This document shows, in pieces, positions 1 through 36,829 of a stretch of 36,829 nucleotides of DNA. The first letter of the stretch is position 1; each line of letters opens with the position of its first letter. The position numbers and the translations under genes are program-made. This DNA comes from Chloroflexota bacterium (lineage in GTDB: Bacteria > Chloroflexota > Chloroflexia > Chloroheliales > Chloroheliaceae), in the NCBI GenBank assembly GCA_902812345.1, contig CADDZM010000015.1, positions 1-36,829 of the forward strand, given 5' to 3'. A model generated the notes under the pieces. The model searched no databases and was not told the origin of the DNA. It saw nothing but the letters and a program-made list of their open reading frames with translations.

Positions 1-670
1 CACCGATAGCCATCGGCACCGGGTCGGCGTTCTGGGCGACTTCCACGATGTTGATGACGCTGCCAACCTGGATCTGCCCGGCGTCGGCTAACTGGTCGGC
101 TTTCGCTTTCGCATCGCCGACCGCGGCGGCGCGAGCTTCCTTCAGGGCTTCGGTGTTGTTCTCCACCGTGAAGGAAATGCCGTCAATCTGGTTAGCCCCG
201 GCGGCGCTGGCGGCGTCAATGGTCGCGCCGGTCTTGCTGATGTCGCGGATGGTAACTTGCAGAGTGTTGACAATCCGGTAGCCACTCAGTTTCGGCGGCT
301 GGTTTGGTTCGTAAGTGTAATCAGGGTTAATGCTGTAATTGACCGTTTTGATGTCGGTGTCCTTGATACCGTTGGCTTTGAGGGCATTGGTAATTTTGGC
401 CGAAGTGTCGGCGGACTGCTTCTGGACGTCGGCAACGGTCGGGGCTTTAAGCTGGACGCCTACATTCAGGCGGACTACATCCGGTTGGAGAATTACCACC
501 CCTGTGCCCTGGACCGTTATACCGCTATAACCGTTCGGCCCGGCCACCGGGGTCGTCTGGGCCTGGGCCGGGGCGGCCGATTTCTGGCCCAGCGCCGCTA
601 CCATCAGGCCGAGGACTAAAGCGGCCACGATAGCGGCCCCACCTACCCATAGCATCCTACTTCGTTTCAT
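1..670 (-). CDS. SIMPL (DUF541) domain protein, 3' end missing
   Basis: Reading from an ATG at 670 on the minus strand gives about 223 residues that run off the left edge of the window. The N-terminus MKRSRMLWVGGAAIVAALVL is a signal peptide or anchor (hydrophobic from residue 8 to 27), followed by a low-complexity Ala/Gln linker. From about residue 48 the sequence GYSGITVQGTGVVILQPDVV and the later AKADQLADAG stretch are typical of the SIMPL/DUF541 family (YggE/BP26-like periplasmic or surface proteins). A strong ribosome site, GGAAGGAG, sits about 9 bases before the ATG. Family members are often linked to oxidative stress tolerance or form oligomeric rings, but no enzymatic activity is established. 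The exact role here is unknown. The family call is confident; the C-terminus cannot be seen. Confidence 0.85.
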   Translation of the reverse strand, partial: MKRSRMLWVGGAAIVAALVLGLMVAALGQKSAAPAQAQTTPVAGPNGYSGITVQGTGVVILQPDVVRLNVGVQLKAPTVADVQKQSADTSAKITNALKANGIKDTDIKTVNYSINPDYTYEPNQPPKLSGYRIVNTLQVTIRDISKTGATIDAASAAGANQIDGISFTVENNTEALKEARAAAVGDAKAKADQLADAGQIQVGSVINIVEVAQNADPVPMAIG

Positions 671-823
671 TTCTTATTACTCCTTCCCCTGGCCGGGGTT
701 TGGCAGGTTACCCTGCGGCTTGTTGTTGTGTACTACCTCATACTCTAACAACGCACCCCGAACGGGAAAAATTACAGGAAAATCAAAGATTTCTAAGGAA
801 ATTTATACGAATTAGAAAACTGC

Positions 824-2647
824 CTATCCCGCTGCCTGAAACTCCGGCAAAGCCGGGTTGTAGTAGTTGTCGGTGTTGCGCCGGTTGTTTTCCAGCAGGC
901 GTTTCTGGTCGCGCAGCACTTCATTCCCCAGCAGGCCGAACGCCACGTAAGCGTCCTGGCCGTTGGCGGCAGGGTGAAGCTCGGCCCTGGCCCGCTCGAA
1001 ATATTGCACCTGGTAAATCTCACCGGTCTCCGGGTTGGTTTCAGTAAAGACCTGGCTGATAGGCAGGCCGATAATTTTGAGGCCGCCTTCTTTGCTCCAC
1101 TCTGAGAGAAAAACCCCACTCACCACGTGGCCGGTCTCGTGGAAATATTCGGTGCCCGACTCGATGGCTGCAGGCGAGTCTTCAGGCTGGGTCGGGCTGG
1201 CAACCGGATCGCCTGCCGGGTTAAACCAGCCTTTAGAGGTCAATACCTGCTTACCCAGCAGCCCGAACAGCACCTCATATGGAGTGCCGCGGTTTTCTGG
1301 GTGATACTCCATGCGAACCCGCTCGAAATACTGGACCAGGTAATAATGCCCATCGGTAGGATTTTTCTCATAAAACTGGCCGGTCACGGGGTAGCCAAAG
1401 AGAGCCAGCCCGCCCTGCTCCCAGGCTTTTTTGAAAATATCTCGGACCGTGTGACCGGTCTGAGGAAAGACCAGCAAAGCAGGGCCGGGCGCGGGTTGGG
1501 CCGGCAAAGGCCGTTTGTCATAGAATTTATAGGTGTCGTAATACGGCTGTTTAGGCACAAAATTGTCATTTTTGTTCAGCGGGCGAACCCAGTAAATATT
1601 CTCTTTCGGCTTGATTAACCCGTAAAGTTCGGCGTCCCAATCGTGCAGCATGTGCAGGTGAACCATCGTGATATACGGGCGGCGCGCCAGCCAGTCGAAA
1701 GTATCTTTCAGGTAGAGGCTTTGTTTCTCCGGAGTGCTTTGCCAGCCGACTTCGGTCAGCCAGATAGGTTTGTTGGCGTCGCCCTTGTCTACCATAAGCT
1801 GGCGAAGTTGGTCTACCCGGTTCTTGCGGATACCGGAAAAGGGCGCGTCCGGGGTCGGGTCAGGGACGGTCGCCTGGTAAGGGTGAAAGGCTATTGCGTC
1901 AAAAGGGCGGTATCCATAAACGGTATCAACGTGGTTATAAAGCCAGTCCATGTAGTCGGGCCCGGTCAGGCTGGTGGCCGCGACCTTCATGGACGGGTCT
2001 ACTTTTTTGACAGCATCATAAAAGGTTTTGAGGTAGATACCGTAAACCTGAATCAAATTTTTACCAAAGTAAGGCCATTCGTCAGGTTCGTTCCAGAATT
2101 CCCAGTGGCGGACGTAGGGATACCGCTTCACGAGGGCTGCGCTCATATCGGCCAGGCGGGGCAGCGCCTGTTCGTCCGGTTTACAGGCCAGGTCATTTTT
2201 GGCGCACTCTTCCGGGTTCAGGCTGGCCCAGGGCGGCATCGTTACGAATTCCGCCACAATCTCGAACCCTTCGTCCTGCAAGCGGTTTAGCAGACGGTCG
2301 TTAAGCTCCCAGCTATACCCGCCGGGTTGCGGTTCGAGAGTCTTCCACTCTATCGGCAGGCGGACGGTTGTAATTCGCAGGTCTTTGTAATAGGCAATAA
2401 ACTGGTCGAGGAACATGTCCAGCCACCAGGGGTGCGCGGCAATCCCGAATTTTTGGGCCGCCATGGCGGTGGTCGGCATATTCGTCAGGTCGGGCTTAAA
2501 ATTAAGCAATTCGGGTGGTGGGTCGCCGTAATAAGTGGGCGGTTCGTCCCGGTCGAAAGCGGCGGCATCAGACAAATTTAAAACAAAAAGCGAGAAAAAC
2601 AAAATTACAACAAAAACCGTGACGCGCCGTTTCAGGCTCAACGACAT
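824..2647 (-). CDS. Secreted clan-A glycoside hydrolase-like protein with two C-terminal repeats
   Basis: The start is set at the ATG at 2647 (607 residues), because GGAGG lies 7 bases upstream and a signal peptide begins exactly there (MSLSLKRR, then a hydrophobic run to about residue 26, cleavage near DAAA-F). Residues 60-380 look like a (beta/alpha)8 glycoside hydrolase of clan A: HWEFWNEPDE places the acid/base Glu at 187 and PIWLTEVGWQ the nucleophile Glu at 299. It resembles GH39/GH5-type domains, but the substrate cannot be read from the sequence. Residues 394-466 and 502-575 are two copies of a repeat with TGH..., GGL...G.P, VQYFER and a final GLLG, found again in the protein at 22198-24048. 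This suggests an extracellular polysaccharide- or wall-associated enzyme. The promoter at 2684-2712 probably serves it. Confidence 0.8.
   Translation of the reverse strand: MSLSLKRRVTVFVVILFFSLFVLNLSDAAAFDRDEPPTYYGDPPPELLNFKPDLTNMPTTAMAAQKFGIAAHPWWLDMFLDQFIAYYKDLRITTVRLPIEWKTLEPQPGGYSWELNDRLLNRLQDEGFEIVAEFVTMPPWASLNPEECAKNDLACKPDEQALPRLADMSAALVKRYPYVRHWEFWNEPDEWPYFGKNLIQVYGIYLKTFYDAVKKVDPSMKVAATSLTGPDYMDWLYNHVDTVYGYRPFDAIAFHPYQATVPDPTPDAPFSGIRKNRVDQLRQLMVDKGDANKPIWLTEVGWQSTPEKQSLYLKDTFDWLARRPYITMVHLHMLHDWDAELYGLIKPKENIYWVRPLNKNDNFVPKQPYYDTYKFYDKRPLPAQPAPGPALLVFPQTGHTVRDIFKKAWEQGGLALFGYPVTGQFYEKNPTDGHYYLVQYFERVRMEYHPENRGTPYEVLFGLLGKQVLTSKGWFNPAGDPVASPTQPEDSPAAIESGTEYFHETGHVVSGVFLSEWSKEGGLKIIGLPISQVFTETNPETGEIYQVQYFERARAELHPAANGQDAYVAFGLLGNEVLRDQKRLLENNRRNTDNYYNPALPEFQAAG
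923..1468 (-). repeat. Two copies of a TGH...VQYFER...GLLG protein repeat
   Basis: Within the glycoside hydrolase gene, 1250-1468 and 923-1144 each encode about 73 residues of the same pattern: TGH, a Trp plus GGL, G.P, a VQYFER core followed by E.HP, and a GLLG end. The first copy is close to the copies in the gene at 22198-24048; the second is more diverged (AELHP instead of MEYHP). The repeat recalls LGFP-type wall-binding repeats, but that relation is an inference. Confidence 0.75.
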
Positions 2648-2683
2648 CAAAAAACCTCCGGGGCAGTTTTTATAGTTATGGTA

Positions 2684-2712
2684 AATATAGCCGAAAGTTT
2701 TCTCCGGCACAA
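2684..2712 (-). promoter_or_regulatory. Sigma70-type promoter for the glycoside hydrolase gene
   Basis: On the minus strand TTGTGC (2707-2712) is followed after 17 bases by TATATT (2684-2689), about 37 bases before the ATG at 2647. Spacing is ideal and the hexamers are moderately good. Confidence 0.5.
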
Positions 2713-2790
2713 CAATTGAATTGAATTGGAAGTTATATAAAAAACTTGCTGTTGTAAAAAATGGGCCTGCGGAAAGTTTTAATCCTCAAA

Positions 2791-3663
2791 TCAAGCTGCG
2801 GCGCAATTTGCGACGACCTGGCGCAGTAAATCAGGGAAGCCTCCGCTTACGAAGTCCACGCCCATCCCGACCAGGCGGCAGAGGTCATTGGCTTGCGTTA
2901 GAGGTTCTTCGCCCAAACCCCAGCCAAATATACAAATATCTTCAGCGTGCATGGCTTCGACCAGTTCCGGTGTAACCCAGTTGCTGCCGATAGCGATCCC
3001 GTTGGCATTGGCCGCGCGGGCCGGTCCGGCCGGGTCTACCAGGATAGCCCCGCCATAGCTGACCAGCGTCGTGATGTTAGAGTTTAGTTCTTTGCTGCGA
3101 AGGACGGCCCGGTGGTCGAAAGAGTGCAGGCTGGTCAGTTCCTCGTCGCCGTGCTTTGCGACCAGTTCCAGAACTTTCCCGACAAGGCCGGGATAGACCT
3201 CTAACCCGTGATAAAACGGCCAGGGCGCTTTTATTTCAATCGAGACCGGCATCCTTACGGCGGTAGACCACTCTAAAACCTCTTCAAGCAGGGGAATTCT
3301 TACCCCGGCAAACTTTTCTTCCGGGATTGGCAGCGGGCGAGTGCCGGGCGGAATTTCAGCCTGGACCATTCGGGCGACCTCGTTTTTACGGTCAAACCAG
3401 GTTCCGGCGTCCAGCTTTTTAAGGTCTTCCCAGGGGTATTGCCGCACCGGACCCTGCCCGTTGGTGGTGCGGTCCAGCACCTCGTCGTGAATAACCACCA
3501 CGCGCCCGTCCCGGCTGAGATGCACGTCAAACTCAATAACGTCCGCGCCAACAGCCAGGGCTTTCTCAAAGGCAGGCATGGTATTTTCAGGCGCGTATCC
3601 CGACGCTCCCCGGTGTCCGCTCACCGCCAGTTTACCGGTCTTACTCCGCAGCATTTCAAACAT
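2791..3663 (-). CDS. Glycerophosphodiester phosphodiesterase
   Basis: The 290-residue protein hydrolyses glycerophosphodiesters (deacylated phospholipids) to glycerol-3-phosphate and an alcohol, to judge by its family. The GDPD signature is complete: SGHRGASGYAPENT near the N-terminus gives catalytic His17 and Arg18, EFDVHLSRDG gives metal ligands Glu44 and Asp46, and VVIHDE gives His59. There is no signal peptide, so it is a cytoplasmic UgpQ-like enzyme of normal length. GAGGG lies about 9 bases before the ATG. The gene starts only 12 bases after the stop of the radical SAM gene upstream, so the two are probably cotranscribed, although no common pathway is obvious. Confidence 0.93.
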   Translation of the reverse strand: MFEMLRSKTGKLAVSGHRGASGYAPENTMPAFEKALAVGADVIEFDVHLSRDGRVVVIHDEVLDRTTNGQGPVRQYPWEDLKKLDAGTWFDRKNEVARMVQAEIPPGTRPLPIPEEKFAGVRIPLLEEVLEWSTAVRMPVSIEIKAPWPFYHGLEVYPGLVGKVLELVAKHGDEELTSLHSFDHRAVLRSKELNSNITTLVSYGGAILVDPAGPARAANANGIAIGSNWVTPELVEAMHAEDICIFGWGLGEEPLTQANDLCRLVGMGVDFVSGGFPDLLRQVVANCAAA

Positions 3664-3675
3664 TGAATACCCTCG

Positions 3676-4611
3676 TTAAATTCCCACATTTCCGCCGAAA
3701 GTCTCGACTTCCAGGCCGGTCTTTTGCCGGATGATTCCGGCAATTTCTTCCAGTTCCACATCGGGCAGGCTTGTGACCCATTCGTAAGGTGGCCGCCGGG
3801 CGACGGTGTAAAGCTGGACCAGGTTTAACTGCCCGCCTTTAGCCCTGATTTCGTTCAGCCGGGCGCAATATGCCTCTACTTCTTCAGGCGATGGCCCTTC
3901 GCTGTGTACTCGCAAAAAGCAGGTCTGGATATTTATCGGCTGCGTGCGGGCCGTTTCCAGCAAATTCCGCAACACCTTCTCGAAAGATACGTTCGTCCGG
4001 TCAATCAGGTCGTAGTAAGTCGCGGTCCCGGCGTCCAGTTTGCCCCAGACCTCCCCGTTGTTAGCAGCCAGAAGCTTCAGCCCGGCCCTGACTACCGGAC
4101 GGTGCAATTGGGTGGCATTGGTTATCAATACCAACTTGACTTCCTCCGGGGCAAAACCAGCCCCGGCGCGGGCGTCAATCGCGGTCTGGATAGCCTGGTC
4201 GAATAGCGGGTAAGTAGTCGGTTCACCGTCACCGCTAAAGGCAATATCGTTCAGGCGGCGCAGTTCCGGGGCAACCTCTTTAAACTCCGGTTCCTGCCAG
4301 ATTTCGCCGGTCCGCACCAGGCGCAACAACTCGGCCAGTTCTTCCCGGATTTCTTCCAGGCTGACCTGGGGCCGGAGCAGGTTTTTGGGCGGCAGCGGCA
4401 GCTTACTTTTGCCAGGCCGGAAGTCGCGCCGGTCCACCTCACAATAGATACAGTCGAAGTTGCAGACCCGGTCCGGGTTAAGGTTTACCCCGAGAGACAG
4501 CCCTTGCGAACGGCGCGAGATTACCGGGTAGCACAGGCGAAAGCTGCGCCAGTTCCGCGAATGGGCCTCGAACCCTCTTGACCCGCTATTTAGGACGATA
4601 CTCCGTGCCAT
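3676..4611 (-). CDS. COG0731-type radical SAM protein
   Basis: The 311-residue protein carries the radical SAM cluster motif C-x3-C-x2-C (Cys50, Cys54, Cys57 in RVCNFDCIYCEVDRR), preceded by the SRRSQGLSLGVNLNPD stretch that typifies COG0731, the group related to wyosine-type tRNA enzymes and MoaA-like oxidoreductases. GDGEPTTYP (the G-G-E motif for SAM binding) and VKLVLITNAT are also present. Its substrate is not known; bacterial members are mostly uncharacterised, and a tRNA-modification role would be a guess. GAAGGGG stands about 6 bases before the ATG. It lies upstream of the phosphodiesterase gene in a likely two-gene operon. Confidence 0.85.
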   Translation of the reverse strand: MARSIVLNSGSRGFEAHSRNWRSFRLCYPVISRRSQGLSLGVNLNPDRVCNFDCIYCEVDRRDFRPGKSKLPLPPKNLLRPQVSLEEIREELAELLRLVRTGEIWQEPEFKEVAPELRRLNDIAFSGDGEPTTYPLFDQAIQTAIDARAGAGFAPEEVKLVLITNATQLHRPVVRAGLKLLAANNGEVWGKLDAGTATYYDLIDRTNVSFEKVLRNLLETARTQPINIQTCFLRVHSEGPSPEEVEAYCARLNEIRAKGGQLNLVQLYTVARRPPYEWVTSLPDVELEEIAGIIRQKTGLEVETFGGNVGI

Positions 4612-4831
4612 CTAAACCCCTTCGCTAATCTCACATTCAACGCTTTATTATACCTCATTTATAAAAATACCGGCTCAAAACAGCTTAACTTTGCTATATT
4701 TGAATAGCTGGCCGAAAGGCTTGTATCCCGGTAATGTCGCCCCGGATGAAGCTTTCTAAGCTCCCCAAAGTAACTATTTTCGGCTTGCCAGGGGCGCGTA
4801 ACCCAGGGCCGGTTGAATGGTTTGTTGCTTT

Positions 4832-5123
4832 AATAATCGTAGACAAAGCCAGCAGGGTAGACTGGGTTACAAGCAAGAGTTTGCGGCGGCTCATAATGTC
4901 GGCCAGCACACCGCCAAAAATCGAAAAAGAATGACCGGCCCGGCCCGGACGATGCCAATAATACCCAGGCTGAGGGTTGGCCGGTCAGGAGATAAATTTG
5001 CCAGGCCGGGGCAACCTGCTGCATTTCCGTACCGAGTTTGGACAGGGTGTTGCCGGTCCAGTACAGGCGGTAATCGCGGACGCGCAGGGCTTCGAAAGCC
5101 TCTGGATTAAAAAAATTGAGCAA
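4832..5123 (-). pseudogene. Frameshifted and truncated MFS transporter remnant
   Basis: Only the first hundred or so residues of an MFS permease (normally about 400-450) can be recognised. The reading frame opens with FEALRVRDYRLYWTGNTLSK and the QVAPAWQIYLLTG helix, typical of the MFS_3/enterobactin-exporter-like group. After GQP the homology jumps to a second frame (SLGIIGIVRAGPVILF) and then, within a short T-run near 4921-4926, to a third frame (FSIFGGVLADIMSRRKLLLV). Both jumps fit single-base deletions. Homology ends after LALSTI and what follows down to 4694 is unrelated. The only start is a TTG without a good ribosome site. It begins 9 bases after the regulator gene, so it was the second gene of that operon. 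Confidence 0.75.
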
Positions 5124-5132
5124 AGTTGAGTG

Positions 5133-5813
5133 TTATACTGGGGCTAAACCCGGGTTTTCTTTCCAGTAAATGCCCCCGGCCCGGTGCAAATATTTAAAGT
5201 CTACCAGGCTGCGGCGCAATGTACAGTAGTCTTCGTAAATCGGTTTTAGTATAGCATCAACTTCCCGTTCGGTATAGCGAATTCCTGGTTCGAAAGTTTT
5301 GGCGACTTCTTCTAAAATATACTGCTGCCGCTTAACCTGGACCGGCATTCCGACGAGCTTGCCATCCTTCATAAAGCGTTTCAGGGTCGCAGCCCGCTCG
5401 TCCATTACCAACGGTTTTGTTTCGTCGGTATCGAGGGTAATCACGTGGCGCAGGGCGGCAATCATGCCCTGGGCCTGCCTGGCATAGTTAGGATTAAAAG
5501 TTACCAGGGACGGTTCCGGTTCCTGGCCCGTTTTGGGGGCTTGCCACTCCTGGATTTGAATAAAACCGGCTTTTTCGAGCTGGCGGAAATGGCGCGACAA
5601 ATTATTTTTGGTCCGGGCCGGTAATTGGGGCAGCAACCCGGCCACGGCGATACTTTCACCGGGCCGCGCCGCCAGCAGACCGGCCAGGGCCAGTTGTTCG
5701 CTTGAGCCGATAGTCTTTGCCAGTTCGAGCAAGTTTTCAAGCTGGGTTAGCTGTTGAGCGGTAATCTCTAGGAAGGTCTTTGAGGGATTTTCCCGGTTCA
5801 ACTGGTCGGTCAT
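5133..5813 (-). CDS. ArsR-like transcriptional regulator with DUF2087 domain
   Basis: The 226-residue protein has a winged helix-turn-helix at about residues 38-90 (LALAGLLAARPGESIAVAGL, then LSRHFRQLEKAGFIQI as recognition helix and wing) and a DUF2087 domain at about 145-218 (LKRFMKDGKLVGMPVQ ... YTEREVDAILKPIYEDYCTL ... LVDFKYL). Proteins of this architecture are DNA-binding regulators that frequently sit next to a transporter they control. Here the transporter gene immediately downstream is a pseudogene, so the regulator may have outlived its target. GAGGA lies about 11 bases before the ATG. An inverted repeat at 5851-5868 in its own promoter region is the likely operator. Confidence 0.82.
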   Translation of the reverse strand: MTDQLNRENPSKTFLEITAQQLTQLENLLELAKTIGSSEQLALAGLLAARPGESIAVAGLLPQLPARTKNNLSRHFRQLEKAGFIQIQEWQAPKTGQEPEPSLVTFNPNYARQAQGMIAALRHVITLDTDETKPLVMDERAATLKRFMKDGKLVGMPVQVKRQQYILEEVAKTFEPGIRYTEREVDAILKPIYEDYCTLRRSLVDFKYLHRAGGIYWKENPGLAPV

Positions 5814-5850
5814 ACTTCTGTTTATCCTCGCTTTCTGTTAAAATTGTAAC

Positions 5851-5868
5851 ATTGTTTATGGAAACAAT
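5851..5868. promoter_or_regulatory. Inverted repeat, candidate operator of the DUF2087 regulator
   Basis: ATTGTTT and AAACAAT flank a 4-base centre (ATGG), forming a perfect 7-bp inverted repeat about 40 bases upstream of the regulator. TTGTAA is repeated on both sides (5844-5849 and 5868-5873). It lies between divergent genes, in a position to overlap the promoter of the regulator (TTTACA-like -35 on the minus strand). Confidence 0.5.
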
Positions 5869-5895
5869 TGTAAAACGCTTAGCCGGTTGTATTAT
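5868..5895 (+). promoter_or_regulatory. Candidate promoter of the HAD hydrolase gene
   Basis: TTGTAA (5868-5873), 16 bases, TATTAT (5890-5895) on the plus strand, about 58 bases before the TTG start at 5954. Its -35 abuts the inverted repeat at 5851-5868, so the regulator could affect both directions. Confidence 0.4.
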
Positions 5896-5953
5896 ATAAC
5901 CCAATCCAAAAAGCGTCAATACGGGGAACCGGCCCTGGTAAAGGTAAGAAAAA

Positions 5954-6667
5954 TTGAAGTCTGACATTAACCCCAAAGGTATTCTATTCGATTTGTGGGG
6001 AACTCTAATTTACAACGTGCCGCGTTACAAACGTGAAGAATACGAGCCAATCGCCCGTCAGGTCGGGCGGCCTGCCGAGGAAATCTGGAAAAAATGGATA
6101 AGTTACGCCCCTGACGCTTTGCGGGGAAATCTGAAGTCCGGGCAGGAACGCGCTTTTAAAGTGCTGGCCGAGTTGGGTGGTCCGCCCGAAGCCGCCGCCG
6201 CTATGGCCCACTTCGAGGCCGAGAATTTAAGCGGGCAGGTTCATTTTTATGAGGGAGTGCCAGAAATGCTGGCCGAGTTGCGGCGGCGCGGCTACAAAGC
6301 CTGCCTGATTTCCAACTGCAACTACCTGACCCCGGAGGTTGTCGAGCGGATGGGTCTGCCCGGCATGCTTGACGACATTGTGATGAGTTGCCAGGTCGGC
6401 CTGGTCAAGCCGGAAAAGGCAATCTACCAGTTAGCCGCAAGCCGCCTGGGTCTGGTGGCCAAGGACTGCCTGTTCGTAGGGGACGGCGGGGACGGTGAGC
6501 TTGATGGTGCCAGGGATGCCGGGTGCAAGGTCGCCCTGGTTGCCCAGGAACGCGGCCACGCCTACCGCTTTCCCCAGAAAGTTTATCCTTATGACATCTG
6601 GCTGGACCGGGTTAGCGATTTGCTTAATTTCCTGCCGGATAACGCCCCCGAAATATCGGCGGCTTAA
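5954..6667 (+). CDS. HAD superfamily hydrolase
   Basis: The 237-residue protein has all four HAD motifs: the nucleophile Asp13 in LFDLWGTL, Ser120 in CLISNCN, Lys152 in GLVKPEK, and the acidic motif FVGDGGDGELDGA with Asp177 and Asp180. The residue two after the nucleophile is Trp15 rather than Asp, so it lacks the usual general acid of HAD phosphatases and could be dehalogenase-like or have another activity. The cap is of the small helical C1 type (about residues 25-95). The start is a TTG at 5954, supported because motif I follows only 12 residues later; the ribosome site (AAGG) is weak. The stop overlaps that of the convergent membrane protein gene by 4 bases. Confidence 0.87.
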   Translation: MKSDINPKGILFDLWGTLIYNVPRYKREEYEPIARQVGRPAEEIWKKWISYAPDALRGNLKSGQERAFKVLAELGGPPEAAAAMAHFEAENLSGQVHFYEGVPEMLAELRRRGYKACLISNCNYLTPEVVERMGLPGMLDDIVMSCQVGLVKPEKAIYQLAASRLGLVAKDCLFVGDGGDGELDGARDAGCKVALVAQERGHAYRFPQKVYPYDIWLDRVSDLLNFLPDNAPEISAA

Positions 6668-7311
6668 CCCCGGTTGTAATTTTCCCGCCAGAACGGCAAC
6701 GCCGCGATTAGCAAAGGAATCCCGCTTGTCAGGCCCAGCAAAAGACCCTGGTTATAGTAAAAGTTAAAGCTTCCCAGAAAAATCGGGTGCGCGCCGCTAC
6801 TGAGCGGGTTAGTCGGGTCGGGCGGCGGGTTATAGGCTACATAAAGCATGAGGAGCGCCATCAGCATTTCCCATGCGGCCAGCCACCACAGCCGCCGGTC
6901 CGAAAAATAGCCGTTCAGCAGGTACCCCAGGGCAAAAGCCAGGTGCCAGCTTACCGAAAGCGCCGGCCACGGTCCTCCTTTAAGCGGGTAAAGCACCAGC
7001 AGCGTCACCAGGAACCCCAGCGCTATTACCACGCCCCACATAAAGATTACCCCGGAATTGATAAAAGCGGGGGCCAGCAGGCAGGTTCCGGCAAATCCCA
7101 GGGCCGTAATTCCCAGCCACATCAAGAGCATGACCACATTGCTCCACCCGCTGCTAAAAGAATTGTGCAGCCAGCCACCGGCCACAATCAACACTCCCCA
7201 CCATGTCAGGGCTATTTGCAGCCGCCGGAACCCGCTAGCCCAATTTCTTTTGTACCCGATGACGCTATTCGCCGCTATTCCCTGGGGGTTACCGGGGACT
7301 GAATTTCTCAT
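6664..7311 (-). CDS. Multi-spanning membrane protein of unknown function
   Basis: The 215-residue protein has about six hydrophobic helices (approximately residues 33-50, 58-75, 80-108, 118-135, 142-158 and 192-207) and no recognisable catalytic motif. The loop YNPPPDPTNPLSSGAHPIFL is Pro-rich and lies between the last two helices. GAGG stands about 9 bases before the ATG. Its stop codon shares the TTAA at 6664-6667 with the stop of the HAD gene, so the two are convergent with no spacer. I do not recognise a family and assign no function. Confidence 0.7.
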   Translation of the reverse strand: MRNSVPGNPQGIAANSVIGYKRNWASGFRRLQIALTWWGVLIVAGGWLHNSFSSGWSNVVMLLMWLGITALGFAGTCLLAPAFINSGVIFMWGVVIALGFLVTLLVLYPLKGGPWPALSVSWHLAFALGYLLNGYFSDRRLWWLAAWEMLMALLMLYVAYNPPPDPTNPLSSGAHPIFLGSFNFYYNQGLLLGLTSGIPLLIAALPFWRENYNRG

Positions 7312-7428
7312 AAAAATAAACCTCTTAAACTGCTGAATTACCCGTTGCCGCTATGACACCCGTATTATTGCCGCTTCAGGCAACCGGCGCAATATCCATT
7401 TTGGGCTATATTTGGGCATATAATGCAG

Positions 7429-8046
7429 CTAGAAGTGCGGATATTTGAGGAGCACTTTTGCCAGAATTTTTTCCCGGCTGATGTATCCAAAATAATGAGA
7501 ATCCAGGCTGGCCGGGCGGTTATCGCCAAGGACAAAATAGCCCTCCGCCGGAAGGGTGGTAGCCGGGTAATTATAATCGGCGTGATTCTCGACGTAGGGT
7601 TCGGCTAACGCCTCACCGTTGATATAGACCGTACCCTGGCGAATTTCGATTTTCTCACCCGGTAGCCCGATTACCCGTTTAATAAGGGAGCCGTCGTTAG
7701 AAGCATACCCGACCGTTACCGATTTATCAAGGATAACCACTTCACCGCGCTGCGGCCCGGCCAGCAGCTTAAAGATAAAGCCATCCGTCAGCACACGGTC
7801 GCCTTCCGGCTGGTAAGTCGGCTCCATGCTCGACCCTTCCACCATATAAGAAGGTATACCGAACCGGAAAAGCAGGATTATGGCGATGAAAAGGGCGGCG
7901 AAGCGGACGGCGCTTTTGAGCCAATTCATGCGGGACCGTCGCGGCATTACCACCAGCTCAATTTTTTCAGAGAGCGCGTTAGCTGTTGACGCTTGCGGTT
8001 GGATGGGCTGACTTTTATTACCGGGCCGAGGGATTTCATCATTCAT
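7429..8046 (-). CDS. lepB: Signal peptidase I
   Basis: The 205-residue enzyme removes signal peptides from exported proteins at the outer face of the membrane. It has a 45-residue cytoplasmic tail, one membrane anchor (about residues 46-63), and the S26 family motifs: SSMEPT with catalytic Ser73, LIKRVIGLPG with the general base Lys123, and VLGDNR followed by S.DSHYFG near the C-terminus. The length matches short Gram-positive-type enzymes. The N-terminal tail is longer than usual and polar. It is preceded on the same strand by comEC after a gap of about 100 bases, which holds a promoter-like TATAAT. Confidence 0.95.
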   Translation of the reverse strand: MNDEIPRPGNKSQPIQPQASTANALSEKIELVVMPRRSRMNWLKSAVRFAALFIAIILLFRFGIPSYMVEGSSMEPTYQPEGDRVLTDGFIFKLLAGPQRGEVVILDKSVTVGYASNDGSLIKRVIGLPGEKIEIRQGTVYINGEALAEPYVENHADYNYPATTLPAEGYFVLGDNRPASLDSHYFGYISREKILAKVLLKYPHF

Positions 8047-8103
8047 GATTATAAATGTCCTCGTTACAAAAACGGTTTGGTGCGGTCAAAGAACATTATT
8101 TGT

Positions 8104-8127
8104 ATTATAACATCCTGATTTTGCTTA
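8104..8127 (-). promoter_or_regulatory. Candidate lepB promoter
   Basis: On the minus strand TATAAT (8104-8109) is preceded after 18 bases by a TTAAAA-like -35 element. It is about 60 bases upstream of the lepB ATG. The -10 is perfect, the -35 poor. Confidence 0.4.
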
Positions 8128-8148
8128 TTTTAATCAACTCAATCCCGC

Positions 8149-9759
8149 TCAGGCAATCCAGAGGGTGATAACCACCGTCCAGAGGACTGCCGCAACCAGA
8201 AAAGCCCCACCTGCGGCCAGCCCGTTCCCGGCCAGTTGCCAGAGTCTTTGCTTGACCCGGCTGGTATCTTCCAGCCTGCACCACCAGAAAAGGACGCCCA
8301 GGACAAGATAATAAAGAAAAATCCACACCGGGTGAAAGAGCGGTATCTCCAGCGACGCAAAAGGCAACCCGGCAAAGAACTCGACCACGCTCACAACATA
8401 CGCCAGGAAAAGCCAGCACCACCCGCCCGCGCCCTGGGCCAACCAGCCGAGCCAGGGTAGCATCCCGGCGGCGACCACCAGCCCACCCAGCGCCATAATT
8501 ACGCCAAGCGCCGGCAAGACCAGCAAATTTGTGAGCAGCGAGACGAGCGAGACCCGGTGAAAGTAGTAAATCACCAGCGGCAAAATCATGGCTTCAGCGG
8601 CCAGGGTGCTGCTTAAACCATCTCTTAGAAATTTCAGCCACCCTTTTTGCTTATAATGCCATCCCGGAAGCAGCAGCATCAGGCCGAGCGTCGCCATAAA
8701 AGAAAGCTGGAAGCTGACATCCATCAGCACTTCCGGCTGCCAGAGCGTCAGCAATAAGGCGCTTGTAGCGAGGCCAATCAGGCCGGTGTACTCTTTGCCA
8801 AGCAAAAGGCCCACCTGGGCCATCGCGCCCATAATCCCGGCCCGCAGCACCGCCGGGTTAGCGCCCACCAGCAGCACGTAAAACAGGATTATTCCCAGGG
8901 TCAGCCAGACTACCATCCGCCGCTTGAAGAAACGGCCCAGGGCGAGATTGGTTAACAGGATACCGATGGCAATATTGCTGCCCGATACGGCGATAATGTG
9001 AGCAAGGCCAACTGTCGTAAAGTCCTGGCGCAGGTCAGCAGGCATATCATTTTTATAGCCCAGCAGCAGCCCGACCAGCAGCCCCCCTTCCTCGCCCGGT
9101 ACATAACGGCTCACGATTTGCCGGGTCTGAGCATTTAGTCGGTAGAACCAGCGCCCTATCAAAAAGTCCTGGCCGGTCGCCAGCTTTTCAAGCCGTGGAT
9201 AATCCAGGGTCGTGTAAATCCCCTGCCGTTTTAACCAATCCCGATAGGGGAAGTCGTCGCCGGAAATCTCTTTGGGCTGGGCGAGCGTCCCGCTCAGCCG
9301 CAGCAGTTCGCCCTGCTCCACCTCAACACCGGCGGCAGTCCGGACATACACCTGCCCGCTAACCTCTATTAGCTGGCTGCTGCCGGACAGGCGAATATCT
9401 TTTACTTCCAGCCGAAAAGTCCCGGTGCGGTCGGTATAGAGCGGTTCCGCTGAAACAATCCCGCTCAACGTAACGCCGGGCTGGTCCCGGTAGTACAGCA
9501 GGCCGTCCGGTCCGGTTGAAGGAGCCGCCGAGGCTAACCGCAGCCCGCCCAGGCAGCCCACCAGCAGCACAAGGCCAACCAGCGGAATATTTATGCCCTT
9601 ATCCGTCCCGCCCTTCCACCGGGTATAGAGCCAACCGGTCCCCACCAATAGCAAACACAACCCGGCGGCCCTTAGAAGATTCTGCGCCGGGAAATTGAGC
9701 CAGCCTTGCAGAAAAATGCCGGTCAGCCAGGCGATTGTTATGACCAGAATGGACAGCAT
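8149..9759 (-). CDS. comEC: ComEC/Rec2-family competence membrane protein
   Basis: The 536-residue protein belongs to the ComEC/Rec2 family, which forms the membrane channel for single-stranded DNA uptake. An N-terminal pair of helices and a DUF4131 (OB-like) region cover about residues 1-190; the Competence domain follows, with the characteristic GLLLGYKNDMP, HIIAVSGSNIAI and GANPAVLRAGIMG motifs and about eight further helices. The C-terminal metallo-beta-lactamase-like domain of full-length ComEC (700-800 residues) is absent: the protein ends after the last helices. Such short versions exist in other bacteria. The ribosome site before the ATG at 9759 is weak. Whether it still works in DNA uptake cannot be judged here; no other competence gene is nearby. 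Confidence 0.88.
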   Translation of the reverse strand: MLSILVITIAWLTGIFLQGWLNFPAQNLLRAAGLCLLLVGTGWLYTRWKGGTDKGINIPLVGLVLLVGCLGGLRLASAAPSTGPDGLLYYRDQPGVTLSGIVSAEPLYTDRTGTFRLEVKDIRLSGSSQLIEVSGQVYVRTAAGVEVEQGELLRLSGTLAQPKEISGDDFPYRDWLKRQGIYTTLDYPRLEKLATGQDFLIGRWFYRLNAQTRQIVSRYVPGEEGGLLVGLLLGYKNDMPADLRQDFTTVGLAHIIAVSGSNIAIGILLTNLALGRFFKRRMVVWLTLGIILFYVLLVGANPAVLRAGIMGAMAQVGLLLGKEYTGLIGLATSALLLTLWQPEVLMDVSFQLSFMATLGLMLLLPGWHYKQKGWLKFLRDGLSSTLAAEAMILPLVIYYFHRVSLVSLLTNLLVLPALGVIMALGGLVVAAGMLPWLGWLAQGAGGWCWLFLAYVVSVVEFFAGLPFASLEIPLFHPVWIFLYYLVLGVLFWWCRLEDTSRVKQRLWQLAGNGLAAGGAFLVAAVLWTVVITLWIA

Positions 9760-9805
9760 TTGAATAAGTTTATGATTTGTATTTTAAAATAGGGAACCTG
9801 TTTTT

Positions 9806-9814
9806 ATTATAGCA
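9806..9814 (-). promoter_or_regulatory. Extended -10 promoter for comEC
   Basis: The minus strand reads TGCTATAAT, an extended -10 element, about 47 bases before the comEC start. The -35 region (TTTTCT at 17 bases) is poor, as is common with extended -10 promoters. Confidence 0.45.
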
Positions 9815-9885
9815 CCGCTTCATGAAACAGAAAAGACTTTTAACGTTCCCATTGTTTCCTTCAACGTTCTACGCCGTTTCTTAAT

Positions 9886-9914
9886 TTGCTTGCCAGTTTG
9901 ATATAGGCTATTAT
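9886..9914 (+). promoter_or_regulatory. Promoter of the HTH / Phd / helical-protein operon
   Basis: TTGCTT (9886-9891), 17 bases, TATTAT (9909-9914), followed by an A/T-rich start region. It would give a leader of about 55 bases before the ATG at 9978. Confidence 0.5.
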
Positions 9915-9945
9915 AAAAGCCGTTATAGAGTGCCGGACCCTTCAA

Positions 9946-9973
9946 ATTACTTTCACGAGATTACTTTCACGAG
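9946..9973 (+). repeat. Perfect 14-bp tandem duplication before the HTH gene
   Basis: ATTACTTTCACGAG occurs twice head to tail, the second copy ending 4 bases before the ATG at 9978. Each copy carries a GAG that could act as a weak Shine-Dalgarno, so the duplication sits in the translation start region. Confidence 0.8.
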
Positions 9974-9977
9974 AACA

Positions 9978-10454
9978 ATGTCAAACGAAACTCCTGGCCC
10001 AAAACCAACCACTTCGATTCCGGCTAACCGGCCCCGGTTTGCTTTTATGGACACGGTTGAAGCCGCCGCCCTTCTCAAAAGCGACCGCCTGGCCGTCCTC
10101 AAATACGTGGAAGAAGGCCGGTTGCGCACTTTCGGCGGCAAACCCGGCAACCCGTTTTTGCGCACCGAGGATGTCGAAAAACTGGCCGCCGAACTTCAAA
10201 CCGACCAGGAAACGACGTTGGACCCTAAGACCGTTCACCGCAACGACCCGGTGCGCAAGTTACGGTTAAGGCTGCAGCAGGATGCCAAGTGGCCGGAAAT
10301 AGACGAAGCGGCGATGCGAGCCTGGGCCCACGAACTCGATTTGGTCAGCTTTAACCGTATGCGTCAGACCGCCCGGGAAACCATTGACCGCTTGCAACTC
10401 CTTTTAAAAGTGCTGGATGATGTCGAACCCACCCGGCGCGCCAAAAACCCTTAA
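9978..10454 (+). CDS. Excisionase/MerR-like helix-turn-helix protein
   Basis: The start is set at ATG 9978 (158 residues). A GTG at 9930 in the same frame would add 16 residues but would translate through the tandem duplication. After a short polar N-terminus, residues 23-75 look like a helix_turn_helix_17 or excisionase-type DNA-binding domain (FMDTVEAAALLKSDRLAVLK, then YVEEGRLRTFGGKPGNPFLR with the typical wing and FLRTEDVEKL). The remaining 80 residues are helical and charged without a known domain. It is the first gene of a three-gene operon; a role in autoregulation of that operon is likely but inferred. Confidence 0.72.
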   Translation: MSNETPGPKPTTSIPANRPRFAFMDTVEAAALLKSDRLAVLKYVEEGRLRTFGGKPGNPFLRTEDVEKLAAELQTDQETTLDPKTVHRNDPVRKLRLRLQQDAKWPEIDEAAMRAWAHELDLVSFNRMRQTARETIDRLQLLLKVLDDVEPTRRAKNP

Positions 10455-10493
10455 AGGGGCAGCCAGGTCGGCAATTTAGCAGGTACTACACTT

Positions 10494-10892
10494 ATGGGAA
10501 AAAAATTAACGGTAAGCGAATTAAGGTCTCAACTGGGTACGGTCCTCGACCAACTCGATTCAGGCCAGACCCACTTTGTTATCGAACGCAATAATCAGGA
10601 AGTGGCTGTGCTACTCAGCATGGAAAAGTTCAGGGATATTATGCAAATGCTGGAATTGCTTAATACCCTCGATTTTATCGAAACCGGGGCCGGTGAACTT
10701 GGACAGGAGTTCTCCGACGCGATTTTGCCCGACTTCCCCGACCTGACTATTCTCCGGCCCAGCGATGAGGCTGCCCGCGCCTCTGAAACTTTGCCCAACG
10801 GTCAGGCTACCCCGTCGCGCCCTGCTCCCAACCGGAACGGCTCTTCCATTGAAGACGTGGCGGCTAAACTCGGTATCAGGATTATTAAATAG
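10494..10892 (+). CDS. Phd/YefM-family antitoxin-like protein
   Basis: The N-terminal 50 residues match the Phd/YefM fold: KLTVSELRSQLGTVLDQLDS, then THFVIERNNQEVAVLLSMEK and FRDI. This domain dimerises, binds operator DNA and in toxin-antitoxin pairs neutralises a toxin through the C-terminal tail. Here the tail is longer than usual (132 residues in all), acidic in the middle, then a Pro/Ser-rich linker and a final SSIEDVAAKLGIRIIK segment. No RelE, Doc or PIN toxin gene lies next to it; the next gene is an unrelated helical protein. AGCAGGT provides a ribosome site about 9 bases upstream. It may be a DNA-binding protein rather than a true antitoxin. Confidence 0.75.
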   Translation: MGKKLTVSELRSQLGTVLDQLDSGQTHFVIERNNQEVAVLLSMEKFRDIMQMLELLNTLDFIETGAGELGQEFSDAILPDFPDLTILRPSDEAARASETLPNGQATPSRPAPNRNGSSIEDVAAKLGIRIIK

Positions 10893-10954
10893 CCTAAGAA
10901 CTTTTTAACGGTTACAGATTCATACAAATATGGACTCAAAGGAGCGTACTCAAG

Positions 10955-11458
10955 ATGGAAACCAGCCTGCCCACCTTAATTTCAAAATACGAAGATAAAC
11001 TGGTAGACCAGGCAGCAACTTCTCTCAAGGTAATGTTTGGCGTGGGTTACGCCGATTTGGCCCAGGAAGACCTGGAAGAACGGCTCTACCGCCTCTTTGA
11101 CGCTATGGCCGAAATTACCAGACAGGGCGCGCCTGACCCGACCCTCCTCCGGGAAGTGGTGGATAGCGTGATGGTCACCCCCGTCTACGACGGCTGGAAT
11201 AACCGGGCTATTACCGAAGAGGTTTTGCAGGTTATAGACATGGTTATAAATAAGATAATTGCCACCCAGTTATCCAAACCGGAGCAGGCCGAGGACCGCC
11301 GCAACAGCCAGGAGTTGCTGGCTCTGACCATCCGTAACGCCAAAGACGTGGTGAACGGGCGGGCGCGGCGTTATCTTGAGGAAAAACAAAAGAAGCAGAG
11401 CCGTTGGAGCATTACTGGCAACGAGTCGGAAGAAACGGTGATAGGAGCCGTCAGTTAA
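10955..11458 (+). CDS. Helical protein of unknown function, third gene of the operon
   Basis: The 167-residue protein is predicted to be almost entirely alpha-helical and has no membrane segment or recognised catalytic motif. Notable stretches are ISKYEDKLVDQAATSLKVMF near the N-terminus, a central VVDSVMVTPVYDGWNNR, and a basic C-terminal part (VVNGRARRYLEEKQKKQSRW). AGGAG stands 11 bases before the ATG, so it is well translated. Spacing of 62 bases to the Phd/YefM-like gene and a terminator 40 bases after the stop define it as the last gene of the unit. A distant likeness to sensor/RsbR-type N-terminal helical domains is conceivable but not demonstrable. It does not look like any toxin I know. 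Confidence 0.7.
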   Translation: METSLPTLISKYEDKLVDQAATSLKVMFGVGYADLAQEDLEERLYRLFDAMAEITRQGAPDPTLLREVVDSVMVTPVYDGWNNRAITEEVLQVIDMVINKIIATQLSKPEQAEDRRNSQELLALTIRNAKDVVNGRARRYLEEKQKKQSRWSITGNESEETVIGAVS

Positions 11459-11497
11459 AGCCGGCTCAAGAGCGACACCTAAAATTTATGTTTGTGT

Positions 11498-11541
11498 AAT
11501 AGTGGCTTCGCAAAGCTGAAATATTGCGGAGCTATTATTTT
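11498..11541 (+). terminator. Intrinsic terminator of the HTH/Phd/helical operon
   Basis: AATAG...GCTTCGCAA pairs with TTGCGGAGC...TATT (one G-U pair), loop of about 10 bases, followed by ATTTTACT. It lies 40 bases past the stop of the third gene. Confidence 0.65.
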
Positions 11542-11588
11542 ACTATAAGGAAGCGCTAAAAAAGCAGTAAAAAAACTGTAAAAACTCG

Positions 11589-11617
11589 CTTAAAACCAGC
11601 CTAACCTTCCTTATAAT
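11589..11617 (+). promoter_or_regulatory. Candidate promoter of a short orphan transcript
   Basis: A perfect TATAAT (11612-11617) has a weak CTTAAA -35 at 17 bases. Only about 35 bases separate it from the strong hairpin at 11652, and no plus-strand gene follows, so any transcript would be about 70 nucleotides. Confidence 0.35.
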
Positions 11618-11651
11618 GAATAAGATCTATCTACACTAACCAACCTAACCA

Positions 11652-11691
11652 GTAAGTCCACCCAGTACCGGGATGGACTTACATTATTTTA
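11652..11691 (+). terminator. Strong hairpin terminator with no gene before it
   Basis: GTAAGTCCA (11652-11660) pairs perfectly with TGGACTTAC (11674-11682), with an inner CCC/GGG step, then ATTATTTTA. It points along the plus strand and lies about 110 bases after the operon's own terminator. It may end a small RNA or act as a backup terminator facing the convergent gene at 11720. Confidence 0.6.
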
Positions 11692-11719
11692 TACGCCTTT
11701 TTGGGGCTGGCGTTAAACC

Positions 11720-11968
11720 TCAGCTCTCCCGGAAGAAGTCTACAACCTCGCGGCGTTCTTCGTCTGTTACCATTATCTCGATAAAGTTAATCCGGCTCCA
11801 GGGAAAAAGAACCGACTTTACGCGTGGGGTCAGGTAGGTTACCGGTTTACCGTCGCGTTTGCGCAGGTTGTTACAGGCGAAATAAACGGCGGAAGGGTCG
11901 GGCAAATCTTCCATGTCCGCCAGAATAGGGTCTTCATTCAGGATATGCAAAATAACTGTCTTTGGCAC
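11720..11968 (-). CDS. Conserved 82-residue protein of unknown function
   Basis: The start is a GTG at 11968 with an excellent ribosome site (AAGGAG, 7 bases away). The protein begins VILHILNEDPILADMEDLPD, continues with YFACNNLRKRDGKPVTYL and has a hydrophobic core SVLFPWSRINFIEIMV before an acidic end. I recognise the pattern (HILNEDP ... LPDP ... FPW.RINFIE) as that of a small conserved protein of Chloroflexota genomes with no assigned function; the fold may be a small beta-barrel. It follows the FHA gene after 77 bases on the same strand and could belong to the signalling cluster or be independent. Confidence 0.75.
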   Translation of the reverse strand: MPKTVILHILNEDPILADMEDLPDPSAVYFACNNLRKRDGKPVTYLTPRVKSVLFPWSRINFIEIMVTDEERREVVDFFRES

Positions 11969-12045
11969 GATTAGGCTCCTTATGAATTACTCACGGGTAA
12001 GTGGTTGAAGTTGAAAGCGGGCGTTAAGCCGGGCTGGCCCGGAAA

Positions 12046-12714
12046 TCAGCCCAGCGTTTGTTCCTCGCTGAAGATTGTTTTCAAGATAATGTTGCCCAGG
12101 CGAATTTCATCTCCATTGTGTAATTCGTGCGGCAGCCCTTTTGGCAACAGTTTGCGATTGATAAAAGTCTTGTTGGTGCTGCCCAGGTCGGTCAGAAAGA
12201 CCTGCTCATCCTGGAACGTGAGGGCGGCGTGGCGGCGGCTAACGCCCAACTCCGCCCCTTTATCCTGGGTCAGGTCAATATCGGGAGCATCCTCAAGAAC
12301 CAGGTCACTGCGCCCGATAACCACCTTTTCGTACCTGGGACACTCTATAAACCGCCCGGTATTAAGCACGATAAAACTTATCTCAGGCAGCCAGCGGTTG
12401 ACCACCCTGGCAGATGGGGCGGGCGTTACCGGTATCGCGGGTAGGGGCGGTGGGAAAACCGGGTAATCCGCCTGGACCGGCCCGCCGGTTTTCGCTTCGG
12501 GGGCCGCCTTTTTCGGGTTGGTAGCGTGGCGGCGCGTTACCGGGTTCGGTGGGACCGGCATCACGGGTGGGGCCGCGGGAAGCGAGGTCGAAAAAAGTTC
12601 ACCCAGGTCGAATTCACGGCCTTTTGGCGCGGCAGTTTGTAAGTCCCAGCCGCACTCCGAACAAAACATTGTGCCGTTCATTTGTTCCGTTTTGCAATGT
12701 GGGCAAACAATCAT
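12046..12714 (-). CDS. Zinc-ribbon and FHA domain protein
   Basis: The 222-residue protein starts with a zinc ribbon (Cys4, Cys7, Cys18, Cys21 in CPHCKTEQMNGTMFCSECG), passes through a Pro/Ala-rich linker (about 40-105) and ends in an FHA domain (about 115-215). The phosphothreonine-binding residues are in place: VIGRSD, SRRHAAL and LGSTNKTFIN, with NGDEIRLG after it. FHA domains read the product of Ser/Thr kinases; the kinase, phosphatase and VWA genes just upstream make the partner obvious. No membrane segment is present. It has its own promoter at 12808-12836, so its level can be set apart from the kinase. Confidence 0.9.
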   Translation of the reverse strand: MIVCPHCKTEQMNGTMFCSECGWDLQTAAPKGREFDLGELFSTSLPAAPPVMPVPPNPVTRRHATNPKKAAPEAKTGGPVQADYPVFPPPLPAIPVTPAPSARVVNRWLPEISFIVLNTGRFIECPRYEKVVIGRSDLVLEDAPDIDLTQDKGAELGVSRRHAALTFQDEQVFLTDLGSTNKTFINRKLLPKGLPHELHNGDEIRLGNIILKTIFSEEQTLG

Positions 12715-12807
12715 AACCCTATCCCTCTAGATTCAACCAGGCAAATTTAAGTACAAAAAGAATCCATTTCAGACCTATCACACTTATTCTGGAGCCGCGT
12801 TACCTTA

Positions 12808-12836
12808 ATTATAAAGCCTGTAAGGTTCGTTTTCAA
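12808..12836 (-). promoter_or_regulatory. Sigma70 promoter of the FHA gene
   Basis: On the minus strand TTGAAA (12831-12836), 17 bases, TATAAT (12808-12813). Both hexamers and the spacing are close to consensus; the start codon is about 95 bases downstream. Confidence 0.65.
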
Positions 12837-12885
12837 TGAGGGCTTACTAAAAAACTAATAATTTTTACGGCGGGAAAGGAGCATA

Positions 12886-14241
12886 TTAATCAAAATCGGT
12901 TGCCAGACCCCGCGTGCCGTACTTGATGTGTTTGCGGCCACCGCTGCTGGTCGTGCCGCGCTGCTCCAGGTTCCGAATTTCCTGAAGCACCTGGTTCGCC
13001 AGGTCTCCCTCACCAATATTGAGCAGGCGGGTCGAAACCGCTGTCAGCCGCTGAGTACCGCTTTTAATATCACCTCTGGCAATATCCTGCCAGGCTTTGG
13101 CCTGCAGCCGGTAAGCCGTCACTTTTTCAATCAAACTTTTAACATCCGGGTCAATCGCAATCCCGGCGGTATTGTCGGAAAAACTAAGCCCCATAGCCAT
13201 TTTTAGCTGGACGTTTGGTTTTTCGGTTCCGGCCGGTTGGAAGGCTAAGCGTACGCTCCCGGCTGGCAAAACGCCCGGTTCGCAATTGGACGCGACCATT
13301 TCCAGGAGCAAAGTATAACGAGTATGGAGCGTCAACGGCCCCAGATTATACTCGACTGCGCCGTCCGGCATAGGCCTGGCGGGTAGTTCGGCAATAATCG
13401 GCGACACCCGGTGTATTTGCTGCAGCCGTATTTGAGGTGAGAGTTCAAACCGTAAGTTACTGACCGGCGTGACAGTATTGCGCAGGGTCTTTATTTTCTT
13501 CAAAAAGGTGGACATTATTTTGTCGGCGCTGGCAATATACTCGGTATTGCCGCCACATTGGGCCGCCACGGTTTCCAGCAAATCTTCGTTCCAGTCAATC
13601 CCCACACCCATCGCGTGGATAGCAATCCTCTGGCGGGCTGCTTCCTGGCCCAACTGCACGCAGCGGTCGGCGTCACCGTAAGTCTGGCCGTCGGTAAGGA
13701 GGAGCAAGAAATTAAGGGAAGTTTGCTCGGCTGCCGGCTTCATTTCATTGATACCGGCGTAGAGACCATTTGCCAGTTCAGTACCGCCTCTGGCGTCAAT
13801 GCTGTCAATATGGTGCTTGATAGTTTCTTTCGAGGTAACTTTCTGGCAACTGACTACAACCGTGGCCCGGTCGTTAAAGCTGACCAGTGAGAAATAGTCG
13901 CTGGGGGTTAGCGCGTCTACGAGGCGGCGGGCTGCCGCTTTGAGGGCATAAAGTTTTTCGCCCCGCATCGAACTGCTCTGGTCGAGGACAAGCGCGATGT
14001 TAAGCGGGGTGCGCTGGATGTCCCGGCGGTCTTTACCCAGTAACACTTTAAGCAGCACATAGACAACCTGGCTTTCCCTGGTTGCGGGGAAAATTTGAAA
14101 AGCGGGCACAAAGTCAATATTGAGGAATTCTTCGTCAGGGTCTTTTTGTTCATCCACGCGAACCAGGCCCAGTTCGGAGGAAGTATCGCAGGTATTTTTT
14201 ATCGAATGAGGGTTGAGTTCATCGAAATTAGTTGATTCCAT
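12886..14241 (-). CDS. von Willebrand factor A domain protein
   Basis: The 451-residue protein contains a VWA domain at about residues 80-250. The MIDAS metal site is complete: ALVLDQSSSM gives Asp87, Ser89 and Ser91, GGTELANG the Thr, and LLLTDGQTYGD the second Asp. The C-terminal part is a beta-rich region (SPQIRLQQIHRVSP ...) followed by a helical region typical of the inter-alpha-trypsin-inhibitor-like or YfbK-type VWA proteins. There is no signal peptide or membrane helix, so it is cytoplasmic. GGAAG lies 7 bases before the ATG. Sitting between phosphatase and FHA genes, it is likely a scaffold of the kinase module. Confidence 0.9.
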   Translation of the reverse strand: MESTNFDELNPHSIKNTCDTSSELGLVRVDEQKDPDEEFLNIDFVPAFQIFPATRESQVVYVLLKVLLGKDRRDIQRTPLNIALVLDQSSSMRGEKLYALKAAARRLVDALTPSDYFSLVSFNDRATVVVSCQKVTSKETIKHHIDSIDARGGTELANGLYAGINEMKPAAEQTSLNFLLLLTDGQTYGDADRCVQLGQEAARQRIAIHAMGVGIDWNEDLLETVAAQCGGNTEYIASADKIMSTFLKKIKTLRNTVTPVSNLRFELSPQIRLQQIHRVSPIIAELPARPMPDGAVEYNLGPLTLHTRYTLLLEMVASNCEPGVLPAGSVRLAFQPAGTEKPNVQLKMAMGLSFSDNTAGIAIDPDVKSLIEKVTAYRLQAKAWQDIARGDIKSGTQRLTAVSTRLLNIGEGDLANQVLQEIRNLEQRGTTSSGGRKHIKYGTRGLATDFD

Positions 14242-14389
14242 TTAATACTTCCATAAATTGCCCAGGTCCATGCCGATACTAATAAACACGCCTTTCACCT
14301 TGAACCTGAGAAGCCTTCGGGATACGGGGAAATCAAAATATTTTTCAAGCGAAAGTCCTGCTAAAGAATAACCCGGACCTTTCCCCGAT

Positions 14390-15316
14390 TTAAAATTTCG
14401 CGATGACCACCGTGACGTTATCCACCCCCCCGGCCCCATTGGCCGCCTCGACCAGGCTTTCACAGGCTTCCAGCGCTGAGCCGCTCGTTTTAAGGGTTTG
14501 TTCAATGGCGCTATCCGGCACCAGTTCCCATAAACCGTCACTGCACAGCAGCATGGCCGCGACATCGGTTAGCGGCAGCAGCTCGACATCAGGTTCAATC
14601 TGGGGTTTCTGGCCGACCGTCATGTAAAGGACACTGCGTTGCGGGCTGGACTGGGCTTCTTCAGGGGTGAGAGTGCCCATATCCACCAGGCGCTGCACGA
14701 TGGAGTGGTCGTGCGTAACCTGGCGCAATTTCCCACTACTTTTCTCCAGGACGTATAACCGGCTGTCCCCGACGTGGCCGATAATGGCAGTCTGGCCGAT
14801 TAAGACCGCGCAAGTCAGGGTTGTTCCCATCGAAGTCCGGGTCTGGTAGCCTTCCTGCAAAATGGCCTGGTTAGCGTCTTCCATTGAAAAGGCCAGGGCT
14901 TCCAGGGGCGACTCGCCGTCACGGCCCGGTTGGCGTCCTTCCAAACTCGGCAAGTAGAAATTACGTAAGACGCCTTCACTTATTTTGCGGACAGCCAGGT
15001 TACTGGCAACTTCCCCGTTTTCGTGTCCGCCCATGCCATCGGCAACGGCCAGAAAGGTAAAGACCAGTTCCGGGCCGACGTTATTCAGGCGCGGAACCGA
15101 AGCCGTAAAGGCGCTGAAACTATCTTCGTTGTTGGTCCTTATCCGGCCCACGTTGGTTAAAAAGGCTAACTCGACCTGGTTGGCTGCCAGTCGCTGGGCC
15201 GCTATGCCTTTAACCGGTGATGCCGCCCCGTTAGATTTACGGTTTTTAGGAGCAGGCCGGTTCTCCCGCAGGGCGGTATTGGCCGGTTTCGCCCGGCGTC
15301 TGGGTGTCTCATCCAT
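14390..15316 (-). CDS. PP2C-family Ser/Thr protein phosphatase
   Basis: The 308-residue protein has a basic, disordered N-terminus (residues 1-45) and a PP2C catalytic domain. All metal-binding acids are visible: NNEDSF (Glu64, Asp65), VADGMGGHENGE (Asp93, Gly94), LLCSDGLWE (Asp260) and VDNVTVVI (Asp299); GHVGDSRLYV is also typical. It lacks membrane segments and resembles stand-alone PrpC/Stp1-type enzymes that reverse Hanks-type kinase action. AAGGA stands 9 bases before the ATG. The gene starts 51 bases after the kinase-propeller gene, so the pair is almost certainly cotranscribed. Confidence 0.94.
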   Translation of the reverse strand: MDETPRRRAKPANTALRENRPAPKNRKSNGAASPVKGIAAQRLAANQVELAFLTNVGRIRTNNEDSFSAFTASVPRLNNVGPELVFTFLAVADGMGGHENGEVASNLAVRKISEGVLRNFYLPSLEGRQPGRDGESPLEALAFSMEDANQAILQEGYQTRTSMGTTLTCAVLIGQTAIIGHVGDSRLYVLEKSSGKLRQVTHDHSIVQRLVDMGTLTPEEAQSSPQRSVLYMTVGQKPQIEPDVELLPLTDVAAMLLCSDGLWELVPDSAIEQTLKTSGSALEACESLVEAANGAGGVDNVTVVIAKF

Positions 15317-15367
15317 TTTGGTCGTCCTTAATTTTCAGGTTGCACGTAACGGCGGTGCTCCTCATGT

Positions 15368-17575
15368 TTATGATTGGTCAGAACTTGGAGCGGTCAGGGC
15401 GTACATCCGGTAATCGAGTGACCCAATGTAGACGTGGCCGTTATCAATGGCCGGAGAGGCGCTAATTGGCCCTTCGGTGGGGTAGAACCAGCGGGGAGTA
15501 CCTTTTTCCGCGTCAAGGGCATACAAATTCCCATCCACGCAGCCAAAATATACCACTCCATCCGCGATACGCGGCGAACTGGTTACCTGCTTGCCGGTGT
15601 TGAATTTCCAGCTCAACCGGCCATTTTTAGCCTCCAGGCAGTAAAGATAACCGTCTACCGAACCTACATAAACTTTCCCGTTGTAAAACAGGGGCGAGCT
15701 ATTGACATAACTATTCGTCTTGAACTTCCACAGCACCCAGTTATTTATAGGGTCCCAGCAATAAAGATTGCCATCGAGCGAACCGAAAATTACCATATTC
15801 TCATGGACCATCGGCGAACTGATAATGCCTTCAAGGGCGCGGAATTTGGTTTTAATGTTGCCGTTGTTACCGTCCAGGGCGTAAACGTGACCGTCCATAC
15901 TGCCGACATAAACTATCCCGGCTGACACCGCCGGAGTGCTGCGGACCGGCGCCCAGGTGCGTTGTTTCCAGACCACCCGCCCGCTGCGGGCTTCTACACT
16001 GTAAACGTGCTGGTCGTCCGAGCCAAAAAATACCAGGGGCGAGTAGTAGCGGGCCGAACTGCGAATCGGGCCGCCCGTCCGACAAGTCCAGACCTGATTG
16101 CCCTGCTCGATGTCAAAAGCGTAAAGGGTGCCGTCTTCCGAGCCTACTATGATAGCCCGGTCGGTGATGGCCGGGACAGTGCAGACCCCCCCGGTCGTGG
16201 GCGCTTTCCACAAAAACTCGCCCCTGGCCGCGTCAAGGGCGTACAGGTTGCTATCATAGGAGCCGAAATAGACCACGCCGTTACTGACGACCGCGTTATT
16301 GCGGATTTCTTCCTCGCTGGCGAAGCTCCAGACAAGCTGGCCCATCGGCAAATCTTCCGGGGCAGTCAGCGCCTCGCTTTCTTCAACCGGTGTCTGGCGG
16401 AAACGGCTGCTGGTCGTCCCGTTCGTCATATGTTCAGGGCGAGCGGCAGGCGCGACGGCGGCATGGTTGTTCAGGCCTGGAATGTTCAGGGAAGTCGGGT
16501 TAATGTTAATGCCGGTTAAACCGGCCCCACGCGCCGCCACCAGGCTGCTGGTGATAGGGTTCAGGCCGCCGGTAGCGCCGCGATGCCCGTTCCCATTACC
16601 ATCCGGGCCGCCCTGGTGGTACTGGGCAAATTTTCCTTCGAGAACTTTAAGCAAAGCCTGGCGTAGCTCGGCCACGGTCTGCCAGCGTTTAGCAATATCA
16701 AACTCCAACGCTTTCATAACCACGGCTTCGGTTTCAGCCGAAACTTTTGGATTCTTGCTCCGGGGGAGCCTTTCATGGAAAGTGAAAGGCACTTCCATAC
16801 GCGGGTCGGAGTTGGTCAGCAACTGGTGGAGGGTTGCGCCCAGGGCGTAAATATCACCGCCGGGCAGGGCCAGACCTTTGTACTGTTCAGGCGGCGAATA
16901 ACCTTCCGTACCGATCATGGTGCCTTTTTTGTCTTCCTGGAAATTCTTGGCAATACCGAAGTCAATCAATACAAGCCGGTTGGCGTGGGTGAGCATAATG
17001 TTCGAAGGCTTCATGTCGCGGAAGACAATCGGTTTAGGCCGGTGATTGTGCAAATAGCCCAGCACGTCGCAAAGCGCGACCCCCCATTCCAGCACCTGTT
17101 GCTCCTCAAAGGGTGTGTTTTGTTCTTCCAGGACTGCTTCGAGGTTTTTGCCTTCAATATATTCGAGGACCAGGTAACGCCGGTCGTTAGCGGCAAAGAA
17201 ATCAAAGATTTTCGGGATAGAGGGATGGTTGAGCATCGCCAGGAAGTTAGCTTCTTCCTCAAAGCGTTTGAGTTTATCCAACCGCACGTTAGGGTCGGTG
17301 GAGACATCAAACATTTCTTTAATGGCGCAGACCCGCACCGTCGAGGCAAAGCGAATATCGCGGGCGCGGTAAACGGTACTCATACCGCCGTAGCCGATAG
17401 CCTGTTCTACCTCGTAACGGCCTTCCAGCAACTGCCCGCGCGGCATGGTGTTACCGGCGCCAAGGCTATTGCGCAGGGCTTCCAGGGATGTTGTTTCATC
17501 CTTCTTGTCGCCGCGCTCCGGTTCGGGTTCGTTTGGCTTATTTAAGCTCGTAGTACCGATTTTTTTGATTATCAT
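15368..17575 (-). CDS. Ser/Thr protein kinase fused to a PQQ-type beta-propeller
   Basis: The 735-residue protein has a Hanks-type kinase domain (about 54-312): glycine loop GYGGMSTVYRAR, Lys86 in AIKEM, the catalytic loop VFRDMKPSN with Asp187, and DFG at 205-207. The usual His of the HRD motif is Phe185. After a Gly/Pro-rich linker (315-410) come about eight repeats of a PQQ/BamB-like propeller (415-728), each with a YVGS.DG.LYALDA core. No transmembrane helix separates the two, so the propeller is predicted to be cytoplasmic, unlike the extracellular sensor propellers of many kinases. The propeller may bind a ligand or act as a docking platform. The ribosome site before the ATG is weak; the promoter lies at 17699-17727. 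Confidence 0.92.
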   Translation of the reverse strand: MIIKKIGTTSLNKPNEPEPERGDKKDETTSLEALRNSLGAGNTMPRGQLLEGRYEVEQAIGYGGMSTVYRARDIRFASTVRVCAIKEMFDVSTDPNVRLDKLKRFEEEANFLAMLNHPSIPKIFDFFAANDRRYLVLEYIEGKNLEAVLEEQNTPFEEQQVLEWGVALCDVLGYLHNHRPKPIVFRDMKPSNIMLTHANRLVLIDFGIAKNFQEDKKGTMIGTEGYSPPEQYKGLALPGGDIYALGATLHQLLTNSDPRMEVPFTFHERLPRSKNPKVSAETEAVVMKALEFDIAKRWQTVAELRQALLKVLEGKFAQYHQGGPDGNGNGHRGATGGLNPITSSLVAARGAGLTGININPTSLNIPGLNNHAAVAPAARPEHMTNGTTSSRFRQTPVEESEALTAPEDLPMGQLVWSFASEEEIRNNAVVSNGVVYFGSYDSNLYALDAARGEFLWKAPTTGGVCTVPAITDRAIIVGSEDGTLYAFDIEQGNQVWTCRTGGPIRSSARYYSPLVFFGSDDQHVYSVEARSGRVVWKQRTWAPVRSTPAVSAGIVYVGSMDGHVYALDGNNGNIKTKFRALEGIISSPMVHENMVIFGSLDGNLYCWDPINNWVLWKFKTNSYVNSSPLFYNGKVYVGSVDGYLYCLEAKNGRLSWKFNTGKQVTSSPRIADGVVYFGCVDGNLYALDAEKGTPRWFYPTEGPISASPAIDNGHVYIGSLDYRMYALTAPSSDQS

Positions 17576-17698
17576 TGTGATCTTTTACCGCTCTTAAAGG
17601 GCTTTGAAATTCAATTTTTTGCTTGGTTGGGTCAGGATGCTAACTTAATATGATTTTAGGCCAAACCCCAGGTAGGCTGTTATGGTAATTTTGCGAGA

Positions 17699-17727
17699 AT
17701 TATAAGGTACAAACATGGCGTGTGCAA
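17699..17727 (-). promoter_or_regulatory. Sigma70 promoter of the kinase-phosphatase genes
   Basis: On the minus strand TTGCAC (17722-17727), exactly 17 bases, and a perfect TATAAT (17699-17704). The leader to the kinase ATG would be about 115 bases. Confidence 0.65.
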
Positions 17728-17781
17728 TAGGACCTATTTCGCTAAAAATACAAACTTTGAACCTGCTCGTGGCCTGTTCAA

Positions 17782-17852
17782 ATTGCCTTCTTAGGCAATG
17801 ACCGGCCTGGCATAGCCGTTAAAATAACGGCTTTATGTTGCGCTGTCCGGTC
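17782..17852. ncRNA. Candidate structured RNA between the kinase and radical SAM-like genes
   Basis: Three nested or adjacent stems occur within 71 bases: ATTGCCT/AGGCAAT with a 4-base loop (17782-17799), AGCCGTTA/TAACGGCT with a 3-base loop (17814-17832), and GACCGG/CCGGTC (17800-17805 with 17847-17852) closing around the second. None is followed by a T-run, so they are not simple terminators. A minus-strand extended -10 element (TGTTATAAT, 17888-17896) lies just upstream. It could be an RNA element or a protein-binding site; the strand is uncertain. Confidence 0.35.
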
Positions 17853-17925
17853 TTAAATTTATTAAATATTTCAATCTGCCCCACTTGATTATAACACAAC
17901 CCTGTTCAGTTCAGTATCATTCCGG

Positions 17926-19005
17926 CTACTTCCACAGCGTATTGTGAATCGTTAAAGCCGCTCCACAGTAGCCGCATTTATTTTCCTCGAGGCCGGTCAG
18001 CCGCACTTCCTGGTTATGGCGGTCAATCAGGAGGCTGTGGCAGCGGTGACAGTAAGTGTTGCCGTTTACGGCGCTATCGAAAATGGCCGCAAGTGGTTCT
18101 TCAGCGGCGGGGACCGGCGCGCCTTCTTTCAAATAGATATAGTTAAGACCGCAATTTAAGCCGATTTCTTTTATCCGGTCCAGTTCCTGCCTGGCTCCAG
18201 GAAAGCCGCCCGAAAGATGCCAGGGTACATTTGCGCCAAGACCCTGTTTTATCCAGGTCGCCAGCAGTTCCATTTCACCCTTGCTGTCGTTTACGCCCGG
18301 AACAATACGGGTGTGAATTTCAAGGTGGCTTTTGTATTTGAACTGGGCCCGCCGGGCGATTTCCAGCACTTTCTGAAAATTGTGGCGACCGGTCAGGGTA
18401 TGAAAACTGCGCTCGTTAAAAGCATTGACCTCAATCAGAAACCCATTCATGTAATGGCCGAGCATTTCCAGGGCTTCCATCGTCATGTAGCCGTTCGTGA
18501 CCATGGCGGTAAACATGCCGTTAGCCCGGATATTTTTGGCGGCATCCAGCATGTATTCAAACCACATGCTCGGCTCATTGAAGGCAAAGACCACGCCCCG
18601 GCATTGGCGCTCAATGGCGAAATGGGCCAACCGCTCGATAGGCAAGAAGCGCGCAGCCGCACCGGGCGGCACTTCCACGAAAGCAGCCTGGTCCGGCGTC
18701 GCCGGGAAATTCAGGCCGTAGCCGCCCACGCTAAAGACCTTCACGCCGGGAAACAGGTGATAAAAATTACGGCTTTCGATGCGTTCCAGGTCAGCCTTAC
18801 TCACGAGGCCGTAATTGGTGGCCTGCAGCGTCCCGTTCTGGTTGACGCGCATGCCGCAAACCCCAACCTGGCCTGGCGCCAGTTCGCAGTGATAACTGCA
18901 AATACGGCAGCGCTTTACCTGGCCGTCCAGGTCTTCGGCCAATGGCGCCGGGTGGATACTGTGGGAAACTGGCAAGCTGGCGGTTTCGTTCACATCTTCA
19001 CTCAA
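17926..19005 (-). CDS. AmrS-like radical SAM homologue lacking the cluster cysteines
   Basis: The 359-residue protein follows the AmmeMemoRadiSam-type radical SAM enzymes along its whole length: an N-terminal cysteine set (Cys33, Cys36, Cys40, Cys50) with the GVCGMRVNQNGTL pattern, FPGVKVFSVGGYG, FAFNEPSMWFEY, MVTNGYMT, TRIVPGVNDS and PWHLS. The 4Fe-4S motif, expected as GCN-x2-C-x2-C-Q right after SVG.YG, reads GLNFPATPDQ: Leu98, Ala102 and Asp105 occupy the cysteine positions with no insertion or deletion. A C-terminal zinc ribbon (Cys319, Cys322, Cys344, Cys347) is intact. It should therefore not make a radical from SAM in the usual way. The start is a TTG at 19005 with an AGGG ribosome site about 9 bases away. 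Confidence 0.82.
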   Translation of the reverse strand: MSEDVNETASLPVSHSIHPAPLAEDLDGQVKRCRICSYHCELAPGQVGVCGMRVNQNGTLQATNYGLVSKADLERIESRNFYHLFPGVKVFSVGGYGLNFPATPDQAAFVEVPPGAAARFLPIERLAHFAIERQCRGVVFAFNEPSMWFEYMLDAAKNIRANGMFTAMVTNGYMTMEALEMLGHYMNGFLIEVNAFNERSFHTLTGRHNFQKVLEIARRAQFKYKSHLEIHTRIVPGVNDSKGEMELLATWIKQGLGANVPWHLSGGFPGARQELDRIKEIGLNCGLNYIYLKEGAPVPAAEEPLAAIFDSAVNGNTYCHRCHSLLIDRHNQEVRLTGLEENKCGYCGAALTIHNTLWK

Positions 19006-19402
19006 ATTTTAGAGCCCTATATAATAGTCACGACTCTATTTTACTAACTTCGATTCCACTATACATTAGGTATTTTGGGCCATTCTATCCACATATAACT
19101 AACTATACACATATAAAAGGATTCGTCCTGAAAGAATTCGTGGGTTTCTTCCGGTTTCAAATATTGTACGGGAGTGTTGAGAGAACGATTGCCCGATTTA
19201 GCACGGGAACTCCCTTGCTATTTCTGCTATTGTTTTTATTATAACCTATTTCGGGCGTTTTGGGACATTTTTAGCGGGTGGGGAACTTTTAAATAACTTT
19301 AAGATACGGAAATTTATCACAAACTTTACCGGGCGTGGCAAGGCTGGTGCTATAATATCTGTGTGATAAGGAAACATTTTTATAATCGGAAAGCCAGCTT
19401 AA
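19006..19402. other. 397-base intergenic region between divergent genes
   Basis: Apart from the plus-strand extended -10 element at 19348-19356, this A/T-rich gap shows no recognisable gene. A minus-strand TATAAT at 19238-19243 lacks a matching -35. No clear operator was seen. Confidence 0.5.
19348..19356 (+). promoter_or_regulatory. Extended -10 promoter of the MMPL transporter gene
   Basis: TGCTATAAT lies 46 bases before the ATG at 19403. No good -35 is found at 17 bases, which fits an extended -10 promoter. Confidence 0.5.
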
Positions 19403-21730
19403 ATGCTTTTTTATAATCTCGGCAAATGGATCTTTCGTCATAAATGGTGGGTGATTGGGGCTTGGCTTTTAGCCGTTGCCGTATCGGCTCCGTTCGTGCC
19501 GCAGGTGCTCGAACCGCTCAAGACCGGCGGCTTTTCCGACCCTAACCTGGAGTCTTCGCAAGCCGCGACCCTCTTGCAAAATAAACTCGGCTACAGCACC
19601 AGCAACCTGGTCATTTTCTACCAGAGCAATGACCCCCAGCTAAAAGCTACCGACGCTAAATTTAACCAGGAAATTCAAGCCTCGCTGGCCGACCTGCCCA
19701 AAGCGCCGGTGCCGACCCAGGTCGTGCCGCCTTCCCTGAATCCCCGCCAGATTTCCAGCGATGGCCGGACCGCTTACGCCGTCGTTACTTTCGAACTTGA
19801 TGGCGAAACGGCCGCTAAAATGCTGCCTCAAATCCGGCCTTTAATAAAGCAGCCTGCCGATTTAACCATGACCGTCGGCGGCGGTCTGGCCTTCTATGAG
19901 GATGTCGAACTGGTCAGCCAGCGCGACCTGCAACGGGCCGAACTGATTGCCTTCCCGGTCGCCGTGGTGGCGTTGGTGCTGGCCTTTGGCTCGGTCGTGG
20001 CCGGGGGACTACCCGTGGCAGTTGGCGGCGTGGGCGTCCTCGTTATCCTGGCCTCGATATTTGGCATCGCGCACCTGACCGACATTTCAATCTTTGCGGT
20101 AAACCTGGCGACTTTGCTCGGCCTCGGTCTCGGCCTGGATTACTCGCTCTTTTTGACCAGCCGCTTCCGAGAGGAGTTGGCGCGGGGCCGCTCGGTCGAA
20201 GAAGCCGTCGGTATAACCCTGGCAACCGCCGGAAAAGCGGTAGCCTTTAGCGGCCTGACCGTCCTTATCGGGTTGAGCGGCACGCTGCTTTTCAGGATTA
20301 ACATCCTGACCTCGGTCGGTATCGCCGGGTTCGTGGTGGTCGTGGTATCGGTCCTGGCTGCTACCACCTTGCTACCGGCCATCCTGGCCCTGATTGGACA
20401 CCGCGTTAACGCGCTTTCGGTGCCGCGGTTTTTCCGGCGCAAAGATCCGGCGGATACCTATATTCCCGGCCAGCAGGAAGGCCACGGCTTCTGGGCCTGG
20501 CTGGCGCACCTGGTAATGAAGCGCCCTGTCACCTTTTTTGTTCCCCTGCTGGCTTTGCTGCTGGTGCTGGGTATCCCCTTCCTCAACGTAAAATTCAGTT
20601 CGCCGGACGCTTCGATTCTGCCTTCAAATGTCGCCAGCCGCCAGGCTTTCGACCTCTTAAAAGCTAACTTTAACGAGAGCGAAGTTACTCCAATTCTGCT
20701 GGCGGTCCAGGCTCCGGCGGGCAAAAGCATTTTGACGCCCGACAACGTCTATTACCTTTACGACTTCACCCACGCCGTCGAGCAAGACCCGCGAGTGGCG
20801 CGGGTGGACAGCATTGTGACCTTCGAGCAGCGCCTGACCAAGACCCAGTACCAGCTATTTTATTCCGACCCTTCCAAAATTCAGGACCTTGTGCTGCGCC
20901 AGTTTTTGCAAAGTTACGCCAAAGATAACGTCACCCTTGTTTCAATTGTTAGCAAGTACCCTCCCACCTCGGACGAAACAAAAGCCCTGGTCCAGAAGCT
21001 CCGCAATAGCAGCATCGGCAACGGCATCACTTTTCAGGTTACGGGCGGCACCGCCGGGATTATGGACGTGGTAAACGGCATTTACGACACTTTCCCGTAC
21101 GCAGCCCTGGTGATTGTCCTGGCAACCTACTTCGTGCTGCTGATTTTGCTGCGCTCGGTCGTCCTGCCGCTCAAAGCTATCCTGATGAACGCCCTGAGTA
21201 TCCTGGCCTCGTATGGGGCGCTGGTCTACGTCTTTCAGGAAGGGCATTTCAGCGAAATATTAAACTTCAAGCCGCTGGGCCTGATTGAGCCGAGCTTGCC
21301 CATCATCATGTTCTGCACCCTTTTCGGCCTATCAATGGACTACGAGGTCTTTTTGCTCAGCCGGATAAAAGAAAACTACGCGCACACCGGGGACAACACT
21401 GCCAGTGTGGCCCTCGGCTTGCAAAAGAGCGGCAAGATTATTACCAGCGCGGCCCTGATTGTGGTGCTGGTCTGCCTTTCGTTCGTGACCGCCGATATTG
21501 TGCTGGTAAAGGCGCTCGGTCTTGGCGTAGCCGTTGCGGTGGGCCTGGACGCGACAATTGTACGGGCCTTGCTGGTCCCGGCCACGATGCGGCTTCTGGG
21601 CCGCTGGAATTGGTACGCGCCAAAATGGCTGCTGCGGATTTTGCCCGAAGCTCAGCTTGAAACGGAAGTCTTTACACCCGCCGCCGAGAAAGAAAGCGCC
21701 CCTGTTTCCGGGGCCGGAAAAGCCGGGTAA
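19403..21730 (+). CDS. MMPL-family RND transporter
   Basis: The 775-residue protein has the duplicated RND layout: one helix at the N-terminus (about 15-32), an extracytoplasmic domain, a bundle of five helices (about 178-335), a second copy starting with the helix at 374-392, another loop domain and a final bundle (565-735). The proton-relay signatures typical of MmpL/YdfJ proteins are conserved in both halves: LGLDYSLFLTSRFREEL (Asp246, Tyr247) and LSMDYEVFLLSRIKE (Asp646, Tyr647). Family members export lipids, siderophores or drugs; the cargo is unknown here. No TetR-type regulator is adjacent. The gene is monocistronic: it has its own promoter and is followed by the terminator at 21831. 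Confidence 0.93.
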   Translation: MLFYNLGKWIFRHKWWVIGAWLLAVAVSAPFVPQVLEPLKTGGFSDPNLESSQAATLLQNKLGYSTSNLVIFYQSNDPQLKATDAKFNQEIQASLADLPKAPVPTQVVPPSLNPRQISSDGRTAYAVVTFELDGETAAKMLPQIRPLIKQPADLTMTVGGGLAFYEDVELVSQRDLQRAELIAFPVAVVALVLAFGSVVAGGLPVAVGGVGVLVILASIFGIAHLTDISIFAVNLATLLGLGLGLDYSLFLTSRFREELARGRSVEEAVGITLATAGKAVAFSGLTVLIGLSGTLLFRINILTSVGIAGFVVVVVSVLAATTLLPAILALIGHRVNALSVPRFFRRKDPADTYIPGQQEGHGFWAWLAHLVMKRPVTFFVPLLALLLVLGIPFLNVKFSSPDASILPSNVASRQAFDLLKANFNESEVTPILLAVQAPAGKSILTPDNVYYLYDFTHAVEQDPRVARVDSIVTFEQRLTKTQYQLFYSDPSKIQDLVLRQFLQSYAKDNVTLVSIVSKYPPTSDETKALVQKLRNSSIGNGITFQVTGGTAGIMDVVNGIYDTFPYAALVIVLATYFVLLILLRSVVLPLKAILMNALSILASYGALVYVFQEGHFSEILNFKPLGLIEPSLPIIMFCTLFGLSMDYEVFLLSRIKENYAHTGDNTASVALGLQKSGKIITSAALIVVLVCLSFVTADIVLVKALGLGVAVAVGLDATIVRALLVPATMRLLGRWNWYAPKWLLRILPEAQLETEVFTPAAEKESAPVSGAGKAG

Positions 21731-21830
21731 GCAAACGCCTGGAAGCCCAGACCCTTCCTCGGAGCAGAGATAGCGGTTTGTAGCCGGGAATTCGGCTGGT
21801 CATCATAGTAAAAGAGAAACTTGCGCTTTT

Positions 21831-21864
21831 AGCGGTCCGGTTTACGCCGGGCCGCTTTCTTTTC
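21831..21864 (+). terminator. Intrinsic terminator after the MMPL gene
   Basis: AGCGGTCCGG (21831-21840) pairs over 10 bp (one G-U) with CCGGGCCGCT (21847-21856) around a 6-base loop, followed by TTCTTTTC. It lies about 100 bases after the stop codon. Confidence 0.8.
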
Positions 21865-21949
21865 ACATTAAACTTAACCCGTGTCTTCCCCGGTAATAAG
21901 CTTCCAATCCGTTTTTACCTTAATGGCATATAACTTGGTTAAAGAAGCT

Positions 21950-22073
21950 ATGCCTATACCATGTGGAAGATCTTCCACGTGGTATAGAGGAAGATAGCAA
22001 ACGCGACCGCCGGTACGGACATATCAAGGACTCCTACCAGGCCAGGGGCTTTGCAGAAGACGAAGCCTGCTAG
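21950..22073 (+). pseudogene. Fragment of a small KDRRYxHIKxSY-type protein gene
   Basis: Reading from CTA at 21954 gives a frame with DSKRDRRYGHIKDSYQARGF followed by AEDEA and then Cys and TAG at 22071. This resembles a widespread small protein family with the pattern R.YEHIK.SY..RG.SE..AEE(I/R)AA.TVNK, whose second half is missing here; after the stop only WATC is reminiscent. The nearest ATG (21950) is out of frame by one base, which would restore MPYHVEDLPRG if an extra A were removed. I take it as a decayed gene; the family likeness is from memory and not certain. Confidence 0.4.
21954..21987. repeat. 34-bp near-perfect palindrome
   Basis: Two 17-base arms beginning CTATACCA and meeting at AGATCT are complementary with a single G-T mismatch. 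No T-run follows on either strand, so a terminator is unlikely. It lies over the start of the decayed small gene, so it could be an inverted duplication that helped to disrupt it, or an operator. Confidence 0.8.
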
Positions 22074-22197
22074 TGGGCCACTTGTCACGGCCCTTGCCAA
22101 TGCTAAAGCTCACTGAATGGCGATTTTAGCGGCATATGCCCCACTAGTAGACCCTAACGAGATTAACGAGTTTTCAAGGATTCTTAAATACGAAATT

Positions 22198-24048
22198 TTA
22201 TTCCAGCCAGCCTTTTACTTTTAGGAGGCTGTTTCCCAACAAGCCTAAAAGCACTTCGTATTTAGTGCCTTTGTTCTCGGGATGATACTCGAAACGGTTG
22301 CGCTCGAAATACTGGACCGTGTAGGTCTTGCCGTCTTCTGGATTAATCTCATCAAACTCTTCGCTGATAGGGTAGCCGTAAATCGGCAGGCCGCCGTTTG
22401 CTTCCCAATAAGCCTTGAACCCGGTCGCGAGATTATGCCCGGTCTGCTCGAAAAAGACACCGTCGGGCAGGTTGCGGTTAACGGTTGGCCGGAAAGCCGG
22501 GTCGTTAGCGGCTCGTTGTTTGTCCGTTAGCTGGTTGCCTAAAAGGCCAAGTTGGACTTCAAACGGTGTCCCCTTGTTTTCGGGGTGGTATTCAAAGCGG
22601 TTGCGCTCGAAATACTGGACGGTATAGAGCTTGCCGTCCGAAGCGTTCACCTCCCGGAACGTCTCAGTCCATGGATAGCCGAACTGGGCCAATCCTCCGT
22701 GAGCTTGCCAGTAGGCGCGAAAAACTCCATCCAGGTTATGGCCGGTTTCAGAGAAAAACTCATTTCCGGTGGAATGGCCGGGCAAGACCTTTGCCAGTAA
22801 GCCTTTTCCAGCCTCAGAAAGTTCCAACGAATAAAGCTTGCGGGTCTTGATGCCGATTAAGGTCAGGGGCGCGTACGGGCTAATTTTCAGGTCAGGCATG
22901 TTCTTGACGAGGAACTGCCAGCTTAGCCCCCCGTCGTTGGAAGAATATATGTCGCCGGTGCCGTCCGCGAACGACAGGAAAAGGTTAGCGGGCGACCACT
23001 CGACCTGCAATAGAGTGACCGGTTTGCCAAACTCTTCTTTGAGGCCTAACGGGTCATTGATAAGGCCGGACGGCAGAGGCAGCGGTTGCCATGTCCTGCC
23101 CCAGTCAGTCGAACGGTCAACCGCCAGGACGCGGGAGTAGTGGTTGGTTATCCTCAAAAAGCCTTGCCCGGTAAAGAAGAACTTGCGGTTGTCCGGCGTT
23201 GGCTTCTGGTAATTGAGGTTGTTTTGCTCAATCTGGACAAAGTTGCGACCGCCATCGCTCGAAAGCAGGCTGGTGGTCTGGTAAGTCCCGGTTGATTTGA
23301 GAGTAACATACAGCAGCAAGGCCTCTACCGGGGCGTTGCGCCCTAACCCGGCCTCAATTACAAGCGCAGCCGAGTTCGAATAGTTAGCCTGGTAGCGTTT
23401 GCCCCAGGTCTGGCCGGCGTCGGGCGAGAAAAATAAGCTGTAGGTATCTTCCGTAGCAGAATATTTTACTTTCACAAGGGCATAGACAGCCTGGCCGCTG
23501 GCCTGTGTGGCGCTGACCGCCTGAACTCCGGGGCCGAGGGTCTGGCCGCGCTCCTGCCAGTCAAGGCCGCCGTTGCTGCTGGCGAAAAGTTTTTTCGAAG
23601 CGATAGCGTAGACAAAATCGCTGCCGTCTGAGGCAATTTCATCGGGAGTATAGAGAATGGTCTGCCCGGAAGGCGCCAGGCTGGTGAACTGGGAAGCGCC
23701 CTCGGTTCCTCGCGCGCTCGCGTAGAGCCGCCCGTTGCTTTCGTTGCACAGGCTGAAGGGATTCTGGTTTAGCTGGGCGCGCTGGCCGCCGGATTGCCAG
23801 TCGAAGGTATAAGTCCCCGCGGGTAAATCGTTGGAGCCTTTGCTGGCAGCCAGCAGCCTGGAGGGTTGCAGACCGTCGAAGCAGGTCAGGGGCGAACCGG
23901 TCGGCAGGCTGAGGCCGGTTTCATTCCAGGCGACGGCTGAGGAGCCGGCCTGGACCGGTTCTGGGGAAGCGACCAGGGAAAACAAAAGAGGAAGCAGCAG
24001 GGCGTAAATCGTAAAAGTCAGCCCCGATCTTTTCAATAGCGATTGCAC
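22198..24048 (-). CDS. Secreted BNR/sialidase-type propeller protein with two C-terminal repeats
   Basis: The start is a GTG at 24048, with AAGGAG about 9 bases upstream. The 616-residue protein has a signal peptide (hydrophobic 10-27, cleavage near VQAG-SS). Residues 40-415 carry several Asp-box (BNR) motifs, S-x-D/N-x-G-x-x-W: SSNGGLDW (157), SPDAGQTW (208), SSDGGRNF (263), STDWGRTW (313) and SSNDGGLSW (369), the hallmark of sialidase- or Vps10-like propellers. No sialidase catalytic residues were recognised. Residues 432-505 and 533-606 are two nearly identical copies of the repeat seen in the glycoside hydrolase at 824-2647. The protein is presumably surface-located; ligand and function are unknown. 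The gene begins 42 bases after the dienelactone hydrolase stop. Confidence 0.85.
   Translation of the reverse strand: MQSLLKRSGLTFTIYALLLPLLFSLVASPEPVQAGSSAVAWNETGLSLPTGSPLTCFDGLQPSRLLAASKGSNDLPAGTYTFDWQSGGQRAQLNQNPFSLCNESNGRLYASARGTEGASQFTSLAPSGQTILYTPDEIASDGSDFVYAIASKKLFASSNGGLDWQERGQTLGPGVQAVSATQASGQAVYALVKVKYSATEDTYSLFFSPDAGQTWGKRYQANYSNSAALVIEAGLGRNAPVEALLLYVTLKSTGTYQTTSLLSSDGGRNFVQIEQNNLNYQKPTPDNRKFFFTGQGFLRITNHYSRVLAVDRSTDWGRTWQPLPLPSGLINDPLGLKEEFGKPVTLLQVEWSPANLFLSFADGTGDIYSSNDGGLSWQFLVKNMPDLKISPYAPLTLIGIKTRKLYSLELSEAGKGLLAKVLPGHSTGNEFFSETGHNLDGVFRAYWQAHGGLAQFGYPWTETFREVNASDGKLYTVQYFERNRFEYHPENKGTPFEVQLGLLGNQLTDKQRAANDPAFRPTVNRNLPDGVFFEQTGHNLATGFKAYWEANGGLPIYGYPISEEFDEINPEDGKTYTVQYFERNRFEYHPENKGTKYEVLLGLLGNSLLKVKGWLE
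22231..22755 (-). repeat. Two near-identical copies of the TGH...VQYFERNRFEYHPENKGT repeat
   Basis: Copies at 22534-22755 and 22231-22452 encode about 74 residues each; the core YTVQYFERNRFEYHPENKGT is the same in both, and the DNA is also locally identical over more than 20 bases. This points to recent duplication or gene conversion. Confidence 0.85.
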
Positions 24049-24090
24049 CCGGCTTGCTCCTTCGATTTAAAAGCTGAGTAAAGCTGACGG

Positions 24091-24786
24091 TTATTTCAGG
24101 TGGTCTTTGAGGAACTGAACCGCCTTCGGCCAGGCGTCTTTGGCTGAAGCTTCATCGCCCGAGCCGTGGTCAGGATTGATAAAGGCATGCCCGGCGTTGT
24201 AAACCTTGACTGTTAGTTCTTTCCCGGCGTCTTTGTACAGCTTTTTGATTTTTTCAATCTGTTCCTGGGAAATGCTCTGGTCTTTCGAGCCATAAATTGC
24301 CAGGACCGGGGCATTGACTTTAGCAACATCATCGGGGGTAGGGTCATAACCGGCCCCGTAGAAAGTAACCACCGCGCCCAGGTCGGAGTAACGTGAGGCG
24401 GTGGTCCAGGCCAGAAAACCACCCACGCAAAAGCCCATCACGCCCAGCTTTTTAGGGCTGACACTCGGGTTAGTTTTCAAGGTTTCGAGCGCCCCGACGA
24501 TTTCCCCGACGGCTTTATCCACATTATTAATCAGCATCATAATCGCTTTTTGAGCTTCATTCGGCTCTGTTACGACCTGCCCGTGGTACAGGTCGGGGAC
24601 CGCTACCACAAAGCCCTCGGCGGCTAACTTCTGGGCCAGGTCCATTATGTGCGACTCGATGCCCCACCATTCCTGGATTAAGACCAGGCCGGGGTGGGTT
24701 GCGTCGTCATCAGGCTGGGCTATGAAAGCGTAAGCGCCATCACCATTTACTTTGAGGTCAATTCTGGAGGTGCGAATTATCGCCAT
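24091..24786 (-). CDS. Dienelactone hydrolase family protein
   Basis: The start is set at the ATG at 24786 (231 residues), 7 bases after GGGGAG; an upstream ATG at 24819 would add 11 residues before the ribosome site. The alpha/beta-hydrolase triad of the dienelactone hydrolase family is intact: nucleophile Cys120 in GFCVGG, Asp169 in GSKDQS and His200 in AGHAF, with Glu39 in IQEWWG. The cysteine nucleophile fits true DLH-like members, which hydrolyse lactones or esters; many such proteins in non-degrader genomes have unknown substrates. No other aromatic degradation gene is in the window. Promoter at 24855-24884. Confidence 0.92.
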   Translation of the reverse strand: MAIIRTSRIDLKVNGDGAYAFIAQPDDDATHPGLVLIQEWWGIESHIMDLAQKLAAEGFVVAVPDLYHGQVVTEPNEAQKAIMMLINNVDKAVGEIVGALETLKTNPSVSPKKLGVMGFCVGGFLAWTTASRYSDLGAVVTFYGAGYDPTPDDVAKVNAPVLAIYGSKDQSISQEQIEKIKKLYKDAGKELTVKVYNAGHAFINPDHGSGDEASAKDAWPKAVQFLKDHLK

Positions 24787-24854
24787 GATAATCTCCCCTT
24801 TCAATATTTCCAGTATCAATTTGTATTATCGGTTCGAGAAGCTGGGTGTTTTAT

Positions 24855-24884
24855 AATATAGCTAAACCTGCTTTGAAAGGTCAA
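24855..24884 (-). promoter_or_regulatory. Promoter of the dienelactone hydrolase gene
   Basis: On the minus strand TTGACC (24879-24884), 18 bases, TATATT (24855-24860). It begins inside the tail of the metH terminator and lies about 70 bases before the start at 24786. Confidence 0.55.
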
Positions 24885-24913
24885 ATAAAAAGGCGACTTC
24901 CAAAAAGCCGCCT
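24883..24913 (-). terminator. Intrinsic terminator of metH
   Basis: On the minus strand AGGCGGCTT pairs with AAGTCGCCT (one G-U pair) around a 5-base loop, followed by TTTTTATTT. It lies about 20 bases after the metH stop codon. Confidence 0.85.
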
Positions 24914-24932
24914 ATCGAACATTATGATTTAG

Positions 24933-27900
24933 CTACCGGAAGCTGCCCATAGCCTCGCGGTCAATGGTCGAGTAATACTTGGCGTCGGGGTGATGCACCA
25001 CCAGGGCGGCGGTGGACTGCTCCGGGTCAAGCCCATGCGACTCGGTAATATTAACGCCTATTTCGTCCGCGACCGGCATCAACTCGAACAGTTTATGCTG
25101 GTCTTCCAGGTCGGGACAGGCCGGATAGCCCCAGCTATAGCGCTTGCCCTGGTGCGGTTCCATTCCTAACTCCTGCCGGATGCGGTCGTGAACATAGTCA
25201 GCGGCGGCTTCAGCCAGGCTGCTGGCGAGGCCGTGGATGAAATAAGCCCGGCTGTAGTCCCCGGCTTTATTGAGGCGTTCGCAATACTCGCTGGCGCTGC
25301 GCCCTGCCGTAACCACCTGCAAAGGCAGCACGTCCGGCCGCTGGTCGGGCCACTCCTGGGCGAAGTAGTCGGCCAGGCAAAGTTTTTCGCCGCCGGGCTG
25401 GCGGGGAAAGCTGAAGGTAGTCAGGACGCTGTCGAGTTGGTCCGGGTTATGGACCGCCAGTAAGCCCTCGTTTGTGCCGGGTAAAGCGGGCAGGGCTTTT
25501 ACCGGGAAATAGCCGTAGATGGCTTTGGGCGTCAGGAAGCCCTCGGTCTCGCTATCTTTTCGAAGTTGAGCCAGGAGCGGCTCGAATTCTTCCTTCACCA
25601 GGCGGTCGTATTCGCCGGGAGCGCGTTTTTTGTCGCTGCCGCCGCCCCAGTGGAGCCGGAAGAGCGTGTTTTTGTCGAGCAGGGCGAAAAGGTCGTCCAG
25701 CGGCAGATTATCCAGCGTCTTGAAGCCCCAGAACGGCGCTTGCGGAATGGCTGCGTCAGGGACACCGCTGGGCCGTTTCGCGCCGTTTGCTTGAGAAAGA
25801 TTGGCAGTTTCGGCGGCAATACGGGCCTGGGTCGCCGCAATTCTGGCGTTGCGTTCGGCCTGCTTGGTTAAAGCGCTATAGGCATCCTCAAGGTTTTGCC
25901 TGGCGAAATCGGCGCGTGCATTTTCGTCCGTCAGCCTATCCATGACCGCCAGCCCTTCGAAAGCGTCCTTGCAGTAAAAGACCCCGCCATCATAAGGCCG
26001 GTTGGTGTCAGCATCCACGAAGGCGGTGCGGTAGCCGTAAGGCCGGTTAATGGCTGCACCGCCGATAAGCACCGGGATATTCAGGCCGCGTTGGGCCAAC
26101 TCCTTGACGCACAACGGCATCTGCTTGGACGTGCTGACCAGCAGGGCCGAGAGGCCAATTGCGTCTGCCCCGACTTCCACCGCTTTCTCGATAATAGTAT
26201 TGACCGGAACCTGTTTGCCCAGGTCGTAGACGGTGTAGCCGTTGTTCGTCAGGATGGTATTGACGAGGCTCTTGCCGATGTCGTGCACGTCCCCAAAGAC
26301 TGTCGCCAGGACGACCTTACCTTTGGTGTAGCCTTCTTTCTTTTCCAGGTAAATTTCGACCTGGGCGACCGCCTTTTTCATTACCTCGGCGGATTGGAGG
26401 ACGAACGGCAAGATAAGTTCCCCCGCGCCAAACTTGTCACCAACCTCTTTCATGGCCGGAAGCAGCACTTCGTTCAAGGTCGGGACCGCCCCCCGGTTGG
26501 CTACTTCCTGGTCAATCAGGGCTTCGATGCCTTCTTTCTTGCGGTGGACAATCTGGTAGTGAATCTTCTCGGCCGGGTTCATCCCGGCGGTAGCGTCCTC
26601 GGCTTCCTGCTTCTGCCCGGCCCCGGAGTTCTGCTCGAAATATTCGATAAAACGGGGTAACGCCTGCAAGTCGGTGTTAAAAATCAGGTCGTTAGCGAGC
26701 TTGCGCTGGTCTTCCGGGATTTCGGCGTAGGGCGTGATATGGGCGGCGTTCACAATCGCCATGTCAAGCCCGGCCTGGACCGCGTGGTGCAAAAAGACCG
26801 AGTTGAGGACAGCCCTGGCGCGGGGCGTGACTCCAAACGATACGTTGCTAACGCCCAGAATAGTCGAACATTCCGGCATAGCCTCTTTGACCAGTTTTAT
26901 GCCCTCGAGGGTCGCCGCCGCATCGTCGCGCAAGTCTTCCTGCCCGGTTGTTACCGGGAAAGTCAGCACATCGAAAATCAAGTCCTGGTCGGGCAGGTTG
27001 TAATCGTTATTGACAATATCGCGGATGCGTTTGGCAATTTCAAGCTTGTTCTGAGCGGTGTGCGCCATGCCAACCTCGTCAATGGTCAGCGCGATAACCG
27101 CCGCGCCGTGTTCGCGGGCGACCGGCAGCACCGCGTCAATGCGCTCGCGGCCTCGTTCCATATTAATCGAGTTGATGATTACCCGGCCAGGCGCGGCCTT
27201 TAAGGCTTCCTCTATAACGTTAGCTTCAGTCGAGTCAATCACCAGCGGCGCGTCAATCGAGGTTGAAAGTTTCTTGATGGTTTGCCACATCTGCTTGACT
27301 TCGTCGGCCCGCTCGGTGAGAGCTACCTGGACATCGAGAGTATGTGCGCCGCCGTCCACCTGTTCGCGGGCGATATTCATAAGGCCTTCGTAATCGTCGG
27401 CCAGGAGCATTTTCTTGGCTTTTTTACTGCCCTGGGCGTTAACCCGTTCGCCGACCAGCAGCGGGGGCGGTTCCTGGCGCATGGTCGTGGCCCGGATACC
27501 GCTCGAAAGCATTGGTTCGCTGTTTACTTCACGGTCAGGCCGTTTCGCGCCTTTGACCGCCTCGACTACCTGGCGAATATGTTCCGGGGTGGTGCCGCAG
27601 CAACCACCGACAATGTTCAGGCCGAGTTCGGCCACAAAACTGCGGTGCGCATCGGCCAGCCCTTCGGGGGTCAGCGGATAAATGGCCTTGCCGCCTTCAT
27701 TAAGGGGCAAACCGGCGTTAGGCAGGCAGCTTAACAGCGCCTTGGAACGTTCGGACAGGTAGCGCAACGGTTCGCGCATCAGGTCGGGGCCGGTCGAGCA
27801 GTTCAGGCCGATAATGTCCGCTTCAAGCGCTTCAAGCGTGGTCATTACCGCCGCGATGTCGGTGCCGAGCAGCATGGTGCCGCTGGTATCAATAAGGGAT

Positions 27901-28538
27901 ACCTGGGCCTGGATTGGCACCCAGCGGCCTGTGTTGTTGATGGCGGCCCGGCAGCCAAAGATGGCCGCTTTAACTTCCAGAATATCCTGGCTGGTTTCTA
28001 TCAAAAGCACGTCCGCGCCGCCCTCCATGAGGGCCGTGGCCTGTTCGGTAAAGACTTCGACCAGTTGGTCAAAGGTAACGCTGCCGAGGACGGGGTCTTC
28101 AGTTGAAGGCAAAAAGCCGGTTGGGCCAATCGAACCGGCCACGAAACGGGGTTGGGAGCGGTCGGCAGCCGTAAAGCGGTCGGCCACCCGGCGGGCGATA
28201 GCGGCGGCCTGATAGTTTACCTCGTAGGTCTTTTCGCCCAGCTTGTACTCATCAAGTTTGAGGCGGCTGGCCGTAAAGCTGTCGGTTTCAACCACGTCCG
28301 CGCCGACTTCAAAATATTTAGTGTGGATTTCTTCGATAACATCGGGCCGGGTCAGCACCAGGGCTTCGTTGCAGCCTTCGTATTCGGGGCCGCCAAAGTC
28401 AGCCGGGGTCAATTCGTAGGTCTGGAGCAGGCTGCCCATCGCGCCGTCGTAAATCAGGACGCGCTTTTGAAGCTCCTGCCAGAAGGCGCTGCTGGCATAA
28501 TCTTTTGTAACATTTCTAGTGTTTGAAGTCGTAGTCAC
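24933..28538 (-). CDS. metH: Cobalamin-dependent methionine synthase
   Basis: The enzyme methylates homocysteine with 5-methyltetrahydrofolate through methylcobalamin. All four modules are present (1201 residues): homocysteine/zinc domain (about 20-335, ending in GGCCGTTPEHIRQ with two zinc Cys), pterin-binding domain (365-625, LLVGERVNAQGSKK), B12 cap and Rossmann domain (655-895, GDVHDIGKSL with the cobalt-ligating His), and AdoMet-activation domain (965-1200, RYSWGYPACPDLEDQ). The start is placed at GTG 28538: AAGGAG is 9 bases away, whereas the TTG at 28547 directly abuts it and is unlikely. Expression is controlled by the SAM-I riboswitch at 28740-28830 with the terminator at 28686-28711. 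No reductase partner is in the window. Confidence 0.97.
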   Translation of the reverse strand: MTTTSNTRNVTKDYASSAFWQELQKRVLIYDGAMGSLLQTYELTPADFGGPEYEGCNEALVLTRPDVIEEIHTKYFEVGADVVETDSFTASRLKLDEYKLGEKTYEVNYQAAAIARRVADRFTAADRSQPRFVAGSIGPTGFLPSTEDPVLGSVTFDQLVEVFTEQATALMEGGADVLLIETSQDILEVKAAIFGCRAAINNTGRWVPIQAQVSLIDTSGTMLLGTDIAAVMTTLEALEADIIGLNCSTGPDLMREPLRYLSERSKALLSCLPNAGLPLNEGGKAIYPLTPEGLADAHRSFVAELGLNIVGGCCGTTPEHIRQVVEAVKGAKRPDREVNSEPMLSSGIRATTMRQEPPPLLVGERVNAQGSKKAKKMLLADDYEGLMNIAREQVDGGAHTLDVQVALTERADEVKQMWQTIKKLSTSIDAPLVIDSTEANVIEEALKAAPGRVIINSINMERGRERIDAVLPVAREHGAAVIALTIDEVGMAHTAQNKLEIAKRIRDIVNNDYNLPDQDLIFDVLTFPVTTGQEDLRDDAAATLEGIKLVKEAMPECSTILGVSNVSFGVTPRARAVLNSVFLHHAVQAGLDMAIVNAAHITPYAEIPEDQRKLANDLIFNTDLQALPRFIEYFEQNSGAGQKQEAEDATAGMNPAEKIHYQIVHRKKEGIEALIDQEVANRGAVPTLNEVLLPAMKEVGDKFGAGELILPFVLQSAEVMKKAVAQVEIYLEKKEGYTKGKVVLATVFGDVHDIGKSLVNTILTNNGYTVYDLGKQVPVNTIIEKAVEVGADAIGLSALLVSTSKQMPLCVKELAQRGLNIPVLIGGAAINRPYGYRTAFVDADTNRPYDGGVFYCKDAFEGLAVMDRLTDENARADFARQNLEDAYSALTKQAERNARIAATQARIAAETANLSQANGAKRPSGVPDAAIPQAPFWGFKTLDNLPLDDLFALLDKNTLFRLHWGGGSDKKRAPGEYDRLVKEEFEPLLAQLRKDSETEGFLTPKAIYGYFPVKALPALPGTNEGLLAVHNPDQLDSVLTTFSFPRQPGGEKLCLADYFAQEWPDQRPDVLPLQVVTAGRSASEYCERLNKAGDYSRAYFIHGLASSLAEAAADYVHDRIRQELGMEPHQGKRYSWGYPACPDLEDQHKLFELMPVADEIGVNITESHGLDPEQSTAALVVHHPDAKYYSTIDREAMGSFR

Positions 28539-28685
28539 TTGTCCCAACTCCTTATCGGTTCGATGGCCGGATGGCTGGCCTTAATCTTAATGGCCTTAAT
28601 CATAATCAAAGGTGAGTATTCGCTGCAAAATCTGGCAGTTCGGTACGCAAAATCACGGTGGCAATGGCCCTTGTAACCCGGGCAC

Positions 28686-28711
28686 AAAAAAACCTTCCGG
28701 CAAATGGAAGG
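28686..28711 (-). terminator. Riboswitch-controlled terminator before metH
   Basis: On the minus strand CCTTCC (28706-28711), a 7-base loop and GGAAGG (28693-28698), followed by seven T residues. It lies 28 bases after the SAM-I aptamer and about 150 bases before the metH start, the classic position for SAM-induced premature termination. Confidence 0.9.
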
Positions 28712-28739
28712 CTTCCAGGTTCCCGCCGCTTAAACGGGC

Positions 28740-28830
28740 CTATCGTTCCCTGCCGGGCTGGGAAGCACCTTATCGGTTTGACAGGTTGCTAGAGGTTCAA
28801 TGGGCCAGTTCCCTCACCTCTTCTTGATAG
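28740..28830 (-). promoter_or_regulatory. SAM-I riboswitch (S-box) aptamer
   Basis: The minus strand matches the S-box core in order: P1 CTATC/GATAG (28826-28830 with 28740-28744), AAGAAGAGGTGAGGGAACTG, GGCCCATTGAACCTCTAGCA, ACC, the P3 loop region, GATAAGGTGCTTCC and GGGAACGATAG. These are the conserved GA-rich, GCCC..UGAA..CC and AGGUGC elements of SAM-I RNAs. Bound S-adenosylmethionine should favour the terminator downstream and switch metH off. Confidence 0.95.
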
Positions 28831-28873
28831 TTTGCTATTCTTATTGGCAATCTTTCAACTGCCTCTTGTAAGA

Positions 28874-28902
28874 ATTATACCACGCCGGTCCTTTGCGGTC
28901 AA
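28874..28902 (-). promoter_or_regulatory. Sigma70 promoter of metH
   Basis: On the minus strand TTGACC (28897-28902), 17 bases, TATAAT (28874-28879), the latter preceded by TGG. It starts transcription about 40 bases before the riboswitch aptamer. It is the best promoter in the window. Confidence 0.8.
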
Positions 28903-28904
28903 TT

Positions 28905-28932
28905 TTGTTCTAAATGCTGAAAATGGTATAAT
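28905..28932 (+). promoter_or_regulatory. Promoter of the response regulator gene
   Basis: TTGTTC (28905-28910), 16 bases, TATAAT (28927-28932) with TGG before it. It is back to back with the metH promoter: the two -35 elements are only 2 bases apart. Confidence 0.6.
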
Positions 28933-28993
28933 TATTAAATCTTATAACGTCGAAATTTAAGGTTAATTGGTTAAGCAATTAGAAGGGCAAATT

Positions 28994-29701
28994 ATGGCCG
29001 GACCGCTGATACTGGTAATTGATGACGAGACTAATATCTCCGACCTGGCGAAAATGTACCTGACCAAAGAAGGTTTTGACGTTATTACCGCCGACGACGG
29101 CAACGAAGGTCTGCGCATGTTCCGCAGTCGCAAACCGACCCTGATTGTCCTCGATTTGATGCTGCCGGGCGTGGACGGGCTGGAAATCTGCCGCCAGGTC
29201 CGGCGCGAGAGTGGTATCCCTATTATCATGCTCACCGCCCGGGGCGATGATATAGACCGGATTGTCGGCCTTGAAATCGGGGCGGACGACTACCTGACCA
29301 AGCCTTTTAACCCCCGCGAACTGGTCGCCCGCGTAAAGGCGGTGCTGCGGCGTTACAATCCTAACTCGCCTATGGATGGCGATAAAATGTCCGGCCAGGA
29401 TAAAGAGCGGATTGTCTTTGGCGACCTGACAATTGACCTCAAACAGCGCACGGTCCAGGTCGGGGAGCGCCAGGTAGAACTGCGGGCCAAAGAGTTTGAC
29501 CTGCTGGCGACTTTCGCCCAGAGTCCGAACGCGGTCTTTGACCGGGAGAAACTCTTAAACCAGGTCTGGGGCTACGACTATTACGGCGACACCCGTACAA
29601 TTGATGTCCACGTGACCCACTTGCGCGAGAAACTGGAAGGCAGCCGGGTAAAAATCCAGACCGTCTGGGGTGTCGGCTACAAGCTCGTCGAAGGGGCTTA
29701 G
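28994..29701 (+). CDS. OmpR/PhoB-family response regulator
   Basis: The start is set at ATG 28994 (235 residues), with GAAGGG 7 bases upstream; a TTG at 28967 in the same frame lacks this. The receiver domain (1-118) has the acidic pair Asp10-Asp11, phospho-acceptor Asp54 in VLDLMLPG, Thr81 in LTARGD and Lys103 in LTKPF. The C-terminal winged helix (about 138-233) is of PhoB type, with the recognition helix in TRTIDVHVTHLREKL. No histidine kinase gene is adjacent, so the partner is elsewhere. The next gene begins 3 bases after the stop and is probably translationally coupled. Confidence 0.95.
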   Translation: MAGPLILVIDDETNISDLAKMYLTKEGFDVITADDGNEGLRMFRSRKPTLIVLDLMLPGVDGLEICRQVRRESGIPIIMLTARGDDIDRIVGLEIGADDYLTKPFNPRELVARVKAVLRRYNPNSPMDGDKMSGQDKERIVFGDLTIDLKQRTVQVGERQVELRAKEFDLLATFAQSPNAVFDREKLLNQVWGYDYYGDTRTIDVHVTHLREKLEGSRVKIQTVWGVGYKLVEGA

Positions 29702-29704
29702 GCC

Positions 29705-30451
29705 TTGCCGAACCTGCTCGACCGGGTGGACCACCGGCCCTACCCGCTGCAAAAAGGCCCCTGGGTAATGCGCCAGGTCTGGAACGACCTGCTTTTCGCA
29801 CACTGGCCGGTGTCCCCCGCAGTCATGCGCCCGCTTATCCCGGCCCAGTTCGAACTCGACATTTTCGACGGCCACTGCTGGGTTGGCGTGGTGCCTTTCC
29901 ATATGACAAATGTGCGCGTCCGGGCCTTGCCGCCAGTCCCTTTTACTTACCGCTTTGCCGAACTGAATGTCCGCACTTACGTCGTTTACCAGGGCCGCCC
30001 TGGCGTCTACTTTTTCAGCCTGGACGCAGCCAGCGCCCCGGCGGTTTGGGCCGCTCGGAATTTTTTCTATTTGCCTTACTTCAACGCCCGTATGCCTTTT
30101 AAGGTTGAGGGCGATAGCGTTACCTATTCTTCGACCCGCACTCACCGTAACGCTCCGCCCGCCCGGTTTGAAGCGACCTATGGCCCGACCGGCCCGGTCT
30201 ACCGCGCCCGACCGTGCAGCCTGGACGACTGGCTGACCGCTCGTTACTGCCTTTATACGACGGACCGCCGCCAGCGCGTATTCCGGGGCGAAATCCATCA
30301 CCAGCCCTGGCCGCTCCAGCCGGCCCAGGCTACCTTCACGACCAACTCTATGGCCCAGGCCGTCGGGATTACTCTGCCCGACCAGGCGCCGCTTTTGCAT
30401 TTTGCCAAACGGCTGGAAGTTCTCATCTGGCCGCTCCAGACGGTCGGTTAA
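29705..30451 (+). CDS. DUF2071 (YqjF-like) family protein
   Basis: The 248-residue protein matches the DUF2071/YqjF family over its length: RPYPLQKGPWVMRQVWNDLL, FAHWPVSPAVMRPLIP, FDGHCWVGVVPFHM, FAELNVRTYV and GVYFFSLDA. The start is a TTG at 29705, 3 bases after the response regulator stop; a GTG at 29726 or ATG at 29768 are alternatives, but the family motif RPYPL begins before the latter. The fold is related to acetoacetate decarboxylase-like beta-barrels; function is unknown. Coupling to a response regulator makes an output or accessory role possible but unproven. Confidence 0.85.
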   Translation: MPNLLDRVDHRPYPLQKGPWVMRQVWNDLLFAHWPVSPAVMRPLIPAQFELDIFDGHCWVGVVPFHMTNVRVRALPPVPFTYRFAELNVRTYVVYQGRPGVYFFSLDAASAPAVWAARNFFYLPYFNARMPFKVEGDSVTYSSTRTHRNAPPARFEATYGPTGPVYRARPCSLDDWLTARYCLYTTDRRQRVFRGEIHHQPWPLQPAQATFTTNSMAQAVGITLPDQAPLLHFAKRLEVLIWPLQTVG

Positions 30452-30474
30452 TTTCTATAGGTTCGTGCTATAAT
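30446..30474 (+). promoter_or_regulatory. Promoter of the Uma2 gene
   Basis: An extended -10, TGCTATAAT (TATAAT at 30469-30474), with GGTTAA at 17 bases upstream. It overlaps the end of the DUF2071 gene and lies about 50 bases before the ATG at 30525. Confidence 0.5.
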
Positions 30475-30524
30475 TTAAATGAATAAAGTAGGGCTGTTTA
30501 TTCCCGAAAAGGCGAGAGTTACTC

Positions 30525-31427
30525 ATGAGTGTCGCAACCATAAAAACCAATTTTGACCCCGAAACCGGCGGGCGCTGGCCTCGCAGCGGCACTGAACCTT
30601 ATGCCCGCTATCGCGGTCCCTATACTGTCGAAAACGCCAGCACTCTTTTAGAGGAGGAGCCACTTGAGTTGTACAACGGCTGGTTAGTCTGGGATAAATT
30701 GACCGACTTTGAAGAACGAGGCTTTGGCGCGAATATCGAAGAAATTCTGGATTTAACCGCCAGATGGCTTGGCTTTGGCCGGGCCTACCCTGACCAAGTA
30801 GAGTGTGAATTGGTAGGCGGTGATGTTATTAAGCCGGATGTTTGTATGGCATCAGACGAGCGAGTGAAGACACGGCTGGCCGCGCGAGGGCCGGACAACC
30901 GGCTGCTTTTGCAGGGTGGGCCGGAACTGGCAATCGAATTGCGTTCTCCCTCTAATACCAGGGCCGAAGAAAGACGCAAACGCAAGCAATATTTCGATAA
31001 CGGCACCCTGCTTGTGTGGGACGTTGACCCGAAGCGGAAACGCATCTGGGTCTGGCGGGCTGAAAACCCCGACCAGCACGTCGAGTACAAGGGCGACGAC
31101 CTTATTGATTGCGAACCCCTGTTGCCGGGCTGGCAGCGCCGGGCCGGGGATTTCTTCGCCCAGAACCTGACCGCTGGAGAAGTGGCAGGCCAGGCCGCCC
31201 AGGAATGGCGCGCCGACGAACGTCACAAAGAGCGTCTTAACTCCTTGCGCGAGGTCTTGCTGCTACAGGCCGGGCTAAAGTTTGGTCCAGACTTGCCTGC
31301 CGACCTGGCTGACGATTTGGCTGAACGACTTAACCGGCTTGAGGTGGTGCAATTGACTGCCCTGGTCGCCTCGATTGCCGCCAGCCCGACGCTGGTGGAT
31401 TGGCTGTCCTCCTTCCCTGCTAAATAA
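30525..31427 (+). CDS. Uma2-family putative restriction endonuclease-like protein
   Basis: The 300-residue protein belongs to the Uma2/DUF820 group of the PD-(D/E)XK nuclease superfamily, frequent in multiple copies in Cyanobacteria and Chloroflexota. The core runs from LEEEPLELYNGWLVWDK through VIKPDVCMAS (Asp105), PELAIELRSPSN (Glu138) and RKQYFDNGTLLVWDVD-like text near 153-168. The C-terminal 90 residues (after the PGW motif at 201-203) add a helical region typical of longer members. No methyltransferase is next to it. Whether these proteins cut DNA in vivo is unknown. It ends just before a bidirectional terminator. Confidence 0.88.
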   Translation: MSVATIKTNFDPETGGRWPRSGTEPYARYRGPYTVENASTLLEEEPLELYNGWLVWDKLTDFEERGFGANIEEILDLTARWLGFGRAYPDQVECELVGGDVIKPDVCMASDERVKTRLAARGPDNRLLLQGGPELAIELRSPSNTRAEERRKRKQYFDNGTLLVWDVDPKRKRIWVWRAENPDQHVEYKGDDLIDCEPLLPGWQRRAGDFFAQNLTAGEVAGQAAQEWRADERHKERLNSLREVLLLQAGLKFGPDLPADLADDLAERLNRLEVVQLTALVASIAASPTLVDWLSSFPAK

Positions 31428-31449
31428 GCAGGCATCATTTATTAAAAAT

Positions 31450-31480
31450 AACTCCCTTCTTCTCAAAAAGAAGGGAGTTT
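31450..31480. terminator. Bidirectional terminator between the Uma2 and ftsK genes
   Basis: AACTCCCTTCTT (31450-31461) and AAGAAGGGAGTT (31468-31479) form a perfect 12-bp stem with a 6-base loop. T residues follow on the plus strand, and TATTTTTAAT follows on the minus strand, so it can end both convergent genes. Confidence 0.85.
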
Positions 31481-31504
31481 TGCTTCAAATTCAAAAGGGT
31501 TTTT

Positions 31505-34500
31505 CTAAATTGGAGGGTCGGCGTCGAAGTAGCCCTGGGCCGGGCGCGGTCGCGGCGGTTCCGGTTGGGCCGGTTCGACTTTGCGCAGGACCGGCGGCGG
31601 CACGTTCGGGGCGCCTTGCGGCGACCGGTTCTGGTTGCCACTACCCGGCGCCAAGCTGTTGGCTGGCGGTAGGGTTGGCAAAGGCGCGGCGGCCGGTTTA
31701 ACCGGGGCGGGGTTTGCCGCCTGGTTATAGGCGGGCGCCGGGGCCGGAGTTGGCTCCGGGTTGTAAGCGGAAGCCGGAGAGATTTCGACCGGGGCCGGGG
31801 CCGGCACGAAATCGTTGGCGGCGGCCAATAGCGAGGCCGGGCCGTTCAGGTCTTCCTCGGCAATCAGGACCGGGCGCGGTTTGCCGCCGTCAGCCTGCCC
31901 GATGATACCGGCCTGGGCCAACTCCTCGATTAAGCGGGCCGCCCGGTTGTAGCCGACCCTAAGCTTGCGCTGCAAAAGCGAGGTCGAGGCGCTGCGGGCA
32001 TCCCGCACCACCTGTAAAGCTTCCTCGAAAAGTTCGTCGGTTTCGTCGGCCTGGCTTTCGGCCTCGATTTCCTGCAAATCTTTCGGCCACAACTGGACCT
32101 GGTTGAAATCCTTTTTATCGCCTTTCAGGAAGTCGGTTTGCTGCCGCCAGTGTTGCACCAGCGAGTCAATTTCCTCGTCACTGACATACACCCCCTGGAC
32201 CCGGATAGGTTTGGAAGCGTCCGAACTGAGGTAAAGCATATCACCCCGGCCCAGCAGCTTTTCGGCCCCGGCCATATCGAGGATAACCCGGCTGTCTATC
32301 TGGCTGGTCACGGCAAAGGTAATCCGGCTGGGGAAGTTCGCCTTGATAAGACCGGTTACAACATCCACCGAGGGCCGCTGGGTTGCCAGAATCAGGTGAA
32401 TCCCGACGGCGCGGGCTTTCTGGGCTAACCGGCAAATCGCGGCCTCGGCTTCTTCCGGCGCGACCATCATCAGGTCGGCCAGTTCGTCCACAATCAGCAC
32501 CAGATAAGGTAGCTTTTCCAGTTCGTTGCCCACCCCGGCCGCTTTGTTCCAGCTTTCAATGTTACGGTGGCCGTAAAGCGACAACTGCTTGTAGCGCCGC
32601 TCCATCTCGCGGATAGACCACTTTAAGACGCTCATGACGGTCGGAGTGCGGTCGCTGCTCTTGCGTTCTTTTTCAGGGTCGGCCTCAATCTGGGTCACGA
32701 CCGGGAAGCGCAGGTGCGGAATGCCGTTGTAGGTGCTGAGTTCGACCATTTTGGGGTCAATCATAATAAACTGCAAGTCGCTGGGCCGGTATTGCAGCAG
32801 GTAGGCGGCTACAATCGAGTTGAGGCAGACGCTTTTGCCGGAACCGGTGCTGCCCGCTATTAGCAGGTGGGGCATCTTGGCCAGGTCGGCCACCATCGGT
32901 TGCCCGGCTACATCTCGACCCAGGCCGAACTTGAGCCGCCCGCTTTTCTTGGCGTATTCCTCGGCCTCCATAATTTCGCGCAGGCCGACGGTGGCAATCT
33001 TGTTATTCGGCACTTCGATACCAACCCTGGATTGACCGGGGACGGGGGCTTCGATACGGATGGCAGGGGCAGCCAGGGCCAGCGCCATATCGTTCGCCAG
33101 GGCGGTAATGCGGGCCACTTTAACGCCGATGCCCGGTTCGAGGGCGAACTGGGTCACGGTTGGGCCGGTATTGACTTCGCGCACATACGCCTCGACCCCA
33201 AAGCTGGAAAGGGTATTTTCAATCAGGCGGGCCTTTTTGCGGAGTTCCTGCGGGTTTACCTCGACATCCGAAAAACTCGCCAGAATATTAATGCTTGGAA
33301 TTGACCATTCGCGGTGCGGCAGGTCGGGCGGGTTGGTTGTGCCTTCGTCGCGCTGCCAGTTCTGCTGCAAAGGCTTCTGGGGTTTTTCACCCGGGACGAC
33401 CGGGACCGGCGGGGAAGCGGGAGCCAAAGCCCCGCCTTTAGGCTCGACCAGTGGGGCCAGCGGTACTGGCTCGGCAGAATCTTCGTTGGTCAGGCTGATA
33501 GTGTGGGTGAAAGTTTTTTCCGGCTCGGGCGGCACGCCCGGCTTGCGGCCCCGGCTGTTCTGCCCGTTTAAGAGCAGGTCGTCCAGGAAATCGTCGTCCG
33601 ACAGATGCCCGGTAAGCTTGCCCCGCCGGGTCGGTTTGGTGTTGTAGTTGTCCAGGCCGTCATACTCGTCGTCGAAGTCGCTTTCGAGCGGTTCACCGGC
33701 CACCAGTGGCGCCTGACCACGCAGCCAGCGGACGGTATTGCGCAGGCTGTGGCTCATATCTTTGAGTGACATTTCCAGCAGCAGCATCAGGCCGATTAAA
33801 AAGAGGGCCAGCCACATCACGCCGACCCCAAAGCCGGTAATAATGCTGCTGAGAAATTCGTTGATATAGTAGGCGAAATAGCCGCCGCCGCCGCCCTCAT
33901 CGGCCAGCGATTTGGGATTTCCGGCGGCCAGGTGGGTAATCGAGACAAAGCTGACTACCATGAAAATAAGGCCGGTAAGGCGGGTCTGGTTAAAGCGTTC
34001 GCGGTTGGTCAGACCTTCCCAGATGTAGGTGCCGCCCATAATGATGATGAGCGGCGGCACAATAAAGGCTCCCAGGCCAATCAACTTCTTAAGGTTCTTG
34101 CCGATTTCGGCTACCACACCCTGGTCGGCCATAAGCCCGAACAGCAAAATTAGCCCCAGGACAATCAGGACGATGCCGCTGATTTCGTGGCGAACCCCGT
34201 CGGGGACGGGCGGCACCCGGTCGGTTTCGTGAAAACTTTGCGGGGCAGGCTGGCGAGAGCGGGTCGAGCGGCCTTCACCTGGGGCAGGGCTGCTCGGACG
34301 GCGGGGAGAATTTCCGCCGCCTTTGGGGCCGGGGTTAGCGCTAGTGGTTGAAGGGCGGCGTCCGGTGGTGCTGCTTTTTATGACAATTTCAGCTTCGCTA
34401 TCTTTTTCTCTATCTTTATCTCTGGCGTTTTTCTTTTCGACGGGCGGTTCCAGGGTGAGCGTACTGGCGGCCTTTTTGGCGGCAGCGGCTTTGAGCGGCC

Positions 34501-34630
34501 TGGTATTGCGCGAATTTATAACGATATTATCCTGTTCCGGGGTAAGCGTGCGAAAAGTGGTGGTGGGACGAGATTTTTCGGCAGGTTGGGTGGCCGGTTC
34601 TTTTTGAGGAACTGCTTTTTTTGTAGGCAT
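31505..34630 (-). CDS. ftsK: FtsK/SpoIIIE DNA translocase with a C-terminal Pro/Ala-rich tail
   Basis: The 1041-residue protein moves double-stranded DNA during septation and chromosome segregation. It has a basic, disordered N-terminus (1-145), four membrane helices (about 150-288), a low-complexity linker (300-440), and the motor with Walker A GSTGSGKS (593-600) and Walker B LIVDELADL (Asp715, Glu716). The winged-helix gamma domain (863-925, SLLQRKLRVGYNRAARLIEE) recognises oriented DNA motifs. The family normally ends there; here about 115 more residues follow, rich in Pro and Ala (PEPTPAPAPAYNQAANPAP) with a basic-aromatic end (RPRPAQGYFDADPPI). No frameshift explains it. The ribosome site AAGGCGG is about 12 bases before the ATG. 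Confidence 0.95.
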   Translation of the reverse strand: MPTKKAVPQKEPATQPAEKSRPTTTFRTLTPEQDNIVINSRNTRPLKAAAAKKAASTLTLEPPVEKKNARDKDREKDSEAEIVIKSSTTGRRPSTTSANPGPKGGGNSPRRPSSPAPGEGRSTRSRQPAPQSFHETDRVPPVPDGVRHEISGIVLIVLGLILLFGLMADQGVVAEIGKNLKKLIGLGAFIVPPLIIIMGGTYIWEGLTNRERFNQTRLTGLIFMVVSFVSITHLAAGNPKSLADEGGGGGYFAYYINEFLSSIITGFGVGVMWLALFLIGLMLLLEMSLKDMSHSLRNTVRWLRGQAPLVAGEPLESDFDDEYDGLDNYNTKPTRRGKLTGHLSDDDFLDDLLLNGQNSRGRKPGVPPEPEKTFTHTISLTNEDSAEPVPLAPLVEPKGGALAPASPPVPVVPGEKPQKPLQQNWQRDEGTTNPPDLPHREWSIPSINILASFSDVEVNPQELRKKARLIENTLSSFGVEAYVREVNTGPTVTQFALEPGIGVKVARITALANDMALALAAPAIRIEAPVPGQSRVGIEVPNNKIATVGLREIMEAEEYAKKSGRLKFGLGRDVAGQPMVADLAKMPHLLIAGSTGSGKSVCLNSIVAAYLLQYRPSDLQFIMIDPKMVELSTYNGIPHLRFPVVTQIEADPEKERKSSDRTPTVMSVLKWSIREMERRYKQLSLYGHRNIESWNKAAGVGNELEKLPYLVLIVDELADLMMVAPEEAEAAICRLAQKARAVGIHLILATQRPSVDVVTGLIKANFPSRITFAVTSQIDSRVILDMAGAEKLLGRGDMLYLSSDASKPIRVQGVYVSDEEIDSLVQHWRQQTDFLKGDKKDFNQVQLWPKDLQEIEAESQADETDELFEEALQVVRDARSASTSLLQRKLRVGYNRAARLIEELAQAGIIGQADGGKPRPVLIAEEDLNGPASLLAAANDFVPAPAPVEISPASAYNPEPTPAPAPAYNQAANPAPVKPAAAPLPTLPPANSLAPGSGNQNRSPQGAPNVPPPVLRKVEPAQPEPPRPRPAQGYFDADPPI

Positions 34631-34658
34631 GGTGTCGGGTCCGCCTTTTCAAATATTT

Positions 34659-34704
34659 AGATAGAAAGCTCTAAGATAGAAAGCTCTAAGATAGAAAGCT
34701 TCTA
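34659..34704 (-). repeat. Three tandem 15-bp repeats upstream of ftsK
   Basis: AGATAGAAAGCTCTA occurs at 34659-34673 and 34674-34688, and once more at 34689-34704 with one inserted T. It lies in the ftsK leader, 28 bases before the start codon and downstream of the promoter, where it could bind a regulator or be a replication-slippage array. Confidence 0.8.
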
Positions 34705-34752
34705 ACAAAGCAATAAACTGCCAGCCGCTGACTGGTCCTTACTATTATTAAC

Positions 34753-34781
34753 ATACTAGCACTTGCGTTCTTGGGCGTCAA
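34753..34781 (-). promoter_or_regulatory. Sigma70 promoter of ftsK
   Basis: On the minus strand TTGACG (34776-34781), 17 bases, TAGTAT (34753-34758) with TGC before the -10. The leader would be about 115 bases and would include the triple repeat. Confidence 0.6.
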
Positions 34782-35034
34782 GATACACCTGCGGGCCGGA
34801 GAATTCGTTACTACTCATGGGCGTAAATAAAGCTTACCCTTTATTCTCCTCATTTTCAACCCATCTTTCCCACTTTACTTTGCTTTATGCGTTATGAAAC
34901 ACGTTCTCAGATCAAGCCCTTTTCTGTACGGTAATGAAATGCCCAGAATAAATTAAGTGTGCGCCGTCGGATAAGGCTTGCCGCCCGGTTTTCGGTTCGT
35001 TCAGTTTCCCTCAATAAGCCCACTTAAACCTGAA

Positions 35035-36663
35035 TTATTTAAATCTGTGGAAAGGAACATTCTGAATAGCTCTTATTAGATTATCGCCATCTACTAAGCC
35101 TTCTTTTACATAATAGTAATAAGAATCATTTATTGATGTCCCAAAAACAGCGGCTAGAATGTAATGGTTCTTTTCCACATAATTTTTTAGATTATCTACC
35201 ATAATCCCCCAATTATGTTGGTTGAAGGTATTAGGGTTAAATTTGTAATCTACCAGGGGGGAAGAATCAGTATGAAACATAACTATTTCTGGTTTATAAA
35301 TGTCCAGATAAGCATCACTAACAATGCCATTATGGGCTATCCATTTATCATTTAACCCATAAGTATCTATTGCTCTCCACTTTGAGTAGTAGGGTACAAG
35401 ACCCGCTTCTGTAGTTGCAATTGTATAATTACGATTTTTGAACTCACTCAGGTTAGTTGCTACGTAATAGTTTAAGTCTTGAGGAATAAGACTTAAACTA
35501 TTAGTAACGGACCTTTGATAGATTAGTATGCAGCCAAAAAAAAGTACCAAAAAGCCGGTCTGGATTATTTTATCGAATTTTGTCTTAAAAATAGTATTTA
35601 TCTCTTGTAAGTTGGGTAAGAAAGCAGGCAACATAATTAAAAAAATTGGTAAAATTGCATACTGATACCTTCCTCCCCAATTCATTGCATCAGACAATAA
35701 TATCCAGATCAGTGTAAAACCAACAACAGGAATAAGCAAAAATATAAGAAGTTTTCTCGAAGGTTGTTTGAATATACTAAATACCAAAATCAGGATAAAA
35801 GGAATTAATTGATTTAGAACGTTGGTAATAGAAGCATTGAGACTATTTATTTGGAGTAATCCGCCGCCCTTAACGTAGAAAGGGTTGGGCAATGGAAAAC
35901 CAAAGTAAATCCAATGCCAGATAAAATAAGTACCTCCCAAAATACCATAAACAATTAAAAAATTTATTACCAGTTTTAATGAAGCCTTGATTCCTTTGAA
36001 ATAAATAATGGCACCTAGCATTAGTAAGTTAAGTATTACTCCTTCTGGCCGGATCAACCCGGTTATTAAACCACTAAAGCTAAACAGAACTGCAAGTTTT
36101 GCTGAAAAACCTTCCCTGTTGATAATCATAATTGCAAATAACCAGGTTATCGTTGCCCATAACGCAAAAAAGCTTGTGCCGAAATAGGTCTTGATAAAAT
36201 ACAATCCTGGCCCCAAAGCTAAATAAAAGGAAAGGAATAATGAAAAAATAATGCTAGAGTTGTAAAGTTTCCTTGCGGAAAGGAAAACAATCCCGGTTAA
36301 AAGTAAGTGAGAGGAAATTGTTACTATATTTACTGAGTTGTCTATAGATAGGCCAAGCTTGGATATAGCTGCAATTACAACCATAAGTAAAAAGTCAGTA
36401 GCCCCATCCACCGGGCTTTCTCCACTATTCCAAACAATCCCATGCCCGTTAGCTAAATTTTCAGAATAACGTAATAACATTGCCGCATCTTCATATGGAA
36501 ATAATGCAGTACGATTTCTAATTAGTACAACTATTAAAGTTATTAAAATAAGTAATAACAAGAAGCCCAGATCCAAAAACCTGTCTCTAATTTTAGAGAC
36601 AAACCGAGTTAGCAGGCCTGGTTCCCTCGTGTTTTGATTTTCAGTTGATTTTAGGGTTGGCAT
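35035..36663 (-). CDS. GT-C-type integral membrane glycosyltransferase-like protein, AT-rich
   Basis: The start is the ATG at 36663 (542 residues) because GGAGG lies 5 bases upstream; a TTG at 36690 has no ribosome site. About 11 membrane helices are predicted from residue 31 on, with a large C-terminal soluble part (about 400-542). The first loop carries FPYEDAAMLLRYSENLANGH and VDGATDFL, the pattern (DD/ED...RY..N...G.G.V.N..E...G.T.FL) of GT-C enzymes that use polyprenyl-phosphate sugars, such as arabinofuranosyltransferases. Glu58-Asp59 would be the catalytic acids. The gene is visibly AT-rich, with runs of A/T and AAA/ATT codons unlike all neighbours, so it was probably acquired from elsewhere. 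The donor sugar is unknown. Confidence 0.72.
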   Translation of the reverse strand: MPTLKSTENQNTREPGLLTRFVSKIRDRFLDLGFLLLLILITLIVVLIRNRTALFPYEDAAMLLRYSENLANGHGIVWNSGESPVDGATDFLLMVVIAAISKLGLSIDNSVNIVTISSHLLLTGIVFLSARKLYNSSIIFSLFLSFYLALGPGLYFIKTYFGTSFFALWATITWLFAIMIINREGFSAKLAVLFSFSGLITGLIRPEGVILNLLMLGAIIYFKGIKASLKLVINFLIVYGILGGTYFIWHWIYFGFPLPNPFYVKGGGLLQINSLNASITNVLNQLIPFILILVFSIFKQPSRKLLIFLLIPVVGFTLIWILLSDAMNWGGRYQYAILPIFLIMLPAFLPNLQEINTIFKTKFDKIIQTGFLVLFFGCILIYQRSVTNSLSLIPQDLNYYVATNLSEFKNRNYTIATTEAGLVPYYSKWRAIDTYGLNDKWIAHNGIVSDAYLDIYKPEIVMFHTDSSPLVDYKFNPNTFNQHNWGIMVDNLKNYVEKNHYILAAVFGTSINDSYYYYVKEGLVDGDNLIRAIQNVPFHRFK

Positions 36664-36707
36664 AATATCCTCCAGCTTGGGCTTTCCCAAAAGAGCATTA
36701 CTCGTAA

Positions 36708-36829
36708 CTACACAGGGGGTAAAATAGGCAGCAAAGGTTGGCCCTCAAAAGCCTGCCTCAAAGCAGCATAAGCACTTTGCCCCTGCTTGCGTAAAGTTGA
36801 AATGTAACTGCGGATGCGACAAAACCATT
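36708..36829 (-). mobile_element. 3' end of an IS66-like transposase gene
   Basis: The minus strand, entering from the right edge, encodes WFCRIRSYISTLRKQGQSAY, then AALRQAFEGQPLLP and a TAG stop at 36708-36710. The FCRIRSY.ST.RKQG..A..AL..AF.G.P..P pattern is the typical C-terminus of IS66-family transposases (TnpC). The remainder lies outside the window. Only 44 bases separate its stop from the start of the AT-rich gene, and I could not recognise an IS terminal inverted repeat there, so the element may be truncated on this side. Confidence 0.75.

Follow-up and report, generated by a model that had tools for sequence, protein, structure and literature searches.

The gene under study lies on the minus strand at positions 17926–19005 of the window, by which we mean the whole 36,829-nucleotide stretch of Chloroflexota DNA that was analysed. 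It starts with TTG and encodes a 359-residue homologue of AmrS-type radical SAM enzymes, identified by translation and profile matches. Downstream on the same strand, the next gene (15368–17575) encodes a Ser/Thr protein kinase with a PQQ-type beta-propeller. It is followed by genes for a PP2C phosphatase (14390–15316), likewise assigned by profile matches, a VWA-domain protein (12886–14241), a protein with a zinc ribbon and an FHA domain recognised by Pfam (12046–12714), and a conserved 82-residue protein (11720–11968) which closes the module and whose orthologue has no Pfam match. The kinase, phosphatase and VWA genes are adjacent, an arrangement like that of TerY-P-like signalling triads, the VWA protein itself having a generic Pfam VWA match only. 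The AmrS homologue and the kinase gene are separated by 350 bp, and a promoter-like site between them, TGCACA-16-TATAAT (17699–17726, minus strand), has close counterparts, by eye, in two genomes of the same genus; with such a conserved site, the kinase module could be transcribed alone. The same interval contains a palindrome, AGCCGTTA-AAA-TAACGGCT, at 17814–17832, which is absent from the corresponding gap in relatives.

The initial annotation, made from the letters alone, described the protein as AmrS-type throughout, and full-length alignment agrees. The NCBIfam model TIGR04337 (AmmeMemoRadiSam rSAM) matches residues 27–351 with an E value of 9.5e-47 and 159.5 bits, a score that misses the curated family cut-off of 220 bits. 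Pfam Radical_SAM scores above its own cut-off and covers the protein only from profile position 31, that is, after the cluster motif. PADLOC gave no match for the homologue itself.

Radical SAM enzymes are defined by a three-cysteine cluster. In the window protein, as first noted, the CxxxCxxC motif is replaced by L98-x3-A102-x2-D105, in the context VFSVGGYG-L98-NFP-A102-TP-D105-Q; minus-strand translation places residues 98–105 exactly at 18714–18691, and an alignment with 40 canonical relatives puts L98, A102 and D105 in register under the three cluster cysteines. The three Cys ligands of the site-differentiated [4Fe-4S] cluster are thus missing from the sequence. At the position where canonical relatives have GTWGCNFHCxxCQNWEI, clusterless rows read, for example, GGWGYALPVDQQRG, GGWGTSFPAHHD and GGYGLNFPATPDQ. 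The flanking G, N, F and Q were thought to be kept in register; this holds for glycines 94 and 97, but N, F and Q are unconserved in the clade. Aligning the cluster cysteines to Cys33, Cys36 and Cys40 instead is excluded, since canonical AmrS proteins carry those residues and the triad together. The window holds one more radical SAM gene (3676–4611, minus strand); this one retains its cysteine motif, CNFDCIYC, and is a useful internal control.

Canonical AmrS has 11 conserved cysteines, and only the three cluster ligands are gone in the clusterless clade. The metal-type cysteines that the initial annotation had reported as remaining are all there, and all eight align with canonical cysteines. 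Four form an N-terminal motif, C33-x2-C36-x3-C40-x9-C50 (18856–18909, minus strand), which is invariant in the clade and in canonical AmrS; the other four form a zinc-ribbon-like C-terminal motif, C319-x2-C322 ... C344-x2-C347 (17965–18051, minus strand), conserved in both groups. A barrel motif, H227-x-E229 ... G237-x-N239-D240 (18286–18327, minus strand), is also retained. Positions shared with the canonical sisters and unchanged in 90% or more of the clade rows are the eight cysteines, G48, E77, H83, P86, G97, P145, E150, G172, F196, E229, N239, D240, P261, Y291 and R329. Lost from the clade, besides the triad, are KKP before it, QNW(x)I after it, an F-x-P...T ('FYP...T') loop, and the Lys of the canonical D-x-K, replaced in the window protein by Asn194 (18424–18426, minus strand). 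This Lys aligns with Lys131 of PFL-AE, a residue which contacts SAM. It had been argued that simple decay would have hit other motifs as well; because KKP, the D-x-K Lys and the FYP...T loop have also gone, that argument fails. As read from the alignment, the catalytic centre is dismantled and the scaffold kept, in what is a coordinated loss. Loss of radical chemistry is strongly supported, and retention of SAM binding looks doubtful.

Structure prediction, proposed earlier as a check, returned a radical SAM half-barrel. The AF2 model has a pLDDT of 72 and a pTM of 0.74, with most of the barrel at 75–93; residues 98–117, which form the ex-cluster loop, fall below 50, as do the N-terminus, residues 295–315 and a few short stretches. 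The prediction is therefore of a radical SAM barrel with a disordered ex-cluster loop. The alignment supplied to AF2 held seven sequences (the window protein, one related genome locus and IMG/VR loci), and since five of these are canonical, the predicted fold is partly their signal; two sequences only gave a useless model (pLDDT 34). In a Foldseek search of the PDB, the top match to the model was PFL-activating enzyme (3c8f; E 1e-9, TM 0.69 by target), and further matches were other radical SAM enzymes such as viperin. The window protein is thus predicted to share the half-barrel of PFL-AE (PDB 3c8f/3cb8). It differs in lacking the cluster cysteines and Lys131, both present in PFL-AE, and in carrying two extra cysteine-rich ends.

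A profile search of 158 genomes of one Chloroflexota class, with inspection of the motif in the retrieved loci, recovered a clusterless copy in 67 genomes from families f1, f4, f5, f6, f8, f10 and f11, and loss of the triad is common to at least 67 species of this one class. Same-family orthologues with 80, 70, 55 and 48% identity to the window protein lack the triad in independent assemblies, which excludes assembly error as its cause, and the loss is also seen in 62 more genomes of the class. No intermediate with two cluster cysteines was found among the 67 carriers; a single cysteine is present in the G007 copy, judged by eye to lie one position off the aligned column. In a maximum-likelihood tree of 79 rows, computed with motif columns removed by a quick method without bootstrap, the 39 clusterless rows form one clade (SH-aLRT 99), which answers in the affirmative the question of whether a clade shares the replacement. 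This clade is nested in a 63-row clade (SH-aLRT 99) otherwise made up of canonical Chloroflexota AmrS proteins, nearly all from other classes and many from small genomes of 1–2 Mb. The nesting indicates common descent with AmrS, and convergent losses are ruled out by the single change on the tree. Canonical copies found alongside the clusterless gene in this class mostly fall into different, outer AmrS lineages, and for this reason the clusterless gene cannot count as a spare of such copies. In clade pairs with finite dS, dN/dS is 0.037–0.146, with several pairs near saturation. A scan of viral sequences with the clusterless profile found no relatives.

Families f6 and f11 (47 genomes) carry their own motif at the former cluster loop, G-[GS]-W-G-Y-A-x3-D-Q-x-R-G-x-Y, in which Y, D, R and Y are nearly invariant. 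This is a new constraint and not relaxation. Together with the single origin, the 67 species and the dN/dS of 0.04–0.15, it upholds the proposal that the replacement was selected. Triad loss common to one well-supported, selected branch means that a whole family now labelled 'radical SAM' almost certainly has another function. One candidate for that function is a new non-radical enzyme, in which the remodelled loop and the retained H/E/N/D barrel residues would make up a new active site. Strong conservation of polar loop residues (D/Q/R/Y) in f6 and f11 speaks for such a site, and H227, E229, N239, D240, H83 and E150 are nearly invariant. The loops of f1, f4, f5, f8 and f10 differ, however, leaving no clade-wide catalytic set in place of the cysteines, and canonical AmrS shares most of the residues conserved outside the loop, so that they may be structural or inherited. 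We regard a new enzyme as the main rival, and as unlikely.

Canonical sister genes are usually followed by Memo and AMMECR1, fused or adjacent, within tens of bases. Eleven genomes of the class have AMMECR1, and each of them has the clusterless gene; Memo is present in 11 as well, each with a canonical AmrS. In f8, AMMECR1 lies directly downstream of the clusterless gene in nine of nine carriers, with gaps of 3–57 bp in the loci read and an overlap in one ORF call. The AMMECR1 beside the clusterless gene reads LRGSVG in two loci (L044 of G027 and L092 of G077), where the usual hexapeptide is LRGC[IV]G. Two IMG/VR contigs (L152, L153) encode single-chain Memo-AMMECR1-AmrS fusions of about 736 residues with a canonical CxxxCxxC, a Rosetta-stone hint that the three work jointly. 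An AmrS-like protein on a 548-kb IMG/VR contig (L156) has an apparent intein right after its last cluster cysteine (GCSLKCVFC, then LPTGTLIST...).

The window protein is the sole AmrS-like gene of its own genome (G000; 6.7 Mb, 91% complete), in which no second, canonical AmrS was found to compensate; Memo and AMMECR1 were found neither there nor in the other four f1 genomes. The canonical AmrS with Memo and AMMECR1 that the initial annotation suggested looking for in this genome is accordingly not present. Another radical SAM-type frame in the genome (G000:C276:7290-7667, L157) matches only from profile position 43, and its start is likely upstream or disrupted. Altogether 42 of the 67 carriers, including the window's genome, are without Memo, AMMECR1 and canonical AmrS. 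If the role was inherited, it must therefore have persisted after these partners disappeared.

In each of the five f1 genomes, as in G008 (f5), the kinase gene comes directly after the clusterless gene, and the order is clusterless gene, kinase, PP2C and VWA, then FHA and the 82-residue protein. In G007 (f4) Memo stands between the clusterless gene and the kinase, with PP2C after the latter; set beside the f1 and f5 order, this suggests that in f1 and f5 the kinase module arrived first and the loss of Memo came later. Elsewhere the surroundings change. Upstream of the clusterless gene, f6, f10, f11 and some f8 genomes usually have a divergent S26 signal peptidase together with a glycosyltransferase; U32 and M29-type peptidases lie downstream in G031, G039 and G021; and lipoate ligase and glycine cleavage genes lie downstream in f8, f11 and partly f10. 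At five f8 and f11 loci (L034, L035, L038, L044, L086) the lipoate ligase and glycine cleavage genes, the latter named by eye, are 3' and on the same strand. Since neighbourhoods differ between families, they point to no single partner for the whole clade.

These arrangements bear on the possibility that the protein belongs specifically to the Ser/Thr kinase-PP2C-VWA-FHA module, as a sensor, scaffold or substrate. Its place directly upstream of the kinase in six genomes, and separated from it by Memo only in G007, speaks for such a role. But 60 of the 67 carriers belong to families without such an arrangement in the sampled neighbourhoods, and 350 bp and a promoter-like site of its own separate the window's kinase gene from the AmrS homologue. 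The link in the window is positional only. The earlier suggestion of an accessory to the kinase module is backed by adjacency in f1, f4 and f5, a real but local link, and is set back by its absence from the other four families and by the promoter-like site in the window's genus; a dedicated module role seems to us improbable. A deeper connection, out of reach of the initial annotation, is the one to AMMECR1 and Memo. Far less credible is a protein that is still a radical SAM enzyme, with a cluster that different cysteines bind or that a partner provides. Eight cysteines in two four-cysteine motifs do remain, but canonical AmrS has the same eight plus the triad, which implies that they have their own role, and the Lys131 equivalent and other pocket residues have been lost as well. 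A pseudogene or a sequencing or assembly error, for which an in-frame TAG in one carrier (G054) might speak, has a negligible chance and is refuted for the clade by frames intact in nearly all carriers, by the independent assemblies and by the dN/dS values.

Set against AmrS (TIGR04337, COG1180), the window protein is alike in its full-length alignment, its N-terminal CxxCxxxCx9C, its C-terminal CxxC...CxxC and its barrel motifs, and some clusterless relatives have AMMECR1 or Memo as neighbours; it is unlike in being without CxxxCxxC, the DxK Lys and the FYP...T loop, in falling below the family cut-off, and in residing in a genome without Memo or AMMECR1. The explanation that we favour, and consider on the whole probable, is that a single loss of the triad took place at the root, or close to it, of a large part of this Chloroflexota class, that the gene was then kept vertically, and that its product is a neofunctionalised, non-radical binding or adaptor protein with its origin in the AmrS-AMMECR1-Memo set. 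A branch of AmrS would have lost its [4Fe-4S], SAM-cleaving centre once and then been retained under selection for a non-radical job. With no cluster, the protein would have no means of making a 5'-deoxyadenosyl radical; its half-barrel and two metal-stabilised end domains may instead be used as a binding or adaptor subunit, which would recognise a ligand or protein that the AmrS-Memo-AMMECR1 set formerly handled. Memo and AMMECR1 are gone from the window's lineage, and there the protein may serve the kinase/phosphatase/VWA/FHA module as a sensor or scaffold. Of the roles first put forward for the protein, a non-radical one is the only sensible reading, while that of a SAM binder shares the doubt over SAM binding.

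The nearby VWA-domain gene brings to mind the vWA/FtsH ternary conflict systems, where a protein related to the Memo-Ammecr1 radical SAM enzyme also occurs near such a gene and its AmrS-related radical SAM domain was described as catalytic and peptide-modifying (Kaur et al. 2020; PMC7159879); the gene studied here, in contrast, has no recognised FtsH, MoxR or peptide gene beside it. We found no description of a clusterless AmrS in the literature searched, which is not proof of novelty. What emerges is an old, selected radical SAM branch that gave up its cluster yet kept the rest. Standard profiles such as Pfam Radical_SAM still label these proteins 'radical SAM' across a whole bacterial class, and the name 'radical SAM enzyme' should be avoided for the clusterless ones. 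In f8 (Herpetosiphon-type, a name we infer), the clusterless protein and AMMECR1 make a two-gene unit, mostly without Memo or canonical AmrS, which offers a stripped-down way to probe the still unexplained AmrS-AMMECR1 pair. It is conceivable, and we put it forward tentatively, that these proteins are class-wide radical SAM pseudoenzymes which no longer carry out radical chemistry, retain the AmrS interface with AMMECR1 and Memo, and were later recruited beside a Ser/Thr kinase module. If that is true, the AmmeMemo set would have a second, non-radical function.
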